From Euzebya pacifica (lineage in GTDB: Bacteria; Actinomycetota; Nitriliruptoria; Euzebyales; Euzebyaceae): 64,000 nt of DNA. Numbering within the stretch: position 1 is the stretch's first letter; each line of letters begins with the position of its first letter. The translations under genes and the position numbers were made by a program. Where the stretch lies: the NCBI RefSeq assembly GCF_003344865.1, contig NZ_CP031165.1:4593910-4657909 (forward strand), written 5' to 3'. This document shows positions 1-64,000 of the stretch, one piece after another. The notes below the pieces were generated by a model that had not been told where the DNA came from, did not search any database, and was given only the letters and a program-made list of their open reading frames with translations.

Positions 1-2
1 TG

Positions 3-1352
3 GCGGTGGTGCCTGATGGTGCGGGTGGCCACCTGCTGGCCTCCGCCGGGAACGACAGGACTGTCAAGCTGTGGGACCCCACGAGCGGCGTGGCGGTTGG
101 CCGCCCGATCGACCACGGCGGCCGGGTGTCGGCGCTGGCGGTGGTGGCTGATCGTGCGGGTGGCCACCTGCTGGCCTCCGCCGGGAACGAGGGGACTGTC
201 AAGCTGTGGGACCCCACGAGCGGTCGGGTGGTTGGCCGCCCGATCGCCCATGGCACCCCGGTGTCCGCGCTGGGGGTGGTGGCTGATGGTGCGGGTGGCC
301 ACCTGCTGGCCTCCGCCGGGAACGGCGGGACTGTCAAGCTGTGGGACCTCACCAGCGGTTGGGCGGTCGGCCGCCCGATCGCCCATGGCACCCCGGTGTC
401 CGCGCTGGGGGTGGTGCCTGATCGTGCGGGTGGCCACCTGCTGGCCTCCGCCGGGAACGGCGGGACTGTCAAGCTGTGGCACCCCACCATCGGCGAGGCG
501 GTCGGCCGCCCGATCGACCATGGTGGCCGGCTGTACGCGCTGGCGGTGGTGCCTGATCGTGCGGGTGGCCACCTGCTGGCCTCCGCCGGGTACGACGGGA
601 CTGTCAAGCTGTGGCACCCCACCATCGGCGAGGCGGTCGGCCGCCCGATCGACCATGGCGGCTGCGTGAATGCGCTTACGGTGGTGCCTGATGGTGCGGA
701 GGGCCACCTGCTGGCCTCCGCCGGGGCGGGGGGTGTCAGGCTTTGGGACCTCACCAGCCGCAAGGCGGTCGGCCGCCCGATCGCCCACGGCGACTACGTG
801 AATGCGCTGACGGTGGTGCCTGATGGTGCGGGTGGCCACCTCCTGGCCTCCGCAGGGTTCGGCAGGACTGTCAAGCTGTGGGACCCCACGAGCGGTGAGG
901 CGGTTGGCCGCCCGATCGAGCATGGTGGCTGGGTGGACGTGCTGGCGGTGGTGGCTGATGGTGCGGGTCGCCATCTGCTGGCCTCCGCCGGGTCCGATGG
1001 GACTGTCAAGCTGTGGGACCCCACGAGCGGTGAGTCGGTCGGCCGCCCGATCGACCATGGCGGCCGGGTGTCGGCGCTGGCGGTGGTGGCTGATGGCGCG
1101 GGTGGCCATCTGCTGGCCTCCGCCGGGTCTGGCGGGACCGTCAGGCTGTGGGACCCCACCAGCGGCGCAGCCGTCTGCTCGCTCACAACGACAGCCGCCA
1201 TCTCCTCGCTGGCCATCTGGCGATTCGACAGGGAGTGCTGGGTCGCCATCAGTTGGGTCGACGGCGGCATCGGCGCGCTCCGACTTGACGATCTCCTGAC
1301 GGGCTCGGTTGGACCAAGCGTCGGGAGAAGCCAACGCAATGCAGTCCGCTGA
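3..1352 (+). CDS. WD40 beta-propeller protein, 3' part (5' end outside window)
   Basis: The frame is open from the window edge, so only the C-terminal 449 or so residues are seen. It consists of nine copies of a 45-residue WD-type unit with the recurring core HLLASAG...TVKLWDPTSG...VGRPI.HG, then a non-repeat tail of about 60 residues. The sixth unit is one residue short. Such blades form a scaffold for protein contacts. In actinobacteria similar blades are often fused to an N-terminal trypsin, kinase, TIR or AAA/NACHT domain, which would lie upstream here and cannot be judged. The blade sequences are unusually alike even at third codon positions, suggesting recent expansion or gene conversion. 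It is followed by IS and conjugation-related DNA, so it is probably accessory. Function beyond scaffold is unknown. Confidence 0.85.
   Translation, partial: AVVPDGAGGHLLASAGNDRTVKLWDPTSGVAVGRPIDHGGRVSALAVVADRAGGHLLASAGNEGTVKLWDPTSGRVVGRPIAHGTPVSALGVVADGAGGHLLASAGNGGTVKLWDLTSGWAVGRPIAHGTPVSALGVVPDRAGGHLLASAGNGGTVKLWHPTIGEAVGRPIDHGGRLYALAVVPDRAGGHLLASAGYDGTVKLWHPTIGEAVGRPIDHGGCVNALTVVPDGAEGHLLASAGAGGVRLWDLTSRKAVGRPIAHGDYVNALTVVPDGAGGHLLASAGFGRTVKLWDPTSGEAVGRPIEHGGWVDVLAVVADGAGRHLLASAGSDGTVKLWDPTSGESVGRPIDHGGRVSALAVVADGAGGHLLASAGSGGTVRLWDPTSGAAVCSLTTTAAISSLAIWRFDRECWVAISWVDGGIGALRLDDLLTGSVGPSVGRSQRNAVR
6..1157 (+). repeat. Nine tandem 135-bp WD40-coding repeats
   Basis: The segment cacctgctggcctccgccgg and its close variants return every 135 bp (once 132 bp). 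Long stretches between copies are identical including silent positions. The array lies wholly inside the WD40 reading frame and keeps frame, so it is coding repeat rather than an intergenic array. Confidence 0.9.
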
Positions 1353-1411
1353 CCTCGCGCCCGACTAGACCTTCCCGGCTACGGGTTGGGGCGACAGATC
1401 GACCCTGCTGA

Positions 1412-2456
1412 TCAGGTACTTGTTGAGCGTATCTGGCGGTCGTGGTGGGCGGTGAGGACGTGCTGCGGGGTGCGGCCGGCCATGTAGTCGCCATGGTTGC
1501 GTCGTCGGGTGTTGTACTGGTTCAGCCAGGCCTGCAACGCGTTGTTGAGCTGGGCGACATCGGTGATGCGTTGCCGGTGGAAGATCGGCCGGTAGAACTC
1601 CTGCAGCGCGGCGCCCTGGAACCGTTCGCACACGGCGTTGTGGTTGGGTGAGCGTGGCGGGATGCGGACATGCTCGATGCCGAGGTCGGCCAGCTCGTCG
1701 GTGAAGTTGTGGCCGATGAACTCCGGCCTGTCGTCGCTCAGCACGCCCGACATGTCGATGTCGATCTCGGCGAGCCGGTCGAGCACGGTGGGATGAACGT
1801 GAGGGTCATGGTGGAGTTGACCCGGCCGATGACGAGGTCAGCGACGGCCCAGAGGGTGTAGGTGTCGATCGCGGTCAGCTGGTAGACCGGCATGATGCCT
1901 TCAGCTTGCCGACGTAGAAGGCGTCCATGGCGACGAGATCGCCCGGCCCGCCTGCGAAGTGACAGAACCCGATCGGGTCGACCTCGGGGGCGATCAGCCC
2001 CTTGGTGGCGGCGGTGATCCGGCCAGGACTGCGACCCGTTGGGCGCGGCTGCCGAGGCGATGGCGCACGAGGATCTTCTGCACCCCGGTGCGGGACCGTC
2101 CACTCCGCCCTCGGCGAGGAATTGTAGCTGCGATGATGCGCCCAGCGTGGGCCCTGCGATCGCCTCGGCCAGGATCGCCTCGACCTCCCACGGTTCCACC
2201 GCGTTGGGCTGCGGCGGTCGACGACGGGGCTTGGGGACCGGCGCGGAGATGCCGTGCTGCTCGGCGGTGTTGCGCCACCCATAAATCGTCTGACGCGACA
2301 CCGCGAAGACTTGGGCGGTCTCGGTGACGGTGGTCCTGGCGGCATGGGCGAGTGCGGCAGCGCGCCGCTGGTGGTCAGTTTCTTGTCGGCTGCAAACTGG
2401 ATCGCGCCCTTGGCGATCTGCTGGACGATCCAAGTCCTAGAGGTCAGCTCATGCAT
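1412..2456 (-). pseudogene. IS481/rve-type transposase, broken by several frameshifts
   Basis: Reading from ATG at 2456, the product begins MHELTSRTWIVQQIAKGAIQ and then loses frame. The helix-turn-helix part (TVTETAQVFAVSRQTIYGWR) continues in a second frame, a short stretch (VQKILVRHRLGSRAQ) in a third, the start of the DDE core (DLVAMDAFYVGKL) back in another, then VYQLTAIDTYTLWAVADL, and the C-terminal half (SDDRPEFIGHNF ... NHNAVCERFQG ... LNQYNTRRRNH) in yet another. The three acidic core residues can still be placed (D of VAMD, D of SDDRPEF, E of CERF). At least four shifts are needed, so this is a decayed copy of a transposase of about 340 residues, not a programmed frameshift. The ends and terminal repeats were not identified. 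Confidence 0.85.
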
Positions 2457-2599
2457 CTCGTCCAGTATTCCGGACTTCTTCCAGAACCGAAGACGTTCAC
2501 GCGCAGGTCGTTATGCGTCCAACGGCGGTCGCCACAGGGTGATGGCGCAACTCCAGAACGGGGACTATGGAGCCGACAGGCACGTCCTTCGCCCTCGCG

Positions 2600-5500
2600 T
2601 CATCGACCCAGGGATGGGCCCCTATTCGGTGGCCGCAATGCCCGGCGCAGGTACGGGTCGCCTGCTGGTTGCGTCGGCACGGACGGATGTAGGGCGCGTC
2701 GAACGGCTGTGATGTCGATGGTGCCGCGGCGTTGGGGCCCGAGGGGCCGATCGTCGGTGATGTCGTGGACGTTGCGGAAGGCGGCGATGGTCCGCACGCC
2801 GCGTCGCCATCTGGCGAGGGCGTTCGGGTCCGTCCGTGGTGGAGGCGCGACCTGGCGGGTCCAGGCGTCTCCTTCTCGGCGGGCGGTGGCCACGAGCCGG
2901 TCGGCGGTCTCCTCGAGCATGTCGGCGCGGTCGTTGAGGATCCCGGCCAGAACGGCATCGTTGCTGCGGGCGCGCGGCAGCACACCGGCAACGAGATCGG
3001 CGTGTCCTCGGCTGTGCCGGACATCCGGGTCGAGGGCTGCGATGGCCTCGTACTCCGCGGCCAGCTGCCGGAAGCTTGTCGCCTGGTCCTGTCCGCCGCG
3101 CATGGTGGCGTGTGCCGACCGATCCCGGTCGGTGCGCGCGAGGATGTCGCGCAGCACCCCGAGGCCCTCGCGACGGTCGTCGGTGTGGGCCTCGGCGGCT
3201 GGGCTGTCGGTGGTGACGTGGACGGTGTTGGCGTGACGGCCACGGGTCATGGCGACGTAGAGCTGCTCGCGGCTCTTGGTCGGGGTGATGATGACGTGGG
3301 CGGTGTCGACGGTCCGGCCCTGCGCCTGGTGGATGGTCGTCGCATAGCCGAGCTGGACGTGCGCCGCGACGTAGCTGGCGGGCAGCACCACCGTGGGGCC
3401 ACCGGCGGGTGGGGTTGCGGTGAGGCTGCCGTCGGGGTGGACCGCCGCGACGGTCCAACGGTCGCCGTTGCGGACCCAGCGCGTCCCGGCAGTCAGCTTC
3501 CGGTCGTTCTTCCGGCTGATGATCCGATCGCCGATCGAGCAGACGGTCCCGTCCCGCAGCTCGAGCTCCGGACCGCCAGCCGCCGTGGTCCCCTCGACCT
3601 GACGCGCTGCGCGGGCAACGCGGTTGAGCTCGGTGACGAGCTCGCGGGTCGGGGCGATCAGCAACGACTCGTTGCCGTCCTGGCGGTCTCGCCGCCAGGC
3701 AGCGTGGGCGGCCTTGACCATCTCTTCCGTTGCCCCGCTGCGAATGCGGTCGTTGGCGAGGTAGCCGTCGAGGGCGGTGGGGTTGCCGTCGCGGAGTCGC
3801 AGGGTTGCATCCGCCTCCCACCGCTGGGTGAACCGGCGCACGTCCACCAGCGACGGATGATCGGGCCGGCTGGTGGTGAGGAGGTGGAAGGCACCTCCGG
3901 CGTCGACCGCGGCCAGCTGGGCGGCGTCACCGACCAGCAGCACCTTCGCGTCGGCCTCGCCTGCCTGGCTGGCGATCCGATCGAGGGTGTGGGTGCCGGC
4001 GAGGGATGCCTCGTCGACGATCACCAGCTGCCCGGTCCGCAACGGGTTGCGGTCGTGGAGCCACTTGGCGGTGTTCTCCGTCGCGACGCCCAGCCCCTCG
4101 GCGAGCACGTCCGCGGCCGCAGCCGAGGGGGCGAGCGCGATCACGCTCCCCACCCCGTGCTGGGCTTCCCAGATGCGCCGGAGGGCAACGAGGGCCGTGG
4201 TCTTGCCCGTCCCTGCCGGCCCGACGAGCAGATCGACCCGACGGCCCGATGTCGCGACATCGACGACCGCCCCGGCCTGGTCGACCCCGAGGGTCCGGCC
4301 GGCCCCGTCCCCGAGCACTGCGCCAGTCTCGGCGACGGCCGCGGCAACGGTCGGCCCGTCGGTGGCGGCCGCGTGCTCGAGCAGCCGACCCTCCGCATCG
4401 AGGAGCGCCTGTGCGGTGTAGCGGGTCGCGTTGCGTGGCCGGAGCTGGCTGGTCCCGTCGGCGCGTCGCATCTGCTCGGGCACCGGGCCGATCTCCGGGG
4501 CATCCAGCGACACCGACATCACCTCCGCTGCCGCGACGACCGCCGCCACCACGTCCTCGCGTGCCCGTGCGGTGGGGAAGCGTTGGGTGCGGAGCCGCCG
4601 GGAGGCTTCGGCGTGGAGGTTCCAGTGTGTCCAGGTCGCTCGACGTTCACCGACCGACTCGACCACCTGGGCAGCCAGCTGCTCCGCCCCGACCGGACCG
4701 ACGACATGCTCCACCGGCCGCTGGCGGCTCGAGCGGTCGAGCAAACGCCGGGTCCACTCCCCCGGATCCTCTCCGATCAGGATGCGGGCCCGATGCCTCC
4801 ATCCCGACGTCAGGTCCGCCAGCGACGCGAGGACCTTGTCGGGTCGTGTGGCGAGGGTTGCGGCCTGCCGCAACCGGATCATCACCCGTGCGGAGGGCCG
4901 CCGTCCGTGCCCCGCCAGGTAGTCGGCGACCAGCCGGTCCTTCTCGACCTCGATCGCCGACGTCCGTGAGGAGAAGGCCGCGAGCAACCCCTCGGGAACC
5001 CCGACGATCTCCATGGCCGGGGTCCGGTCGTCGCCGCGGTCCCGGAGCTCCCAGCCGACCCCCAACGTGGTGGTGAGGTGATCGGCCAGGACCGCGTTGT
5101 AGTGCTCCGACAGCGCCACCGTCGCGGCGTGGATCGGCCGCGAGTCCAGCGCCCGCCACCGCCCGTCCCCTGCGGTGCGGACCTTGTTGGAGATGACGAC
5201 GTGGGTGTGCAGCTGCGGATCGCCGGCACGCGAGTCGTAGTGGTCGAACGCCGCGGCGATGATCCCGCTGACCCCGACCTGGCGGACGCCGTCGGTGCCG
5301 ATGCGGGTTGCGGCGACCTCGCGTTCGACCAGGTCGAGCACGTCGACGATGGCGCGGTGGTGGGCCTCCCAGATCCGCCGTTGCACCGGCACCGGCGACA
5401 CACCCCACAGGACGCTGACCGACTTGGGGACGGAGAACGTCAGGTCGAATCCCGCCACCGCCCGGCGTCCGGAGCCCTCGCGGTACTGCGGATAGGCCCG

Positions 5501-5743
5501 GCCCAGGGACGCCCCGGTGCGGGGGTGACGCCCCTCCCCGAACAGCAGCCGCAGCTCGTCATCGCCAACGCGCGTGCCGAGGCGTGGGCCGTCCTCGAGT
5601 GCGCGCAGTCCCGTGCCGAGCCATCGGCCGGGCGGTGTCCCCGCTGCGGTGTAGTAGGACAGGCCAGCACCCAGGTCACCCCTGGCGACGGAGTCCAGGA
5701 GGTACCGGTAGCCCGACCCCGCCGACATCTTCCGCATCGACAT
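2600..5743 (-). CDS. MobF-family conjugative relaxase/helicase (TrwC/TraI-like)
   Basis: Product of 1,047 residues. Relaxases of this family nick plasmid or ICE DNA at oriT, stay bound to the 5' end and unwind the strand for transfer. Start chosen at ATG 5743 because MSMRKMSAGSGYRYLL matches the usual beginning of such proteins, although the frame stays open to 5947. A tandem Tyr pair lies at residues 30-31, the conserved FDLTFSVPKSVSVLW block near 99-113, and the metal-binding histidines in AFDHYDSRAGDPQLHTHVVI (about 165-184). The helicase half has Walker A GPAGTGKTT (508-516), Walker B VIVDEAS (about 574), VLLVGDAAQLAAV (601-613), and a late UvrD-like block TIHQAQGRTVD and YVAMTRGRH. The gene looks intact. 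It is divergent from the HTH gene at 5934 and close to a tRNA, which fits an integrated conjugative or mobilizable element. Confidence 0.93.
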   Translation of the reverse strand: MSMRKMSAGSGYRYLLDSVARGDLGAGLSYYTAAGTPPGRWLGTGLRALEDGPRLGTRVGDDELRLLFGEGRHPRTGASLGRAYPQYREGSGRRAVAGFDLTFSVPKSVSVLWGVSPVPVQRRIWEAHHRAIVDVLDLVEREVAATRIGTDGVRQVGVSGIIAAAFDHYDSRAGDPQLHTHVVISNKVRTAGDGRWRALDSRPIHAATVALSEHYNAVLADHLTTTLGVGWELRDRGDDRTPAMEIVGVPEGLLAAFSSRTSAIEVEKDRLVADYLAGHGRRPSARVMIRLRQAATLATRPDKVLASLADLTSGWRHRARILIGEDPGEWTRRLLDRSSRQRPVEHVVGPVGAEQLAAQVVESVGERRATWTHWNLHAEASRRLRTQRFPTARAREDVVAAVVAAAEVMSVSLDAPEIGPVPEQMRRADGTSQLRPRNATRYTAQALLDAEGRLLEHAAATDGPTVAAAVAETGAVLGDGAGRTLGVDQAGAVVDVATSGRRVDLLVGPAGTGKTTALVALRRIWEAQHGVGSVIALAPSAAAADVLAEGLGVATENTAKWLHDRNPLRTGQLVIVDEASLAGTHTLDRIASQAGEADAKVLLVGDAAQLAAVDAGGAFHLLTTSRPDHPSLVDVRRFTQRWEADATLRLRDGNPTALDGYLANDRIRSGATEEMVKAAHAAWRRDRQDGNESLLIAPTRELVTELNRVARAARQVEGTTAAGGPELELRDGTVCSIGDRIISRKNDRKLTAGTRWVRNGDRWTVAAVHPDGSLTATPPAGGPTVVLPASYVAAHVQLGYATTIHQAQGRTVDTAHVIITPTKSREQLYVAMTRGRHANTVHVTTDSPAAEAHTDDRREGLGVLRDILARTDRDRSAHATMRGGQDQATSFRQLAAEYEAIAALDPDVRHSRGHADLVAGVLPRARSNDAVLAGILNDRADMLEETADRLVATARREGDAWTRQVAPPPRTDPNALARWRRGVRTIAAFRNVHDITDDRPLGPQRRGTIDITAVRRALHPSVPTQPAGDPYLRRALRPPNRGPSLGR

Positions 5744-5933
5744 CGTCACCCTCGACCACCCCACCCGATCGGGTCCGGCACCGGGAATGCCAGACGTGTG
5801 ATCGGTCTGACGAGTGCCGGGGGTGGTCTGTGTCAGGAACTTCGGGATGGGGCCGCGAGGAAGGTCGGTGACACAGATCGAGGGGTCGGTTCGTCGGACG
5901 AGTGCACGCACTGAGTCCTCCGAAGGGAACGCT

Positions 5934-6143
5934 GTGAACTCGTCCACCCTGCTCGATGTCGATCAGGCCGCACACCGCCTGGGGGTGACCGTCCGATGGA
6001 TGCGTCGAGCCGTCGCACAGCGCCGGATCCCGTTCGTGAAGATCGGCCACTACGTCCGGTTCGTGCCGGAGGAACTCGACGCCTTCATCGAGCGCAACCG
6101 GGTGGAGCAGGCCCACTTCGGGGCGGCGTCGCCGCGTCGCTGA
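5934..6143 (+). CDS. Small helix-turn-helix DNA-binding protein, excisionase-like
   Basis: Sixty-nine residues. Start GTG 5934 is preceded by AAGGG six bases upstream; earlier starts would only add an unrelated N-terminus. The pattern STLLDVDQAAHRLGVTVRWM, then RIPFVKIGHYVRFVPEELDA, is that of MerR-like/excisionase HTH proteins (family 17), which bind att-site DNA to direct excision or act as small regulators in actinobacterial integrative elements. It is divergent from the relaxase gene and lies 137 bp before the tRNA-Arg, where such elements usually carry xis and int. No integrase follows, so the expected partner is absent from this side. Confidence 0.8.
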   Translation: MNSSTLLDVDQAAHRLGVTVRWMRRAVAQRRIPFVKIGHYVRFVPEELDAFIERNRVEQAHFGAASPRR

Positions 6144-6163
6144 GGGGTCCCGGAGGGGGATTC

Positions 6164-6183
6164 CTGCCCAATCTCTGCCCAAT
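6164..6183 (+). repeat. Direct repeat CTGCCCAAT x2, 11-bp period
   Basis: CTGCCCAAT occurs at 6164-6172 and again at 6175-6183, one helical turn apart, directly after the HTH gene and before the tRNA. Paired sites on one face of the helix are typical of recombination-accessory protein binding; the role here is inferred from position only. Confidence 0.45.
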
Positions 6184-6280
6184 TTTGGCGGCAAATCACG
6201 GGTATCAGCGGTCAGCGGCGGTGATCGACTTCCTCCGCGGAAGGCGTATAATGCCTGCTCAAGAGGCTTTTGACCTCGGC

Positions 6281-6352
6281 GCCCCCGGCATGATTCGAAC
6301 ATGCGACGCACGGTTTAGGAAACCGACGCTCTATCCCCTGAGCTACGGGGGC
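6281..6352 (-). tRNA. tRNA-Arg (anticodon CCU)
   Basis: The complement folds as a 72-nt cloverleaf. The acceptor is GCCCCCG paired with CGGGGGC, and the D arm holds AGCTCAGGGGATAGAGC. The anticodon stem TCGGT/ACCGT encloses loop TTCCTAA, and the T arm carries GTTCGAATC. The anticodon CCT reads AGG. CCA is not encoded. Actinobacterial integrative elements often insert at the 3' end of such tRNA genes, which here is the side (6281) facing the excisionase and relaxase genes. Confidence 0.95.
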
Positions 6353-6363
6353 TGGTCCGGAAG

Positions 6364-6369
6364 ATGCTA
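6364..6369 (-). promoter_or_regulatory. Probable -10 box of the tRNA-Arg gene
   Basis: TAGCAT on the minus strand lies 11 bases before the tRNA 5' end, fitting TANNNT. No good -35 box is evident. Confidence 0.45.
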
Positions 6370-6432
6370 CGCCGTCGAGGCGGGTCGGCCACAGTCGGCT
6401 CGCTTGGTGGGTGCCCGCCTATCGTGTGGCGC

Positions 6433-7137
6433 ATGTCCCGCCCTGTCCTGCCGGCCGTCGTTGCCGTGCTCGCCCTCGCGGCTGCGTGCGCCCAGCCCGC
6501 AGACCGGCTGACCCCCACGCCGCTCGCCCAGCCCGTGGAGGTGACGGAGTCCCCCACCACGAGCGCAGCGACCGACGAAGCCACGACCGAGCCGGCGCCC
6601 GCGACCATCGCGACGGACACACCGACCGACGACGGACTGGCGCGACCGCTCGCTCCGCCGTCGCCGACGGCCACCGTCGAGCCCTCCCTGCCGGACCCCG
6701 ACGCCGTCCCCGCCGGGACGCAGGAGGCGATCGTCACGTGGATCATCGACGGGGACACCATCGACGTGGAGGTCACCGAACCCGGTGACGTGCCGTTCGG
6801 TGACCAACGCATCCGCCTGCTCGAGATCGACACGCCCGAGCGCGACGAGGACTGCTACGAAACCGCGACCGACCTGCTGGCGGAGCTGATCCCGGTCGGT
6901 TCGACGGTGTACCTGGAGCGCGACACCGAGGACCTCGACCCCAACGGCCGCTACCTCCGTTACGTCTGGAGCGAGGCCGAGGGGCTGGTGAACCTCGACA
7001 TGGTGGCCGAGGGCATGGCCGCGGCGTTCGTCTTCCCCCTCAACCGCCTGCACGAGGTCGAGGTCGAGACGGCCGAGGCCAACGCGCAGGACCTGGGGCT
7101 CGGGATCTGGGGCAGCTACTGCGAGGGCCGCCCCTGA
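6433..7137 (+). CDS. Thermonuclease-like (SNase fold) lipoprotein
   Basis: The 234-residue product starts at ATG 6433 with MSRPVLPAVVAVLALAAAC, a lipoprotein signal whose lipobox LAAAC puts the modified Cys near residue 19. A Thr/Pro/Ala-rich spacer (about 25-95) follows. The SNase domain carries IIDGDTIDVEV, IRLLEIDTPER, ERDTEDLDPNGRYLRYVW and LVNLDMVAEGMAAAF. Staphylococcal-nuclease-like enzymes cleave DNA or RNA with Ca2+. The RLLEIDTPE stretch and the later Glu/Arg region match the usual active-site strands, so activity is plausible. The likely location is the outer face of the membrane. It begins 80 bp from the tRNA gene and is transcribed away from it. Confidence 0.85.
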   Translation: MSRPVLPAVVAVLALAAACAQPADRLTPTPLAQPVEVTESPTTSAATDEATTEPAPATIATDTPTDDGLARPLAPPSPTATVEPSLPDPDAVPAGTQEAIVTWIIDGDTIDVEVTEPGDVPFGDQRIRLLEIDTPERDEDCYETATDLLAELIPVGSTVYLERDTEDLDPNGRYLRYVWSEAEGLVNLDMVAEGMAAAFVFPLNRLHEVEVETAEANAQDLGLGIWGSYCEGRP

Positions 7138-7249
7138 CCGGTTCCGGCGATCACGGTTTCAGCATCGTATGAAAGGGGTTGCATCCCTCGCTAAAAGACG
7201 CGACGATCCAGCTACCCCGAAGCGAGCCGGTCGATCCAGGAGGGCATCC

Positions 7250-8449
<1,200 letters not shown>

Positions 8450-8464
8450 CGCCGACCGAACACC

Positions 8465-8494
8465 AACGGCCCGTCCCACGAGGGGCGGGCCGTT
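8465..8494 (+). terminator. Hairpin terminator after the ABC ATPase gene
   Basis: AACGGCCCGTCCC (8465-8477) pairs with GGGGCGGGCCGTT (8482-8494) with one G-T pair and a 4-base loop. It sits between the convergent ABC ATPase and crotonase genes and could serve both. The U-tract is poor. Confidence 0.7.
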
Positions 8495-8522
8495 GTCGTG
8501 TCCGGGGCTGGCCCGACGCTCA

Positions 8523-9296
8523 TCAGTCCTGGTCGAACTCGCCGTGGCGCCCCTCGCCGGCGGCGAATCGCCGCATGCCCTCCTCCGCCTCACCCGACAT
8601 CAGCACCGTGCGACCCAGCAGGTACTCGCGCATGTGCCACCGCTCGTCGTCGAGGTCCCACTGCTCGATGGCGATCCGCCGGTCCGACCGCATGGTCCGC
8701 TGCGGGAACGCCACGAGGCTGCGGGCCAGCTCCAGCGCTGCATCGAGGGCCTGCCCGTCGGGGACGACGCGGTTGGCCAAGCCCATCATCTTGGCTTCCT
8801 CGGCGTCGACGGCGCGGCCGGTGAGGATCATGTCCATCGCGTGGGAGTGACCGATCAGGCGGGGCAGCCGCACCGCGCCGAGGTCCACCAGCGGGACCCC
8901 GAACCGGCGGCAGAAGACGCCGAACACCGCCGACTCGGCAGCCACCCGGAGGTCCGCCCAAAGGGCCAGCTCGAGGCCACCCGCGACGGCGTAACCCTCG
9001 ACCGCAGCGATCACCGGCTTGTCCAGGCGCATGCGCGTGCAGCCCAGCGGCCCGGGGGCGGGCGGCGCCTGCATCTTCAGCTCCCGCTCGGGGTCGGTCA
9101 TGGCCACCAGGTCGGCCCCGGCCGAGAAGTGCCCCCCGGCCCCGGTGAGGATCGCCACCGACCGGTCGTCGTCGGAGTCGAAGGTGCGGAAGGCCTTGCG
9201 CAGCCCTTCCGCGGTCGGTCCGTCAACGGCGTTGCGGACATCGGGTCGGTCGATCGTGACGATCGTGATCGGGCCATCGTGTTCCACGGAGATCAT
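8523..9296 (-). CDS. Enoyl-CoA hydratase/isomerase family protein (crotonase)
   Basis: The 257 residues begin MISVEHDGPITIVTIDRPDV and keep crotonase hallmarks: RNAVDGPTAEGLRKAF, the first oxyanion-hole segment GGHFSAGADL, the second segment AAVEGYAVAGGLELALWADL, then FGVFCRRFGVPLVDLGAVRL. Crotonases act on acyl-CoA thioesters by hydration, isomerisation or hydrolysis. At the second acidic position, typical of true hydratases, the sequence has CRRFGVPLVDLG, so the exact reaction cannot be given. Length is normal. It stands alone between two convergently or separately transcribed units. Confidence 0.88.
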   Translation of the reverse strand: MISVEHDGPITIVTIDRPDVRNAVDGPTAEGLRKAFRTFDSDDDRSVAILTGAGGHFSAGADLVAMTDPERELKMQAPPAPGPLGCTRMRLDKPVIAAVEGYAVAGGLELALWADLRVAAESAVFGVFCRRFGVPLVDLGAVRLPRLIGHSHAMDMILTGRAVDAEEAKMMGLANRVVPDGQALDAALELARSLVAFPQRTMRSDRRIAIEQWDLDDERWHMREYLLGRTVLMSGEAEEGMRRFAAGEGRHGEFDQD

Positions 9297-9428
9297 GGCT
9301 CGACAGCCTCGCAGACGACGGGCACGAGGCTGGCATCAGGCGACAATTGGAGCGATTGGTGCACCGGTGCCCCCGTGACCACAATCGTCGCCGGACGCCA
9401 GGGACGCCGATCGGCCCGCCGTCGATCG

Positions 9429-11969
9429 CTACTGGGCCTCGAGCGCGCGGAGGACGTCGGTCCTCGCGGCCTTGCGGGCCGGGACGATCGCAGCCAGCAC
9501 CCCGGCCAGCGCAGCCATGACGACCGCCTGGGACAACCTGCCGCCGGGGACGACGAACTGGCTGATCCCGAGGTCCGACAGGGCCTGGACCACCATCCAA
9601 CCGAACAACGAGCCGACGACCAGACCCAGGCCCGCCCCGAGGACGGCGATCAGGACCGACTCCCACCGCACCATGGTGCGGATCTGGGGTCGGGTGGCCC
9701 CGACGGCACGGAGCAGCCCGAGCTCGCGGGTGCGTTCCAGCACCGACAGGCCGAGGGTGTTCACGATGCCGAAGAGGGCGATGATGATCGACAGCCCCAG
9801 CAGCGCCGTGAGGAGCCCGAGCAGCTGGTCGATCTGGTCGGCGATGGACTGCTTGACCTCGTCGAGGTCCTGCAGCTGCACGGTCGGGAACGGCTCGAGC
9901 GCCTGCTCCAGGGCCGGACGGGCATCGGCAACCCCGACCCCGTCGGCCAGCTTCACGTAGATCGACGCGATGCCGTCGCCGGCGAAGTTGGCCGTGTAGG
10001 TGTCCTCACCGATCAGCCAGTCGGCGTCGATGTTGGCACCGTCGAAGATGCCCTCGACGGTCAGCTGCTGGGCACCGGTGGCGGCGAAGGTCACGTCGAG
10101 GGTGTCCCCGAGCGCCAGGCCGGCGGACTCTGCGGTGTCCTCGCTGACGACCAGACCGCCGGCCAGCGCCGCCCAACCACCCTCCACGAAGTCGATGGAC
10201 AGGACCTGGTCGATCGTGTCCGGATCGACACCGCCGAGGAACTTCACGCCGTCGTCGTACAGGAACTCACCGAACCGCAGCGGGGTGGCCACGGCGACCT
10301 CGTCGAGGGCGCCGAGGGTGTCCACGGTGTCGGTGGGCACCGCCGAGCTGCCAGGGGCGCCCTGGCTGCTCGGGTTGACCTGGTACTCCGCGAGGAAGGC
10401 CTGGTCGATCCCGACGATCGCGGACTCCTGGATGGACGCACCCATGATCATGGTGAAGCTGACCAGCGCCAGGCCGATCATCAGCGCAGAGGCCGTGGCG
10501 GCCGTCCGTCGGGGGGAACGCAGCGCGTTCTCCTTCGCGAGCTGGCCGGGAACCCCGCGGGAGGCCGCGATGGGCGTGCCGAGCAGGGCGACGATGGGCG
10601 TGGTGACAAGCGGGGACAGCAACGCTGCGCCGATGAGCGTGACGACCGCACCGGCACCGACGGCGGCGATGCCCGCCCCCGAGAAGAGACCGAGCGCCAG
10701 GATCCCGACGCCGACGGCGAACACGAGGCCACCGAAGACGTAGCGGATGATGCCGTCCCGACGCAGGGGAGGCGCCGCGACGGCCTGCAGCGCCGCGATC
10801 GGTGGCACGCGGGTGGACCGCACGGCCGGGGCAAGTGCGGCGACCATGGTCACCCCGACGCCGACGACGAAGGACACGACGATCGTGCGCAGCGCGAAGA
10901 CCGTGTCGCCCTGCGGCAGGTCGATGCCGAAGGCACCCAGCGCACCCTGCAACGCCTGGGCGACGCCGAGGCCGAGCACCAGTCCGACGACGGATCCCAG
11001 CAGCCCGACCGCCAGGGCCTCCAGCAGGACCGACAGGACGACCTGGCGACGGCTGGCGCCGACGGCACGCAGCAGGGCCAGCTCGCGGGTTCGCTGGGCC
11101 ACGATGATGGTGAAGGTATTGGCGATCAGGAACGCGCCGACGAACAGCGACACGCCGGCGAAGACCAGCAGCGCCGTGGTGAAGAAGCCGAGGCCCTCGT
11201 TGATCTCGGCGGTGACGGACTGCGCCAGCTCGTCGCCGGTCAGGACCTCCAGGCCGTCACCGAGCGCCGCTCGGACGTCCACGACCAGCTGGTCGACGTC
11301 GACACCGTCCTCGGCGGCGGCGTAGATCTCGGTGTACCCGTCCGCGCCGTACAGCTCCAGCGCCCGGCCCGGCTCGAACATGGTGAGGGTGGCGCCGCCG
11401 AGGTTGTCGACCTCGCCGAAGCCGATGATGCCGGCGACGGTGTAGTCCTCGACGGGGCCGTCGACGACGATCCGGACGGTGTCGCCCACGGCCAGCTCCT
11501 GCGCCTCGGCGGTGGCCGCGTCGATGGCAACCTCGTCGGGGGCGGTGGGGAACGCACCGTCGCGCAGGGTGGCGTTGGTCAGCTCCTCGTCGGCGGGTGC
11601 GTTGATGCCGATGGTGGGCGGACCCTGGCCACCGACGGGGTTGCCCTCGTCGTCGATGATGACCGCGAAGCCGCCGACCTCGCCCGACACGGCCCGGACC
11701 CCGTCGACCGCGGCGAGCGCGTCGAGGGCTTCCGGCGGGACGGGCGGCCGGTCGGTCTCGGCCAGGGCGCTGGTGAACTCGGCCTCACCGCGGACGGCGA
11801 CGTCGATGCCGTCGGTGGTGGAGGAGAACAGGTCGTCGAACGCGGCACGCATGGTGTCGGTGAGGACGTAGGTGCCGGCGATGAACGCGACACCGAGGAC
11901 GATGGACAGGGTGGTCGACAGCAGCCGCATCTTGTGCGCCAGGATCGACTTCCAGACAGTGCGAAGCAT
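9429..11969 (-). CDS. FtsX/MacB-like ABC permease, two FtsX domains
   Basis: Product of 846 residues. Start ATG 11969 has GGAGGA about 5 bases upstream and gives MLRTVWKSILAHKMRLLSTT, the standard start of this class. There is an N-terminal membrane segment (VLGVAFIAGTYVLTDTM), a large extracellular domain, three helices with LALLRAVGASRRQV, a mid segment (LAKENALRSPRRTAATASAL), a second extracellular domain, and C-terminal helices with RELGLLRAVGATRPQI. These permeases do not transport classical solutes. They couple ATP hydrolysis to mechanical work on lipoproteins, antibiotics or cell-wall hydrolases. The adjacent ATPase gene at 12008 is the obvious partner, 38 bp upstream and co-transcribed. 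Confidence 0.92.
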   Translation of the reverse strand: MLRTVWKSILAHKMRLLSTTLSIVLGVAFIAGTYVLTDTMRAAFDDLFSSTTDGIDVAVRGEAEFTSALAETDRPPVPPEALDALAAVDGVRAVSGEVGGFAVIIDDEGNPVGGQGPPTIGINAPADEELTNATLRDGAFPTAPDEVAIDAATAEAQELAVGDTVRIVVDGPVEDYTVAGIIGFGEVDNLGGATLTMFEPGRALELYGADGYTEIYAAAEDGVDVDQLVVDVRAALGDGLEVLTGDELAQSVTAEINEGLGFFTTALLVFAGVSLFVGAFLIANTFTIIVAQRTRELALLRAVGASRRQVVLSVLLEALAVGLLGSVVGLVLGLGVAQALQGALGAFGIDLPQGDTVFALRTIVVSFVVGVGVTMVAALAPAVRSTRVPPIAALQAVAAPPLRRDGIIRYVFGGLVFAVGVGILALGLFSGAGIAAVGAGAVVTLIGAALLSPLVTTPIVALLGTPIAASRGVPGQLAKENALRSPRRTAATASALMIGLALVSFTMIMGASIQESAIVGIDQAFLAEYQVNPSSQGAPGSSAVPTDTVDTLGALDEVAVATPLRFGEFLYDDGVKFLGGVDPDTIDQVLSIDFVEGGWAALAGGLVVSEDTAESAGLALGDTLDVTFAATGAQQLTVEGIFDGANIDADWLIGEDTYTANFAGDGIASIYVKLADGVGVADARPALEQALEPFPTVQLQDLDEVKQSIADQIDQLLGLLTALLGLSIIIALFGIVNTLGLSVLERTRELGLLRAVGATRPQIRTMVRWESVLIAVLGAGLGLVVGSLFGWMVVQALSDLGISQFVVPGGRLSQAVVMAALAGVLAAIVPARKAARTDVLRALEAQ

Positions 11970-12007
11970 GGGGTTCCTCCGGGGAACGTGGGGACGAGGG
12001 CGGGCGG

Positions 12008-12778
12008 TTAGCCCAGCGCCTTCATCCGGTCCAGCACGGTGTCGGCGGTGGGAGCGCGCAGCTCGTCGACGACGCGGCCGTCGGCCAGGAACACGACACG
12101 GTCGGCGTAGCCGGCGGCGACGGGGTCGTGGGTGACCATGACGATGGTCTGGGAGTGGTCGTCCACGGAGCGACGCAGGAAACCGAGCACCTCCGAGCCG
12201 CTGGCGGAGTCCAGGTTGCCGGTGGGTTCGTCGGCGAAGACGATGTCGGGACGGCCGACCAGCGCACGGGCCACCGCCACGCGCTGCTGCTGACCGCCGG
12301 ACAGCTCGGCAGGACGGTGGGTCAGCCGGTCCCCCAGGCCCACGGTGGTCACGACCCGGTCGAACCATTCCTGGTCGGGGGCACGACCGGCAAGGCGCAG
12401 CGGCAGCTCCATGTTCTCCTTCGCGTTCAGCTGCGGCAGCAGGTTGAACGCCTGGAAGACGAAGCCGATCCGGTCGCGGCGAAGGAGGGTCAGCTGCTTG
12501 TCGTTGAGGCTGGTGACGTCGGTGTCGCCGAGGAAGACCTGGCCGGCGGTGGGTCGGTCGAGCGCCGCGAGGCAGTGCATCAGCGTCGACTTGCCCGAGC
12601 CCGACGGGCCCATGACGGCGGTGAACTCACCGACGGGGAAGTCCACCGACACGCCGTCGAGGGCACGAACGGCGGTGGACCCGGTGCCGTAGACCTTCTC
12701 CAACCCCACGGCCCGGGCGGCGAAGGGGCGGGTGACCGGCGGGGTCGAGGAGGACGTGGAGGTGCTGGCGGGGTTCAT
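12008..12778 (-). CDS. ABC transporter ATP-binding protein (LolD/MacB type)
   Basis: The 256-residue product has a low-complexity Ser/Thr/Pro N-terminus of about 18 residues, then a compact ATPase domain: Walker A GPSGSGKSTLM, Q-loop FVFQAFNLLPQLNAKEN, signature LSGGQQQRVAVARAL, Walker B IVFADEPTGNLDS and H-loop VMVTHDPVAAGYADRVV. The phrase EPTGNLDS is typical of the MacB/LolD/FtsE subgroup that pairs with FtsX-like permeases, and the permease gene follows immediately. The pair may export or remodel envelope components. The NarL-type system downstream at 12929-14790 could respond to the same stress, as is common for such transporters. Confidence 0.93.
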   Translation of the reverse strand: MNPASTSTSSSTPPVTRPFAARAVGLEKVYGTGSTAVRALDGVSVDFPVGEFTAVMGPSGSGKSTLMHCLAALDRPTAGQVFLGDTDVTSLNDKQLTLLRRDRIGFVFQAFNLLPQLNAKENMELPLRLAGRAPDQEWFDRVVTTVGLGDRLTHRPAELSGGQQQRVAVARALVGRPDIVFADEPTGNLDSASGSEVLGFLRRSVDDHSQTIVMVTHDPVAAGYADRVVFLADGRVVDELRAPTADTVLDRMKALG

Positions 12779-12928
12779 CGGGTGGTCCTTGGTCGAACGG
12801 CGGGTGCCACGTCGAGGATGAAGTCTCCCGTGGCGTCAGGGTCAAGCTATTCGTGCAACCAAGGGGCGTCGTCCTGCTGCGCCCTGATCCTCGTGTCATC
12901 CGGAAGGAGGACCCGACAGGGTTTCCCC

Positions 12929-13588
12929 CTAGTCACCCGGCACGACAAGGCGGTGCTCGTAGGCGTAGACGACCGCCTGGACCCGGTCGCGCAGGCCGAG
13001 CTTGGAGAGGACCCGGCCGACGTGGGTCTTGACGGTGGTGTCGGAGACGACCAGCTGTCCGGCGATCTCGGCGTTGGACAGGCCGCGGGCCATCAGCTGC
13101 AGCACCTCCTGCTCACGCGTGGTCAGCCGGGTGGCGTCGCCGGCGGGTTCGGCCACGCGCGGCCGTTGGGCGAACTCGGTGATCAGCCGCTTCGTCACCG
13201 CCGGCGCGATCAGGGCGTCTCCGGCGGCGCAGACACGGATGGCGTGGACCAGGTCCTCGGGCGGGGCGTCCTTCAGCAGGAAGCCGCAGGCCCCCGCCCG
13301 CAACGCCCCGTAGACGTACTCGTCGAGGTCGAAGGTGGTCAGGACCAGCACGTTGACCGGGGTGGTGACGTCGGGGCCGGCCAGCCGTCGGGTCGCCTCG
13401 ACCCCGTCCATCCGCGGCATCCGCACGTCCATCAGCACGACGTCGGGTCGCAGTCGGCGGGCCTGCTCGACCGCCTCGACCCCGTCGCCGGCCTCGCCGA
13501 CCACCTCCACGTCGTCCTCGGCGTCCAGGATCATCCGGAAACCGGCTCGCATCAGGGCCTGGTCGTCGACCAGCAGCACGCGGATCAC
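12929..13588 (-). CDS. NarL/LuxR-family response regulator
   Basis: The 219 residues begin with a receiver domain: acidic pocket VLLVDDQ, phospho-acceptor Asp in VVLMDVRMPRMDG, the conserved Thr in VLVLTTF and Lys in GFLLKDAPPED. A C-terminal LuxR-type HTH follows, with LTTREQEVLQLMARGLSNAE and DTTVKTHVGRVLSKLGLRDR. Phosphorylation would allow dimeric DNA binding and transcription control. The GTG start overlaps the stop of the kinase gene by 4 bp (GTGA), so the two are translated together. Neighbouring ABC genes at 9429-12778 lie on the same strand and are candidate targets. Confidence 0.95.
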   Translation of the reverse strand: MIRVLLVDDQALMRAGFRMILDAEDDVEVVGEAGDGVEAVEQARRLRPDVVLMDVRMPRMDGVEATRRLAGPDVTTPVNVLVLTTFDLDEYVYGALRAGACGFLLKDAPPEDLVHAIRVCAAGDALIAPAVTKRLITEFAQRPRVAEPAGDATRLTTREQEVLQLMARGLSNAEIAGQLVVSDTTVKTHVGRVLSKLGLRDRVQAVVYAYEHRLVVPGD

Positions 13589-14790
13589 GCGGCATCCTCT
13601 CGTTCGTCGTCCCCCGATGGCTCCAGCGGAAGGGTTGCCGCGACCCGGAAGCCGCCGCCGGGGCGGGGGCCTGCTTCCAGTGTGCCGCCGACGAGGCCAG
13701 CGCGTTCTCGCATGCCGACCAAGCCGTAGCCGCCGCCGACCGTGTCGAGCTGGCGGGCGACACCCCCGTCGTCGAGGACCTCCACCTCCACTCGGGCGTC
13801 GAGCAGCCGCACGTCCACGATGACCCGTTGCGGGTCGGCGTGCTTGAGCACGTTGGTCAGCGCCTCCTGCACGATGCGGTAGGCAGACAGCCCCACAGGG
13901 CCGTCCAGCGACGTCCGGTCGGGCATGCGGAGGTCGACGGGCACGCCCGCATCCACGAACTCGGCCACGAGGTCGGGGATGTCGACCAGGGTCGGCTGCG
14001 GCGCGGTGGGAACCCGGTCGTCCTCGCGGCGGAGCAGGCCGAGCATCCGACGCAGGTCGGCAAGCGACTGTCGGCCGGTCTCGGCGATCACCCCCAGCGC
14101 ATCCTCCGCCGCCTCGGGACGGGTGCGGACCAGCCGCTGTGCCCCCGTCGCCTGCACGACCATGACGCTGGTGGAGTGGGCGAGGACGTCGTGCATCTCG
14201 CGGGCGATCCGAGCGCGCTCGGTACGGATGGCGAGACGGGCCCGCTCCTCGCGTTCGAGGCCCAGCTCGTGGGCGCGGAGGGCCAGCTCGTGGGCCTGCT
14301 CGCGGTGGGACCGGATGATCCGGCCGAGCACCGCCACACCCAGGACGATGAGGGTGTTGCTGTACAGCACGTAGAGCTGACCGGTCGACAGGACCAGCGA
14401 GGTCGTCACGGTCAGGAAGATGGCCGTGGTCACGACCGTGTCGGTCAGGGTCGACCAGGCCGCCACGGTGTAGAGCGCGACGATGGGGGCCAGCGGCTGG
14501 ACCGGGATGCCCACCGCCCCCGCCGCCCCCGCACCGAACCCGGTCAGCAGCATCGTCAGGCCGGGGTTGGACCGACGGAAGACCAACGGCAGGGCGACGA
14601 GCACGACGACGACGGCGGCCACCGGCGTGCTGACCTCACCGAAGGGGCCGTCGGTCCGTTCGCTCAGCAGCACCGCGGCCAGGTCGGCCTCGCTGACGAC
14701 GATGGCCAGCACGAGGTCCTGCAGCCACGGCGGTGTCCGGCGTGCCCGGGCCGTCCACCGGGCCGCGCGTTCGCGCATGGGGACCGACAT
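13585..14790 (-). CDS. Two-component sensor histidine kinase (HisKA_3 type)
   Basis: The 401-residue product starts at ATG 14790 (MSVPMRERAARW); a second ATG 12 bases on is possible. Several membrane helices fill residues 20-140 with short loops, so it probably senses within or close to the membrane. The dimerisation helix has RARIAREMHDVLAHSTSVMV with the phospho-acceptor His, as in NarX/DesK-type kinases. The catalytic domain has the N-box YRIVQEALTNVLKHA and G-box GGYGLVGMRERAGLVGG. It is immediately followed by its response regulator with a 4-bp overlap. It is divergent from the carotenoid operon. Confidence 0.93.
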   Translation of the reverse strand: MSVPMRERAARWTARARRTPPWLQDLVLAIVVSEADLAAVLLSERTDGPFGEVSTPVAAVVVVLVALPLVFRRSNPGLTMLLTGFGAGAAGAVGIPVQPLAPIVALYTVAAWSTLTDTVVTTAIFLTVTTSLVLSTGQLYVLYSNTLIVLGVAVLGRIIRSHREQAHELALRAHELGLEREERARLAIRTERARIAREMHDVLAHSTSVMVVQATGAQRLVRTRPEAAEDALGVIAETGRQSLADLRRMLGLLRREDDRVPTAPQPTLVDIPDLVAEFVDAGVPVDLRMPDRTSLDGPVGLSAYRIVQEALTNVLKHADPQRVIVDVRLLDARVEVEVLDDGGVARQLDTVGGGYGLVGMRERAGLVGGTLEAGPRPGGGFRVAATLPLEPSGDDEREDAA

Positions 14791-14928
14791 CGCCGTCACG
14801 CTACGACAGCGCCGTGGCCGCTGTCGTCCTCCCCCGTCAGGACCAACGAGTCCTCCTGCAGGACGACACCGGACACACGTCGGCCGCCCCGAGGGGCCAT
14901 TCCGGCACACATGGGTAGATTGCCGAAC

Positions 14929-15708
14929 GTGAGTCATGTGGTCCTGCACGTGTGGCGGGTGCCGGCGCCCGCCGTGCCCCTCGCCCTGTTCCGCATGGGC
15001 ATCGATCGTGCGCGGCTGGCCGGCACGCCCGGTCTGCGGTTCCGCAAGCTGCTGGGGACCGGCCACGGGCGCAGCTTCTCCGCCGCCGACGCCGACCTGC
15101 GCACGTGGGCCCTGCTGACGGTGTGGGACGACCTCGAGGCCTCGCTGGCCTTCGAGGCCCGCCCGACCCCGCGGGGCTGGCGCCGCATCGCGGAAGAGGA
15201 GTGGCGCGGTGACCTGACACCGCTGCGCAGCCACGGCCGATGGAGCGGCGAGGAGCCGTTCGAGGCCGACCGCGCGCTTGCCGCCGGCTGGACCGGCCCC
15301 GTCGCCGCGATCACCCGTGCCCGCATCCGCCCGTCGCAGTGGCGCACCTTCTGGTCAGCGGTGCCGCCGGTCGTCGCCGACCTCGATGCCCACGACGGCC
15401 CGTCGGTCAGGCTCGGCATCGGCGAGGCCCCCGTCGGCGTCCAGGGCACCTTCACCGTGTGGGCCTCCACGGCCGCCATGACGGACTTCGCCTACCGTCG
15501 AGACGCGCACCGCGCCGCCATCGACGACACCGAACGGCTGGGCTGGTACGCCGAGGAGCTGTTCGCCCGCCTCGCCCTCACCGACGAGCGGGGCACCCTC
15601 TTCGGTGTCGACCGCACCGCCCGGCAGTCCGCCGAGGCGTCGCCGACGAACGGACCTGTGATGCCCTGCTCCCCGACCCCGCCCCCGAACGGACCCGACG
15701 ATGCGTGA
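14929..15708 (+). CDS. Spheroidene monooxygenase-like protein (CrtA family)
   Basis: The product is about 259 residues from GTG 14929, or six more from ATG 14911. TAGATT at 14916-14921 lies 7 bases before the GTG, so a leaderless message starting at that GTG is plausible. The segment RARLAGTPGLRFRKLLGTGH, then SFSAADADLRTWALLTVWDD, matches the CrtA pattern in which a Gly-rich loop precedes an aromatic-rich strand. CrtA enzymes insert oxygen at C-2 of acyclic carotenoid ends using a haem/ferredoxin system. The gene opens a five-gene operon with carotenoid genes, overlapping the next one by 8 bp, which supports the call. Substrate unknown. Confidence 0.75.
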   Translation: MSHVVLHVWRVPAPAVPLALFRMGIDRARLAGTPGLRFRKLLGTGHGRSFSAADADLRTWALLTVWDDLEASLAFEARPTPRGWRRIAEEEWRGDLTPLRSHGRWSGEEPFEADRALAAGWTGPVAAITRARIRPSQWRTFWSAVPPVVADLDAHDGPSVRLGIGEAPVGVQGTFTVWASTAAMTDFAYRRDAHRAAIDDTERLGWYAEELFARLALTDERGTLFGVDRTARQSAEASPTNGPVMPCSPTPPPNGPDDA

Positions 15709-17323
15709 CGTGGTCGTGGTCGGTGCCGGCCACAACGCCCTGGTCGCCGCCTGCTACCTGGCCCGAGAGGGGCTGGACGTGGAGGTCGTCGAACGACGTG
15801 ATGTCGTCGGCGGTGCCGTGTCGACGGTCGACCGGTTCGACGGCTACCGCATGGACGTCGGTTCGTCGGCGCACATCATGGTGCGCCACACCGGCATCAT
15901 CGAGGACCTCGAGCTGGGCGACTGTGGCCTGTCCTACATCGACATGGACCCGTGGGGGTTCGCCCCCGTCGCCGAGGACCCGTCGGGGCAGGGGCCGCCG
16001 GTCGACGCGCTGGCGTTCCACATCGACCTGGACGACACGTGCCAGTCCATCGCCCGCATCTGTGGCGAACGCGACGCCGAGGCCTACGCCGCGTTCGCCG
16101 CCGACTGGGGCGAACGCAACACCCGCATCTTCGAGCTGTTCCAGGACGCCCCGACGATGACCAACGTCGGCCGCCACATGATGGGGGTCGGCCGCGCCAC
16201 GGGGCTGGACGGGCTGGAGCTGTCCCGGCAGTTCCTGACCTCCGGCGATGCCCTGCTGGACGCCCACTTCACCGACGAGCGGCTGAAGACCGCCCTGGCC
16301 TGGCTGGGCGGCCAGTCGGGGCCGCCCACCCACGAACCGGCCACCGCCGACCTCGTCGGGTGGAACATGGTCATGCACCGCCTGGCGCCGGGGCGAGCGG
16401 TCGGCGGGTCGGGCTCGTTGTCGGTTGCCCTTGCCGAACGGTTCAGCCGGTTGGGCGGCACGATCCGCCTGGGCGACGGCGCCGGACGGATCGTCGTCCG
16501 TGACGGGAGGGCCCGGGGGGTCATCACCGAGTCCGGCGAGCGCATCGCTGCCCGCACCGTCGTGGCCGGCTGCCACGTGCTGACCACCATCGGCCTGGTC
16601 GGCGACGACGAGCTGCCCGACGGGTTCGGCGCGCGGGCACGGTCGACCATCCGCACCGGCAACGGCATCGGCATGGTCGTGCGCTTGGGCACCAACGCGC
16701 TGCCGTCCTATCCCGGCTCGCTCGGCGGCGCGGAACACCACGCCCTGCAGCTGCTGGCCCCCACCCGCACGTTCCTGCGTCGGGCCCACGGCGACTACGT
16801 CTCCGGCCGGCCCCCCGAACGTCCGGCCGCGCTGGCCATGGCGTTCAGCGCCATCGACCCGACCATCGCCCCGCCGGGCAAGCACAACGTCACGGTCTGG
16901 GGCCAGTGGCACCCCTTCGAGCTGGCCGACGGCGGCAGCTGGGACGACATCAAGGAGCGGGAGGGGCAGAAGCTGATCGACGCCGTCGACGCGATGGCAC
17001 CCGGATTCGCCAACAGCGTCGAGCACGCCTACGTGCAGACGCCCCTGGACCTGTCCCGCGAGCTGAACCTGGTCAACGGGCAGGTCATGCACGTGGAGAT
17101 GTCGTTGGACCAGATGTTCTCCTGGCGGCCCCTCCCCGAGCTGTCGGGCTACCGGATGCCTGCCGACGGGCTGTACCTGACCGGGGCGTCGACCCACCCC
17201 GGAGGCGGCGTGTTCGGCGCCAGCGGCCGAACGGCAGCCGGTGTGGTGCTGGGCGACCTCGCCAAGGCGCAACGACCGTGGAACCGGTTGCGTGCTGCCG
17301 TTCGGGCACGGACCGAACCATGA
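15701..17323 (+). CDS. FAD-dependent carotenoid oxidoreductase, CrtO/PYROXD2-like
   Basis: Product of 540 residues. An N-terminal Rossmann fold MRDVVVVGAGHNALVAACYL binds FAD, followed by VEVVERRDVVGGAVSTV and GSSAHIM. The C-terminal FAD/substrate end YLTGASTHPGGGVFGASGRT is the carotenoid desaturase/ketolase signature. The overall form, with a long middle domain, is closer to CrtO-type beta-carotene or gamma-carotene 4-ketolases and PYROXD2 proteins than to CrtI. A ketolase role in the operon is likely but a desaturase role is possible. It overlaps the previous gene by 8 bp and the next by 4 bp (ATGA). Confidence 0.82.
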   Translation: MRDVVVVGAGHNALVAACYLAREGLDVEVVERRDVVGGAVSTVDRFDGYRMDVGSSAHIMVRHTGIIEDLELGDCGLSYIDMDPWGFAPVAEDPSGQGPPVDALAFHIDLDDTCQSIARICGERDAEAYAAFAADWGERNTRIFELFQDAPTMTNVGRHMMGVGRATGLDGLELSRQFLTSGDALLDAHFTDERLKTALAWLGGQSGPPTHEPATADLVGWNMVMHRLAPGRAVGGSGSLSVALAERFSRLGGTIRLGDGAGRIVVRDGRARGVITESGERIAARTVVAGCHVLTTIGLVGDDELPDGFGARARSTIRTGNGIGMVVRLGTNALPSYPGSLGGAEHHALQLLAPTRTFLRRAHGDYVSGRPPERPAALAMAFSAIDPTIAPPGKHNVTVWGQWHPFELADGGSWDDIKEREGQKLIDAVDAMAPGFANSVEHAYVQTPLDLSRELNLVNGQVMHVEMSLDQMFSWRPLPELSGYRMPADGLYLTGASTHPGGGVFGASGRTAAGVVLGDLAKAQRPWNRLRAAVRARTEP

Positions 17324-18111
17324 CGGTGCTGGACGGGCTCCGACGCCATCCGCTGCCGGCGGCGCTGGCTGCGGCTGCGGTCCTGGCGCAGATCCTCTAC
17401 CCCTTGGTGGAGGGGGCGGCACGCGACCGGCTGACCGTCGTCACCGTCCTGGTGTTCTCCGCCGCCTCGTTGTCGCATGCGGTCGTTGCCCGCGGTTGGC
17501 GGACAGCCCTGCGGATGGCCGCGGTGTTCGTCGGCGGGGGCCTGCTCGTCGAGGTGGTCGGCGTGGCCACCGGGCTGCCGTTCGGCGAGTACGCCTACAG
17601 CGACCGGCTCGGCTGGCAGATCGCCGAGGTGCCGGCCGTGATCCCGCTGGCATGGCTGATGCTCGGCTACCCGGCCATGGTCGTCGCACGGCGGGTCACG
17701 AACCGACCGGGTCCGGGCATCCTCCTCGGCGGGGTCGCCCTGGCGTCGTGGGACCTCTTCCTTGATCCCCAGATGGTCGCAGAGGGGTACTGGACGTGGT
17801 TCGGCGACGGCCCGCACCTGATCGATGGTGTGCCGCTGACCAACTACGCGGCGTGGCTGGTCATCGCGCTGGTCATGGCGGCGCTGGCCTGGAGCGCCAC
17901 GGGCTCTTGGGACGAGCGCGACGACACCGTGCCCCTCGGCTTGTACCTGTGGACCTGGGCCGGCAGCACCCTGGCACATGCCGCCTTCTTCGGCCTGCCT
18001 GTCTCCGCCCTCTACGGTGGTGTCGGTATGGGAGCAGTCGTCGCTGTCCTGTGGTGGTCGCAACGCGACCACGCCGGGGTCGCGGCCGAAATGGAGCGAG
18101 TCGGATCGTGA
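17320..18111 (+). CDS. cruF: Carotenoid 1',2'-hydratase, CruF family
   Basis: The 263-residue membrane protein begins at ATG 17320 inside the stop of the preceding gene. It has about seven hydrophobic segments and the motifs GVATGLPFGEYAYSDRLGWQ, PLAWLMLGYP, ASWDLFLDPQMVAEGYWTW and LTNYAAWLV, which are typical of CruF/DUF422 proteins. These hydrate the psi end of carotenoids (1',2'-hydratase in Deinococcus and cyanobacteria; the bacterioruberin hydratase is related). With the downstream glycosyltransferase it would make a hydroxylated, possibly glycosylated, end group. Confidence 0.88.
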   Translation: MTVLDGLRRHPLPAALAAAAVLAQILYPLVEGAARDRLTVVTVLVFSAASLSHAVVARGWRTALRMAAVFVGGGLLVEVVGVATGLPFGEYAYSDRLGWQIAEVPAVIPLAWLMLGYPAMVVARRVTNRPGPGILLGGVALASWDLFLDPQMVAEGYWTWFGDGPHLIDGVPLTNYAAWLVIALVMAALAWSATGSWDERDDTVPLGLYLWTWAGSTLAHAAFFGLPVSALYGGVGMGAVVAVLWWSQRDHAGVAAEMERVGS

Positions 18112-19250
18112 CCGATCGTTGGAGCCCCCTGGAGGGGGTCGTGGCCGCTGGCGGGGCCGCAGCCGCGGGACTGGCCGCCCATTCGGTCCTGAACTGGCGG
18201 CTGCTGCGCAAGACCCCGACGAGTCCGACGCCGCAGGACCACCGCCCGTCGGTCTCGGTGCTGATCCCCGCTCGCGACGAAGCCGACCGGCTGGGTCCCA
18301 CGCTCGAGGCGGTCCTGTCCCAGGAGGGCGTGGACCTGGAGGTACTGGTGCTCGACGACGGGTCGACCGACGACACGACGGTCGTGGCTCGTGGGGTCGC
18401 CGATGGCGATCGCCGGTTCCGGCTGCTCCACGGCCGTGCGGTGCCCGACGGCTGGCTGGGCAAGCCGTTCGCTTGCTGGCAGCTGGCCGAGGCCGCCAAG
18501 GGCGAGGTCCTGGTCTTCCTCGACGCCGACGTGACGTTGCGGCCCGGGGCGCTGGCCGCCTGCGTGGACATGCTCCACCAGGGCGAGATGGACCTGCTGA
18601 GCCCCTACCCCCGCCAGACCGCCCACGGCGTCGCCGAACGGCTCGTGCAGCCGCTGCTGCAGTGGTCGTGGCTGACGTTCCTGCCGCTGCGGCTGGCCGA
18701 GCAGAGCGCATCACCGTCCATGACCGCAGGCAACGGCCAGCTGATCGTCGCGCGTGCCGACTGCTACCGGGCATCGGGCGGCCACCAGCAGGTCCGCGCC
18801 GAGGTCATCGAGGACGTCGAGCTGGCCCGTGCCTTCAAGCGAGCCGGCCTGCGGGTGGGCATGGCGGACGGCACCGACCTTGCGACCTGCCGGATGTACC
18901 ACGGCTGGGCAGAACTGCGGGAGGGGTACAGCAAGTCGTTGTGGAAGGCCTTCGGCAGCCGCCGGGGCGCCGCGATCGCCGTGTCACTGCTCGCCCTGCT
19001 GTACCTGGTCCCACCCCTCGGGCTGCTCGCCGGGCTCGTGCTTCGCCGACGACGGCTGGCCGTGCTGGGCGCTGCCGGCTACCTGGCCGCGGTGGGTGGC
19101 CGGGCGCACACCGCCGGCCGAACTGGATCGCCGATGGCCGATGCCGTCGCCCACCCGGCGTCGATCGGCATGCTGATCTGGCTGGTGCGGGAGTCGTGGC
19201 GTCGCAAGGCGCTGGGCGCGCTCAGCTGGAAGGGCCGACCGGTCACGTGA
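18108..19250 (+). CDS. Family 2 glycosyltransferase, CruG-like
   Basis: The 380 residues start at GTG 18108, overlapping cruF by 4 bp. There is one N-terminal hydrophobic segment. The GT2 domain follows: SVSVLIPARDEADRLGPTLE, VLVLDDGSTDDT, GWLGKPFACWQLAE, VLVFLDADVTLRPGAL (DxD-like metal site) and a later ED motif EVIEDVELARAFKRAG. Two or three C-terminal helices anchor it to the membrane. In cyanobacteria and Deinococcus-like bacteria a CruG-type enzyme adds sugar to the 2'-hydroxyl made after CruF. The adjacency here supports that role; sugar donor unknown. Confidence 0.85.
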   Translation: MTDRWSPLEGVVAAGGAAAAGLAAHSVLNWRLLRKTPTSPTPQDHRPSVSVLIPARDEADRLGPTLEAVLSQEGVDLEVLVLDDGSTDDTTVVARGVADGDRRFRLLHGRAVPDGWLGKPFACWQLAEAAKGEVLVFLDADVTLRPGALAACVDMLHQGEMDLLSPYPRQTAHGVAERLVQPLLQWSWLTFLPLRLAEQSASPSMTAGNGQLIVARADCYRASGGHQQVRAEVIEDVELARAFKRAGLRVGMADGTDLATCRMYHGWAELREGYSKSLWKAFGSRRGAAIAVSLLALLYLVPPLGLLAGLVLRRRRLAVLGAAGYLAAVGGRAHTAGRTGSPMADAVAHPASIGMLIWLVRESWRRKALGALSWKGRPVT

Positions 19251-20746
19251 GCGCCACGCGCCGTGCCGTCGTGGTCGGCGCCGGCGTCGGCGGGCTGGCC
19301 ACCGCTGCCCGGCTGGCCGCCGCCGGTGTGTCGGTCACGGTGCTGGAACAGGCCGACACCGTCGGTGGCAAGCTCGGCCTGCGCGAGGTGGACGGGTTCC
19401 GCTTCGACACCGGGCCCTCGCTCGTCACGTTGCCGTGGACGCTGGCGGCGACCCTGGAGGCCACCGGCGTCGACGTCGAAGACGTCCTGGACCTGCAGCG
19501 GCTGGACCCGATCGCGCGCTACCGCTTCGGTGACGGGACCTGGCTGGATGCCGACGCCGAGGAAGCCCGCTTCGTCCGCCGGCTGGAGGAGGAGGTCCAC
19601 CCCGGCGCCGGCGTGCAGTGGACGGCGCTGATGGACCGGGCGGCGGCGATGTGGGACGCCTCCGCCGATCGGGTGCTGCAGCAGCCGCTGGACGGCGTCA
19701 CCGACCTGCTGCGGCTGGCGGCCGACCCCCGGGACATCGCCACCATCGCCCCGCACCGATCGCTTCGATCACTCGGCCGCGAACACCTCTCCGACCCTCG
19801 GCTGCGCCAGCTCCTGGACCGCTACGCCACGTACTCCGGGTCCGACCCCCGGAAGGCGCCGGCGGTGCTCGCGACGGTGGCGTGGGCCGAACGCCGGTGG
19901 GGTGGCTGGTACGTCACGGGCGGGCTGCGCCGGATCGGCGAGGTCCTGGCCGACCGTGTCCGCGCCTGCGGTGGGCAGATCCGTTGCGGCACGCGGGTCA
20001 CCGGGGTCCGGGTGGCCGCTGGACCGTCCGGCGATCGGGTGTCGGGGGTCAGCGTCGAGGGGGGCGAGGTGCTGGACGCCGACGTGGTGGTGCTGAACGC
20101 CGACGCAGGCCAGGTCGTGCAGCACCTGCTGCCCGACCGCCTGACCAGCGGGCTGCGACGTCGGCTGCGGGTGGCTCCGAGGTCACTGGGCGGCTGGGTG
20201 ATGCTGCTCGGCATCGCCGTGGACGACGCGGGGAGGGCGCACGAACGGCTGGCCCATCACACCGTGCTGTTCGCCGAACGCTACGACGAGGAGTTCGACG
20301 CCCTCTTCGGACGGCATCCCCGTTACGCCGACCGGCCGACGGTCTACGTGGCCGTTGCCGACGACCCGGCGGTTGCCCCGGCCGGCCATCGCGCGGTGTT
20401 CGTGCTGGTCAACGCGCCCCGCACCGACCAGGTCGCGGGGCCACCACCGGGCTACGGCGACGCGATCCTGGCGCTGATGGCGCGGCGGGGGGTGGACCTC
20501 CGCGACCGCATCGTGCTGCGGGAGGAGCGAACCCCCGCCGACCTCCAACGCGACACGTTGACCCCCGGGGGCGCGATCTACGGCACCTCCTCCAACGGCC
20601 CCCTGGCGGCGTTCCTGCGTCCCCCCAACAACGGCCCGGCCGAGGGCCTGTACCTGGTCGGCGGCTCCGCCCATCCCGGTGGTGGCCTGCCCCTGGTCCT
20701 GATGAGCGCCCGGATCGTTGCCGAGGCCGTCCTCCACTCGGCCTGA
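19247..20746 (+). CDS. Phytoene desaturase family protein, CrtD/CrtI-like
   Basis: The 499 residues begin at GTG 19247 (GTGA overlap). FAD-binding RAVVVGAGVGGLATAARLAA, VLEQADTVGGKLGLR and FRFDTGPSLVTLP are classic CrtI-family motifs. The end has GLYLVGGSAHPGGGLPLVLM. In cruF-cruG contexts the partner desaturase is usually CrtD, which introduces the 3,4 (3',4') double bond into 1-hydroxycarotenoids, so that is the preferred role. A general CrtI role cannot be excluded because no other crtI, crtB or crtE lies in the window. It is the last gene of the operon and ends 11 bp from the convergent CDP-alcohol transferase gene. Confidence 0.85.
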   Translation: MSATRRAVVVGAGVGGLATAARLAAAGVSVTVLEQADTVGGKLGLREVDGFRFDTGPSLVTLPWTLAATLEATGVDVEDVLDLQRLDPIARYRFGDGTWLDADAEEARFVRRLEEEVHPGAGVQWTALMDRAAAMWDASADRVLQQPLDGVTDLLRLAADPRDIATIAPHRSLRSLGREHLSDPRLRQLLDRYATYSGSDPRKAPAVLATVAWAERRWGGWYVTGGLRRIGEVLADRVRACGGQIRCGTRVTGVRVAAGPSGDRVSGVSVEGGEVLDADVVVLNADAGQVVQHLLPDRLTSGLRRRLRVAPRSLGGWVMLLGIAVDDAGRAHERLAHHTVLFAERYDEEFDALFGRHPRYADRPTVYVAVADDPAVAPAGHRAVFVLVNAPRTDQVAGPPPGYGDAILALMARRGVDLRDRIVLREERTPADLQRDTLTPGGAIYGTSSNGPLAAFLRPPNNGPAEGLYLVGGSAHPGGGLPLVLMSARIVAEAVLHSA

Positions 20747-20762
20747 GGGCTCCGGTCTCAGG
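20742..20762. terminator. Weak hairpin between convergent genes
   Basis: CCTGAG (20742-20747) pairs with CTCAGG (20757-20762), spanning both stop codons of crtD-like and the CDP-alcohol transferase gene. The short stem without U-tract makes this a weak call. Confidence 0.3.
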
Positions 20763-21528
20763 GGGCCAGCGTCGTGCTGTCGCCGCCGAGGGCGAGCAGG
20801 TCCCGCCGCACGGCCACGACCACCTGTCCGAGGCCGATCACGCTGACGACGGCCAGGATGCTGATGGAGACGTTGGCGATGAAGGTGTCCAGCGACAGGA
20901 ACACCCCACCCCAGTGGACCGCGATCGAGCAGCAGATGACCCGCAGGGCACGTTCGCCGATCGTGACGGTCCCGACCTCGCTGCCGCCGGCGTTGCGGCC
21001 GCGAGCCCGGACGTACTCCAGCATGAAGAAGGCCACGCCGGCGGTCAGCACGATCCACACCTCGCCACCGACGATCCAGACGGCGATCAGGTACAGGACG
21101 TCGTTGAGCCGGTCCACCGCCGAGTCCAGCACGTACCCCCACTTGGTGGTGCGGGCCGTCGCCACGGCCACCGCCCCGTCGAGGGTGTCGCCGAGGCCGC
21201 TGAAGACGATCAGCCACCCGGCGAGGATCTGCCAGCGGCCACCGTGGGTGGCCACGACGATCGCGGCCAGAGCGATCCAGGTGGAGGTGAAGGTCAGCAC
21301 ATCGGGCTTGACGCCCCGGCGGGCCAGCGGACGGGCCACGGCGTAGCCCATCGCCAGCCAGCCACGAAGCCACGGATTGGCCCTCGGGTCGACGCCACCG
21401 TGGAGGGGCTGCCACAGGTCGAAGTACCCCTCCCGATCGGGCACCGCGGCGGTGGGTCGCTCGGCCGTCAGGACCGCGGCCAGGACCAGCGCGGCCAGCG
21501 CAACCCCGAGGAGAACGAGTCCGATCAT
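20758..21528 (-). CDS. CDP-alcohol phosphatidyltransferase family protein
   Basis: Membrane protein of 256 residues with about six helices. The active-site region reads GLGDTLDGAVAVATARTTKW followed by GYVLDSAVDR. The four Asp residues of the D-xx-DG...G-xxx-D-xxx-D pattern are present with correct spacing. The Arg of the usual DGxxAR is replaced by Val here, with an Arg four residues later. These enzymes join a CDP-linked lipid to an alcohol such as inositol phosphate, glycerol phosphate or serine. Start ATG 21528 has AGGAG 8 bases upstream. Its natural upstream region is displaced by the IS110 gene, whose stop is 14 bases away. Confidence 0.85.
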   Translation of the reverse strand: MIGLVLLGVALAALVLAAVLTAERPTAAVPDREGYFDLWQPLHGGVDPRANPWLRGWLAMGYAVARPLARRGVKPDVLTFTSTWIALAAIVVATHGGRWQILAGWLIVFSGLGDTLDGAVAVATARTTKWGYVLDSAVDRLNDVLYLIAVWIVGGEVWIVLTAGVAFFMLEYVRARGRNAGGSEVGTVTIGERALRVICCSIAVHWGGVFLSLDTFIANVSISILAVVSVIGLGQVVVAVRRDLLALGGDSTTLAP

Positions 21529-21542
21529 GCGAATCTCCTATG

Positions 21543-22595
21543 TCAAGCGGCGAGTGCGACGCAAGTCGCCGGGGCCGGTTGAGGGGTCTGTTGGTCGGTG
21601 ACCATGGCGCGGTAGACGACGTCGGAGAGGCGTCGTCTCAGCGCCCGGATCGCTTCGGTCTTGGTCTTGCCCTCGGCAAGCTTCTTGTCGACGTAGGCGC
21701 GTGCCGGGGGGTGGATGCGCATCTGGGTGATCGCGATGCGGTGCAACGCCACGTTCAGCTGCCGGTTGCCGCCACGGTTGAGCCGGAACCGTTCACGGTT
21801 GGATGACCACACCGGGATCGGCGCGGTGCCGTTGACCATCGCGAACGCGGCCTTGGAGTGAAAGCGATCCACTCCAGCGGTCTCGCCGATCAGCTTGGCT
21901 GCGGTCAGCGCCCCGCAGCCTGGCAGCGCCAGCAGCGACGGGGCCTGGGCAGCGGTCAGCTCGGCGATCTCCCGCTCCAGGTCGTTGATCCGCACGGTCA
22001 GATGGCGGCACCGGTCGATGAGCTCTGTGGCGATGTTGGCCACCGTTCCATCGTGCTCAGCCAGCCTGGCGGTCAGCCCGTCGAGCACCGTGTAGCGGCT
22101 GAGGGTCTTGGGGGCGATGTCGTCGATGCGCAGCTCGTGTAGGTGCCAGTGGATCCTGTTGTGGATGCGGGTGCGCTCAGTGACCAGGTCCTCACGATGA
22201 TCCACCAGCAGGCGGATGGTCCGCTCGGGCCCGTCCAGTCGTGCTGAGGCCAGCTGGGGGTTGCGCAGCGCGGCGATGGCGACCGCTTCGGCATCGATCG
22301 GGTCAGACTTGCCGCGCTTGCGGCCGCCGCGGCGGGCCTGGCCCATCAGGCGCGGTGGGACTCGCACGACCGCCTCGCCGGCGCGGATCAGGTCCTGCTC
22401 CAGCCGGCGGGTGAGGTGCCGGCAGTCCTCAAGCGCCCAGCAGCGCTCATCGCCGAGCTGTTCAGCCCACGCGACGGCCTTCACGTGGCCGGCCACCGTG
22501 GTCTGCACGGTGATGTCATCCAGGACACGGCCTGCATCATCGATGGCGACGATGGTGTGGGTGCGCTTGTGCGCGTCGACTCCGAGCCTGATCAT
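21543..22595 (-). CDS. IS110-family DEDD recombinase/transposase
   Basis: The 350 residues start at ATG 22595 with MIRLGVDAHKRTHTIVAI. The RuvC-like DEDD residues are visible as D7, E56 (WALEDCRHL), D98 and D101 (KSDPIDAEAVAIA). A coiled middle is followed by the C-terminal Tnp_20 domain with LLALPGCGALTAAKLIGE and a serine-containing block (APIPVWSSNRERFRLNRGG). IS110 recombinases use this serine plus the RuvC site and a non-coding bridge RNA to choose donor and target. The frame is intact with no visible damage, so the element may be active. Its stop is 14 bases before the CDP-alcohol transferase start, so read-through could express that gene. Confidence 0.95.
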   Translation of the reverse strand: MIRLGVDAHKRTHTIVAIDDAGRVLDDITVQTTVAGHVKAVAWAEQLGDERCWALEDCRHLTRRLEQDLIRAGEAVVRVPPRLMGQARRGGRKRGKSDPIDAEAVAIAALRNPQLASARLDGPERTIRLLVDHREDLVTERTRIHNRIHWHLHELRIDDIAPKTLSRYTVLDGLTARLAEHDGTVANIATELIDRCRHLTVRINDLEREIAELTAAQAPSLLALPGCGALTAAKLIGETAGVDRFHSKAAFAMVNGTAPIPVWSSNRERFRLNRGGNRQLNVALHRIAITQMRIHPPARAYVDKKLAEGKTKTEAIRALRRRLSDVVYRAMVTDQQTPQPAPATCVALAA

Positions 22596-22699
22596 GGGAT
22601 GTGTCTCCTGTCGTTGATGGGTGACAGGACCGGTCGGTGGACACACCTCAGTTGAGGTCAGGAAACGCCAAGCTCCTATCAAGTCACGCCGGCCGGTCC
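22596..22699 (-). ncRNA. Candidate IS110 bridge (guide) RNA
   Basis: On the minus strand, GGACCGGCCGG (22699-22689) pairs with CCGACCGGTCC (22637-22627) over 11 positions with one G-U pair. The enclosed loop contains a perfect small hairpin ACCTCA-AC-TGAGGT (22658-22645) and the single-stranded-looking ATAGGAGCTT (22679-22670). Next to the start codon a further hairpin CCTGTC/GACAGG (22628-22607) has a 10-base loop. The ATAGGAG in the loop equals the sequence flanking the recombinase 3' side. Bridge RNAs of IS110-group elements lie in exactly this position. The remaining stretch to 22834 shows no gene. Confidence 0.5.
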
Positions 22700-22834
22700 G
22701 ACGCCCCCACCCAGCGACACTTCGCGTGGAAGCCATCACCAGAGCGAGGCAGCGAGGCTATGAGCCAACTGGGCGGGGCCTGGGGAGCATGACACTGAGG
22801 TCGAGGGTAGTCCCGGCATCACTCCGTCGTGACC

Positions 22835-22864
22835 TTGGTCGCACCGTGGGACGGCTGGTAGAAC
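22835..22864 (+). promoter_or_regulatory. Probable promoter of the luciferase-like gene
   Basis: TTGGTC (22835-22840) and TAGAAC (22859-22864) are separated by 18 bases, 54 bp before the start codon. It lies outside the likely IS110 element. Confidence 0.45.
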
Positions 22865-22918
22865 CTGACTCCGGTCACCCCGTCACCGTGGGGCCGTCCC
22901 CTCCACAGGAGCTCACGC

Positions 22919-23941
<1,023 letters not shown>

Positions 23942-23964
23942 CACACACGTCCGGGGGACTACCG

Positions 23965-24561
23965 GTGGCCGCACGTGGACACGCTCTGGTCTGTCTCGTG
24001 ACGCTCGCAGGCCTCCTCGCCGGATGCGGCACCGACAGGGTGTCCCCCGGGCCCATGTCGGTCCCCCTGGAGCACGGCTGGTTGGACGAGGCCGAGCCCG
24101 GCTCGCTGTTCGTCAGCACCGGTGAGGACCTGCGGGGCCCGACGGGGACCATCCCCGGTTGGACCATCACCGAGATCGACGCATCATTCCTCGACGAGGC
24201 GGTCGGGGTCCGCTGGGTCGGGGTCGCCCTCGCCGCCCCCGGCCGAGGCGTCTTCGGCACGCTCCCGGCATGGCCGGTCAGCGAAGGGGTGATGGACGAG
24301 CACGGGTACCTGTCGTTCCACGAAGTCGGCGGATCGCAGTCGTTCACCGCAGTCGACCCGGCCCTGAAGGTCGAGGTCGTTGTGGTCTACGAGGTTCCCG
24401 AGGAATCTGGCCGCTGGATCAGGGACGACATGACCATCACCTACGAGGTCGACGGGCAGCTCCACCGGACGGTGTTCCCTGCGCGCGGCCTACTGTGCGT
24501 CGAGGTCCCGGAATGTGACTGGACCAGCGAGGACGATGACACGGCGCGGAGACAGGACTGA
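23965..24561 (+). CDS. Hypothetical lipoprotein
   Basis: The 198 residues start at GTG 23965, 23 bases after the oxidoreductase gene, with GGGGG about 8 bases upstream. Signal VAARGHALVCLVTLAGLLAGC ends in a clear lipobox (LLAGC). The rest is soluble and rich in acidic and beta-type segments, with two later Cys residues (LLCVEVPEC) that could form a disulphide. No family is recognised. It is likely anchored to the outer face of the membrane and may be co-transcribed with the oxidoreductase gene. Confidence 0.7.
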   Translation: MAARGHALVCLVTLAGLLAGCGTDRVSPGPMSVPLEHGWLDEAEPGSLFVSTGEDLRGPTGTIPGWTITEIDASFLDEAVGVRWVGVALAAPGRGVFGTLPAWPVSEGVMDEHGYLSFHEVGGSQSFTAVDPALKVEVVVVYEVPEESGRWIRDDMTITYEVDGQLHRTVFPARGLLCVEVPECDWTSEDDDTARRQD

Positions 24562-24578
24562 CCCCACCTCGTCCGGGC

Positions 24579-25181
24579 TCAGTCGGCGCGGTGGCCACCG
24601 GTTGCCGCGTCGACGAACCGCAGGATCTCGCGCGTGAGGGCGTCGGCGCCCAGCCGGTCACCGGCCGCGAGCGCCACCCGCAGGGCCTCGCGGATCGCCC
24701 CCATCACCATGGGGCCGGCGATCGTCGGGTCGATCTCGTCGGGCACCTCGCCGAGGTCCTGCCCACGGGCGATGTTGGCGGCCACGATGGCGGCCTGCAT
24801 CGCCTGTCGCTCGACCATGACCGCAGCCACCTCGGGCTCACGAGCCAGGCCGCCGAGGGCGACGGGGGCCAACGGCTCGGCGTAGTGGAAGGCAACCATC
24901 AGCTCGATGCGGCGCTGCTCGCGCTTGCGCCAGGTCGGCGCCTCGATCTGGGCCATCAGGACGGCTTCGTCCTGGCGATCGAAGAAGTCATTGACCACCG
25001 CGGCGGCCAGCGCACCCTTGTTCTGGAAGTAGCGGTACGTCAGCCCTATGGAGGTGCCGGCACGCCTGGCCACGGCGGCGACCTCGAGGTTGCCGCCGGC
25101 CTCCACGAGTTCGGCCTGGGCTGCGTCGAGCAGCTTCTTCCGCGTCTGCGCGCCCTTGCCGGACATGGGTGTCTCCGCCAT
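24579..25181 (-). CDS. TetR-family transcriptional regulator
   Basis: The 200 residues begin MAETPMSGKGAQTRKKLLDA. A helix-turn-helix follows within NLEVAAVARRAGTSIGLTYR and YFQNKGALAAAVVNDFFDR, the standard TetR DNA-binding end. The C-terminal domain is all-helical and would bind an unknown ligand. Alternative start is MSGKG 15 bases later. It lies 55 bp downstream of the histidine kinase gene on the same strand. A 15-bp inverted repeat at 25231-25245 is a possible operator for self-control. Confidence 0.9.
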   Translation of the reverse strand: MAETPMSGKGAQTRKKLLDAAQAELVEAGGNLEVAAVARRAGTSIGLTYRYFQNKGALAAAVVNDFFDRQDEAVLMAQIEAPTWRKREQRRIELMVAFHYAEPLAPVALGGLAREPEVAAVMVERQAMQAAIVAANIARGQDLGEVPDEIDPTIAGPMVMGAIREALRVALAAGDRLGADALTREILRFVDAATGGHRAD

Positions 25182-25230
25182 CAACCGCCACCGTAGGCAG
25201 CCACGAGGGGGGAGTAAAGGACAGCCGACC

Positions 25231-25245
25231 GACCGATCATCGGTC
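25231..25245. promoter_or_regulatory. Inverted repeat GACCGAT-C-ATCGGTC, possible TetR operator
   Basis: Perfect 7-bp arms around one base, 50 bp upstream of the tetR start and overlapping the last codons and stop of the kinase gene. Size and position suit a TetR operator; it could instead be a weak transcript end. Confidence 0.4.
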
Positions 25246-26883
25246 ACTGCCCCCCGGGGTGCGTTCACGGGGGATGCTGATCACGAAGTCTGCACCCGGG
25301 TCGGCGGGGCGGTACTCCACCCGTCCCCCGTGCGCTTCGACCAGCTCCCACACGATCGCAAGGCCGAGGCCCACGCTGTCGGGATCGCCGCTGCCGGCGA
25401 AGTCCTGGAAGAGGTTCTCGACCTGCTCGGGCCCCAGGCCCCTGCCGTGGTCACGGACGCTGATCGTCAGCTGGTCACCGTCGGTTTCCGCACAGAGGTG
25501 CACCGGTGGACGTCCGTACTTCAGCGCGTTTGTGACGAGGTTCCAGACGACCCGCTCCAGGCGGGGCCCGTCGGCCTCCACGACCAGGCCGGGGGTGCCC
25601 AGCAGCTCGACCTCGTCGCCGGCGTCGTCCACGACCGACCGGAGGATGTCGTCGATGGCGACATCGGTCAGCTTCAGCTCCAGCGCATCGGAGTCCAACC
25701 GCGCCGCGTCCAGCAGGTCGTCGGCCAGACGGTTAAGGCGGTTGGCCTGCCGCTCGACGGACGCCAGCATCGCGTCGACCTGCTCGGGGGCGACCTGCTC
25801 GCGACGACCACGCAGGATCCGGGCGACCCCCTTGACCGTCGTCAACGGCGACCGCAGGTCGTGAGCGACGGTGGCGACGAACCTGGTGCGCAGCGCCTCG
25901 AGCCGCTCCAGCCGACGGTTGCTCGCCTCCTGGTGGCGGATCAGGTCGCGGGTAGCCAAGGAGACGGCGGAGGACTCCGCCAGCGCCAGCAACGCACCCT
26001 CGGCCAGCGCGCTCGGACGGGGTCCCGTGACCTCGACCGCCACGACGTACTCGGCCGGTCGTTCGGGCAGTCGGATCGGCAGGGTCAGCCGGTTGGGCTG
26101 ACGGCCGCTCCCCTGCTGCCAGGTAAGTCTGTGGAGGGTGGCGCTGACCCCGCCCTCCTCGTCGGTGAGGAGGGGCGGCCCGCCGTCGGCGCTGCCCACC
26201 GACAGCACGTCGGGAAGCTGCACCTCCTCCCAGCCGGCAAGGGTGTAGCGGTGGACGGTGGCCCGGCTGCCGTCGAGGGCGTCCTTCACGTGCCGGGCGA
26301 GCGCCCCGAGGATGGCGTCCTCGTCACGCTTGGCGACGATGTCCTGGGACGCCTCGGCCATCCGCTGGTAGAGGCGTCGTTCGACGTCCAGCTCACGGGC
26401 GATGGACCCGGCGAACCCGCCGACCACCAGCAGGACGAGCAACCGGCCGACGATCACCGGCCCGGGCTCGCCACCGTTGACGAGCAGCTCGAGCAGTCCG
26501 TTGGCAAGGCCCGCACCCAGCGCGACGGCCAGGGCCCCTCGGATCCGATAGCGCAGCGCCGCGGCCAGCACGACGAGGACGAGCAGGACCCAGAGCTCGT
26601 CGTTGCCCTGCAGCAGGCCGGCGAGGACCAGTCCCAGGGTTGCGAGCAGGTCGACGGCCATGAGGACGGCGCTGACCTGTCGCCAGGCGACGGCGGTGTT
26701 CAGCCGCCTGTCGGCGACGGCAACTCCCAGGCCGACGACGGCCAAGAGCGCGATGATGACCACGGTCGGGGCAGCCGCAACCGGGCCGCCGACAAGGATC
26801 TGCCCGGCAGCCAGGGCAGCGGCCGACCATCGCACCCAAGCGATGGTCCACTCGCGCCGACGAAGGGTCTCCAGAGCACCCAC
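25237..26883 (-). CDS. Membrane sensor histidine kinase (HisKA type), no paired regulator
   Basis: The product is about 548 residues if the GTG at 26883 (VGALETLRRREWTIAW) is used; the frame is open to 26982. Five or six membrane helices occupy roughly residues 15-170. A GAF-like soluble region follows (EEVQLPDVLSVGSADGGPPL and neighbouring strands). The kinase core has H-box FVATVAHDLRSPLTTVKGVA, N-box ERVVWNLVTNALKYG, G1 VRDHGRGLGPEQVENLFQDF and G2 SVGLGLAIVWELVEAHGGRV. It should autophosphorylate the His. No response regulator lies next to it, so it is an orphan; the partner is elsewhere. It is divergent from ilvD. Confidence 0.88.
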   Translation of the reverse strand: MGALETLRRREWTIAWVRWSAAALAAGQILVGGPVAAAPTVVIIALLAVVGLGVAVADRRLNTAVAWRQVSAVLMAVDLLATLGLVLAGLLQGNDELWVLLVLVVLAAALRYRIRGALAVALGAGLANGLLELLVNGGEPGPVIVGRLLVLLVVGGFAGSIARELDVERRLYQRMAEASQDIVAKRDEDAILGALARHVKDALDGSRATVHRYTLAGWEEVQLPDVLSVGSADGGPPLLTDEEGGVSATLHRLTWQQGSGRQPNRLTLPIRLPERPAEYVVAVEVTGPRPSALAEGALLALAESSAVSLATRDLIRHQEASNRRLERLEALRTRFVATVAHDLRSPLTTVKGVARILRGRREQVAPEQVDAMLASVERQANRLNRLADDLLDAARLDSDALELKLTDVAIDDILRSVVDDAGDEVELLGTPGLVVEADGPRLERVVWNLVTNALKYGRPPVHLCAETDGDQLTISVRDHGRGLGPEQVENLFQDFAGSGDPDSVGLGLAIVWELVEAHGGRVEYRPADPGADFVISIPRERTPGGSDR

Positions 26884-26964
26884 GGCCGATACAGCGTAAC
26901 CCAGCGTGGGGAAGGGCCCCGACCGTCCGACCGGGCCGTCTGGGTCGCCAACTTCAACGGTGTC

Positions 26965-26970
26965 TAGGCT
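26965..26970 (+). promoter_or_regulatory. Probable -10 box (TAGGCT) of ilvD
   Basis: TAGGCT fits TANNNT and lies 63 bp before the ilvD start. A clear -35 box is not seen. It belongs to a recurrent TAGNNT class in this window. Confidence 0.4.
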
Positions 26971-27033
26971 GTCCCATCTCACCAGAAGTCCTCGCCGCCG
27001 CGACGAGGCTCGCCATCATCGCCAGGAGACCCC

Positions 27034-28704
27034 ATGGATCGCCCCCGCAGCACCGACGTCACCGACGGCCCCACCAGGGCCCCGGCACGGGCGATGCTCC
27101 GCGCCGTCGGCATGACCGAGGCGGACTTCGACAAGCCCCAGGTCGGCGTGGCGTCGTCCTGGAACGAGGTCACCCCCTGCAACATGCCGCTCAGCCGTCT
27201 TGCCAAGGGTTCCAAGGTCGGCGTCCGCGCCAACGGCGGGTTTCCGATCGAGTTCAACACCGTCGCGGTCTCCGACGGCATCGCGATGGGCCACGAGGGC
27301 ATGCGGACCTCGCTGGTGTCCCGCGAGGTCATCGCCGACTCCGTGGAGACGGTGATGCACGCCGAGCGGTTGGACGGCATGGTCACGTGGGCTGGCTGCG
27401 ACAAGTCCATCCCCGGCATGGCCATGGCCGCGGCACGCATGGACCTTGCGGCGGTCTGCATGTACGGCGGCACGATCATGCCGGGCGAGCTCGACGGCCA
27501 GAAGATCGACATCAAGGACGTCTTCGAGGCGGTCGGTGCCCACGCGGCCGGCACGATCACCGACGAGCGTCTGCACGCCATCGAGTCCAACGCCTGCCCC
27601 GGTGAGGGCTCCTGTGGTGGCATGTACACGGCCAACACGATGGCCAGCGCCCTGGAGGCGATGGGCCTGTCGCTCCCGGGTTCGGCCTCGCCGCCCGCCA
27701 TCGACCCCCGTCGCGCGGCGTTCGCCGAGAAGGCCGGCGCCGCCGTCATGGGACTGCTGGAGAAGGGCATCCGCGCACGCCAGATCATCACCAAGGCCTC
27801 CATCGAGAACGCCATCGCCGTCGTCATGGCGGTCGGCGGGTCGACCAACGCGGTGCTGCACCTGCTGGCGATCGCCCACGAGGCCCGGGTCGAGCTGTCC
27901 CTGGACGACTTCGACCGGATCGGCCGCAAGGTCCCCCACGTCGTGGACTCCAAGCCCCACGGCCGGTTCCTGATGAGCGAGATCGACGCGGCCGGCGGCA
28001 TCCCCGTCGTGATGTCGATGCTGCTGGAGCGCGGCCTGATCGACGGGTCCTGCATGACGGTCACGGGCAGGACGGTGGAGGAGAACCTGTCGGATCTGAC
28101 CGACACGCCGGCCGCCGACGGCAACGTCATCCGCGACCTGGACCACCCGATCAACGTCGACGGTGGCCTCGCGGTCCTGCGCGGGTCGCTGGCCCCGATG
28201 GGCGCGATCGTCAAGATCGCCGGCGTCGACGAGATGGTCTTCGAGGGAACCGCTCGGGTGTTCGACGGCGAGCAGGCCGCCATGGAATACGTGCTGGACG
28301 GCCGCCTGGTCCCCGGTGACTTCATGGTCATCCGCTACGAGGGCCCCAAGGGCGGCCCCGGGATGCGCGAGATGCTCGCCGTGACCGCGGCGGTCAAGGG
28401 TGCCGGTCGTGGCGGCGACGTCGCGCTGGTCACCGACGGTCGGTTCTCCGGGGCCACCCACGGCCTGTCGGTCGGCCACTGCGCCCCCGAGGCCGTCGAC
28501 GGCGGTCCCATCGGGCTGGTCGAGGACGGCGACACCATCCGCCTGGACATCTCCGCCCGCACGATGGACCTGCTGGTGGACGAGGCAACGCTGGAGGCCC
28601 GCCGGGCGACGGTGAAGCACCCCGAGCCCCGCTACACCACCGGTGTGCTGGCCAAGTACGCCAAGCTGGTCAGCGGCGCGGAGTTGGGCGCGGTCACCGG
28701 CTGA
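27034..28704 (+). CDS. ilvD: Dihydroxy-acid dehydratase
   Basis: The 556 residues start at ATG 27034 with AGGAG nearby. IlvD converts 2,3-dihydroxy-isovalerate and 2,3-dihydroxy-3-methylvalerate to the oxo acids of valine and isoleucine synthesis. Cys residues for the Fe-S cluster are found in [13 protein letters not shown], in [17 protein letters not shown], and in [18 protein letters not shown]. The C-terminal region has [19 protein letters not shown], the usual IlvD/Edd signature. Length is normal. Other ilv genes are not adjacent. Confidence 0.97.
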
Positions 28705-28761
28705 TCGGGCGTCCCGGGCCTGTCGGACCCGCAGGGTTGGGAACGGGGTCGAGGCGTCCAT

Positions 28762-28767
28762 TAGCCT
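28762..28767 (+). promoter_or_regulatory. Probable -10 box (TAGCCT) of the lyase gene
   Basis: TAGCCT lies 34 bp before the start. A weak -35 candidate TTGGGA (28737-28742) is 19 bases upstream. The layout is nearly the same as for the MaoC gene at 48770. Confidence 0.45.
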
Positions 28768-28801
28768 CGGCCCCCAACACCCCGTCCCCACAGGAGCCAC
28801 C

Positions 28802-29725
28802 ATGACCGCCACCGTCCGTCCCCGTCGCACCTGCCTTGCGGTACCGGGATCCAGCACCAAGATGCTGGGCAAGGCCGCAGGGATGGCCGTCGACGAGGTC
28901 TTCCTGGACCTCGAGGACTCCGTGGCTGCCGGTGAGAAAGCGCAGGCGCGCAAGAACGTGATCCAGGCGCTGGAGGAGCAGGACTTCGGCGACAAGACCG
29001 TCGTGGTCCGTGTGAACGCCGTCGACACCCACTTCTGCTACCGCGACCTCGTCGAGGTCGTCGAGGCGGCCGGGCAGCACATCGACTGCATCATGGTCCC
29101 CAAGGTCCAGGAGCCGGGTCAGCTGGAGTTCGTCGACCACATGCTGCGCATGATCGAGCAGCAGGTCGGCATCGAGCACCGCATCGGGCTGGAGGCGCAG
29201 ATCGAGGACGCCGAGGGCCTGACCAACATCGACGACATCGCCATCTGCTCCGAGCGCCTGGAGACCCTCATCCTGGGCCCGGGCGACATGTCGGCGGCGC
29301 TGGGCATGCCATCGACGACCCTGGGCGAGCGCTCCGACACCTACCCCGGTGACATCTGGCACCACGTGCTGATGCGCATCCTCGTCGCGGCGCGGGCGGC
29401 GGGACTGCAGGTCATCGACGGGCCGTACGCCAAGATCAAGGACGACGCCGGCCTCCGCGAGGTCGCCGGCATGGCCAAGGCGTTGGGCTACGACGGCAAG
29501 TGGGTCCTCCACCCCGCCCAGGTCGACATCGTGAACGAGGTCTTCTCCCCCACCCAGGCGGAGTTCGACCACGCCACCGACCTGCTGGCCGCCTACGAGA
29601 AGGCCACCGGCTCCGACGCCCGCGGCGCCGTCATGTTCGGCGACGTGATGATCGACGAGGCCAGCCGCAAGATGGCCGAGGTCATCGCCGGCCGCGGCCA
29701 GGCCGCCGGCATGACCCACAGCTGA
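28802..29725 (+). CDS. HpcH/HpaI-family CoA-ester lyase, malyl-CoA lyase-like
   Basis: The 307 residues start at ATG 28802 after CAGGAGCC. Residues near the start (RRTCLAVPGSSTKML) and the metal-site segments VFLDLEDSVA, RIGLEAQIEDAEGLTNIDDI and LILGPGDMSAALG are those of CitE-like (beta/alpha)8 lyases with Mg2+. The tail MFGDVMIDEASRKMAEVIAG resembles L-malyl-CoA/beta-methylmalyl-CoA lyases more than citrate lyase beta chains. Expected reaction: cleavage of (3S)-malyl-CoA or beta-methylmalyl-CoA into glyoxylate and acetyl- or propionyl-CoA. Two further genes here (43817, 48813) fit the same ethylmalonyl-CoA pathway, which supports this role. It has its own promoter. Confidence 0.8.
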   Translation: MTATVRPRRTCLAVPGSSTKMLGKAAGMAVDEVFLDLEDSVAAGEKAQARKNVIQALEEQDFGDKTVVVRVNAVDTHFCYRDLVEVVEAAGQHIDCIMVPKVQEPGQLEFVDHMLRMIEQQVGIEHRIGLEAQIEDAEGLTNIDDIAICSERLETLILGPGDMSAALGMPSTTLGERSDTYPGDIWHHVLMRILVAARAAGLQVIDGPYAKIKDDAGLREVAGMAKALGYDGKWVLHPAQVDIVNEVFSPTQAEFDHATDLLAAYEKATGSDARGAVMFGDVMIDEASRKMAEVIAGRGQAAGMTHS

Positions 29726-29775
29726 GGCCGCTCCGGCCGGTCGGCGTGCCCCGACCGGCTGGTCCGGCCGTGATC

Positions 29776-30600
29776 CCGTGATGTGCGGCTCGGCCGGGAT
29801 CTCGGCCAAGCTGCACAGACTTCCCGGGTGCAGGTGCAGCTTGGCCGGTCAGCCGGCCAAGCTGCACAATCCCATCGGCCGCGTCGACCGACGGCCGCCC
29901 GGCTGACCTGGCCGCTCCAGCTGGCCACGCCACTCCGGCTGGCCCGCCGCTCCGGCTGGCCCGGCTGGCCCGGCCGTCATGTGCGGCTCGGCCGGAATCT
30001 CGGCCAAGCTGCACAGACTTCCCGAGTGCAGGTGCACCTTGGCCGGCCGGCCGGCCAAGCTGCACAATCCCATCGGCCGCGTCGACCGACGGCCGCTCCG
30101 GCTGGCCACGCCACTCCGGCTGGCCCGGCTGGCCCGGCCGTGATGTGCAGCTCGGCCGGTCACGCGGCTCCGGCTGGCCGGCCGTGATGTGCAGCTCGGC
30201 CGCGATCTCGGCCAAGCTGCACAGACCTCCCGAGAAGAAGTGCAGCTGAGCCGGCCGGCCGGCCGAGCTGCACAAACTCCATCGGCCGAGTCGACCGAAG
30301 GCCCCCCTGATGCCCGCTGGCCCGGCCGGCCGTGATGTGCGGCTCGGCCGGAATCTCGGCCAAGCTGCACAGACTTCCCGGGTGCAGGTGCAGCTGAGCC
30401 GGTCAGCCGGCCAAGCTGCACAATCCCATCGGCCGCGTCGACCGACGGCCGCTCCCGCTGGCCCGCCGCTCCGGCTGGCCCGGCTGGCCCAGCCGTGATG
30501 TGCAGCTCGGCCGGAATCTCGGCCAAGCTGCACAGACCTCCCGAGAAGAGGTGCACCTGACCCGGCCGGCCGGCCGAGCTGCACAACTCCAGCGGCCGCA
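29776..30600. repeat. Array of five two-hairpin repeat units plus one partial unit
   Basis: This fills most of the 950-bp gap between two convergent genes (29726-30676). Each unit begins GTGATGTGCGGCTCGGCC or a close variant (about 29778, 29978, 30184, 30332, 30496; a partial copy at about 30142). It contains a first imperfect hairpin, then a second large one; in unit 1, GTGCAGCTTGGCC (29834-29846) pairs perfectly with GGCCAAGCTGCAC (29855-29867). Two unit types differ in the linker: CTTCCCGGGTGCAGG-like in units 1, 2 and 4, and CCTCCCGAGAAGAAG-like in units 3 and 5. Spacing varies (about 150-206 bp). Open frames across the array only reflect the repeat and do not look coding. Function unknown. 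Confidence 0.9.
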
Positions 30601-30676
30601 CGGTCAGCCGTCAGGGCAGCCCCGGATCAGCGGCCGCCAGGTCAGCCGCCAGGGCAGCCCCGGTCGGCCACGAGGG

Positions 30677-33226
30677 TCAGCCGAAGGACACGTAGACGTC
30701 CGTGGCGCCGTTGGTGTCGGTGGGCAGCAGGTCGCCGAACACCGCGAAGGCCACGAGGCCGTTGTCGGCCACGGCGGCGCTGTCCCCGCCGGCGCAGGTG
30801 AAGTTGGTGTTGTGGGTGCCGTCGGCGGCGACGTCGACCCGCGTCAGCTGCAGCGGCATCGGCGTGACCCGGTAGACGCCGCAGCCGTCGCTCGGGGCGA
30901 TGCCGTCCGGTGCCGTGGTCGACAGGAACGTCACCGCCGTCCCGGCATCGGCGATGTCGGGGCGGGAGGCCGCATCGAGCTGGGTCGTCGCGTCCCCCGT
31001 CGAGGAGATCAGCAGCGTCGACTGGGCGGCACGGTCACGCAGGAACACGTCGGTGCCGCTGCCGCCGGTCCCGGCAAGCCCAGTCGAGGAGCTGGCGAAG
31101 GCCACGAGTCCGCCGTTGGCGTTGGTGCTGACCCGGTCGGCCGGCACCGCACCGTCGCCCTGCACCCCCTGGCCGTCGACGCTGACGATGCGGATGTCGG
31201 TCTGGCCGCTCGCCCGGTCCCAGGTGACGGCGTACACGTCGGACGTGGTCGTCGTGTCGGACTCCACGAGGTCCCGGCGGGCGGAGGTCATGACGATGGT
31301 CGAGCCGTCCGCCGACAGGTCGAGGGCGACGACGTCGGCGTTGGTGAAAGGCTGCCCCGACGACGTCCGGACGACGTCCACCTCCCCCGTTGACAGGTCT
31401 CGGACGAACACGTGCACCGACTGGGTCCCGGTGGGCCCGGCCCCGTTGCCCCGGTACACCGCGAGGGTGCCGTCGTCGGAGATGTCGGCGTGGGCGGGGC
31501 TGCGGACCGGCTCGCCCTGGGCGTCGATCGACAGCAGCGTGGTGGTGCCCGACTGCAGGTCGCGGAGGTAGGCGTTGGTGCCGTTGACGCCGGCTGCCAC
31601 GGGGTCCAGCCCGGCGTCTGCGGAGCTGAACACGGCCCATCGGGCATCGCCACTCAGGCGTGGGCGGACCTCTTCGGACACCGCGAGGTTGCCCTGTGCC
31701 GGGGTGCCGTCGGGACGGATGTCGAGGAGTTCGAGGGCCTGGGCCTGCACGTAGCTGTGCATCGGGCCCGGGGCGGCGAGGCCGCCGGGGCCGCCGCCGG
31801 ACACGAAGGCCACCGCACCTGCGCTTGCCGCCACGTCCGGGAGCGTTCCGCCCACGGCGGTGCCATCCGTACCGGCCGACACCAACTGCAGGGTCGAGGT
31901 CGGCGCACCGAAGGTGTAGGTGGCGCGTTCGGTCTGGGTCAGGCCGTCGCCACGGTCGATGGTCACGACCAGCTCGCAGGCCGATCCCTGGGGCGATGCG
32001 GTCAGCTCGACGACGCCGTCGTCAGCGAGCGGGAACGGTGCGCCGTCCACGCACGACCCGCCGGAGACCGTCGCCGAGGCGGTGCCGACATCGACGAGCA
32101 CGGACGCCCCCGGCGCGGCGGTGGCCCCGGTCGCCGGCGTGAAGGTCACCTCGACACGGGGTGGCAGGCCCAGCTCCACTCGCCCCTCCTCACAGATGTC
32201 GCTGTCGATCACGCACGTCAACCTGATGGCACCGGGGTCCTGGGCGAACGCCGAGGCGCCGGGCCCGCCGGACAGGAACGCCTCGGTCTCGGGCGGCAGG
32301 ACCTCACCGGTGGCCAGCACGATCGGGGCATCGAAGTGGGCGGAGTGCGCCGCAGCGGCGAACCCCCCGGCCCAGGCGTCAGCGGCCTGGCCGTCGACGA
32401 GCGTCACCCGGTCGACGTCAGCGGCGGAGTCCGCGCCGAGCTCCTTGGCGACCTCCACCCCGGTGCCGAACCGGGTCGGACCGGCGATCCGGTCGACCTG
32501 GCCGACCATGGTCGCGACGGCGTCCTCGGTGGCCTGGCTGATGGCGGCCGTCCCACCCATGATCAGGACCCGGTCGAACCCGGCCGTGGCCATGTAGTCA
32601 GCGGTGGCCGGCGTCAGCCGATCGGTCTCGGTCAGCAGGATCGGCCAGCCGTTCTCCGCGGCCATGCCGCCGGCGGCCAGGGAGTCGGCGAACCCCTGTG
32701 TCGGGTCACCGGCATCCGGCGCGGGGAAGGCCCGGGCGAGGATGGCCGTGGAGGTCGCCGGGCCGTCCTCGGCGATGGCGATGGCCGTCTCGAAGCGGGA
32801 CGCCCCCTGGCGTCGATCGACGGTGTAGCCCGCCGCGGACAGCTGTTCGGCCACGGCTGGCTGCACGGCGTTCTCGCCACCGAGCAGCGTCACCCGGGAC
32901 GGACCCACGCGGGCCAGCTCGTCCAGCACCAGGTCGGGGACGGGACCGGCCGGCGGGACGAGCAGCAGGGGGCTGTCGCCCTGCAGCACCCCGGAGGTCA
33001 TGGAGTCCACGAAGACGTCGTCCCGTCCGATCAGCACCCGAGTCGACGCGAGCGGCGTGGACTGCGACAACGACACGGCGACCTCGACGTTGCTGAGCGC
33101 CTCCCCCTCCTTGATGACGTAGAGGGTGTCGGACAGCTCGGTCGCCCCGTCGGCCACAACGGGCAGGCCGAGGAGGAGGAGCAGGCAGGACACGAGGGCG
33201 ATCCGGAGGAGCTGCGGGGCGTTCAT
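30677..33226 (-). CDS. Secreted CWB2-repeat protein with C-terminal beta-propeller
   Basis: The 849 residues start at ATG 33226 (MNAPQLLRIALVSCLLLLLG, a signal peptide). Cell-wall-binding type 2 repeats fill about residues 60-330, seen as RVTLLGGENAVQPAVAEQL, RRQGASRFETAIAIA, RVLIMGGTAAISQATEDAV and RIAGPTRFGTGVEVAKEL. A Cys-containing beta-rich linker follows. From about 440 there are repeated blades of the TolB/WD type (RPRLSGDARWAVFSS, HADISDDGTLAVYRG, ALDLSADGSTIVMTS, RPDIADAGTAVTFLS). CWB2 repeats attach proteins to wall polymers; the propeller may bind a ligand. A lytic transglycosylase gene lies just upstream on the same strand. Confidence 0.9.
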   Translation of the reverse strand: MNAPQLLRIALVSCLLLLLGLPVVADGATELSDTLYVIKEGEALSNVEVAVSLSQSTPLASTRVLIGRDDVFVDSMTSGVLQGDSPLLLVPPAGPVPDLVLDELARVGPSRVTLLGGENAVQPAVAEQLSAAGYTVDRRQGASRFETAIAIAEDGPATSTAILARAFPAPDAGDPTQGFADSLAAGGMAAENGWPILLTETDRLTPATADYMATAGFDRVLIMGGTAAISQATEDAVATMVGQVDRIAGPTRFGTGVEVAKELGADSAADVDRVTLVDGQAADAWAGGFAAAAHSAHFDAPIVLATGEVLPPETEAFLSGGPGASAFAQDPGAIRLTCVIDSDICEEGRVELGLPPRVEVTFTPATGATAAPGASVLVDVGTASATVSGGSCVDGAPFPLADDGVVELTASPQGSACELVVTIDRGDGLTQTERATYTFGAPTSTLQLVSAGTDGTAVGGTLPDVAASAGAVAFVSGGGPGGLAAPGPMHSYVQAQALELLDIRPDGTPAQGNLAVSEEVRPRLSGDARWAVFSSADAGLDPVAAGVNGTNAYLRDLQSGTTTLLSIDAQGEPVRSPAHADISDDGTLAVYRGNGAGPTGTQSVHVFVRDLSTGEVDVVRTSSGQPFTNADVVALDLSADGSTIVMTSARRDLVESDTTTTSDVYAVTWDRASGQTDIRIVSVDGQGVQGDGAVPADRVSTNANGGLVAFASSSTGLAGTGGSGTDVFLRDRAAQSTLLISSTGDATTQLDAASRPDIADAGTAVTFLSTTAPDGIAPSDGCGVYRVTPMPLQLTRVDVAADGTHNTNFTCAGGDSAAVADNGLVAFAVFGDLLPTDTNGATDVYVSFG

Positions 33227-33297
33227 CGTCGGCAACCCTATGGGATGGGCACCGCCGTCAGCCCTGCTGTCGTCCTTTCGTCATCCGGCGAGGCGGG

Positions 33298-33942
33298 TCA
33301 GGCCCACGCGCCGGAGCGGTGGCCCTCCAGCTGCTGGTGCAGGTCCATGACCCGGTCCACGTAGCCCGCGGAGGTGCTGCTGACGCCGTCGCGCATCACG
33401 CCCGCCCATCCCTGGTGGTAAGCCGCCAGGGCGTGGGCGACGTCTCCGTCGGCTCGGTCCAGCAGGTGGGCAAGGTAGGCCGCGCCGCCGCGGACGTTGT
33501 CCTGCACGTCGAGCGGATCCAGGTCGTGGCCGACCAGCTCCTCGGCGTGCACGACGGTCGCCGGCATCAGCTGCATGATCCCGACGGCGCCCGCATCGGA
33601 CCGGACGGTGGCACGGAAGGACGACTCGACCCACGCGACCGCCCGCACCAGCGACCGGTCGACCCCGTGTTCCGCCGCCGCCGCGTCGAGGGCGGCCGCA
33701 ACCGGGCCCTCCGTCGCGGCGGCCGGGTGCACGGCTGGACGGTGGGCGAGGGGAACCGCGGGACCCGCCTCGTCCATGGGCTGGGCATCGGCATCGGCGG
33801 AGCTCTCGAACGACACATCCGAGGCGGCGCCGATGCTCCCGAGGGGCCCGGCGAGCAGCCACAGGACGGCAAGCGCTGCGGCGGCGCCGAGGATGGCGGT
33901 GCCGTTGATGCACGCGGTGGGGGTGGTGGTGATGGTCGTCAT
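33298..33942 (-). CDS. Lytic transglycosylase-like protein (SLT domain)
   Basis: The 214 residues start at ATG 33942. An N-terminal hydrophobic stretch (TAILGAAAALAVLWLLAGPL) is a signal or anchor. A Pro/Ala-rich linker follows. The SLT fold is in the last 120 residues: LVRAVAWVESSFRATVRSDA with the catalytic Glu, GAVGIMQLMPATV, DNVRGGAAYLAHLL and ALAAYHQGWAGV. Such enzymes cut peptidoglycan between MurNAc and GlcNAc with 1,6-anhydro formation. It likely shares a transcript with the CWB2 gene 71 bp downstream, linking wall remodelling and wall anchoring. Confidence 0.87.
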   Translation of the reverse strand: MTTITTTPTACINGTAILGAAAALAVLWLLAGPLGSIGAASDVSFESSADADAQPMDEAGPAVPLAHRPAVHPAAATEGPVAAALDAAAAEHGVDRSLVRAVAWVESSFRATVRSDAGAVGIMQLMPATVVHAEELVGHDLDPLDVQDNVRGGAAYLAHLLDRADGDVAHALAAYHQGWAGVMRDGVSSTSAGYVDRVMDLHQQLEGHRSGAWA

Positions 33943-34073
33943 GGGATGAGGTGGAGGGTCTCCGCGGCCAGCCGAACGCCAGCCTGTCGGCCCTTGGACC
34001 CGGAACTCCCCTCGAAGTTGCGGTCCGTCGCCACACCCTTCCCCGGAGCCTCGGCACCCACACCTCGTCCCCC

Positions 34074-34079
34074 TAGACT
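34074..34079 (+). promoter_or_regulatory. Probable -10 box (TAGACT) of the aminotransferase gene
   Basis: TAGACT ends 10 bases before ATG 34090, so transcription would start within a few bases of the codon, giving a leaderless or nearly leaderless message. No Shine-Dalgarno is seen, which agrees. Confidence 0.5.
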
Positions 34080-34089
34080 CTGCGGACAC

Positions 34090-35307
34090 ATGCCCCGACA
34101 GCCACAGCTCACGAGCCGACTGCAGCGTTTCGGCACCACGATCTTCACCGAGATGTCGGCCCTGTCGCTGCGCCACGATGCGGTCAACCTCGGGCAGGGG
34201 TTCCCCGACTTCGATGCCCCGGCGGCGCTTACCGAAGCCGCCCAGCGGGCCATCGGCGAGGGCCGCAACCAGTACGCGCCCGGCAACGGCATCCCGGCGT
34301 TGCGTCGCGCCGTCGCTGAACACGCAGCCCGCCACCACGGGTTGACCTACGACCCAGACACGGAGGTCACCGTCACCACCGGGGCGACGGAGGCCCTGTT
34401 CGCCACCCTCAACGCGCTGTGCGACGTCGGCGACGAGGTCGTCGTCATCGAACCCGCCTTCGATGTCTACCCCGCCGCCGCATCCATGGCCGGGGCGGTC
34501 GTGAAGGGTGTGCCCCTCCGCCCCGACGAGGTCAACGGTGGCTGGCGGCTGGACACCGGGGACCTCGTGGCCGCCACCAGCCGGGCCACCCGGGCGATCA
34601 TCATCAACACACCCATGAACCCCCTCGGCAAGACCTTCTCCGATCAGGAGCTGGAGCTGGTGGTCAAGGTCGCCGGCGCGCTCGATGCGGTGATCATCAG
34701 CGACGAGGTGTACGAACACATGGTCTTCGACGGCCCGCACCGGTCGATCTGCCACGTGCCGGGCGCTCGGGAACGCACCGTGCGGATCTCCTCTGCCGCC
34801 AAGACCTTCTCGGTGACCGGCTGGAAGGTCGGGTGGGCCTGCGCACCCCCCGAGCTGACCGACGCAATCCGGGCGGCGAAGCAGTGGACGACCTTCACGT
34901 CCGGGACGCCGCTGCAGCATGCCGTCGCCGAGGCGCTTGTCTGGGACGACACGTACGTCGAGGACATGGCTGCGGACTACCTGCGGCGCCGGGACCTGCT
35001 GTGCGAGGCCCTGGACCGCATCGGGTTCGGCGTGACCGTGCCGGACGGGACGTTCTTCGTTGCCTGCGACATCCGTCCGCTGGGCTTCGACGACGACATG
35101 GCCTTCTGCAACCGGCTGCCGGAGGCCGTCGGCGTCGGTGCCATCCCGATACAGGTCTTCCACACCGACCCGATGGCCCATACAGGGCTGGCTCGCTTCG
35201 CCTTCTGCAAGACCGACGAGGCCCTGGCCGAGGGCATCGCCCGCCTCGAGGCCGGCCTGCCGAGCATGTCCCGCAACCCGTCCCCCACCTCGTCCCGCAC
35301 CAGCTAG
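34090..35307 (+). CDS. Class I PLP aminotransferase, glutamine transaminase/MtnE-like
   Basis: The 405 residues start MPRQPQLTSRLQRFGTTIFT. Fold-type I features: AVNLGQGFPDFDAP, NQYAPGNGIPALRRAVAEH, TTGATEALFATLNAL, IIINTPMNPLGKTFS, ISDEVYEHMVF (Asp and Tyr for PLP) and the Schiff-base Lys in SSAAKTFSVTGWKVGWA. The N-terminal GQGFPDFD block is common to kynurenine/glutamine transaminase K and YbdL-type methionine aminotransferases. The next gene, 23 bp away, is an omega-amidase-like nitrilase. That pairing is known for glutamine transaminases, where the amidase removes the alpha-ketoglutaramate product. A role in methionine salvage (KMTB to Met) is likely, and mtnA occurs in the window. Confidence 0.87.
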   Translation: MPRQPQLTSRLQRFGTTIFTEMSALSLRHDAVNLGQGFPDFDAPAALTEAAQRAIGEGRNQYAPGNGIPALRRAVAEHAARHHGLTYDPDTEVTVTTGATEALFATLNALCDVGDEVVVIEPAFDVYPAAASMAGAVVKGVPLRPDEVNGGWRLDTGDLVAATSRATRAIIINTPMNPLGKTFSDQELELVVKVAGALDAVIISDEVYEHMVFDGPHRSICHVPGARERTVRISSAAKTFSVTGWKVGWACAPPELTDAIRAAKQWTTFTSGTPLQHAVAEALVWDDTYVEDMAADYLRRRDLLCEALDRIGFGVTVPDGTFFVACDIRPLGFDDDMAFCNRLPEAVGVGAIPIQVFHTDPMAHTGLARFAFCKTDEALAEGIARLEAGLPSMSRNPSPTSSRTS

Positions 35308-35330
35308 CCAGGCCGACCCCGGAGGTTCAC

Positions 35331-36107
35331 ATGCGTGTTGCCGCCATCCAGTCCGACCTCGAGTGGGAGGACCACGAGACCAACCGTCGCCGCCTCGCCG
35401 ACCGCATGTGGGCGGCGGCTGCCGCGGGGGCCCACCTCGTCGTCCTGCCGGAGATGTTCCCGACCGGCTTCTCCATGAACGCCGAGGAGATCGCGGAGGA
35501 CCACGACGGTGAATCCGTGCAGTGGCTGGTCGACCAGGCCAGCACCCACGGCCTGCACGTCTGCGGGTCGATCTCGATGCGCTCCCCCGGCTACGACAAA
35601 CCGACCAACACCCTGGTCGTCGCCGGCCCCGACGGCGAGCTCGGGCGGTACGCAAAGATCCACCCCTTCTCCTTCGCCGGCGAGACCGACCACTACAGCC
35701 CAGGCACGCAGCGGCTGACCCTCCCGATCCCCACCGGCGGCGGCGAGGTCGTCCGCACGACCTTCTTCGTCTGCTACGACCTGCGGTTCGCCGACGACTT
35801 CTGGGAGACCGCCGCCGACACCGACCTGTACGTCGTGGTCGCCAACTGGCCGCGCGCACGCCGCCGCCACTGGACGACGCTGCTGACCGCCCGGGCGATC
35901 GAGAACCAGGCCTACGTCGCCGCCTGCAACCGGGTGGGGACTGACGGCAACGACGTGGAGTACTCGGGCGACTCGATGATCATCGATCCGCTCGGCTACG
36001 CGCTGGCCACAGGCGCCATGACCGACACGATGGTCCTGGCCGACGTCGACCCTGCGACGGTCACCGACGTGCGCACGCGCTTCCCGTTCATGGCTGATCG
36101 TCGCTGA
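35331..36107 (+). CDS. Nitrilase-superfamily amidase, omega-amidase-like (YafV/Nit2 type)
   Basis: The 258 residues start at ATG 35331 after GGAGG. The catalytic triad can be placed: Glu in LVVLPEMFPTGFSM, Lys in GRYAKIHPFSFAGE, Cys in FFVCYDLRFADDFW. The SMNAEEIAE stretch and HPFSFAGE are typical of YafV/Nit2-like enzymes, which hydrolyse alpha-ketoglutaramate or ketosuccinamate to the dicarboxylic acid and ammonia. It lies directly behind the aminotransferase gene, an arrangement that drives transamination from glutamine forward. Its last 20 bp overlap the end of the convergent GGDEF-EAL gene. Confidence 0.88.
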   Translation: MRVAAIQSDLEWEDHETNRRRLADRMWAAAAAGAHLVVLPEMFPTGFSMNAEEIAEDHDGESVQWLVDQASTHGLHVCGSISMRSPGYDKPTNTLVVAGPDGELGRYAKIHPFSFAGETDHYSPGTQRLTLPIPTGGGEVVRTTFFVCYDLRFADDFWETAADTDLYVVVANWPRARRRHWTTLLTARAIENQAYVAACNRVGTDGNDVEYSGDSMIIDPLGYALATGAMTDTMVLADVDPATVTDVRTRFPFMADRR

Positions 36108-38061
36108 TTCCGGCGCGTGGCGCCCCGCGGTCGTCGCTGCCCTGGTCGCCGGTCTCGTCGCTCGCCCAACGACGAGCCCACCTGATCGCCTCCGACACCG
36201 GCATCGCGGCGGCGAAGCCCCAGCCCTGGCCGTGCGTGGCACCGAGCGCGGTCAGCTGCGCGATCTGTTCCTCGGTCTCCAGCCCCTCGGCCACCACCGG
36301 CAGGCCGAGCTGTTCGGTCATGTGGAGCACACCGCGCAGGACCGCGAGGCCGGTGGCCGTCTCGGTCGCCCCGTTCGTGATGGTCCGGTCGAGCTTCAGC
36401 TGGTCGAGCGGGAAGGTCCCCAGATAGCTCAGCGAGGAGTACCCGGTACCGAAGTCGTCCAGGCTGATGCCGATGCCCCGGTGGTGCAGTGCCTGCAGGG
36501 TCGCGCGACCCTGTCCGGCGGGGTCCAGCAGGATCCCCTCGGTGACCTCGATCACCAGCGCGCTCGCCGGGAGGTCGTAGCGGCGAAGCACCTCGTCGAC
36601 CGTGCTCATGAACTCTGCGCGGGCCAGCTGCAGCGGAGAGGTGTTCACCGCCACCTTGACCGGGGTGCCCAGCAGGTCCCGCATCCAGGCGATGGCCTGG
36701 CAGGACAGCTCCAGCACCACGTTGCCCAGCTCCACGATCAGGCCGGTCTCCTCGGCCACGTGCACGATCTTGTCGGGTCGCACCCACCCTCGTACGGGAT
36801 GTTCCCAGCGGAGCAACGCCTCGAACGATGACGGACGGCGTGTCGCGAGGTCCATGATCGGCTGGAGGTGGACCTCGATCAGCCCCGAGCGCAGGGCGCT
36901 GCGAAGGTCGCTCTCCAGCAGAAGGCGCTCGACCGCCGCGTCGCCCATGTCGGTGTCGAACTCCACGACCCGGTTGCGGCCGCCGGTCTTGGCCTCGTAG
37001 AGGGCGGCATCGGCGTCGCGCAGGACGTCCTCGGCCGCCTTGTCGCGGTCGATGACGGTCGCCAGGCCGATGCTGGCCGTGACGGTCAGCTCGTAGCCGG
37101 CCACGACGATCGACTGGTCGAGCGCGGCAACCATGGCATCCGCGACCGCGGCGGGACCCGGCCCGTCCTCGACATGCGGGACGAGGACGACGAACTCGTC
37201 CCCGCCGAACCGGCTGAGCGTGGTGTGGCCGGGGAGGGCGTCGGTCCAGCGCTTGGCGACCGCAGCGATCAGCAGGTCCCCGGTGTGGTGGCCGAGGCTG
37301 TCGTTGACCACCTTGAGCCGGTCGAGGTCGCAGTAGAGGACCGAGACCGGGTGCGTCGGAGAGGCGTGCAGCAGGGCCGCACGCAGGTCGGCCACCAGCG
37401 TCGCCCGGCTCGGCAGCCCCGTGAGCGGATCGAAGTGGGCCAGCCGTTCCAGCTCCTGCTCGGCTGCCCGTCGGACGGTGACGTCCCGGAAGGTGACCAC
37501 GAGACCGCGCACGTCGGGATCGTCGCGTCGATCGACCACCGCGGCGTTCACCCACGCCGTCAGTCCACCGGGCACGCGCACCCGACCCTCCCACGGCGTG
37601 GATCGACCCCGCTGGGACAGGGCGCCTTCCATCGCTGCGAGGGCGCTGGCGCGGTCGCTCTCGTGGACGAGGTCCAGCATGCGGGTACCGACCAGCCCCG
37701 AGGTGCTCAGCATCGCGCCGTTGCCCGCACCCACGACCTCGGTCACCAGCCCGTGGTCATCGCAGATGACCACCTGGTCGGCGACATCCCCGAGGAGTGT
37801 CCGCAGTCGGCGCCGGTCGCTGTCGACCGCCCCGACGAGGGTCGCGTGCTGATGGGCGACGCGCGCCGCACGCCATGTGAGCAGTCCCACGGACACCACG
37901 AGGGCCGCGGCGGTGAGCGGGGTCAGTCCTCCCCGGAGTGCGACCGCCACGACCGTTGCGAAGCAGGCGGCCCAGATCGGTGCCAGGCGCCAACGCCCCC
38001 ACGCCCGCCCGAACGGCGCAGGCGCCGATCTGCGGGGCAGCGCGAAGGACCGAGTAGGCAT
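36088..38061 (-). CDS. Membrane PAS-GGDEF-EAL protein (c-di-GMP turnover), copy 1
   Basis: The 657 residues start at ATG 38061. Two membrane helices (about 30-70), a PAS domain (LLGDVADQVVICDDHGLVTE ... GLVVTFRDVTVRRAAE), a GGDEF domain with LAHFDPLTGLPSRATL and intact RFGGDEFVVLV, and an EAL domain with SFEALLRWEHP, VAVNTSPLQL, LDDFGTGYSSLSYL and LPVVAEGLETEEQ. Both active sites look complete, so it could make and break c-di-GMP, with PAS or membrane input. It is a close tandem paralogue of the gene 37 bp upstream (38099). Confidence 0.95.
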   Translation of the reverse strand: MPTRSFALPRRSAPAPFGRAWGRWRLAPIWAACFATVVAVALRGGLTPLTAAALVVSVGLLTWRAARVAHQHATLVGAVDSDRRRLRTLLGDVADQVVICDDHGLVTEVVGAGNGAMLSTSGLVGTRMLDLVHESDRASALAAMEGALSQRGRSTPWEGRVRVPGGLTAWVNAAVVDRRDDPDVRGLVVTFRDVTVRRAAEQELERLAHFDPLTGLPSRATLVADLRAALLHASPTHPVSVLYCDLDRLKVVNDSLGHHTGDLLIAAVAKRWTDALPGHTTLSRFGGDEFVVLVPHVEDGPGPAAVADAMVAALDQSIVVAGYELTVTASIGLATVIDRDKAAEDVLRDADAALYEAKTGGRNRVVEFDTDMGDAAVERLLLESDLRSALRSGLIEVHLQPIMDLATRRPSSFEALLRWEHPVRGWVRPDKIVHVAEETGLIVELGNVVLELSCQAIAWMRDLLGTPVKVAVNTSPLQLARAEFMSTVDEVLRRYDLPASALVIEVTEGILLDPAGQGRATLQALHHRGIGISLDDFGTGYSSLSYLGTFPLDQLKLDRTITNGATETATGLAVLRGVLHMTEQLGLPVVAEGLETEEQIAQLTALGATHGQGWGFAAAMPVSEAIRWARRWASDETGDQGSDDRGAPRAGISDDQP

Positions 38062-38098
38062 GCCTTCTGGATCGTCCTCGGTCGCCGAGACTTGAGCC

Positions 38099-40801
38099 TC
38101 AGGACGGTCGTTCGGAGGACCACGTCACACCGGGCTCGGTGCGCTGCCCATCGGTGACCCGTGCGAGGGCCCAGTCAAGGGCGTCCTGGGGCGCCATGGC
38201 CCGTGCGTAGTGCCAGCCCTGGCCGAGGGTGGCGCCCAGCCCCCGGAGCCGTTTCACGTCGGCGAGGTTCTCGAGCCCTTCGGCCACGACGGGCAGGCCG
38301 AGGTTCTGGGTGATCCGGATGATGCCGGCAAGCACCGCCGCACCCGTCGCCGTCTCGGCGGTGCCGGTCACCAGGGCGCGGTCCAGCTTGAGCTGGTCCA
38401 GCGGGAAGGTCCCCAGGTAGCTCAGCGAGGAGTAACCGGTGCCGAAGTCGTCCAGGCTGATGGACACCCCCTGCACGTGGAGGTCCCGCAGGGTCCCGCG
38501 GGCCAGCCCTTCCTCGTCGAGCAGGATGCTCTCGGTGACCTCCAGCACGAGCGCGTCCGACGGCAGCCCATGCCGCTCGAGGGTCGCGCGCACCGTGTCG
38601 CCGAAGCCGGGACGCAGGAGCTGCATCGCGGAGGTGTTCACCGCCACACGGATGGGCGCGCCGGTCAGCCGCCTGATGCGCGCGATGGCCTCGCAGGCCA
38701 GGTCCAGGACCTGTTCGCCGAGGGGGACGATGAGCCCGGTCTCCTCCGCGAGGGAGATGATCGTCGGCGCCGGCACCCACCCTCGATCCTCGGTGTGCCA
38801 GCGGACGAGGGCTTCGAAGGACTCCGGCAGCCCCGTCGCCAGGTCGACGATGGGTTGCAGGTGGACGACGACGTCACCGGCCCGCAACGCCCGGCGGAGC
38901 TCCTGCTCGAGGTGCAGCCGTTCCAGCGCACTGCGGCGCATGGCGGGATCGAACTCCTTGATCTGGTTGCGTCCAGCGCCCTTGGCCTCGTACAGGGCGG
39001 CATCGGCATCGCGCAGCGCCTCGTCGATCGTCGTGCCGCCGGCGGTGATCGTGGTCACGCCGATCGACGCCGACACGGTCAGCTCGTTGTCCGCGATCCG
39101 GAGCGGTGTGCGAAGGTCTCGGAGCAGGGCCTCGGCGAACTCCAGCGCGTCGAGGCGGCCGCGTTCGTGCGGATAGCAGATCACGAACTCGTCCCCACCG
39201 AAGCGGCTGAGGGTGGCACGGGGCGGCAGCAGGGCGTTCCATCGTTCCGCGACCGCCGAGATGACCTCGTCCCCGACGTGGTGGCCGAGGCTGTCGTTGA
39301 CGACCTTCAGCCGGTCGAGGTCGCAGTACAGCATGGAAACCGGACAGGTCGACGTCGCTCCCTGCAGCAGCTCCGCCGCGACCGACCGAAGGGTGTCGCG
39401 GCTGGCGAGCCCCGTGAGCTGGTCGTACATGGCGCGGCGCCGGAGGTCCTCCTGCGCGATCCGACGGTCGGTGATGTCCCGGAAGGTAACGACCAACCCG
39501 CCCACCGACGGGGTGTCGAACCGGTCGACCATCACCCCCTCGATCCAGCGCAGCTGTCCGTCGATGACCAGCCGCACCTCACGCGAGATCGACGTCCCGG
39601 GGGCGCGGGCCGCTGCGGCCTTGTCGATCCACATCGACTCCCGGTCCTCGGGGTGGACGAAGTCCAGCAACACGATGTCCGCGAGGCCCGGACCCTCCTC
39701 CAGCCGGTGGCCCACCTGCCGCACCACGACGAAGTCCCGGTCGACGATGAGGATGTTGTCCTGCACGTCGTGCAGCAGCGTCTCCAGCTGCAGGCGGTCG
39801 GCGTCGAGGCGCCGGCTGAGCAGCCGTTCCGTGCGCACCATGCGAACGACCCGCAGCACCAGCGTCAGCCCCGCCACGGTGACCAGCACCAGCTCGACGG
39901 GGTCGAACCCGGCCTCGGGCCTGAAGCGACGGACGCCCGTGTGCGCCACGTAGCTGATGATGGCGACCGTCATCGGCGCCCACCAGCGCAGGGTCCGCGG
40001 TTCCCGATCGGCCTCGGGGCGGTACCCGTTGGCGACGATCCAGAGGACCGTCACGAGCAGCACGCCACCGCCGAGCATCAGGCTCGTGCCGACCGCCTGC
40101 TCGGCGTATCGTCCACCGGTCATGCTCTGGGGCAAGACGATGATCGCGATCGCCTCGAGCGCGAACCCCGCCGACATCATCCAGCGGACCCTGCTGATGT
40201 GCCCGCCGTTCCCGGTCAGGAGGGCGAGGGTGGCCACCGCGAACACGAAGCACACGAACCCGATCGGGACCAGCGACGCGGGGTCGAACACCTCGGCAGC
40301 GCGGGGTTGGAAGCGCAGCTCCCATGCCCAGAAGGTGGCGGAGACCGCGACCAGGGCGCTGTCGAGGACGTCCTCAACCCGTGAGTGCCGCAGTCCCAGC
40401 AACGTCGGCACCGCCCAGGCGACGAGCGGCACACCGACCAGCACCACGACGAGGTAGCCGGCGCGGGAGTCTCCGAGCGGCAACAGCGTGTCGACACCGC
40501 CCGCCAGGAGCGACAGGCCGAGGCCGAGCCCGTACGCCGCCCAGGGGCCGGCGTTCGGGACGCTACGGCGGATGGCCAGCACGGCCCCGACCAGGCTGAC
40601 CACGCCGAGGACGAGGATGATCCCCGCGTAGCTGGTGCGCACCGCATCCGGAGACAGCACGGTGCGGACGCCGAGGCCGATCACGACCGCGATGGCACCG
40701 AGGACCCACGACAGCCGGCTTGCAGTCGTCTGGATCACGCCCTCACTGTCGTCGTCGGGAGCCCCCGGGGCCCTTTCGCCCGGCCCACGTTGCAGCATCA
40801 T
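38099..40801 (-). CDS. Multi-helix membrane PAS-GGDEF-EAL protein, copy 2
   Basis: The product is about 900 residues from ATG 40801; GTG 40738 is an alternative start. Residues to about 330 form some eight or nine membrane helices (SWVLGAIAVVIGLGVRTVL onward), a possible integral sensor. Then PAS (LLHDVQDNILIVDRDFVVVR, GLVVTFRDITDRRIAQEDL), GGDEF (DQLTGLASRDTLR, RFGGDEFVICYPHE) and EAL (SFEALVRWHTEDRGWVPAPT, VAVNTSAMQLL, LDDFGTGYSSLSYL, LPVVAEGLENLADV). The soluble parts resemble the copy at 36088 very closely, including whole DNA blocks such as the SLDDFGTGYSSLSYLGTFPL stretch. The membrane parts differ: the output was duplicated with a new input. No Shine-Dalgarno precedes ATG 40801; a hairpin does. 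Confidence 0.92.
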   Translation of the reverse strand: MMLQRGPGERAPGAPDDDSEGVIQTTASRLSWVLGAIAVVIGLGVRTVLSPDAVRTSYAGIILVLGVVSLVGAVLAIRRSVPNAGPWAAYGLGLGLSLLAGGVDTLLPLGDSRAGYLVVVLVGVPLVAWAVPTLLGLRHSRVEDVLDSALVAVSATFWAWELRFQPRAAEVFDPASLVPIGFVCFVFAVATLALLTGNGGHISRVRWMMSAGFALEAIAIIVLPQSMTGGRYAEQAVGTSLMLGGGVLLVTVLWIVANGYRPEADREPRTLRWWAPMTVAIISYVAHTGVRRFRPEAGFDPVELVLVTVAGLTLVLRVVRMVRTERLLSRRLDADRLQLETLLHDVQDNILIVDRDFVVVRQVGHRLEEGPGLADIVLLDFVHPEDRESMWIDKAAAARAPGTSISREVRLVIDGQLRWIEGVMVDRFDTPSVGGLVVTFRDITDRRIAQEDLRRRAMYDQLTGLASRDTLRSVAAELLQGATSTCPVSMLYCDLDRLKVVNDSLGHHVGDEVISAVAERWNALLPPRATLSRFGGDEFVICYPHERGRLDALEFAEALLRDLRTPLRIADNELTVSASIGVTTITAGGTTIDEALRDADAALYEAKGAGRNQIKEFDPAMRRSALERLHLEQELRRALRAGDVVVHLQPIVDLATGLPESFEALVRWHTEDRGWVPAPTIISLAEETGLIVPLGEQVLDLACEAIARIRRLTGAPIRVAVNTSAMQLLRPGFGDTVRATLERHGLPSDALVLEVTESILLDEEGLARGTLRDLHVQGVSISLDDFGTGYSSLSYLGTFPLDQLKLDRALVTGTAETATGAAVLAGIIRITQNLGLPVVAEGLENLADVKRLRGLGATLGQGWHYARAMAPQDALDWALARVTDGQRTEPGVTWSSERPS

Positions 40802-40824
40802 GCCCCGCCAATCGGCGGCGGGGC
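40802..40824 (-). promoter_or_regulatory. Hairpin abutting the start codon of the GGDEF-EAL gene
   Basis: GCCCCGCC (40802-40809) and GGCGGGGC (40817-40824) pair perfectly across a 7-base loop, immediately before ATG 40801 on the minus strand, in the place of a ribosome-binding site. It could restrict initiation there or mean that a later start is used. Confidence 0.5.
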
Positions 40825-40868
40825 AATCCACGTGAGGTCCCCGACGATACCCAGACCCGGGGTTCGCG

Positions 40869-43727
40869 TCAGTCCACCAGGAACGCCTCCGGCAGCTGGT
40901 TGGAGCCGTCGACCATGACCCGAGTCGGAACATCGGAGGCGATCCACGCGATGTCGTCGTCGACCAGGTCGGGCGTCGCTGCCTGGGCGTCGTTCTGCCA
41001 CGTCATCAGGTTGTCGAGGATGGTGTAGCCGTGGTCGGTCAGCCCGTAGCTCGACAGGCCGTGCGGGTGGAAGTACGCCGTGGTCGGGAACGTCAGCACC
41101 GACGCGAAGGTCCGTACGACGCCGGCGCCGACGGGGATCTCCGCGATCGACGACAGCTCGTCGGCTCCATCGGTGGTGGTCACCACCGTGCCGCCTGCAC
41201 CCTCCACGGCCGAGGCAGCGATGCCCCAGTTCGGCATGTTGTCCTCGCCGTCCTCGATGGAGTAGCCGATCGGCAGGGGTTCGGCGGTCTGGCGCCGACC
41301 GCCGGCCCCCTCGGCCGCGCCCGGGTTGTTGGTCCCGGCAGCCAGTGGGTGGTCGTAGCCGTTGGAGAACACTGCGTGTCCGGCGTAGACGCCCTCGACC
41401 GCCACGTCGTCGAGCGACAGCCCGAGGTCCATGAAGGCGACCGCCTGCACGGCGTCGTCGGTCAGCACGACGTTGCCGCCCGCTCGGGCGAAGTCCGCCA
41501 GACGTGTCCCCATGGCCGCGGCGTCGGTCGCGGTGTACCCGGTGGCGGGCAGGTCGAGCAGGCCCTGGCTGAAGGTCTCGTAGGTGTCGAGATCGGTGAC
41601 GTAGCCGGGCAGGAAGGCGCCGTCGACGGCGATGACCGTGTCGAAGTCCGACAGGTCTCGCTCGCCGGACAGCACCTCGTCGACGTCGATCGCGGTCAGG
41701 GTCGTGTCATCGGCCAACCACGGCTCGAGCTCGGTGAAGAAGTCCATGTTGGACACGTCGTAGGCAGCCTGCACGGGGTCGTCCCACACGGGGGCGGTGG
41801 ACAGCTCGACCTCGTAGGTGATCCGCATCGGCTGCAGGGTGTTGGCGATGACGCGGTACTGGCCGTCGGCCGGGTGGTTCCAGTCGGAGTGGTCGCCGGC
41901 GACCCGGTACACCGCGCCGTCGGAGCCGTAGGTCGGCCGTTCCACCCAGCGCTGGGTGGCGTCGTCGAAGCGCTGCACCCTGACCTCGCCGACGTGCACC
42001 GACTGGTGGGTCACGTTCTGGAAGCGGACGCTGGCGGAGATGCCGGCCACGTAGTACTGGGTGTCCAGCGGGCCGAGGTCGCTGCCGTCGTTGTCGACGG
42101 TGAACTCGGCCAGGACGGTGTCGCCCGTGCTGGTCATCGCGGTCCCGGCGAGGTCGGGCATGTCCACGGCATCGGCCGGGGTGGGCCGAAGCTCGACGCC
42201 CGGGTCCACGAGGCGGCGGGGGTTGACCAGGTAGCCGACGTCGGTGCCGTCGAGGTCGAACCGGCCGTCGACCGGCTCGAGCTCGAAGTTGAGCATCGAG
42301 TAGATCAGGCCCTTGTTGCCGTCGACGTGCAGCTGCTCGGCCTCGGCGACGTAGCAGGTACCGACCCCGCAGTTGCCCAGGTGCGACAGCATCATCTCGT
42401 TGTCGATGCCGTCGGCGTCCAGGCCGATCGGCGAGTCGATCCAGTTGCCCAGCGCGCCGGTGGCGGTGTACTCGATGGTGTCCCAGATCGTCCCGTACTG
42501 CACGCCGTAGGACCGCTGGTCGCAGTCCTCGCCGGGGGGCAGGTGGGTGTCGCCGTTGGGGGCGACCCCGGCGAACTCCACGCACTGCTCGGGTGCGTCG
42601 TTGGGCTTGATGATCGGCGACCAGGCCAGCCGGGTCTCGGCGTCACGCCACGCCTGCTCGACGAACTCCATGATGCGTTCGTTCTCGTCGTAGGGCCGCT
42701 GGGACCCGCCGAGGAGGGTGTAGGAGAAGGCGTTCGCCTCGACCATGCCGTGCAGGTCGATGCCACCGGTCCACTCGTCGCTGACCTCCTGCAGCGCCTT
42801 GCCGAGGCTGCGGGACTCCGTTTCCGACCACGGGGTGAAGGACGGGTCGGTGTAGCCGATCTCGGGCCAGTCGCGGTTGAGGTCCATGCCGTTGCCGTTG
42901 AAGCGCTGGAAGGCGGTGCTGCCCTCCTGCACGTCGCCGCGGGTCCAGCCGTCGGGGTTGGGCAGCACGAAGTAGCTGACCGAACGCATCATGACCTCGC
43001 CGACCGGCAGGTTGCGCGCCAGGCGGCCGCCCTCGGTGGTGATGTCGGCGCCCTCGGTCTCCAGCAGCAGCCGCTCGGGCTCCTGCGAGGCCCAGGTGGC
43101 CAGGTCCTCGATGGCCCGGATGCCGCCCTCGGCGCCGGCGCGCTCGATGCCGTGGACCGACAGGGACCAGACGAAGTGGTCACGGTCGGCGGTCGGAACG
43201 GGCGCGACCGCCTCGCCGAGGAGTCGCGCGTCCTCCGGGGCGGTGACCCGCACCATGTACAGCGGACGTTCGTCGCGGTCGCCGAGCTCGGTCCCGTTGC
43301 CCTCGGAGTGGCCGTCCCCCATCTCCTCCTGCAGCACGTCGTCGAACTCGTCGGTCCGGGACAGGTCGATCAGGTCGACGAAGTCACGGGTGACGTCGAG
43401 CTCGTCGGCCATGAACCGCAGCCCCGCGATGGTCTCCTCGAAGCCGAGGTAGTGGCGGGCAGCACAGACCGCGTTGCCCTTGGCGAACGGGGAGCCGACC
43501 CCGGGATGGGGGGTCTCCTCGCCCAGGCCGTTGGCCCAGTAGGCCTGCGGGTCGGGGAAGACCCGACCGCACAGGGCGTAGGTCTCGGGGTTGTCGGCCA
43601 CGGGGCTTGCGACCGCCACCGGGGTGGAGGTCGCAAGCGGCGCAAGGGCCACGAGGACCGCCAGCGCCGCGATGAGCGCCAGTGTCCGGATGCGCCCGGT
43701 ACCGGAGAGGATGGATGTGCCCGCCAT
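40869..43727 (-). CDS. Large secreted M14 metallocarboxypeptidase-like protein
   Basis: The 952 residues start at ATG 43727. There is a signal peptide (about 1-42, core LALIAALAVLVALAPLA). The M14 domain has zinc ligands H192 and E195 in SVHGIERAG and H326 in GGIDLHGMVE, with LPNPDGW (about 255-261) and the substrate-binding Asn-Arg of NGMDLNRDW. It also has at least six Cys, suggesting disulphides. Beyond about 420 come beta-sandwich-like segments (LAEFTVDNDGSDLGPLDTQY) and a ThuA/GATase-like stretch (GNVVLTDDAVQAVAFMDLG). It should act outside the cell on peptides. It sits 89 bp downstream of the acyl-CoA dehydrogenase gene on the same strand. Confidence 0.85.
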   Translation of the reverse strand: MAGTSILSGTGRIRTLALIAALAVLVALAPLATSTPVAVASPVADNPETYALCGRVFPDPQAYWANGLGEETPHPGVGSPFAKGNAVCAARHYLGFEETIAGLRFMADELDVTRDFVDLIDLSRTDEFDDVLQEEMGDGHSEGNGTELGDRDERPLYMVRVTAPEDARLLGEAVAPVPTADRDHFVWSLSVHGIERAGAEGGIRAIEDLATWASQEPERLLLETEGADITTEGGRLARNLPVGEVMMRSVSYFVLPNPDGWTRGDVQEGSTAFQRFNGNGMDLNRDWPEIGYTDPSFTPWSETESRSLGKALQEVSDEWTGGIDLHGMVEANAFSYTLLGGSQRPYDENERIMEFVEQAWRDAETRLAWSPIIKPNDAPEQCVEFAGVAPNGDTHLPPGEDCDQRSYGVQYGTIWDTIEYTATGALGNWIDSPIGLDADGIDNEMMLSHLGNCGVGTCYVAEAEQLHVDGNKGLIYSMLNFELEPVDGRFDLDGTDVGYLVNPRRLVDPGVELRPTPADAVDMPDLAGTAMTSTGDTVLAEFTVDNDGSDLGPLDTQYYVAGISASVRFQNVTHQSVHVGEVRVQRFDDATQRWVERPTYGSDGAVYRVAGDHSDWNHPADGQYRVIANTLQPMRITYEVELSTAPVWDDPVQAAYDVSNMDFFTELEPWLADDTTLTAIDVDEVLSGERDLSDFDTVIAVDGAFLPGYVTDLDTYETFSQGLLDLPATGYTATDAAAMGTRLADFARAGGNVVLTDDAVQAVAFMDLGLSLDDVAVEGVYAGHAVFSNGYDHPLAAGTNNPGAAEGAGGRRQTAEPLPIGYSIEDGEDNMPNWGIAASAVEGAGGTVVTTTDGADELSSIAEIPVGAGVVRTFASVLTFPTTAYFHPHGLSSYGLTDHGYTILDNLMTWQNDAQAATPDLVDDDIAWIASDVPTRVMVDGSNQLPEAFLVD

Positions 43728-43816
43728 GTCGATGTCTCGCTTCGGCTCGTCAGTCGATGTCGAGCCGTGAGTTCGACATGGCAGGCCCGTTCTCCTGCCT
43801 GCGCTCCCCCGCGGGA

Positions 43817-45451
43817 TCAGCCCGCGTCGAGCGCGTCCTGCAGCAGCTTGCGGATGATGACACGCAGCGCGAGGACCTCGTCGGCCCCCTCGAAGATCGA
43901 CAGGACCCGGGCATCGACGAAGTAGCGGCTGACCGCGTACTCCTCGGCGTAGCCGAAGCCACCGTGGATCTGCATGGCCTCGCGAGTGACCCATTCCGCG
44001 GCCAGGCAGCTGAAGGCCTTGACCATCGACGCCTCCATCTGGCCCGAGCCAGCTCCCAGCAGCTGCGCCGAACGGTAGGAGAAGGTCCGCGAGGCCGCGA
44101 TGATCGCCGCCATCCGGCCGAGCTTGGTCCTGGTCAGGCCGTAGCTGGCCAGCGGGACGCCGAACACGTGGCGCTCCCCGGCGTAGGTGGCGGCCGCCTC
44201 GAAGGCCGCCTGCATCACACCCGTTGCCCGTGCCGCGGTCTGCAGGCGCCCGTTGGCGAAGGCATCCATCTGCAGGTAGAAGCCCTTGCCGAGCTTCTCC
44301 TCGCCACCGACGACGTTGGCTGCCGGGATCCGGTAGTCCTCGAAGGAGATCTCGAAGGAGTGCATGCCGCGGTAGCCCAGCGTCGGGATGGCCTTGGCCT
44401 CCATCCGGCCGCCCAGCGGGGACTCGTACTCCCAGCTGTGACCGGGGAACGACGGCTTCTCGACCACGAACAGGCTCAGGCCCTTGTGCGCCTTGGACCG
44501 ATCGGGGTCGGTCCGGGCCAGCAGCATCAGCAGGTTGGCCTTGCCACCGAAGGTGCACCAGGTCTTGACGCCGTTGACGACGTAGTCGTCGCCGTCCTTG
44601 ATGGCCTGGACCTTGATGCCGGCAACGTCGGAGCCGTAGTCGGGCTCGGTGACGGCGACACCACACATCAGCTCACCGGCGGCGATGGCCGGCAGCCACC
44701 GCTCCTTCTGCTCCTCCGTGCCCCCGCCCACGAGGGCCTTGGACAGGATCTCGGGCCGGGTGATCAACGATCCGGCCACGCCGAGTGACCCGCGGGACAG
44801 CTCCTCGGTGACCACGACCATCGACATGAAGTCGTTCTCGCTGTGTCCCTCGGCGAAGCCGCCGTGCTCCTCGGGGATGGACAGGCCGAAGCAGCCCATC
44901 TCGGCGAGCTCGGTGATGATGTCGTCGGGGATGTCGGCGTCGTTGCGGTGCACGTGCTCGGCGACGGCCTTGACCCTGGTCTCGGCGAAGTCGCGGAACG
45001 TGCCGCGCACCATCGACATCTCCTCGTTGAGGGCGCTGGGCAGCTCGGTCGTGCGGCTGACCTCCTCCCCCAGCTCCTCCAGCAGGGCGGTGTCGCGGGC
45101 GGCGCGGAAGGCCGTGGCGAACCCCTCACCGTTCCAGGCCGCGTCGGCGGACAGGTCCCAGTCGTCCTCGCGACCGGCCAGGCGTGCGGCCAGGTCAGCG
45201 GCCATCTCCCCGGCGAACGCGAGGGTCAGGCGGGCCTGCAGGCCACCCTTCTCGCCGTAGTCCAGCATCTGCTCCGCCGCAGCGACACGGGACGCAGCGC
45301 TCGCGAGGTCATAAGCGAGCTGCTGCTCGCGGTCGACCAGCTCGATGCTGATCCGGCCGTCCTTGCTGGCCGACGCTGCCAGCCGCGCGACGGCGCCGTC
45401 GACGACCTCGCGTGCGGCGGAGACGATGGTGCGGGCAGTGTCGAGCGTCAT
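43817..45451 (-). CDS. Acyl-CoA dehydrogenase, methylsuccinyl-CoA dehydrogenase-like
   Basis: The 544 residues start at ATG 45451 (MTLDTARTIVSAAREVVDGA) with GAGG upstream. An N-terminal helical extension of about 150 residues precedes a normal acyl-CoA dehydrogenase core: FGLSIPEEHGGF, CGVAVTEPDYGSDVAGIKVQ, GVKTWCTFGGKANLL, MQIHGGFGYAEEYAVSRYF and a C-terminal LSIFEGADEVLALRVIIRKL carrying the Glu-containing loop. The extended form is typical of (2S)-methylsuccinyl-CoA dehydrogenase, which yields mesaconyl-CoA in the ethylmalonyl-CoA pathway. A MaoC hydratase and malyl-CoA-lyase-like gene in the same window agree. A plain fatty acyl-CoA dehydrogenase is the alternative. Confidence 0.82.
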   Translation of the reverse strand: MTLDTARTIVSAAREVVDGAVARLAASASKDGRISIELVDREQQLAYDLASAASRVAAAEQMLDYGEKGGLQARLTLAFAGEMAADLAARLAGREDDWDLSADAAWNGEGFATAFRAARDTALLEELGEEVSRTTELPSALNEEMSMVRGTFRDFAETRVKAVAEHVHRNDADIPDDIITELAEMGCFGLSIPEEHGGFAEGHSENDFMSMVVVTEELSRGSLGVAGSLITRPEILSKALVGGGTEEQKERWLPAIAAGELMCGVAVTEPDYGSDVAGIKVQAIKDGDDYVVNGVKTWCTFGGKANLLMLLARTDPDRSKAHKGLSLFVVEKPSFPGHSWEYESPLGGRMEAKAIPTLGYRGMHSFEISFEDYRIPAANVVGGEEKLGKGFYLQMDAFANGRLQTAARATGVMQAAFEAAATYAGERHVFGVPLASYGLTRTKLGRMAAIIAASRTFSYRSAQLLGAGSGQMEASMVKAFSCLAAEWVTREAMQIHGGFGYAEEYAVSRYFVDARVLSIFEGADEVLALRVIIRKLLQDALDAG

Positions 45452-45490
45452 GGGGCAACCTCGGTTCGGCGTCGGTGGTCGGTGCATTGT

Positions 45491-45502
45491 TACCTGCCGG
45501 TA
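45491..45502. promoter_or_regulatory. Near-palindrome TACCTGCCGGTA, possible operator
   Basis: Five of six positions are symmetric. It lies 40 bp upstream of the acyl-CoA dehydrogenase start, in the promoter space between two divergent genes. A regulator site is plausible; the factor is unknown. Confidence 0.35.
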
Positions 45503-45598
45503 GCCAACGGAGAAACCTGACCCCGGTCACAGGGTCGGCTGGCATGCCGTGCCGGTGGCCTGCGGATCGGCATGCCACGACCGGACGATGATGCGGCC

Positions 45599-46216
45599 AT
45601 GGACACACTGCAGCCGTTCGAGGGGGCCGCACGCGCGGTCGAGGCATCGATCGCGACGGTGGAGGACTGGGATGCGCCGGGGCTCGGCGAGTGGTCGGTC
45701 GCCGAGCTGGTGGCCCACCTGATCAGGGCCGCCGACCGCATCACCCACTACCTGGCCCAGCCGGTGGATGGCGAGGTGCCCGTGTGCGACCGGGTCGAGT
45801 ACTTCCGCTTCGACCATCGGGCCGCCGCGACGGGGGTCGCCGACCGCTCGAGGGCGGACGCCACCCGGATCGGCACCGCCGCGTTGGCGAGGACCTTCAC
45901 CGCCGCATGGACGGCCACAACCGCGGCGCTGCGAACCGAGCCGGCCGATCGCATCGTGCCGACCTTCATGGGTCCGATGACCCTCGAGGAGTACAGCGCG
46001 ACCCGAGTGCTCGAGCTCGTGGTCCACGGCCTGGACCTGTGCCGAGCCCTCGATGTCCCGGAACGGACCGACCCGACGGCGCTGGCGATGACCGAGCGCA
46101 TCCTGCGGTCCCTGCTCGATGGCGACATGCCCGGCGGGCTCACCGGGACGGCGTTCGTGATGGCGGCAACGGGCCGCGACCCACATCCCGACCCGCGCCT
46201 GCCCGTCCTCAGCTGA
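45599..46216 (+). CDS. Maleylpyruvate isomerase-like (mycothiol-dependent/DinB-like) protein
   Basis: The 205 residues are counted from ATG 45599 (MDTLQPFEGAARAVEASIAT); ATG 45572 would add nine residues. The N-terminal four-helix bundle has LGEWSVAELVAHLIRAADRI, the MDMPI_N pattern with a metal-binding His (VAHL). Further helices carry SATRVLELVVHGLDLCRALD with a second His, consistent with a metal-dependent DinB-like fold. Members use mycothiol, or act as yet-unknown thiol transferases. Reaction not assignable. The last 8 bp overlap the convergent kinase gene. Confidence 0.8.
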   Translation: MDTLQPFEGAARAVEASIATVEDWDAPGLGEWSVAELVAHLIRAADRITHYLAQPVDGEVPVCDRVEYFRFDHRAAATGVADRSRADATRIGTAALARTFTAAWTATTAALRTEPADRIVPTFMGPMTLEEYSATRVLELVVHGLDLCRALDVPERTDPTALAMTERILRSLLDGDMPGGLTGTAFVMAATGRDPHPDPRLPVLS

Positions 46217-47576
46217 TCCGGTCGGCTGAACCCCTCGGTGCCGCCAGTCGCAGGACCATCCGTGCGCCGCCCACGTGGGCGGTGTCGAGGACCACGTCAC
46301 CGCCGTGGGCACGGGCGATCCCGCGGCTGATCGCAAGTCCGAGCCCGGCCCCGCCGTCGCCGGCCGAACGTGCCTCGTCGAGGCGCACGAACCGACCGAA
46401 GACCTCCTCGGCCCGGGCGAAGGGGATGCCTGGCCCGTCGTCGGTGACCGTCACGACCCCCTCGCGGCCGACCTCGACGGTGACCTGCGACCGGGCATGC
46501 CGAACCGCGTTGTCGACCAGGTTCCGGATCGCCCGCACGACCTGACGTCGGTCGGCATCCACCACCACGTCGGCGCCGCTCACCTCGACGGCCACCCCGT
46601 CCCTGCGGGCAGTAACGGCCTCGTGGGCGATGGCGAGCAGGTCGACGGAGGCGCGGTTCGGGCCGTTGTCCGCCTCGTCGTGCCGGGCCAGGAACAGCAG
46701 GTCGTCGACCAGGGCCTGCATGCCAGCGACATCGTGGAGCACCCGACGGGTCGTCCGGTCGTGGTCGACGGTCTCGGGGTGGGCGAGGTCGACCTCCAGC
46801 TCGGCTCGCAGACGTGTCAGGGGGCTGCGCAGCTCGTGGGCCGCGTCGGAGGTGAACTGCCGCTGCGTGGCTGCCGCGGACTCGAGCCGATCGAGCATGT
46901 CGTTCATCAGCCGGGCCAGCTGGGCGATCTCGTCACCCGTGGACGGCTCGGGCACGCGACGGCCGAGGTCCACGCCGGATATCGCGGCGACCTGCCGTTG
47001 GATGGCCGCCACCGGGCGCAGGGTCCGACCAACCACCCACCACACCACCCCGCAGAGCACGAGGACCGTGACCGGAAGCCCGACGGCGAGCGAGGCGACG
47101 AGGGCCATCCGGCTCTCGCTGACCGGCTCCAGGGTCGTCGCGACGTGCAGCACCGCAGCGGTGCCCGCCGGGCCCGCGTCGATGACCACCGGCCGGCTGA
47201 GCACGCGGAACGGTTCGTCGTCCACCGGGATGTCGATCGTGCGGAGGGCCTGTCGGTCCACGTCCGGGGCAAGCGGCGCGCTGCCGTCGGCCACGGGGCT
47301 GGCAAGCAGCACGTCGCCGTCTGCGGTGACGACCTGGGCCAGGGCGTCGTCCCCGTCGCGGCTGGCCAGCTGGTCGGGCAGGCTGTCACCCCCGAGCAGC
47401 CCCTCGATGTCGTCGGCCCGCTGCACCAGCGTGTCGTCGATTCCGTCCAGCAGCACCTCCTGCTGGACCAGCACCAACCCCGCTCCGCCGGCCAGCAGGA
47501 CGAAGGTGACCACGACCGCCGCCGTCGCCGTCACCCGTGCCCGCAGCGAACGTCGACCCGATCCGCCTCGGGTCAC
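46209..47576 (-). CDS. Sensor histidine kinase (HAMP-HisKA type)
   Basis: The 455 residues start at GTG 47576. Two membrane helices (AAVVVTFVLLAGGAGLVLVQ and LVASLAVGLPVTVLVLCGVV) flank an extracellular domain of about 110 residues. HAMP follows (VGRTLRPVAAIQRQVAAISG). Kinase motifs: H-box FTSDAAHELRSPLTRLRAEL, N-box AIRNLVDNAVRHA, G1 VTDDGPGIP, F-box VFGRFVRLDEAR, G2 GGAGLGLAISRGIARAHGG. The start overlaps the stop of the regulator gene (GTGA). Together they form an OmpR-type system adjacent to a PepSY protein gene. Confidence 0.94.
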   Translation of the reverse strand: MTRGGSGRRSLRARVTATAAVVVTFVLLAGGAGLVLVQQEVLLDGIDDTLVQRADDIEGLLGGDSLPDQLASRDGDDALAQVVTADGDVLLASPVADGSAPLAPDVDRQALRTIDIPVDDEPFRVLSRPVVIDAGPAGTAAVLHVATTLEPVSESRMALVASLAVGLPVTVLVLCGVVWWVVGRTLRPVAAIQRQVAAISGVDLGRRVPEPSTGDEIAQLARLMNDMLDRLESAAATQRQFTSDAAHELRSPLTRLRAELEVDLAHPETVDHDRTTRRVLHDVAGMQALVDDLLFLARHDEADNGPNRASVDLLAIAHEAVTARRDGVAVEVSGADVVVDADRRQVVRAIRNLVDNAVRHARSQVTVEVGREGVVTVTDDGPGIPFARAEEVFGRFVRLDEARSAGDGGAGLGLAISRGIARAHGGDVVLDTAHVGGARMVLRLAAPRGSADRIS

Positions 47577-48256
47577 GTGGGTGGTCCCTGGTCGTCAGCG
47601 ACGTCGGCCAGCCGGTATCCGACCCCCCGGACCGTCTCCACGGCCGTCGAACCCAGCGCGCGACGCAGCCGTGAGACGTAGACCTCGACCACGTTGGGGT
47701 CACCGTCCCAGGCCTGATCCCACACGGCATCGAGTATCTGCCCCTTGCTGAGGACCAGGCCGGGCCGCCGCCCGAGGAACTCCAGCACGTCGAACTCGCG
47801 GGCCGTCAGGGAAACCGGCCGACCGCGCTGGCTGACCCGTCGTGCGCCGGGGTCGATGTGCAGGTCACCGACGGTGAAGGGTTGGCCGTCGCGACCACCG
47901 TGGCGCCGGGCCAGCGCCCGCAGTCGAGCCACCAGCACCGGATAGGAGAACGGCTTGGTGACCCAGTCGTCAGCGCCCGTGTCCAACCCCTCGGCCTCGT
48001 CCCACTCCCCGTCCTTGGCGGTCAGCATCAGGATCGGCGTGTCGTCGCCGCGTGCACGGATGTCGGCGCAGACCTGGTAGCCGTTGCGACCCGGCAGCAT
48101 GACGTCGAGGACGATCACGTCGAAGCGGCCGGCCTCGGCAAGTGCCAGGCCCTCGGGCCCGTCGTGCGCTTCGGTGGTGGAGATCCCTTCGGCGTGCAGG
48201 CCTCGACGCAAGCTCGACAGCAGCGTCACGTCGTCGTCCACCAGCAGCACGTTCAT
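47573..48256 (-). CDS. OmpR-family response regulator
   Basis: The 227 residues begin MNVLLVDDDVTLLSSLRRGL. Receiver domain: phospho-acceptor Asp in DVIVLDVMLPGRNGYQ, Thr in ILMLTAKD, Lys in WVTKPFSYPVLVARL. The winged-helix output has SLTAREFDVLEFLGRRPGLV, DAVWDQAWDGDPNVVEVYVS and TVRGVGYRL. It should bind 11-bp direct repeats; exactly such a set lies at 48303-48335 in its own promoter region, shared with the divergent PepSY gene. The kinase gene follows with a 4-bp overlap. Confidence 0.95.
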   Translation of the reverse strand: MNVLLVDDDVTLLSSLRRGLHAEGISTTEAHDGPEGLALAEAGRFDVIVLDVMLPGRNGYQVCADIRARGDDTPILMLTAKDGEWDEAEGLDTGADDWVTKPFSYPVLVARLRALARRHGGRDGQPFTVGDLHIDPGARRVSQRGRPVSLTAREFDVLEFLGRRPGLVLSKGQILDAVWDQAWDGDPNVVEVYVSRLRRALGSTAVETVRGVGYRLADVADDQGPPT

Positions 48257-48302
48257 CGCATGGCAGATCCTGCCAGCGCTGGCTGAACCCGCGCTGACAC
48301 GC

Positions 48303-48335
48303 TGTCAGGTTGCGGTCAGGTGGCTGTCACACGCT
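48303..48335. promoter_or_regulatory. Three 11-bp direct repeats, OmpR/PhoB-type box
   Basis: TGTCAGGTTGC, GGTCAGGTGGC and TGTCACACGCT follow each other without gaps. The GTCA core recurs every 11 bp, the spacing preferred by OmpR/PhoB-family dimers. The box lies between the divergent regulator and PepSY genes, so control of both is likely. Confidence 0.7.
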
Positions 48336-48373
48336 GGGGCGAGCAAGAGCACACCACCGAGGAAGGAACACAC

Positions 48374-48694
48374 ATGAACCGCAAGCTGATCGCAGTCCTG
48401 CTCGGCGCGTTGGCCACCGCGGCGCTCGCCATGGGCGGCGTGGCCATCGCCGGCGGCGAGGACGAGAACGAGGGCCCGGACACCCCCATCACCGGCGAGG
48501 CCCTGGACCGGGCCAGCGCCGCAGCGCTCGCCCACACCGGCGAGGGCGAGGTCACCGAGACCGAGGTCGGCGACGAGGAGAGCTACTACGAGGTCGAGGT
48601 GACCCTCCCGGACGGCAGCGAGGTCGACGTGCAGCTCGACGAGTCCTTCGCCGTTGTCGGCGAAGAGGTCGAGGACGGGGCGGACGACGACTGA
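48374..48694 (+). CDS. Small secreted PepSY-domain protein
   Basis: The 106 residues start at ATG 48374 after AAGGAAC. Signal peptide MNRKLIAVLLGALATAALAM is followed by a short acidic region and one PepSY unit: GEALDRASAAALAHTGEGEV, ETEVGDEESYYEVEVTLPDG, then VQLDESFAVVGEE. The very acidic tail may bind cations. PepSY proteins often inhibit peptidases or modulate sensor kinases at the envelope. The kinase-regulator pair is divergent, and the repeat box between them suggests the protein is its target, perhaps giving feedback. Confidence 0.85.
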   Translation: MNRKLIAVLLGALATAALAMGGVAIAGGEDENEGPDTPITGEALDRASAAALAHTGEGEVTETEVGDEESYYEVEVTLPDGSEVDVQLDESFAVVGEEVEDGADDD

Positions 48695-48711
48695 CGTTAC
48701 CCCTCCGTCTG

Positions 48712-48748
48712 CGACCGCTGCCCCAGGGCGGCGGTCGTTTCGCTTTTT
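48712..48748 (+). terminator. Rho-independent terminator of the PepSY gene
   Basis: An 11-bp stem (48712-48722 with 48727-48737, one G-T pair) has a 4-base loop and is followed by TTTCGCTTTTT. Confidence 0.8.
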
Positions 48749-48769
48749 GGGGCCCACTCCTGCCCCGTC

Positions 48770-48775
48770 TAGCCT
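48770..48775 (+). promoter_or_regulatory. Probable -10 box (TAGCCT) of the MaoC gene
   Basis: TAGCCT lies 37 bp before the start and the following bases CTCGGC are shared with the lyase promoter at 28762. Confidence 0.45.
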
Positions 48776-48812
48776 CGGCAGACCCATCCCGCGCCGCCCA
48801 GGAGGCCCACGC

Positions 48813-49310
48813 ATGCAGTTCGGTCGTTATCTCGAGGAGTTCCAGGTCGGGGACGTGTACAAGCACTGGCCCGGCAAGACGATCACGCAGGCCGAGGACA
48901 TCCTCTTCTGCTCGATCACGATGAACCAGCACCCGCTGCACTCCGACGACAACTACGCGGCAGCGGCCACGCCCCACGGCAACGCCATGGTGGTCGGCAA
49001 CCTCGTGTACTCCATCGTCCTCGGCCAGAGCGTCCCCGACGTGTCCGGCCGCGCGATCGCCAACCTGGAGATCGAGTCGCTCAAGCACGCCAACCCGACC
49101 TTCCACGGCGACACCATCTACTCCGAGACCGAGGTGCTGGAGGTCCGCGAGTCCCGCTCCAAGCCCGACCGCGGCATCGTCAAGGTCAAGACCATCGGCT
49201 ACAAGCAGGACGGCACCATCGTCTGCGAGTTCACCCGCAAGGTCCTGATCCCCAAGAAGGACGCGGCAGGGGAAGAGTTCCCGGGCCGGCCCCTGCCACA
49301 GACCGACTAG
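48813..49310 (+). CDS. MaoC-family hydratase, mesaconyl-CoA hydratase-like
   Basis: The 165 residues start at ATG 48813 after AGGAGG. The hot-dog fold hydratase motif is ITQAEDILFCSITMNQHPLH followed by SDDNYA, with the usual Asp/His region, then HGNAMVVGNLVYSIVLGQSV and FHGDTIYSETEVLEVRES. Single-domain MaoC proteins of this form occur with ccr and mcl genes in actinobacterial ethylmalonyl-CoA clusters, where they hydrate mesaconyl-CoA to beta-methylmalyl-CoA. The dehydrogenase (43817) and lyase (28802) provide the neighbouring steps. General enoyl-CoA hydration is the alternative. Confidence 0.82.
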   Translation: MQFGRYLEEFQVGDVYKHWPGKTITQAEDILFCSITMNQHPLHSDDNYAAAATPHGNAMVVGNLVYSIVLGQSVPDVSGRAIANLEIESLKHANPTFHGDTIYSETEVLEVRESRSKPDRGIVKVKTIGYKQDGTIVCEFTRKVLIPKKDAAGEEFPGRPLPQTD

Positions 49311-49409
49311 CGCCGGCCCGGGAACTCGGGGGGTTCGAAAGGGGGGCGGAGCCTGCGGAGCCCCCCTTGGGAGAGCAGAGCCCCGGAAGGCCCCTGCCAC
49401 AGACCGACT
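49288..49409 (+). repeat. 21-bp direct repeat of the MaoC gene 3' end
   Basis: The sequence from GGCCCCTGCC to GACCGACT at 49288-49308 (last MaoC codons) recurs exactly at 49389-49409. The following bases are similar too (GGCCCGGGAACTCGGG and GGCTGGGAGCTCGGG). It looks like a small tandem duplication of the gene end. Confidence 0.85.
49339..49368. terminator. GC hairpin downstream of the MaoC gene
   Basis: AAGGGGGG (49339-49346) pairs with CCCCCCTT (49361-49368). The stem is extended by a neighbouring C/G pair. Confidence 0.6.
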
Positions 49410-49442
49410 GACCCCGGCTGGGAGCTCGGGACACAGACAGAA

Positions 49443-49474
49443 CGAAGGGCCGCCTGGGGGAAGGCGGCCCTTCG
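49443..49474. terminator. Strong bidirectional-looking hairpin terminator
   Basis: CGAAGGGCCGCC (49443-49454) and GGCGGCCCTTCG (49463-49474) form a perfect 12-bp stem with an 8-base loop. It lies between the MaoC gene and the convergent CWB2 fragment; the rest of 49475-49609 shows no gene. Confidence 0.75.
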
Positions 49475-49609
49475 TGTGGGGGCGGAGGATGAGGGGGTTC
49501 CTGCCCCGTTGTGATGATCCGAGCGGCCCTGTCGGGGGGCCGTCAGCGACAAGGTTGCCCCTCCCGAAGCGGCAACAAACCGAGTTCGGGAGAAAAGTTC
49601 TCGTGATCG

Positions 49610-50257
49610 TCAGCGGCTGAGTGAGTCCACGACGTCGTCGGTGATCACGGCCGTGCCACCGACGACCTTGAGGCCCTCGGCGTGACGGCCGAGCCAGTCG
49701 GTGGTGACGGGAGCTCCACCGGGGTTCCTGCCGTCGATCAGCACCAACGGCGAACCGCTGCGCGCTGCCGCCGGGCCCGCCGCGAGCGCGTCGGGGAAGT
49801 CCAGGCCGGTCGCGACCCACACGTCGGCGTCGTCGAGACCTGACTCGCGGGCGACATCGGCAACCGCGGCGCTGGTCGCGTAACGGGTGTCACCCGAGAT
49901 CCGGACCAGCTCGGCGTCGGCCAGCTCCGCGGCTTCTTCGGCAACGCTGTCGCGGATGGCGGCGGTACCACCGATCACGATGACCTCGTCCGGGCGGTAC
50001 TCCGTCAGGAGGTCGGCAACCGCGTCGGGCAGCCTGTCGCCCTCCGTCAGCAGGACCGGGGCGTGGTCGTGGGCGGCGAGGGCGCTGGCGGACAAGGCAT
50101 CCGGCCACGCCCGGCTGGCGTCCTCGGCGTCACCGAGCGCCAGGTAGACCCTGCCGATGCGCGCGGGGTCCTCATAGGACGCGATGTCCTCGGCGACCAC
50201 CGCGCTGAGGTCGTATCGGTCGTCGGCCTCCAGGCGGGCCCGGAAGCGGACGCCGAT
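49610..50257 (-). pseudogene. CWB2-repeat protein, 5'-truncated
   Basis: The frame to 50200 (196 residues from a GTG) and in-frame codons up to about 50257 encode the end of a cell-wall-binding type 2 protein: DDRYDLSAVVAEDIASY, APVLLTEGDRLPDAVADLL, EVIVIGGTAAIRDSVAEE, LVRISGDTRYATSAAVADVA, LKVVGGTAVITDDVV. There is no signal peptide and no proper gene start. The first repeat begins in its middle, exactly where IS30 transposase sequence of the opposite strand begins. The protein would not be exported as it stands. Confidence 0.8.
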
Positions 50258-50661
50258 CAGAGCGCTCCACGCGCTACGTGATGCTGATGCACCTCGATGG
50301 CGACCGGACCGCCGCGACGGTGCGCGATGCCATGACCACCGCGATCACTGGGCTGCCCGAGCACCTGCGGCGGTCCATCACCTGGGACCAGGGCATCGAG
50401 ATGGCCGAGCACGTCCAGTTCACCATCGACACCGACGTGCCCGTCTACTTCTGCGACCCCCACTCGCCCTGGCAACGCGGTTCCAACGAGAACACCAACG
50501 GGTTGCTGCGCCAGTACATGCCCAAGGGCACCGACCTGTCAGTCCACACCCCAGCGGACCTCAACGACTTCGCCGAGAGCCTCAACACCCGCCCCCGACA
50601 AACCCTCGGCTGGAAGACCCCAGCCGCCCAACTCGCCCAACTTGTTGCACCCACCGGTTGA
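50258..50661 (+). pseudogene. IS30-family transposase, C-terminal fragment
   Basis: The frame (ERSTRYVMLMHLDGDRTA ... ITWDQGIEMAEHVQFTIDTD, FCDPHSPWQRGSNENTNGLL, LGWKTPAAQLAQL) is the last 130 or so residues of an IS30-type DDE transposase with the second Asp and the Glu of the core. The N-terminal HTH and first Asp are missing. It abuts the broken CWB2 gene head to head. CTTGTTG (50641-50647) and CAACAAG (50662-50668) form a hairpin over the stop codon. Confidence 0.85.
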
Positions 50662-50765
50662 CAACAAGCTGACCACCACGACAGTGGCCGATGGGCCACG
50701 AACGTCGGAGTGGGGACAGAATGCCCCGAGATCACGTCCCCGGAGGACCCCGGTGTCCGGACACA

Positions 50766-50815
50766 AAAAGATCGGCGGCCCGCCGTGCCGGGGGGGAGGA
50801 CACGGTGGGCCGCCG
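50766..50815 (-). terminator. Strong Rho-independent terminator of the PspA operon
   Basis: A 15-bp stem (50773-50787 with 50801-50815, one G-T pair) is followed on the minus strand by ATCTTTTTGTGT. Orientation suits transcription arriving from pspA. Confidence 0.85.
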
Positions 50816-50819
50816 GATG

Positions 50820-50910
50820 TCTGACTATAGCCGGACCACTAGCACTTCTGCCACTGAATAGCATTCATTTCTTGACAAATTACAAGTAACTGTGGTATTG
50901 GAACCGGTCA
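50820..50910. other. AT-rich island with a TTGACA-type promoter candidate
   Basis: In 50851-50900 only 17 of 50 bases are G or C, far below the surroundings. On the plus strand TTGACA (50872-50877) and TATTGG (50896-50901) are 18 bases apart and would read antisense into pspA. No gene is seen. It may be a scar of inserted DNA or a regulatory 3' region. Confidence 0.5.
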
Positions 50911-50921
50911 ACGGCAACCGA

Positions 50922-51701
50922 TCAGGCAGTTTCGCCCGATTCGACCTGGGGTTCGGCGGCCGGCGCGGCCTCGCTGGCACCGTCGAGGCCCAGCTGCGAG
51001 CGGATCTCCGACAGGCGTGCCTGCGCCTCGGTGTTGAGCGCGGCCTGCTCGATCTCGAGCATGCGTCCCTCGATCGATTCGCCCTGCAGCTCCTGCGTCC
51101 CCTTCGCCTGCGCGTAGCGCCTCTCGATCTTGTCACGCACCTCGTCGAAGGACGGCGTGTCCTGCCCGACCTGCTCCGACAGCGACGCCATCGCGGAGTT
51201 CATCTGCTCCTGCATCTTGGCCTGGTCGAGCTGCCCCATGAGCTGCTGGCGCTCGGCCAGCTTCTTCTGCAGGGCGGTGGAGTTCTGCTGCACGGCGGAC
51301 TTGGCCTGGTCGGCGGCCTGGGCGGACTGCAGCGACAGCGCCTTGAGGTTCTCGACCTCGTGCTCGATGGAGATCAACCGGTTGGCGAAGGACTCCGCCG
51401 CGGCGGTGTACTCCTGCGCCTTCTTGGCGTCCCCCTTCTTGGTGGCGTCCTCGGCCATGAGCACGGCCTGTCGAGCGGACCTGGTGACCTTCTCCAGCTC
51501 CTCCATCGACCGGTTCAGGCGCATCTCGGTCTGCTTCTGGTTGGCGATCACGTTGGCCGCCTGCTCCTTCAGCTTCCGGTGCTGCTCCTGGGCCTCGAGG
51601 ATCGCCTGCTCGAGCTGGACCTTCGGATCGGCGGCCTCGTTGAACTTCCCCGTGAACAGCGCCACGAGGTAGTTCCAGGACCTCTTGATCAGCTTGAACA
51701 T
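50922..51701 (-). CDS. pspA: PspA/IM30-family membrane-stress protein
   Basis: The 259 residues begin MFKLIKRSWNYLVALFTGKF, an amphipathic start. Long coiled coils follow (LEQAILEAQEQHRKLKEQAA, RLNRSMEELEKVTRSARQAV, LKALSLQSAQAADQAK), then a tail with IEGRMLEIEQAALNTEAQAR. PspA/Vipp1 proteins are ESCRT-III relatives that polymerise on damaged membranes and help keep the proton gradient. Last gene of a five-gene set; the preceding membrane coiled-coil gene ends at the base before its start codon. A strong terminator lies downstream. Confidence 0.93.
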   Translation of the reverse strand: MFKLIKRSWNYLVALFTGKFNEAADPKVQLEQAILEAQEQHRKLKEQAANVIANQKQTEMRLNRSMEELEKVTRSARQAVLMAEDATKKGDAKKAQEYTAAAESFANRLISIEHEVENLKALSLQSAQAADQAKSAVQQNSTALQKKLAERQQLMGQLDQAKMQEQMNSAMASLSEQVGQDTPSFDEVRDKIERRYAQAKGTQELQGESIEGRMLEIEQAALNTEAQARLSEIRSQLGLDGASEAAPAAEPQVESGETA

Positions 51702-52466
51702 CTATGCAACTCCCATCTGGGCGGTTCCACCGCCGGTGTCTTCCAGCGCCACTCTCAGCGCTTCCATTTCTCCAACGAGGCTGTCGACATCGGAGTCGAG
51801 CCCCGAGAGCTGGCCGGAGTCTCCGGACAGCGACAACTCGACCGCACGGGCCACGGCTTCGTCAAGGCGGGCATCGAGCAGGCGCAGGCGTTCGGCGGCT
51901 TGCTGGGTCACGGCCTCGAGCCGGCGGACCGTCGCGACCTGGGACTCCAGCGCCTCGACGCGCTTGAGGTTGGCGTCGCTCGCGTGGCGCTGTGCTTCCT
52001 GCCGTGCCATCGCGAGGCTGCGTTCGGCCTGGCTGGTGTTCAGCTGGTGCAGCCCGTCCTGGAGCGCCTGGCCCCGCTGCGCGATGCGCCAGGACTCTCG
52101 GACGCCGTCCTGGATGCGGTCGCCGATGACGGTCAACCGGTCCTTGAGCGGCCCCGAGCGCGCCGAGGCGAGGACCTTGTCGTAACGCGCCTTCGCGAAC
52201 TGTGTCTCCAGGACGTACTCGCGCCACGGCGAGCGCAGCGCCCGCGGGTTGATCTCGTCGCCCTTGCCCCGACGCGGGACGGCGGCAGCGACTCGGCCCG
52301 CGTAGGCCCCGATGCCAACGACTGCGCCGATGATGGGGCCACCCAGGAGGATGCCCGCCGCCGCGGCACCGCCGAGCAGCAGGATCGACGAGGGCGCGGT
52401 GATCGCCCGGGCAACGCCCGGGGTGAGGAACCGATCCCTCAGCGACTGGTCCTCGATGGCCGTCAT
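51702..52466 (-). CDS. PspA-associated membrane coiled-coil protein, unknown function
   Basis: The 254 residues start MTAIEDQSLRDRFLTPGVAR. A hydrophobic Gly/Ala-rich hairpin (ITAPSSILLLGGAAAAGILL and GGPIIGAVVGIGAYAGRVAA) would span the membrane. The rest is helical and polar with coiled-coil character (ALQDGLHQLNTSQAERSLAM, QEAQRHASDANLKRVEALES). No family is recognised. It ends directly at the pspA start, so the two are translated together; a membrane anchor or partner for PspA is the simplest inference. Confidence 0.75.
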   Translation of the reverse strand: MTAIEDQSLRDRFLTPGVARAITAPSSILLLGGAAAAGILLGGPIIGAVVGIGAYAGRVAAAVPRRGKGDEINPRALRSPWREYVLETQFAKARYDKVLASARSGPLKDRLTVIGDRIQDGVRESWRIAQRGQALQDGLHQLNTSQAERSLAMARQEAQRHASDANLKRVEALESQVATVRRLEAVTQQAAERLRLLDARLDEAVARAVELSLSGDSGQLSGLDSDVDSLVGEMEALRVALEDTGGGTAQMGVA

Positions 52467-52541
52467 CGGCGCGGAGCCTAGCGGGTCATGGGGGTGTTGG
52501 ACATCAGTGGTTCTCCGTAGGGGCCGCTCGTGGTCCGACCG

Positions 52542-54389
52542 TCAGAAGTTGGAGATCACCGCGGTGAATACCTGGTCGATCGAACGCGGATCCGATGCGT
52601 CGTAGCTCGTGGCGTTGGTCGCAACGGCGATCTGCTCGAGCACGTTGAAGTCGGCGTCCCGGCCGTAGCCGATCGGGAACACGCGGACCTGTGCGGCGGT
52701 CTCGCCGCGGGCCTGCTCCTCCAGGAAGGTCAGGAGGCCGCCGAGGTCGGAGTTGCGGGGATCGTCGTTGACACCGTCGGTCAGCAGCACGACCGCGTTG
52801 ATGCGGGTCGGGTCGTAGACCTCGACGATGTCGGCGAAGCTGTCACGGGTCACGGTGTACAGGGGCGTGCCGGCGACCGGGAACAGCCCAGCGAGGGCTT
52901 GCTGCAGCGCCTGCTCGTTCTGGCGGACCGGCCCGAGGGGGACGACGTCGAGGTAGTCCAGGGGTTGCCCGTCGTCCGCGATCGCGATGTCGGTGGAGAA
53001 CGTGCGCAGCCCGACGATGTCGTCGTCGATGAACTGCTCCAGCGCCGTCGTCGCCGCCCGGGTGGCCAGGTCCAGCTTGGTCTCGCGGGACCCGTCGTCG
53101 GAGGCGAAGTCAGCCATCGACCCCGAGACGTCCAGGACCAGCAGCACCTGCGCAGCCTTGCGGGTTCGGCCCCACTGGTCGATCAGGTCCACGAGGACAC
53201 CCGGATCGGGCACTTCCAGCGTGGTGGTCGGCTGGGCCGGGTCGACGCCGTTCTCGGCGATGATCGGGTCAGCGATCGGCACCTCGATGTTGCCCGGACG
53301 GAACCCGAACTCCAGCACGCGTTCCTGGTTCTCGGGGCGCTGCACGAAGTCGGTGAAGACCCGGGCCGCCGCGACCTCGTCGGCGTCGACCCACTCGGCG
53401 TCCTCCAGCACGAAGAACGGGTTGTCGCTGAACAGCGTCCCCTCCTCCGGGTAGATCGCGACCAGCGGGATCCGTGGCGGCACGACCTCCTCGCCGGGTT
53501 CGATGACGCCGTCGGGGTTGCCCCGGTTGTAGTTGATGAGGCTGACCTCCTCGATGGCAACCGCCGAGGCGTAGGTCAGCGCCGTCCCTCTGACGTCGTT
53601 GCGGTACCAGTTGTTGAGGAAGGTGAGGGTGGTGTCGCCGTAGTGCACGACGGCGCTCTCGATGGTGCGGGCGTTCTCGACCACGTCCGCCCGAGAGATG
53701 TCCTCACCCGTCAACCCGCGGGTCTTGCCGGCCAGGGCGTAGTACTGGGCGATCAGCGCGGCCAGGCCCGAGGTGGAGAAGTTGGGGTTGGTCTTGCCCA
53801 GGCGGAACGGCCCCCACTCGGGGTGGCCGAAGGCGGCCCAGCCCTCGGGGTTCTGGCTGAGCTCGAGCAGGTCGTTCCAGCCGATGGGTTCCTCGGGGTA
53901 CCCCAGCGCCTCGGCCATCGGCTCGGGCATGGCGATGACCAGCGGGGTCAACATGAACGGCTCGAAGTCGGTCGGGGCGATCGGCGCCTGCCCGGCGTCG
54001 ATGAGCTGCTGGTTGAGCACGCCGCCCCACGCGGACCCGGCCGGTGACCAGATGACCGGTCGCGGCCCCTCGAGTTCCTCGTCCCAGCCCTCGGCCAGCA
54101 AGGTGGCCGCGCTGCCCGAGGCCTTGCGCAGCGGACGGACGAAGATGCACTGGCCGTCGACCTCCTCGCCAGCGTCGTTGAACTCCCGCGCGAGGTCGTT
54201 CATCAGGTCGATCTTCTCGCTCGACACCGCGATGTCCACGGTGACGCAGTCGCCCGGGTCGGTGTCGGTGAACTCGCCCTCGGCGGCGGTGTCGGTTCCG
54301 GGGTCGTCACCGTCCCCGCCCGGGATGCAGGCCGCGGCCAGCAGCGACAGCACCAGCAGCGCTGCGGCAAGGTTGGCTCGACGTGACAT
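52542..54389 (-). CDS. Lipoprotein with substrate-binding and von Willebrand A domains
   Basis: The 615 residues start at ATG 54389. The lipoprotein signal ends LLAAACIPGG. A type 2 periplasmic-binding-like region occupies about 40-380 (VDIAVSSEKIDLMNDLAREF, GPRPVIWSPAGSAWGG, LTPLVIAMPEPMAEALGYPE). A VWA domain follows from about 410: MIDAS motif VLLVLDVSGSMAD, later VGLRTFSTDIAIADDG, AGTPLYTV and AVVLLTDGVNDDP. The fusion suggests an exported sensor-adhesion protein that binds a ligand and a metal-dependent partner. It lies in the PspA set, 75 bp before the coiled-coil gene. Confidence 0.88.
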   Translation of the reverse strand: MSRRANLAAALLVLSLLAAACIPGGDGDDPGTDTAAEGEFTDTDPGDCVTVDIAVSSEKIDLMNDLAREFNDAGEEVDGQCIFVRPLRKASGSAATLLAEGWDEELEGPRPVIWSPAGSAWGGVLNQQLIDAGQAPIAPTDFEPFMLTPLVIAMPEPMAEALGYPEEPIGWNDLLELSQNPEGWAAFGHPEWGPFRLGKTNPNFSTSGLAALIAQYYALAGKTRGLTGEDISRADVVENARTIESAVVHYGDTTLTFLNNWYRNDVRGTALTYASAVAIEEVSLINYNRGNPDGVIEPGEEVVPPRIPLVAIYPEEGTLFSDNPFFVLEDAEWVDADEVAAARVFTDFVQRPENQERVLEFGFRPGNIEVPIADPIIAENGVDPAQPTTTLEVPDPGVLVDLIDQWGRTRKAAQVLLVLDVSGSMADFASDDGSRETKLDLATRAATTALEQFIDDDIVGLRTFSTDIAIADDGQPLDYLDVVPLGPVRQNEQALQQALAGLFPVAGTPLYTVTRDSFADIVEVYDPTRINAVVLLTDGVNDDPRNSDLGGLLTFLEEQARGETAAQVRVFPIGYGRDADFNVLEQIAVATNATSYDASDPRSIDQVFTAVISNF

Positions 54390-54427
54390 GGTGTACCCCT
54401 TCGCGGATCGCGCCCCTCGACGCATGA

Positions 54428-55387
54428 CTACTGTCCCCATCGTTGCCGAAGGGCGATCAGGACTCCACCCGAGGGCAGTCCGTCGTCGCCCCCGAGCGCC
54501 GGGCCGCCCTCCGAGGACGCCCCGTCCGGGCCCCGCCATCCGGCGTCGCGGAGCTGCGCCCCCACCTGCTCGCCGACGTCGGCGGCATCACCGTGGTCGG
54601 TGTCGCCCACGGCGACCGCCACGACCGACAACGACCCGATGGGCTCGGGATACAGGATGACCGGGACGTTCTGGGCGGCACGGGCAGTGACGTCCAGCGC
54701 CTCGGCCTCCGTGACGACCGCGCTGTCGTTCTGCGAGCCGGCGAAGCGGATGATGTTCTCCACGCCGGACGGGCTGATCGTGCTCTCGCGCTGGACGGCG
54801 TCGAGCCAGCCGATGAACCCTCCGGTGGAGAAGCCGGTCAGGTTGAACGGCGCGCCCGCGTCATTGAAGTAGCCCCCGGCCAGCGCGGCCAGGCCGGTGA
54901 TGCCCGCGGTGTCGGTGGACGGGTCGGCGAACGCCGGCCGCAGGTCACCGGCGGTGACCAGCGTCGAGGCGCAGGTCCAGGTGGTCCCGCAGGCGGTGAC
55001 GTCGGCATCGCGCCCGGCGGCCACGACCAGCACGATGGGCGTGGTGGCCACGGTGGGACGTTCCTCGGACAGGGTTGCGCTGCTGCGCCCCGACTCCTCG
55101 ATCATCTGCACCACGATCGCCGGCGCGACCAGCACGTCGTGGGGCACCTCGGGGATGCTGAAGGCCTCGACCAGGTCCGCGCTGTCCCGTCGCACCGACC
55201 CGGCGGGGCAGGCGTCGCCGAGCAGCTCGTCGCACACGACGTCCAGCCCGGTCGCGGGCTCCTCGGCGACATCGTCGACCTGGGTGGCACCGCCGGTGTC
55301 ATCGGTCGGGGCGATGAACTCCGTGCGCACGAACCACGCGCCGCCGATCAGGGCGACCGCGGCCAGGACCGCAAGGACTTGCTTCAT
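54428..55387 (-). CDS. Membrane-anchored binding-protein-like protein
   Basis: The 319 residues start at ATG 55387 with one N-terminal hydrophobic segment (VLAVLAAVALIGGAWFVRTE), serving as a signal anchor. The rest resembles the binding-protein half of the next gene: a short strand region (TPIVLVVAAGRDADV), an aromatic hinge, and FAGSQNDSAVVTEAEALDV. Two pairs of Cys (VVCDELLGDACPAG, ACGTTWTCAS) may form disulphides. No ABC permease or ATPase is nearby, so solute uptake is unlikely. It sits between the AAA+ and VWA genes, which have the same direction. Confidence 0.7.
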   Translation of the reverse strand: MKQVLAVLAAVALIGGAWFVRTEFIAPTDDTGGATQVDDVAEEPATGLDVVCDELLGDACPAGSVRRDSADLVEAFSIPEVPHDVLVAPAIVVQMIEESGRSSATLSEERPTVATTPIVLVVAAGRDADVTACGTTWTCASTLVTAGDLRPAFADPSTDTAGITGLAALAGGYFNDAGAPFNLTGFSTGGFIGWLDAVQRESTISPSGVENIIRFAGSQNDSAVVTEAEALDVTARAAQNVPVILYPEPIGSLSVVAVAVGDTDHGDAADVGEQVGAQLRDAGWRGPDGASSEGGPALGGDDGLPSGGVLIALRQRWGQ

Positions 55388-55400
55388 CGACGGCGCCCCA

Positions 55401-56840
55401 TCAGGAGGTCACGATCCGCTCGGGCAGGTCCTCGGGCGTCAGCGTGGCGAGGTCATCGGCCGACGGGTCCTCCAGCGCCACCACCCGGGTGGCGTGCAGC
55501 TGCACGGATTCCTCGAAGACGTTGCGCGCCAGCCGGCCGTTGCCGAATCCGCGGTCGCGGGGGACATCGTCGAGCAGCTCGCCGAGCCGGACCTTGGCCT
55601 CGTCATCGAAGCGATAGTCCGATCCTCCCGAGATCAGCTCGGCGATCCGCACGAGCTCCTCGGTGGTGTAGTCGGGGAAGTGGATCGTCTGCGGGAAGCG
55701 CGACCGCAGGCCCGGGTTGGACGACATCAGCTCGGCCATCTCGTCGGTGTAGCCGGCCATGATGACGACGGTGTCGTCGCGGCGGTCCTCCACGAGCTTG
55801 ACGATGGCGTCCACGGCTTCCCGACCGAAGTCCTTCTCCCCACCCCGCACCAACGAGTACGCCTCGTCGATCAGCAGGATGCCGCCGCGGGCGGAGTCGA
55901 AGACCTTCACGACGTTGGTGGCCGTCTGGCCCACGAACCCGGCGACCAGGCCCGAGCGGTCGGTCTCGACCAGGTGCCCCTTGGGCACGACCTCCAGGGT
56001 CCGGTAGATCTGGGCGAGCAGCCGGGCCACGGTCGTCTTTCCCGTCCCGGGGTTGCCGGTGAAGACCAGGTGGTGGCTCTGGTCCCCGACCTTCAGGCCC
56101 TTCTCGGCCCGTAGCTTCTGGACCTGCAGCAGGTTGGTGACCAGCTTCACCTCCCGCTTCACCGCGTCGAGGCCGACCAGCCCGTCGAGCTCCTCCAGCA
56201 GCTCCTCCAACGGGCGGATCGGTGGCAGCTCGACCTCGACGGCCACGTCCTCCTCGACCGCCTCGGCCGCCTTGGCGCCGGCCGGTGTCCCGGTGGCAGG
56301 GTCGGACCCCGTGGACGCGGGCGGGGGGCGTCGGGTGCCACGGGGTAGGCCTGCGGCGCTGATGGAGCCCAGCAGGGTGCGGCGGAAGCGTTCTATGGCC
56401 TCGAGCTCGGCGTGCTGGGTCACGCTGTCGAGCGCAGCCACGTGGTGGGCCAGCCGGAGCGCGTGGACGTAGTAGGTCCACGCGTGGTTCGTGCCCCTGG
56501 CCTTGTCGGCCACGATGAGCGTGTCGAACATCAACGATGCGCCGTCGATGAAGCTGCGCTTGCCCGCGATCAGCCCGGTGGCGCGGATGTCAGCCGGCGT
56601 GGCGTGGTGGATGTGGGTGTCCATGAGCCCGCTGAAGGCACCGATGAGCGCCCACAGCTCCTCGTCGGTGTGGGTGCCGTCGGCGTCGACGAACGCGCTG
56701 ACGATCTCGTAGGCCTCGGCAACCACATCCGCCCGCGGCTCGGCGCTGCCGAGCTCGGTCAGGGCAGGGGTGACCCCGTCGACGAAGTCACGGACGGGGA
56801 CGCGCAGGGAATCACTCACGGGTTCAACAGTCTGCCCCAT
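55401..56840 (-). CDS. AAA+ ATPase, CbbX/SpoVK-like, with helical N-terminal region
   Basis: The 479 residues start at ATG 56840. An N-terminal helical domain (about 1-150: IVSAFVDADGTHTDEELWAL, HAWTYYVHALRLAHHVAALD) and a Pro/Ala-rich linker precede a CbbX-type AAA+ module: LDGLVGLDAVKREVKLVTNL, Walker A FTGNPGTGKTTVARLLAQIY, pore-like ETDRSGLVAGFVGQTA, Walker B GGILLIDEAYSLVRGG, sensor VVIMAGYTDEMAELMSSNPG, Arg finger GLRSRFPQTI, and C-terminal DRGFGNGRLARNVFEESV. CbbX/SpoVK-like chaperones remodel protein complexes. First gene of the PspA set; it may load or disassemble PspA polymers or the VWA protein, which is inference. Confidence 0.92.
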   Translation of the reverse strand: MGQTVEPVSDSLRVPVRDFVDGVTPALTELGSAEPRADVVAEAYEIVSAFVDADGTHTDEELWALIGAFSGLMDTHIHHATPADIRATGLIAGKRSFIDGASLMFDTLIVADKARGTNHAWTYYVHALRLAHHVAALDSVTQHAELEAIERFRRTLLGSISAAGLPRGTRRPPPASTGSDPATGTPAGAKAAEAVEEDVAVEVELPPIRPLEELLEELDGLVGLDAVKREVKLVTNLLQVQKLRAEKGLKVGDQSHHLVFTGNPGTGKTTVARLLAQIYRTLEVVPKGHLVETDRSGLVAGFVGQTATNVVKVFDSARGGILLIDEAYSLVRGGEKDFGREAVDAIVKLVEDRRDDTVVIMAGYTDEMAELMSSNPGLRSRFPQTIHFPDYTTEELVRIAELISGGSDYRFDDEAKVRLGELLDDVPRDRGFGNGRLARNVFEESVQLHATRVVALEDPSADDLATLTPEDLPERIVTS

Positions 56841-56976
56841 GGGGCCACCACATCGACGAATCGAGATCAGCGGTCAGATTCTCCTAAAGGTTTCGGACCG
56901 TCGTGCCGAGGACCCCTCAGGTGGGATGCGGTCCGCCGTTCGCGTTCCCGAACCCGTACCTCGAGTTGGAGCAGTC

Positions 56977-57075
56977 ATGATGAAGTCCACCACGAAGTGG
57001 CGACTCGCCTTCTACAGGGGCATGGCCCTGGTGGCGGTGGTGGCCGCGGTCGCCGCACCCAGGAAGTGGTACTGA
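56977..57075 (+). CDS. 32-residue hydrophobic peptide
   Basis: Start ATG 56977 (or the next ATG) follows TTGGAG at 8 bases. The peptide MMKSTTKWRLAFYRGMALVA continues with an Ala/Val stretch and ends APRKWY. It has a basic N-terminus, one short membrane-length segment and a basic-aromatic end. Its stop is 4 bases before the ATG of the GGDEF-EAL gene, which lacks its own clear ribosome site, so translation is probably coupled. It may be a leader peptide or a small membrane partner. Confidence 0.55.
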   Translation: MMKSTTKWRLAFYRGMALVAVVAAVAAPRKWY

Positions 57076-57079
57076 GACC

Positions 57080-59134
57080 ATGAGCCTGCGGGTCACCCGC
57101 AGGGAACGGGCCTGGGGTCCGCAACTCCTGCCGGCCATCGTGGGGGGCGTGGTCGCGGCCGGTGTGCTGGCGTGCGTTCATGCCGCTGTCGTGGGTGCCA
57201 ACGAGGGTTGGATGCCCAACGCCCCCTGGCTTGCTGCCGTGCTCTTCGCGAGCATGGTCATCGCTGAGGTACGTCCCCTGCAGACGATTCGTGCCGGCGA
57301 CGACAGCATCATCACGGTCTCGCTGGCCTACTCCTGCGCGCTCGTGTTCGTGCTGCCGGGATTCGGCGCGACGCTGGCCGTGGCCGCCGGCACCCTGTTC
57401 GCCGACGTGGTCAACCGGGCGGCACCCCAGAAAGCGGCCTTCAACACCGCGATGATGGCGCTGTCCATCCACCTCGGCACCTTCGTGCTGCGTGCTGGCG
57501 GGGCGCAGGACCTCGTGGCGGCGGACCCACGGGATCCAATGCTCCTCGTGACGCTGCTGATGGCGTTCGTGGTGATCTACTCCGCGGCCACGATCCTGGT
57601 GGCGTTGGTGCTGTCCGCGGTGGAGGAGGACTCACCGATCGCGGTCCTGCGCCGGGACTTCTTCTCCACGCTGCCCAGCGACGGGATGTTGCTCCCCCTC
57701 GGCCCGGTGCTCGTCGTCGTCGGCATCCACGATCCCGTCCTGCTCCCGCTGGCCATGGTCCTGACCGCCGTCGTGCACACCTCGACACGGATCTCCACCG
57801 AGCGCGAGCGGGACGCGACCGAGGATTCGCTGACGGGACTCCTGAACCGCCGCGCCCTGGAGCAGGAGGCTGAAGCGGGGCTGGACCGGGCCGCCCGCTC
57901 GGGCCGCCGTGTGGTCGTCCTCCTGATGGACCTCAACAGGTTCAAGGTCATCAACGACACCTGGGGCCACCACGCAGGCGACGAGGTCATCGTCGAGATC
58001 GCGCGTCGGCTGCGGGACCGAATGCCCACCGCTGCCCTCGTCGCACGCCTCGGCGGCGACGAGTTCGCGGTCGTCCTCGTCGATGCCTCCTCCGAGGCCG
58101 CCGTCGAGATGGCCGAGGTTGCGTCGGAGGTGTTCGTCGACCCGGTCGAGGTCGACGCCACCGATGGGGTGGCGCTGGAGGTGACCGGTGCCATCGGTGT
58201 GGCCACCAGCGGGCCCGGGTGGTCGCGCTTCGGCGAGCTGACACGCGCTGCCGACGCCGCCATGTACGCGGGCAAGCGCCGTGGGCTGCCCTACCTGCTC
58301 GCCGACCCCGACAGCAGTGACGGTCACCACATCCAGGCGCTGGAACGGGCCATCGACAGCGACGAGATGCACATGGACTTCCAGCCGCTCGTCGACGCCC
58401 GCACCGAAGCGGTCATGGGGTTCGAGACGCTGGCGAGGTGGAACCACCCGCAGCACGGGCCGATCCCGCCGTGGGAGTTCGTCCGTGACCTCGAGGCCAC
58501 CGGTGTCCTCATGGGACGGTTCACCGAGCGGGTCCTGCGCGACGCGGTCACGATGGTCCGGCGCCTTCACGACAACGGGCACCCGGTCTCCATCAGCGTC
58601 AACGTGTCCCCGTTGAACCTTGCCGACCCGGACTTCGTGGACACGGTCCTCGGCACGCTGGATCGTCACGCCATCGAGAGCCGTTGGCTGGTGCTGGAGA
58701 TCACCGAGACCGCGTTGATGTCGAACCTCCCGGCCTGCCGTCGGGCACTGCGCCGTCTGGTCGACAGCGGGGTGGGGGTTTCGCTGGACGACTTCGGTTC
58801 GGGCCACTCCTCGTTGGCGATGATCAAGGACATCCCGTTGACCGAACTCAAGATCGACCGGTCCTTCGTCACCAACACCGACGACGAGCGTGGGGTGGCG
58901 CTGCTGCGAACGCTCGTCGACCTCGCGCGCATCCACGGGCTCAGGTCGATCGCGGAGGGCGTGGAGGACCGGGCGACCCTGCACGCCCTGGCGGAGATCG
59001 GTTTCGACCAGGTGCAGGGCTACGGCATCGGTCGTCCGCTCGGCGCCGACGAAACCCTCGCGTGGATGTCCGGACGGGCATCGTTGGACCCCAGCGGCCT
59101 GCACGGCATGGACCGCATCGTCCTCGAGCAGTGA
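57080..59134 (+). CDS. Membrane GGDEF-EAL protein, copy 3
   Basis: The 684 residues begin MSLRVTRRERAWGPQLLPAI. Six or seven membrane helices fill the first 240 residues, including AAVLFASMVIAEVRPLQTIR. GGDEF domain: DSLTGLLNRRALEQEAEAGL and intact RLGGDEFAVVLVD. EAL domain: GFETLARWNHPQHGPIPPWE (EAL changed to ETL, first Glu kept), SINVSPLNLADPDF-like SVNVSPLNL, LDDFGSGHSSLAMIKDIPL and LRSIAEGVEDRATLHAL. The membrane part resembles that of copy 4 (60783). Both activities are possible; the A-to-T change seldom abolishes activity. Confidence 0.93.
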   Translation: MSLRVTRRERAWGPQLLPAIVGGVVAAGVLACVHAAVVGANEGWMPNAPWLAAVLFASMVIAEVRPLQTIRAGDDSIITVSLAYSCALVFVLPGFGATLAVAAGTLFADVVNRAAPQKAAFNTAMMALSIHLGTFVLRAGGAQDLVAADPRDPMLLVTLLMAFVVIYSAATILVALVLSAVEEDSPIAVLRRDFFSTLPSDGMLLPLGPVLVVVGIHDPVLLPLAMVLTAVVHTSTRISTERERDATEDSLTGLLNRRALEQEAEAGLDRAARSGRRVVVLLMDLNRFKVINDTWGHHAGDEVIVEIARRLRDRMPTAALVARLGGDEFAVVLVDASSEAAVEMAEVASEVFVDPVEVDATDGVALEVTGAIGVATSGPGWSRFGELTRAADAAMYAGKRRGLPYLLADPDSSDGHHIQALERAIDSDEMHMDFQPLVDARTEAVMGFETLARWNHPQHGPIPPWEFVRDLEATGVLMGRFTERVLRDAVTMVRRLHDNGHPVSISVNVSPLNLADPDFVDTVLGTLDRHAIESRWLVLEITETALMSNLPACRRALRRLVDSGVGVSLDDFGSGHSSLAMIKDIPLTELKIDRSFVTNTDDERGVALLRTLVDLARIHGLRSIAEGVEDRATLHALAEIGFDQVQGYGIGRPLGADETLAWMSGRASLDPSGLHGMDRIVLEQ

Positions 59135-59147
59135 TCGTCCTCGGACG

Positions 59148-59708
59148 GTGATAGTCCTCGTCGCTGCGGCTGTCGTCGTGCTCGTGTGGGGGCTGTGGCG
59201 ACGCGACCCCCAGGCGTTGGCCCGGGTCCCCCTGCGCGCGCCATGGGTCCCGCTCGTCGTGGTCGCCGTGCAGGCCGTCGCCCTGGAGGTCATCGAGGGA
59301 CGGTACGGCGTCGCCCTCGCCATCCACACCGCCACCTACGTCTCAGCCCTCGTGTGGCTGTGGTCGAACCGCGAGATCAGGGGCCTGTGGCTGATCGGCC
59401 TCGGGGCGCTGCTCAACGCGACGGCAGTTGCCGTCAACGGTGGCGTCATGCCGGCGGCGAGCAGCGCCCTGGACCGCGCTGGGCTCCGAGCAGAGGGGGG
59501 CTTCGTCAACAGCGCCCGTTCCGACTCCGCGGTCGGGTTCCTCGGCGACGTCTTCGCCGTGCCCGCAGGCATGCCGCTGGCCAACGTGTTCTCCATCGGG
59601 GACGTCCTGCTGGTCGTCGGCCTGGCCCTGCTGCTGTGGCAGCTGCCGCGCTCGGGCGGACCGCCAGCCGCACCGCACCCGACAGCGGAGCCGCTGCAGG
59701 ACGCCTGA
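59148..59708 (+). CDS. Membrane protein of the DUF5317 type
   Basis: The 186 residues start at GTG 59148, 13 bp after the GGDEF-EAL gene. About five hydrophobic segments (VIVLVAAAVVVLVWGLWRRD, VPLVVVAVQAVALEVIEG, GLWLIGLGALLNATAVAVNG) and an extracytoplasmic stretch with GGVMPAASSALDRAG and LGDVFAVPAGMPLANVFSIG. The NGG-MP and DVF-P-pattern is typical of DUF5317 proteins, whose function is not known. Close spacing suggests co-transcription with the c-di-GMP protein and mtnA. Confidence 0.75.
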   Translation: MIVLVAAAVVVLVWGLWRRDPQALARVPLRAPWVPLVVVAVQAVALEVIEGRYGVALAIHTATYVSALVWLWSNREIRGLWLIGLGALLNATAVAVNGGVMPAASSALDRAGLRAEGGFVNSARSDSAVGFLGDVFAVPAGMPLANVFSIGDVLLVVGLALLLWQLPRSGGPPAAPHPTAEPLQDA

Positions 59709-59728
59709 CCACGAGGTTGACTGGCCGC

Positions 59729-60766
59729 ATGCAGCCCCCCTCCGAGACCGCTGGCACGACCCCGATGCGCACGACACCGACGGACACGATCACGTGGGTC
59801 GACGGCACGATCGAGCTGGTGGACCAGACCGTCCTCCCACAGCAGGAGGTCGTCCTGCGGATCACCGCCGTGTCCGATCTGGTGGCAGCGATCCGCCGTC
59901 TGTCCGTGCGCGGCGCCCCGGCGCTCGGCGTCGCCGGCGCCTACGGCGTGGCCCTGGCGCTGGCGACCGTCGCGCCCGGAGAGCTCGACGACGCCATCGA
60001 GGCCATCCGAACCGCCCGGCCCACCGCGGTCAACCTCGCCCGCATGACCGACCGGGTGGCCGCGCGTGTGCCCGACGGCCCCGCGGCCGTCCTGGCCGAG
60101 GCCCACGCCGTCCGCGAGGAGGAGATCACCGCCAGCATCGACATGGGGACCCGTGGCGCCGACCTGGTCGAGGCGCTGCTCGGCGGTCGTGACGTCCGCG
60201 CGATGACGATCTGCAACACCGGCGGCCTCGCGGCCGTTCGCCGAGGGACGGCCCTGGCGGTCGTGCAGACCCTGCACGAGCGTGGCCGGCTGGCCGACTG
60301 CCTCGCCCTGGAGACCCGTCCCCTGCTGCAGGGCGCCCGCCTGACCGCGTGGGAGCTCGGGCAGATGGGCGCACCCCACCACCTGGTGGTCGACAGCGCG
60401 GCACCGTTCCTGCTGTCCCGCGGGGCGGCAGACGTCGTGCTGGCGGGAGCCGACCGGATCGCCGCCAACGGCGACACGGCGAACAAGGTCGGCACCTTCT
60501 CCCTTGCCCTCGCCGCACAGCACGCCGGCGTGCCGCTGGTCGTCGTGGCACCCGAGTCGACCATCGACCACGCCACACCCGATGGCGCGGCGATCCCCAT
60601 CGAGGACCGTGGGCCGGCCGAAGTCGGTGGATTCGGCAGCAGCCGCACGGCGCCACCCGACACCCCGGCGCTGAACCCCGCCTTCGACGTCACCCCGGCG
60701 GCCATGATCCACGCGATCGTGACCGACAAGCGCGTGGTCATGACCTCACGCGGCCAGACTCCCTGA
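59729..60766 (+). CDS. mtnA: S-methyl-5-thioribose-1-phosphate isomerase
   Basis: The 345 residues are counted from ATG 59729; ATG 59765 is also possible. MtnA opens the ring of methylthioribose-1-phosphate to methylthioribulose-1-phosphate in methionine salvage. Motifs: RRLSVRGAPALGVAGAYGVA, catalytic Cys in MTICNTGGLAAVRRG, ETRPLLQGARLTAWEL, catalytic Asp in GADRIAANGDTANKVGTFSL, VVAPESTIDHATPDG and the C-terminal NPAFDVTPAAMIHAIVTDK. Normal length. An aminotransferase/omega-amidase pair at 34090-36107 could perform the last step of the same pathway. Confidence 0.94.
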   Translation: MQPPSETAGTTPMRTTPTDTITWVDGTIELVDQTVLPQQEVVLRITAVSDLVAAIRRLSVRGAPALGVAGAYGVALALATVAPGELDDAIEAIRTARPTAVNLARMTDRVAARVPDGPAAVLAEAHAVREEEITASIDMGTRGADLVEALLGGRDVRAMTICNTGGLAAVRRGTALAVVQTLHERGRLADCLALETRPLLQGARLTAWELGQMGAPHHLVVDSAAPFLLSRGAADVVLAGADRIAANGDTANKVGTFSLALAAQHAGVPLVVVAPESTIDHATPDGAAIPIEDRGPAEVGGFGSSRTAPPDTPALNPAFDVTPAAMIHAIVTDKRVVMTSRGQTP

Positions 60767-60782
60767 TGGGGGCGCAGGGCCT

Positions 60783-62864
60783 CTAGGGGCGCCCTCCGGG
60801 CCGGTCCGAGGGGGACAGGCCCACCGGTGCCGGGTCCAGCACGACCACCCGTGGCCGGTTGGTCAGCCACTCCCCCACGGCCAGCGCGGGCATCGGACGG
60901 GCCAGGTGGAACCCCTGGAGCACGTCACAGCCGAGCTCGAGCAGGCGGTCGGCGATGGCCGAGGTCTCCGCGCCCTCCGCGACCGTGGAGAGACCCATCT
61001 GGCTTGCCAGGGCGACGACGGTCCGGACGATGATCTCGTCGTCGGTGTCCTCGAGGATGGCGCCCACGAACCTGCGGTCGATCTTCAGCTCGTCCAGCGG
61101 CAGGTCCCTGAGGCTGGACAGCGAGGAGAAGCCCGTGCCGAAGTCGTCCACGGAGACCCTGACGCCAAGCGCGCGCAGCTCGGCCAGCACACGCGCAGCG
61201 CGTCCCGGTTCGCGGAGGACGCTGTTCTCGGTGATCTCGAGGGTGATCGCGGACGGCGGCAGCTGTGCCAGGCGGGCCGCGTCGGCCAGCACCACGGGGA
61301 AGCGCAGGTCGTGCAGCACGCGCGCCGAGACGTTGATGGCGACGCCCACGTCGTGTCCGTCGCGAATCCACCCGGCACAGTCACGCAGGGCCTCGTCGAT
61401 CACCCGAGCGGTCAACGGACCGATCAGGTCGGTCTGCTCCGCCATCGGCACGAAGTCGCTCGGACCGATCCGTCCCAGGGTGGGGTGCTCCCACCTGACG
61501 AGCGCCTCGAGGCGGTCGGTCATGCCGCGCCTGACGTCGGTGATGGGCTGGTAGTGGACGGTGAGCTCGCCGGCTTCGATGGCCGAGCCCAGCTGGGACA
61601 CCAACGACAACCTGCCGGGCGCGTCGTCGCGATCCACGTCGTTTCCGAAGACGCGTACCCCGGTGCCGGCGGCCTTCGCGGAGTACATCGCCACATCGGC
61701 TCGCCGCATCAGCTTCGACGCCGGCGGGGGCAGCTGCCCAGGATCGGTCATCGCGATGCCCACGCTGCCCGAGATCGTCAGCGGGAAGCCGTTGGACCCG
61801 ACGGGCCTGCCGAGGGCGTCGTGAACCAGCTGGCCCAGCTCGAGGATGCCCTCCGGGTCCGAGGACGACGCCATCAGCGCGAACTCGTCACCACCGAGGC
61901 GCGCCACCATCGCCTGCGGACCGGTCTCGTCACGCAGCCTCGTGCCGAGCTCGATGAGGACCGCGTCACCCACGTCGTGGCCGAGGTTGTCGTTGATCTC
62001 CTTGAAGTCGTCGAGATCCACGATCATCACGCCGAGCACCCCGGTGGAGTGGGCACCCCGGCTGGCCACCGCCTCGCGGAGTCGCTCCAGGAAGAGCCGG
62101 CGGTTGGGCAGGCCGGTGAGGGGGTCGTGGGTCGCCTCGTGCTGGCGGGCGGCCGCGATCTCGCCCGACCGGATGACAAGGGACCAGGTCACCAGCAAGG
62201 GGACGAGCAACGCCGGCGATGCGCGACCCAGCACCGCCAGCACCGGGCCGAGGGGCAGCAGGAGCCCGTCGGTGGAGAACCCGACCACCGCGTCCCGACG
62301 CAGGATCCGGCGGAGCGTCGTCCCGTCGCCGAGGGCCTTGGCACCGGCGAGCAGCAGGGCGGCACAGACGTGGATGACCAGCAGCCCCGCCATCGCCGAG
62401 AGGGCCCACGACGACGTCAGCGGCGCACCGTCGGAGAGCGTTGCCCGGTGGCCGAGCAGCTCGAGGACCCCGAGCCCGGCGGCGACCGCAGTCGCTCGCA
62501 TCCCTGCGTGGAACACCATGCGGACGGGGGAACGACGGCGAACGACGTCGGCCACGAGACTCGTGGCCATCGTCGCCGCGACCACCAGTGTGCCTTCGGT
62601 CGTGAAGAGCAACGCGGTCACGAAGGCCCAGGACGGGGTGATGAAGGTCGTGCCGTCGCGACGCAACCAGCGAACGGGCCTGATCTCGCCGACAACGACG
62701 AGGACGATGAAGAGGACCGCGAGCCAGGAAGGATCCCCGAACCCGGAGGACGTATCGACCAGCACGCTCCGGGCCGACAGGACCGCGCCGGTGAGCGCCA
62801 CGAGCGTGACGAGTGTCCGGTACTGCCACCGCCACCGTGGCACCGCAGCCTGACCGCTCAGCAC
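60783..62864 (-). CDS. Membrane GGDEF-EAL protein, copy 4
   Basis: The 693 residues start at GTG 62864. Helices fill the first 220 residues (LAVLFIVLVVVGEIRPVRWL, AAGLGVLELLGHRATLSD), with the same E(I/V)RP(V/L) element as copy 3. GGDEF: HDPLTGLPNRRLFLERLREA, MIVDLDDFKEINDNLGHDVG, intact RLGGDEFALM. EAL: RLEALVRWEHPTLGRIGPSD, INVSARVLHDLRF, VDDFGTGFSSLSSLRDLPLD, STVAEGAETSAIADRLLEL. Both sites seem complete. It is convergent with mtnA and ends 16 bp from it. Confidence 0.94.
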   Translation of the reverse strand: MLSGQAAVPRWRWQYRTLVTLVALTGAVLSARSVLVDTSSGFGDPSWLAVLFIVLVVVGEIRPVRWLRRDGTTFITPSWAFVTALLFTTEGTLVVAATMATSLVADVVRRRSPVRMVFHAGMRATAVAAGLGVLELLGHRATLSDGAPLTSSWALSAMAGLLVIHVCAALLLAGAKALGDGTTLRRILRRDAVVGFSTDGLLLPLGPVLAVLGRASPALLVPLLVTWSLVIRSGEIAAARQHEATHDPLTGLPNRRLFLERLREAVASRGAHSTGVLGVMIVDLDDFKEINDNLGHDVGDAVLIELGTRLRDETGPQAMVARLGGDEFALMASSSDPEGILELGQLVHDALGRPVGSNGFPLTISGSVGIAMTDPGQLPPPASKLMRRADVAMYSAKAAGTGVRVFGNDVDRDDAPGRLSLVSQLGSAIEAGELTVHYQPITDVRRGMTDRLEALVRWEHPTLGRIGPSDFVPMAEQTDLIGPLTARVIDEALRDCAGWIRDGHDVGVAINVSARVLHDLRFPVVLADAARLAQLPPSAITLEITENSVLREPGRAARVLAELRALGVRVSVDDFGTGFSSLSSLRDLPLDELKIDRRFVGAILEDTDDEIIVRTVVALASQMGLSTVAEGAETSAIADRLLELGCDVLQGFHLARPMPALAVGEWLTNRPRVVVLDPAPVGLSPSDRPGGRP

Positions 62865-62978
62865 GTTGTCGAGAACTCCAGGGTCGAGGTCATCACCGGA
62901 CGGCGGTTGGTGACCACTGCGCAGCCATCACCGCGTCGCGAAATGCATGCTAGGGGCCTGTTGCCCTGACGTATCGGA

Positions 62979-63001
62979 AGCTGCACACACATCGTGCAGC
63001 T
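62979..63001. other. Hairpin in the gap before the HAD gene
   Basis: AGCTGCAC (62979-62986) and GTGCAGCT (62994-63001) pair perfectly across a 7-base loop in the 274-bp gap between divergent genes. The arms share the GCTGCAC motif of the 29.8-kb array. Nothing else is recognised in 62865-63138. Confidence 0.5.
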
Positions 63002-63138
63002 CCGCGAGAGCCGATTTCTGGAACGGTCACCGATCGTGTTCGGCGCTCGAGGGTCGTGTCCGGGGATGGACGGCAGGACCCGGCAGCCCCCAGCGCCGAC
63101 GTTTGGCCCGAGCCGGGTCTCGTGAGACGGTTCGGGTC

Positions 63139-63960
63139 GTGGACCTCGACAGACACCTCGCGACCCTGCCACCGCCGGCGATCGTCTACACCGACCTCGA
63201 CGGCACGCTGCTCGGGGCGAACGGGTCCATCCTGGCCGACGGGGACGGCCGACCCACACTCGACGGGGTCGACGCGCTGGTCCGGGCGCGACGGAACGGG
63301 CTCCTGGTGGTGGCTGTGTCGGGCCGGCGGGTCGCCGACCTGCGCAACGACGCCCGGTTGCTCGGACTCGACGGTGCCATCGCCGAGGCCGGCACCGTTC
63401 GCTTGGTCGACGGTGCGGCGCGAGTGTCGTGGGGTGAGTGCCCATCCGACATCGCGAGCAGCCCCAGGGCAGCGCTGGTCGAGGTCGGCGCACTGGCCCT
63501 CGTGCTGGACAGCTTCCCGGGACGGATACGGGTGTACAGCCCCTGGGACGACGGTCGCCTCGGAGGTGTCCTCCTGCACGGCCTGGTCGACACCGAGGAC
63601 GCCAACGCCCGTCTGGCCGCCGCAGGCATGGGCTGGGCGCGTTTGCTCGACAACGGGGCAACCGGCGGGTGGCCCGACCTGGACGGGGTCCGGGCGTACC
63701 ACCTGATCCCGCGAGGGGTGGGCAAGGCCGCCGGCGTTGCGGCCGACCTCGCCGATCGAGGCATCGACCCGCGTGGAGCGGTGGCCGTCGGTGATTCCGA
63801 GGAGGACCTGTCGATCGCCGAGGTGGTCGGCACCTACGTCACCGTCGCCAACGGCCATGGTCGGGTCGGGGGCAACCGCTTCGTGGTCGAGGGGTCACAC
63901 GGCGCCGGCGTGGCCCTGACGATCGATGCCGCGCTGGCCGCTCGGACCCGTCAGGCCTGA
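63139..63960 (+). CDS. HAD-superfamily phosphatase (Cof/MPGP-like)
   Basis: The 273 residues start at GTG 63139. HAD motif I is IVYTDLDGTLLGANG with the nucleophile and acid Asp, motif II VVAVSGRRVADL, a conserved Lys in GVGKAAGVAADL and motif IV AVAVGDSEEDLSIAEV. A cap of about 90 residues lies between (RVYSPWDDGRLGGVLLHGL). The layout is that of type IIB HAD phosphatases of sugar phosphates such as mannosyl-3-phosphoglycerate phosphatase. Substrate unknown. Confidence 0.88.
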   Translation: MDLDRHLATLPPPAIVYTDLDGTLLGANGSILADGDGRPTLDGVDALVRARRNGLLVVAVSGRRVADLRNDARLLGLDGAIAEAGTVRLVDGAARVSWGECPSDIASSPRAALVEVGALALVLDSFPGRIRVYSPWDDGRLGGVLLHGLVDTEDANARLAAAGMGWARLLDNGATGGWPDLDGVRAYHLIPRGVGKAAGVAADLADRGIDPRGAVAVGDSEEDLSIAEVVGTYVTVANGHGRVGGNRFVVEGSHGAGVALTIDAALAARTRQA

Positions 63961-64000
63961 CCGGCCGCGTGGTGCGCTGCGACGAGGTCGGCCCGTGACA

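Follow-up and report, generated by a model that had tools for sequence, protein, structure and literature searches.

A genus-specific family of four-arm palindromic elements in Euzebya, with a candidate AbiEi-like nuclease as partner

We analysed a 64,000-nt stretch of the Euzebya pacifica genome (NZ_CP031165.1, positions 4,593,910 to 4,657,909), hereafter called the window. Near its middle, the gap between two convergent genes is occupied by five 87-bp units, whose coordinates are collected in Table 1. Their successive starts are 198, 208, 148 and 163 bp apart, and the units agree pairwise at 83 to 96 of 99 positions. The five paired-hairpin units that a first, sequence-only reading of this DNA had placed between the convergent genes are thus present, together with an orphan arm; of its description of the linkers, the two types stand but the strict alternation does not, the order along the array being 1,1,2,1,2. 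A 38-bp tandem repeat (1.9 copies) is found at 30590-30663, immediately 3' of the last unit. No relatives of the flanking aldolase passed in the genome_contigs collection.

Table 1. Features of the array and its surroundings (window coordinates)
Feature	Coordinates	Strand	Description
Upstream convergent gene	28793..29725	+	HpcH/HpaI aldolase / citrate lyase beta family protein; predicted start
Array of five 87-bp units	29782..30585		In the gap between the gene ends at 29725 (+) and 30677 (-)
Unit 1	29782..29868	+	Palindrome A 29782-29817, 15-bp linker type 1, palindrome B 29833-29868; R1 95.0 bits
GC-rich filler, units 1-2	29894..29963	.	Degenerate 17-18 bp tandem repeat
Unit 2	29980..30066	+	Linker type 1
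Orphan arm (truncated unit)	30144..30157	+	Single left arm; no partner arms at the usual spacing
Unit 3	30188..30274	+	Linker type 2
Unit 4	30336..30422	+	Linker type 1
Unit 5	30499..30585	+	Linker type 2
Downstream convergent gene	30677..33235	-	Cell wall binding repeat 2 (CWB2) protein

Each unit is composed of two 36-bp palindromes (14-bp arms around an 8-bp centre) with 15 bp between them. The arms start at offsets 0, 22, 51 and 73, and the pitch from palindrome to palindrome is exactly 51 bp. A single motif, CGAGT-TGTGCAGCTCGGCC-like, is common to the four arms (208 arms from a 52-copy set, from which seven near-duplicate tandem copies were removed and in which a weak element of the sister species, at L112, fell under the scan threshold). 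Its strongest positions are GTGCA, T8 and G11C12C13, and the 5-bp outer extension of the 14-bp arms is weaker. We propose that the functional unit of the element family is an inverted repeat of 34 bp, GTGCAGCTCGGCC-N8-GGCCGAGCTGCAC, which is doubled at the 51-bp pitch with its half-sites in the order > < > <.

Dispersed copies were first found by BLAST and pattern searches and then counted with a covariance model. The latter detected 26 elements in this genome (G000), all on contig C1, and 34 in a sister species (G001). None was detected by the model on C2, the 571-kb second contig of G000, for which no plasmid match was found. Of two other genomes of the genus, G002 harbours the same palindrome, mostly single, and no palindrome was found in G003. 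Of the 66 genomes of the class, 3 contain the strict motif, and all three belong to this genus; the reversed pattern, used as a control, gave 0. Elsewhere, we obtained 8 scattered single matches in genome_contigs, a collection from which near relatives may have been left out and whose matches were taken as background, and 0 in viral_contigs. An origin-centred distribution was discarded, as an early gap at 0.97-3.28 Mb was filled once the covariance model added copies. Literature searches retrieved no paper linking Euzebya with the terms palindromic and intergenic, and none with the 13-bp arm.

Local tandem copies occur at five loci. In particular, G001 has near-identical tandem element pairs 119-190 bp apart at four loci (L087, L091, L104 and L108), independently of the window array, which indicates that local duplication recurs. 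The orthologous place in G001 carries one element, so the array arose when a single member of this family of intergenic elements, which is interspersed and specific to the genus, was multiplied locally in tandem. It is not a chance arrangement, given the genome-wide recurrence of the family and its predicted folding: five 116- to 117-nt segments gave z-scores of -4.9 to -6.3 relative to shuffled sequences, with 0 of 200 shuffles equally stable in each case. The spread of a small palindromic element, one of the two options offered by the sequence-only reading, is borne out by the 26 copies that the genome-wide search returned and by junctions of other species that lack the element. Its exclusion of CRISPR also holds, since the units are diverged and irregularly spaced and copies are dispersed among unrelated genes.

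Comparisons between the two sister species revealed what is conserved in these elements. Of 20 G000 loci examined, 19 match an element-bearing locus of G001, the exception being L113, and the aligned flanking DNA is 77-94% identical. In 21 orthologous element pairs, identity is 93% for the GTGCA cores (392/420), 47% for the loops (159/336) and 45% for the linkers (141/315); the corresponding values for non-orthologous pairs are 92, 38 and 35%. The internal distances 0/22/51/73 are kept in 21/21 pairs, and, leaving out the window array, orthologues agree in their distance to the neighbouring stop codon in 1 of 31 cases. As the scan behind these pairs imposes the geometry, the search was repeated with a model of one palindrome, which leaves the pitch free. 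By our own reading of its output, the 51-bp pitch is present in 58 of 60 elements; in the other two, both at L108, the second match is shifted or missing. Loops and linkers are near saturation between orthologues while the geometry is constant.

More distant species provide junctions without elements. At the aldolase locus of G002, the convergent arrangement is the same, the stop codons are ~13 bp apart and no element is present; by our own reading, the neighbour gene there is the same as in G000. No element was found within 330 bases on either side of nucS, or in the 330 bases downstream of rplI, in G002 or G003. A loose scan allowing two mismatches gave chance-level matches at the nucS and rplI junctions, including one at the G002 nucS junction. 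The polX locus was set aside as a possible empty site, its relatives being only 26-52% identical. Because elements are missing at matching junctions in G002 and G003, their distribution is most simply explained by insertion in the G000/G001 lineage followed by persistence, the alternative being loss in the other species.

Such presence and absence at matching junctions, together with outer arms that resemble terminal inverted repeats and tandem copies at the five loci, might also point to a dead REP/BIME- or MITE-like miniature mobile family, with an unspecified enzyme and no function, whose members would be alike through common descent. Neutral decay would nevertheless hit the cores like the loops, at odds with the 93 and 47% identities of orthologues, and element length is kept in all 21 pairs although flank length has changed in 30 of 31 cases. 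We consider this explanation quite improbable.

Using gene calls from a simple codon-usage script, we found 30 convergent, 21 co-directional and 0 divergent pairs among 51 element-bearing gene pairs. Among gaps of 40 bp or more that lack an element in the same sequence windows, 17 are convergent, 105 co-directional and 59 divergent (Fisher p 1e-12 for convergent and 7e-8 for divergent, values that are too small because orthologues of two species are counted twice). Divergent promoters are thus avoided. The 14 palindromes of G002 are distributed as 5, 8 and 1, respectively. The flanking genes have no functional theme (39/41 distinct flanking proteins, G000 single-copy loci). The elements at C1:37719 and 41101 of G000 (L125) flank an operon for a TetR regulator and an ABC-2 permease, and the same is found in G001 (L106). 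Speculatively, a complex bound between convergent genes might block transcription in both directions.

The location of all 51 behind genes, 30 between convergent and 21 between co-directional ones, and the strength of the predicted stems are features expected of RNA hairpins, which might act in folded form as bidirectional terminators or 3'-end stabilisers. In the co-directional cases, the sense strand also has more G-U than A-C cells (34 vs 23), a non-significant difference (p 0.18). However, no terminator-like sites (0) were found in the window stretch, where the T tract is absent, and a terminator needs no loop and linker of fixed length and free sequence. Rfam returned sub-threshold matches to microRNA and snoRNA families only. 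The array hairpins keep 9-13 of 14 Watson-Crick pairs, contrary to the initial claim of stems that remain paired as their bases change; in the second example given for it, GCTGAGCC with GGCCGAGC, 2 of 8 positions are unpaired, as read from the sequence.

The pairing of arms was also compared over the family. Relative to shuffled partners, B1-B2 pairing is in excess (helix z 3.0), with the surplus at two arm positions (38 vs 27.4 and 31 vs 24.6); the pairing z-scores are 1.5 for A1-A2, -0.8 for A1-B2 and -0.2 for A2-B1. A comparable surplus is seen when palindromes are compared for identity on the same strand (z 2.8 and 3.9), and we therefore read the B1-B2 excess as reflecting sub-types of whole elements. 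The covariation score of an 18-copy alignment is no higher than in shuffles, 109 of 500 of which reach it. Compensated changes between orthologues number 7, 9, 4 and 10, for 5.6, 5.3, 6.6 and 6.2 expected (p 0.32, 0.07, 0.93 and 0.07; 0.07 applies to B1-B2 and A2-B1). Among 520 cells, core variants affect a single arm in 39 cases and both arms in 1, and arm positions 7 and 9 are paired in only about half of the copies. Over the wider family, then, changes that preserve pairing are not clearly more frequent than expected by chance, and the arms accordingly behave like half-sites for a protein on double-stranded DNA, not like RNA stems. With compensation near chance in most tests and core variants left uncompensated, we regard RNA hairpins as an unlikely explanation. 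The selection for structure envisaged at the outset, for which covariation had been named as the check, is likewise unsupported, the arms being conserved singly as sequence.

The family separates two usual readings of bacterial palindromic repeats, and protein binding is favoured over RNA folding because geometry and arm sequence are kept and pairing is not. From these sequence comparisons, we consider it probable that a protein recognises the arms on double-stranded DNA and that the sites have been held by selection after an earlier spread.

According to passages of two reports (PMC3733652, PMC2817692), REP/BIME sequences are short intergenic palindromes that are paired, locally clustered, placed downstream of genes or in convergent gaps, and specific to a species or genus. 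The Euzebya elements are similarly short extragenic palindromes repeated through the genome, paired and locally clustered, located behind genes and between convergent genes, and limited to a genus. In contrast with REP/BIME, the GTAG tag is found in 0/52 elements and CGTC in 10/52, and the arms are conserved as sequence without clear compensation. Genomes with REPs usually have over 100 of them, as stated in a passage of PMC2817692, compared with the 26 and 34 elements found here, and most REP dimers have variable spacers, according to part of PMC3733652, unlike the invariant pitch of the elements. Furthermore, the Y1 (IS200/IS605-like) RAYT or TnpA-REP transposase that had been suggested was not found (PF01797 in 0/4 genomes of the genus, the model being positive in 5 of 14 control genomes), and the gene that lies between two copies codes for a predicted HTH-nuclease, not for a RAYT. 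The elements probably work as REP/BIME-type protein-bound repeats, from which they depart in tag, transposase and copy number. We file them as a new variety of interspersed palindromic repeats with a specific putative partner.

The protein that binds the arms might be another chromosomal factor, such as a nucleoid organiser, a segregation factor or a tyrosine recombinase. Sites all round the main chromosome with none on the 571-kb contig, and flanking genes devoid of a functional theme, are consistent with this. So is the 8-bp variable centre between 13-bp arms, as loxP and FRT have the same 13-8-13 geometry as each palindrome, and a XerC-like gene is located ~2 kb from the element at 3907648. 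However, G003 has no sites although it belongs to the same genus, which does not fit a conserved chromosome function, and no clustering at one pole is evident. The tyrosine recombinases common to the three species that were compared read as XerC/XerD-like or lie beside a relaxase-like gene. The one adjoining the relaxase-like gene in G000, G001 and G002, an arrangement as in an integrative element, was rejected as a partner. It is a ~400-aa protein next to a relaxase/helicase-like gene (L204, L205 and L200), 77-98% identical between the species, and this locus is probably an integrated conjugative or mobilisable element. On the whole, such another binder is improbable.

A more specific candidate partner came from the element loci themselves. 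In G000, G001 and G002, elements flank both sides of one gene coding for a protein of about 350-370 aa, and this is the sole syntenic locus common to the 12 fetched G002 and the 48 G000/G001 element loci. By our own reading, the nearest upstream copy is ~90-120 bp before the predicted start in all three. AbiEi models match the three proteins (best 8.8e-13); in P0001, the G000 protein encoded at L130:4206-5312, the best match covers residues 26-72 and one model spans 25-202. Nothing exceeded the cut-offs of Pfam and NCBIfam, with MTES_1575 and AbiEi_1 below cut-off in Pfam. Two viral contigs encode relatives of the candidate's C-terminal part, and these score as DUF559/MTES_1575; E255, D292, E303, D305 and H308, which we take to be a PD-(D/E)XK site, are invariant in the three proteins. 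The candidate is thus probably composed of an AbiEi-like winged helix and a DUF559/PD-(D/E)XK nuclease. Its AlphaFold model is poor (mean pLDDT 48.8) and too weak for argument; no match of the fold search reached E 0.001, and a weak one to the catalytic domain of I-Bth0305I (E 0.17) merely agrees with the domain assignment. No relatives were detected on plasmids and phages or, by sequence, in the PDB. In G003, the gene was not found in 859 kb of about 4.8 Mb, a search in which the positive control was found. The candidate is 76% identical to its G001 counterpart and its neighbour 96%, the values for G002 being 46 and 76%; it evolves faster than the neighbour, as a passage of PMC2817692 also reports for RAYTs.

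As described in parts of PMC7319586, the site bound by AbiEi consists of two 23-bp inverted repeats with 3 bp between them, and that of the AbiEi-family antitoxin Rv2827c of two tandem pairs of inverted repeats of the same length. Tandem inverted repeats in the order > < > < are a feature that the elements share with these operators, and the candidate matches AbiEi models and has an element copy upstream of its own predicted start in three species. The operators, in contrast, are located at one promoter, where the repeats measure 23 bp and the gaps 3 bp, or 13 and 4 bp (part of PMC7319586), whereas the elements are dispersed behind unrelated genes and the candidate has a nuclease-like domain.

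By this analogy, we tentatively propose the AbiEi-like nuclease as the cognate arm-binding and mobilising protein, while leaning slightly against the assignment. AbiEi/DUF559-type proteins are common in actinobacteria, and one beside an element could therefore be there by chance; the second element pair (37719, 41101), which flanks the unrelated TetR-ABC operon, also counts against the pairing. If the pairing is correct, the candidate would bind the four arms in the way that antitoxins of the AbiEi family recognise paired inverted repeats; the copy upstream would let it repress its own gene, and cutting or nicking at the elements would have spread them in the past. That a nuclease of this type, encoded between its own four-arm sites, seeded the chromosome and now occupies the elements seems rather unlikely in this complete form. 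As an overall explanation, we lean modestly towards a genus-specific family of four-arm DNA sites with the AbiEi-like nuclease as its proposed binder. Were this protein the binder, REP-like repeats would have originated alongside a second enzyme class unrelated to the first, as a counterpart of REP/RAYT made of toxin-antitoxin and restriction-enzyme parts. AbiEi-type and DUF559 domain proteins, which are abundant and unexplained in actinobacteria, would then gain a testable job.

Two observations were made near such elements. Upstream of the candidate gene of G002, two palindromes (L120:3701 and 3782) have a pitch of 81 bp instead of 51. At L130:4017, compared with L097, G000 and G001 are homologous only up to a point ~12 bp outside the left element, and the left neighbour differs in G000, indicating a rearrangement that ended at this element.

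Follow-up and report, generated by a model that had tools for sequence, protein, structure and literature searches.

Which system, if any, is encoded by a run of five genes in Euzebya pacifica that joins an AAA+ ATPase to two exported binding-fold proteins, a membrane coiled-coil protein (CC) and PspA? The original prediction had read these genes, in the window (the whole 64,000-nucleotide stretch of contig NZ_CP031165.1 that was analysed), as a possible envelope-stress system forming one complete unit. The five open reading frames were confirmed on the minus strand, in the 5' to 3' order AAA+ (positions 55401..56840, 479 aa), SBP (54428..55387, 319 aa), SBP-VWA lipoprotein (52542..54389, 615 aa), CC (51702..52466, 254 aa) and PspA (50922..51701, 259 aa), with GC3 values of 0.86-0.95 and gaps of exactly 13, 38, 75 and 0 bp when the SBP-VWA start is set at the ATG at 54389. 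Minus-strand terminator-like sites were looked for inside the five-gene unit and none was found, and pspA is followed by an intrinsic terminator (50773..50815, minus strand) made of a 16-pair hairpin and TTTTT, with a minimum free energy of -40.4 kcal/mol (z -5.2 against shuffled sequences). Strand, spacing and strong terminator are therefore as first described, and so is the lack of ABC transporter genes: no permease or ATPase gene of this kind occurs among the five or in the recurring gene set. Beyond the terminator, the gene that in relatives comes next after pspA is truncated in the window, and its remnant (49610..50258, minus strand, CW_binding_2) is the CWB2 part of an M23 peptidase-CWB2 protein, 90.7% identical to residues 386-600 of L033; a transposase fragment (50278..50661, plus strand) lies beside it, with a match to the rve integrase core (PF00665) below the cut-off of that family.

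In the first gene product, Pfam recognized AAA and AAA_lid_6, and the Walker A (GNPGTGKT), Walker B (LLIDEA) and NPGLxSRF motifs were invariant in nine orthologues. The protein was nearest to SpoVK, CbbX and EccA, with which it has some 260 residues in common, spanning the AAA+ module and the lid, but it scored under the curated cut-offs for CbbX (TIGR02880, 223.7 against 459.25 bits), SpoVK (TIGR02881, 298.9 against 422.95 bits) and the type VII secretion protein EccA (TIGR03922, 229 against 466.65 bits), in which it departs from the original label 'CbbX-type'. It differs from all three in a conserved, uncharacterised N-terminal helical domain (approximately residues 1-160), a feature absent from the original description. 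The model of this domain had a pLDDT of 91 and found only low-Z matches among solved structures (best 5.6), and no MIT domain was matched in Pfam at E values up to 10. A TerB-like fold, hinted at by ADGxxTDxEL motifs, was considered and dropped, as Pfam returned nothing and solved matches were of low Z only. A defence function was likewise rejected, the PADLOC matches being generic P-loop hits on the AAA+ protein and marginal coiled-coil hits elsewhere.

The two proteins that follow are exported. SBP, a membrane-anchored protein with four invariant cysteines, passed the Pfam cut-off for SBP_bac_11 just barely (25.8 against 25 bits), and its orthologues were found in the same position down to about 27% identity. 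SBP-VWA combines SBP_bac_11 with a VWA domain; downstream of the ATG at 54389 its lipobox ends in an invariant Cys22, the MIDAS residues (DxSxS at D421/S423/S425, T509 and D539) were invariant in nine sequences, and identity was 62-76% outside the closest species. An adhesive role for the VWA domain, as originally suggested, was not supported, the evidence being an intact MIDAS only, and sensing or induction by stress is likewise a conjecture of the original reading. Neighbouring genes for AAA+ and VWA proteins recall MoxR-VWA pairs, in which the two proteins would mature or metal-load a target and PspA would be incidental, and a true MoxR/CoxE-VWA pair does adjoin many of the Acidimicrobiia copies. 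However, the AAA+ protein here is of the CbbX/SpoVK/EccA type rather than MoxR, and it has no signal peptide whereas the VWA domain sits on an exported lipoprotein; the two should therefore not meet, and we consider this explanation highly improbable.

CC begins with a hydrophobic hairpin (approximately residues 25-62) with an Arg/Lys-rich exit, followed by a helical domain modelled largely at pLDDT above 90. Pfam supported the predicted composition of the other four proteins, and CC matched no Pfam or NCBIfam family; its model had no convincing solved match (all Foldseek E values above 0.01), and profile comparison with PspA revealed no similarity. The idea that CC is a second ESCRT-III or BAR-like protein was discarded, as its VIA matches were a mixture of designed bundles, BAR and other helical proteins in the usual helical-bundle range. 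The last gene product, by comparison, is a clear PspA of the bacterial ESCRT-III superfamily (PspA_IM30, 107.9 bits against a cut-off of 33.9) and is encoded by a single-copy gene in this genome. CC is a membrane protein encoded beside PspA, a feature of PSP systems that marks it as a putative partner.

The actinobacterial system that invites comparison is the mycobacterial ClgR-PspA-PspM(-PspN) set, where the neighbour of PspA is PspM, a membrane protein that like CC has two TM segments, a helical make-up and a length of about 260 aa; PspM, however, lies downstream of pspA and CC upstream. In the PspA tree, mycobacterial-type PspA (with PspM) was sister to the PspA of one SBPVWA-CC-PspA locus (support 99/99), and this pair sat inside the cassette PspA group (100/100). 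A constraint holding 24 cassette PspAs together was rejected (p 0.018), but that set had omitted L095, L192 and L193, whose positions in the tree are among the 24. Under cleaner monophyly tests neither arrangement was rejected (p 0.39 and 0.23); PspM-type PspA may thus branch beside the cassette group or from within it. Because mycobacterial-type PspA groups with the cassette PspAs, CC may be the counterpart of PspM. The evidence for direct homology between them is only suggestive, the profile similarity being weak: hhalign gave a score of 36 (probability 43%) against at most 18 for shuffled PspM, but CC against reversed CC reached 35, and another alignment gave 32 (22%). CC of the window did not match the PspM model NF047839 (curated cut-off 80 bits), which true PspM proteins matched at 237.6 (L172) and 179.7 (L187), and a search with this model at E values up to 1 returned only low scores outside f29 and f57.

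Linkage of the genes in relatives, whose loss the original prediction had named as fatal to it, was retained across families. The order AAA-SBP-SBPVWA-CC-PspA was kept in Nitriliruptoria, Acidimicrobiia and further Actinomycetota families, on the same strand and down to 27% identity for SBP and about 48% for AAA and CC, a recurrence that chance does not explain; CC adjoined PspA, or was one gene off, in 33 loci. The term 'one complete unit' proved too strong. In two species of the same genus (G002/G003) and in g20 genomes, the cassette is interrupted by genes on the opposite strand, indicating that a single transcript is not needed; in three genomes the AAA gene stood by itself, away from pspA (G015, G025) or without any PspA being detected (G046); SBP-VWA homologues were found without a nearby PspA in several genomes; part of the Acidimicrobiaceae had only CC-MurJ-PspA; and in L056-L063 and L092 these three genes occurred without the other members. 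Together with insertions at module borders, these cases would suit a neighbourhood of separate sub-modules (AAA+; SBP/SBP-VWA; CC-(MurJ)-PspA) kept by genome structure or shared regulation and not by one mechanism. This we regard as rather unlikely, given that order and strand persist across families at such low identity and that f27 genomes, which lost SBP/SBP-VWA from the locus, still hold AAA-CC-MurJ-PspA together.

The genes linked to the cassette gave the proposed envelope role independent support, for upkeep. In 17 loci, CC and PspA flank the lipid II flippase MurJ, an arrangement seen in many genomes of the Acidimicrobiia type, and in four genomes (G188, G324, G208 and G169) this MurJ was the only strong one; in Nitriliruptoria, an M23 peptidase directly followed pspA in L033-L035 and L037. 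A shared wall-biogenesis neighbourhood could also carry PspA without a joint mechanism. A wall-growth module serving mainly peptidoglycan assembly, in which MurJ (where present), M23 and the exported proteins do the work, the ligand of the SBP folds is a wall precursor or the phosphate group on it, and PspA and CC do no more than keep the membrane stable where growth takes place, is possible though doubtful. It would accord with these linkages and with the cassette PspA being the sole PspA in 14 of 15 genomes checked and hence perhaps a housekeeping protein; against it, Nitriliruptoria cassettes have no MurJ, which is encoded elsewhere in those genomes, and loci consisting of CC-MurJ-PspA only have neither exported protein.

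We give about even chances to the cassette being a phylum-restricted, actinobacterial variant of the phage-shock (PSP) system for membrane and wall upkeep, specialised in the care of the membrane at sites of wall construction. PspA would form a membrane-bound ESCRT-III-type polymer, and CC, presumably an N-in/C-in hairpin with a cytoplasmic helical domain, would tether or seed it, a role for which mycobacterial PspM is taken as the parallel. SBP and SBP-VWA would feed no transporter; on the outer side, they may recognise a ligand in the envelope or a partner protein, and signal the site or dock it. The AAA+ ATPase would remodel the cytoplasmic PspA/CC assembly and so turn over its subunits, and MurJ and the M23 peptidase, where present, would connect it with the export of lipid II and the remodelling of the wall. 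Gene content, intact catalytic and MIDAS motifs, the lipobox, the conserved order, the linkage to MurJ and M23 and the grouping of PspM-type PspA with the cassette PspAs are observed, whereas every interaction, the way signals run, the ligand and what the AAA+ protein acts on are inferred.

No PSP regulator of the PspF, ClgR or LiaRS type was found among the five genes, whereas the mycobacterial system has ClgR and is without AAA+, SBP, SBP-VWA and the MurJ of some cassette loci; a dedicated regulator in the operon is not universal among PSP systems. Ravi et al. 2024 (PMC11237479) described operons of PspA/Snf7 with AAA+, among them some that include ABC genes and PBPB-OmpA. Like the cassette, these pair PspA with an AAA+ ATPase and, in some cases, an exported binding-fold protein; unlike it, their AAA+ has two AAA domains, the N-terminal one inactive, their longer versions carry ABC ATPase and permease genes, and PMC11237479 mentions no VWA, CbbX-type AAA+, CC or MurJ. 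A literature search combining PspA, CbbX, SpoVK, VWA, SBP and MurJ, with most subscription papers and bioRxiv preprints outside its coverage, found no operon of this composition, in agreement with the original prediction. The cassette is deeply conserved and apparently undescribed, and it is related to the mycobacterial PspA system.

The pairing of an ESCRT-III superfamily polymer protein with an AAA+ ATPase resembles ESCRT-III and Vps4, although this ATPase belongs to another AAA+ family, had no MIT match in Pfam, and its remodelling of PspA is putative. A bolder version, which we think quite unlikely, would make it the bacterial Vps4 counterpart for PspA, its N-domain recognising PspA or CC and driving polymer turnover under the control of SBP/SBP-VWA, with mycobacterial PspA-PspM as a reduced descendant of the cassette. 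Which ATPase, if any, turns over bacterial ESCRT-III proteins is an open question in the literature: PMC8281802 leaves undecided if PspF has a Vps4-like action or if Vipp1 is served by an ATPase of this kind, and according to PMC11237479 it is not known by what means assembly is controlled in PspA homologues that have no AAA ATPase linked to them. The AAA+ protein of the cassette is a concrete candidate. By joining PspA to MurJ and a wall peptidase, the cassette also links membrane repair with peptidoglycan export, and it may show the setting from which the mycobacterial PspA-PspM system arose.

On contig 1 (4593910-4657909) of the two-contig, 6.37-Mb source genome, the cassette occupies the minus strand in the order AAA+ (56840-55401), SBP, an exported binding-fold protein (55387-54428), SBP-VWA, a lipoprotein with a binding fold and a VWA domain (54389-52542), CC, a coiled-coil membrane-hairpin protein of no known family (52466-51702), and PspA (51701-50922), which is single-copy in this genome. 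The gaps between the five genes (13, 38, 75 and 0 bp) are exactly those of the original prediction, and the terminator 3' of pspA has a fold of -40.4 kcal/mol (z -5.2) with TTTTT after the stem. The AAA gene has an upstream region in common with its divergent neighbour, a GGDEF-EAL gene (57080-59134); a similar gene also adjoins the cassette at locus L033.

The AAA+ module is intact and CbbX/SpoVK/EccA-like, matching the CbbX structure 3syk (E 1.7e-74), with invariant Walker A, Walker B and NPGLxSRF motifs, but it reaches only some 50-70% of the cut-offs curated for CbbX, SpoVK and EccA. Its N-terminal 160 residues are conserved and were modelled as a helical domain at pLDDT 91.4, for which we found no Pfam match and, with the model, no convincing match among solved structures. 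The SBP is anchored in the membrane at its N terminus, and four of its cysteines are invariant. In the lipoprotein SBP-VWA, Cys22 and the MIDAS ligands D421, S423, S425, T509 and D539 are all invariant. CC has a hydrophobic hairpin at approximately residues 25-62, followed by an Arg/Lys-rich exit that suggests an N-in/C-in topology, and helices are confidently predicted from approximately residue 70 onward.

To assess conservation, neighbourhoods were fetched from SBP-VWA and CC homologues and annotated with profiles of the five families. The order AAA-SBP-SBPVWA-CC-PspA was found on one strand, without MurJ and in some cases with inserted genes, in 12 other genomes (L033, L034, L035, L037, L038, L039, L040, L051, L052, L053, L064 and G026, the last split over two contigs), and with MurJ between CC and PspA on five contigs (L054, L085-L088). 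Within this kept order, the lowest identities to the window proteins were ~48% for AAA, ~48% for CC, 27% for SBP and 62% for SBP-VWA. Reduced forms include AAA-CC-MurJ-PspA (L089-L091, the last of these retaining an SBP remnant), CC-MurJ-PspA (L056-L063, L092) and SBPVWA-CC-PspA with SBPVWA and CC both duplicated (L095). A further reduced form, at L122:7181-10383, keeps the same order with SBP-VWA, a CC-like protein that is very divergent and a PspA that is distant; it is possibly an older branch of the system. SBP-VWA homologues also occur without PspA nearby, in unrelated neighbourhoods, in other actinobacteria (L042-L048, L120-L125 except L122).

With each genome counted once, the profile-annotated neighbourhoods gave 33 loci in which CC and PspA are adjacent or have only MurJ between them. 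In broad Actinomycetota draws, which over-represent relatives of the window, CC was present in 21/396 genomes, PspA in 131/296 and the AAA N-domain in 18/296; across an 85,000-species collection, CC matches fell in Actinomycetota only.

The outcome that the original prediction named as its refutation, loss of linkage between the five genes in close relatives, did not occur. The stronger claim of a single obligatory transcript fails, because opposite-strand genes split the cassette and AAA is found on its own in G015, G025 and G046, in the last of which PspA was not detected. In G002 and G003, of the same genus as the window, two adjacent opposite-strand PRC-barrel genes separate SBP-VWA from CC (L034:9687-10660; L035:11049-12049), and in genus g20 an opposite-strand Ser/Thr kinase-PQQ propeller gene, possibly a regulator, lies between AAA and SBP (L039:5855-8167; L040:6064-8349; also L041 and L097). 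In G006, a subtilase-like gene, identified by eye from the sequence, is inserted between SBP-VWA and CC. From these insertions and lone AAA genes we conclude that CC-PspA is the core of the cassette, SBP/SBP-VWA a second block and AAA a frequent, separable partner.

Wall genes are also linked to the cassette. At Acidimicrobiia-type loci (L054, L056-L063, L085-L092), CC and pspA are separated by a gene for the lipid II flippase MurJ (PF03023, E 1e-66 to 1e-86), and G188, G324, G208 and G169 have no other strong MurJ; in Nitriliruptoria, MurJ is encoded elsewhere. In four Nitriliruptoria genomes an M23 peptidase gene directly follows pspA, and in the genus of the window this peptidase bears CWB2 repeats. 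The corresponding window gene (49610-50258), a secreted M23 peptidase with CWB2 repeats in relatives, is reduced to its CWB2 end, which is 90.7% identical to that of a relative and adjoins an rve-type transposase fragment (50278-50661); the gene looks to have been disrupted by insertion. Many Acidimicrobiia-type cassettes or CC-MurJ-PspA loci are flanked by a divergent MoxR AAA+/CoxE-type VWA pair (L085, L086, L089-L092, L056, L059-L063, L192), a second AAA+/VWA pair beside the cassette's own.

PspM (NF047839) was found beside PspA in f29 and f57 genomes; L172 and L187 carry mycobacterial-type PspA with ClgR and PspM. In the PspA tree, the PspM-type sequences and L095 PspA form a sister pair (99/99), inside a group otherwise mostly cassette-bearing (100/100) and apart from other sampled actinobacterial PspAs; tests of placement relative to the cassette group gave p-AU 0.39 and 0.23 and rejected neither a nested nor a sister position. 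Given the grouping with L095, a cassette resembling that of the window may be ancestral to the mycobacterial system. PspM and CC are alike in size, in carrying a hairpin towards the N terminus and in their pspA neighbour, although they lie on opposite sides of pspA. Over the last 70 residues at the C terminus, profile comparison of the two gave a probability of 22-43%, which exceeds shuffled controls and is suggestive rather than decisive.

Two large PSP surveys describe many contexts (PMC11237479, PMC9239133); the main-text passages searched yielded none with a CbbX-type AAA+, SBP-VWA, CC or MurJ. A Vps4-like role for the AAA+ is attractive because the ATPase for bacterial ESCRT-III is presented as an open question in passages of PMC8281802, PMC11746142 and PMC11237479; AAA genes without pspA nearby indicate that it may instead act on a substrate other than PspA. 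The anatomy and conservation of the cassette were observed directly, and we read it, with all interactions inferred, as a module of the PSP type that maintains the membrane and is tied to the assembly of the wall: CC would hold PspA on the membrane, the exported SBP and SBP-VWA would read or mark the cell exterior, and the AAA+ would recycle the cytoplasmic assembly.
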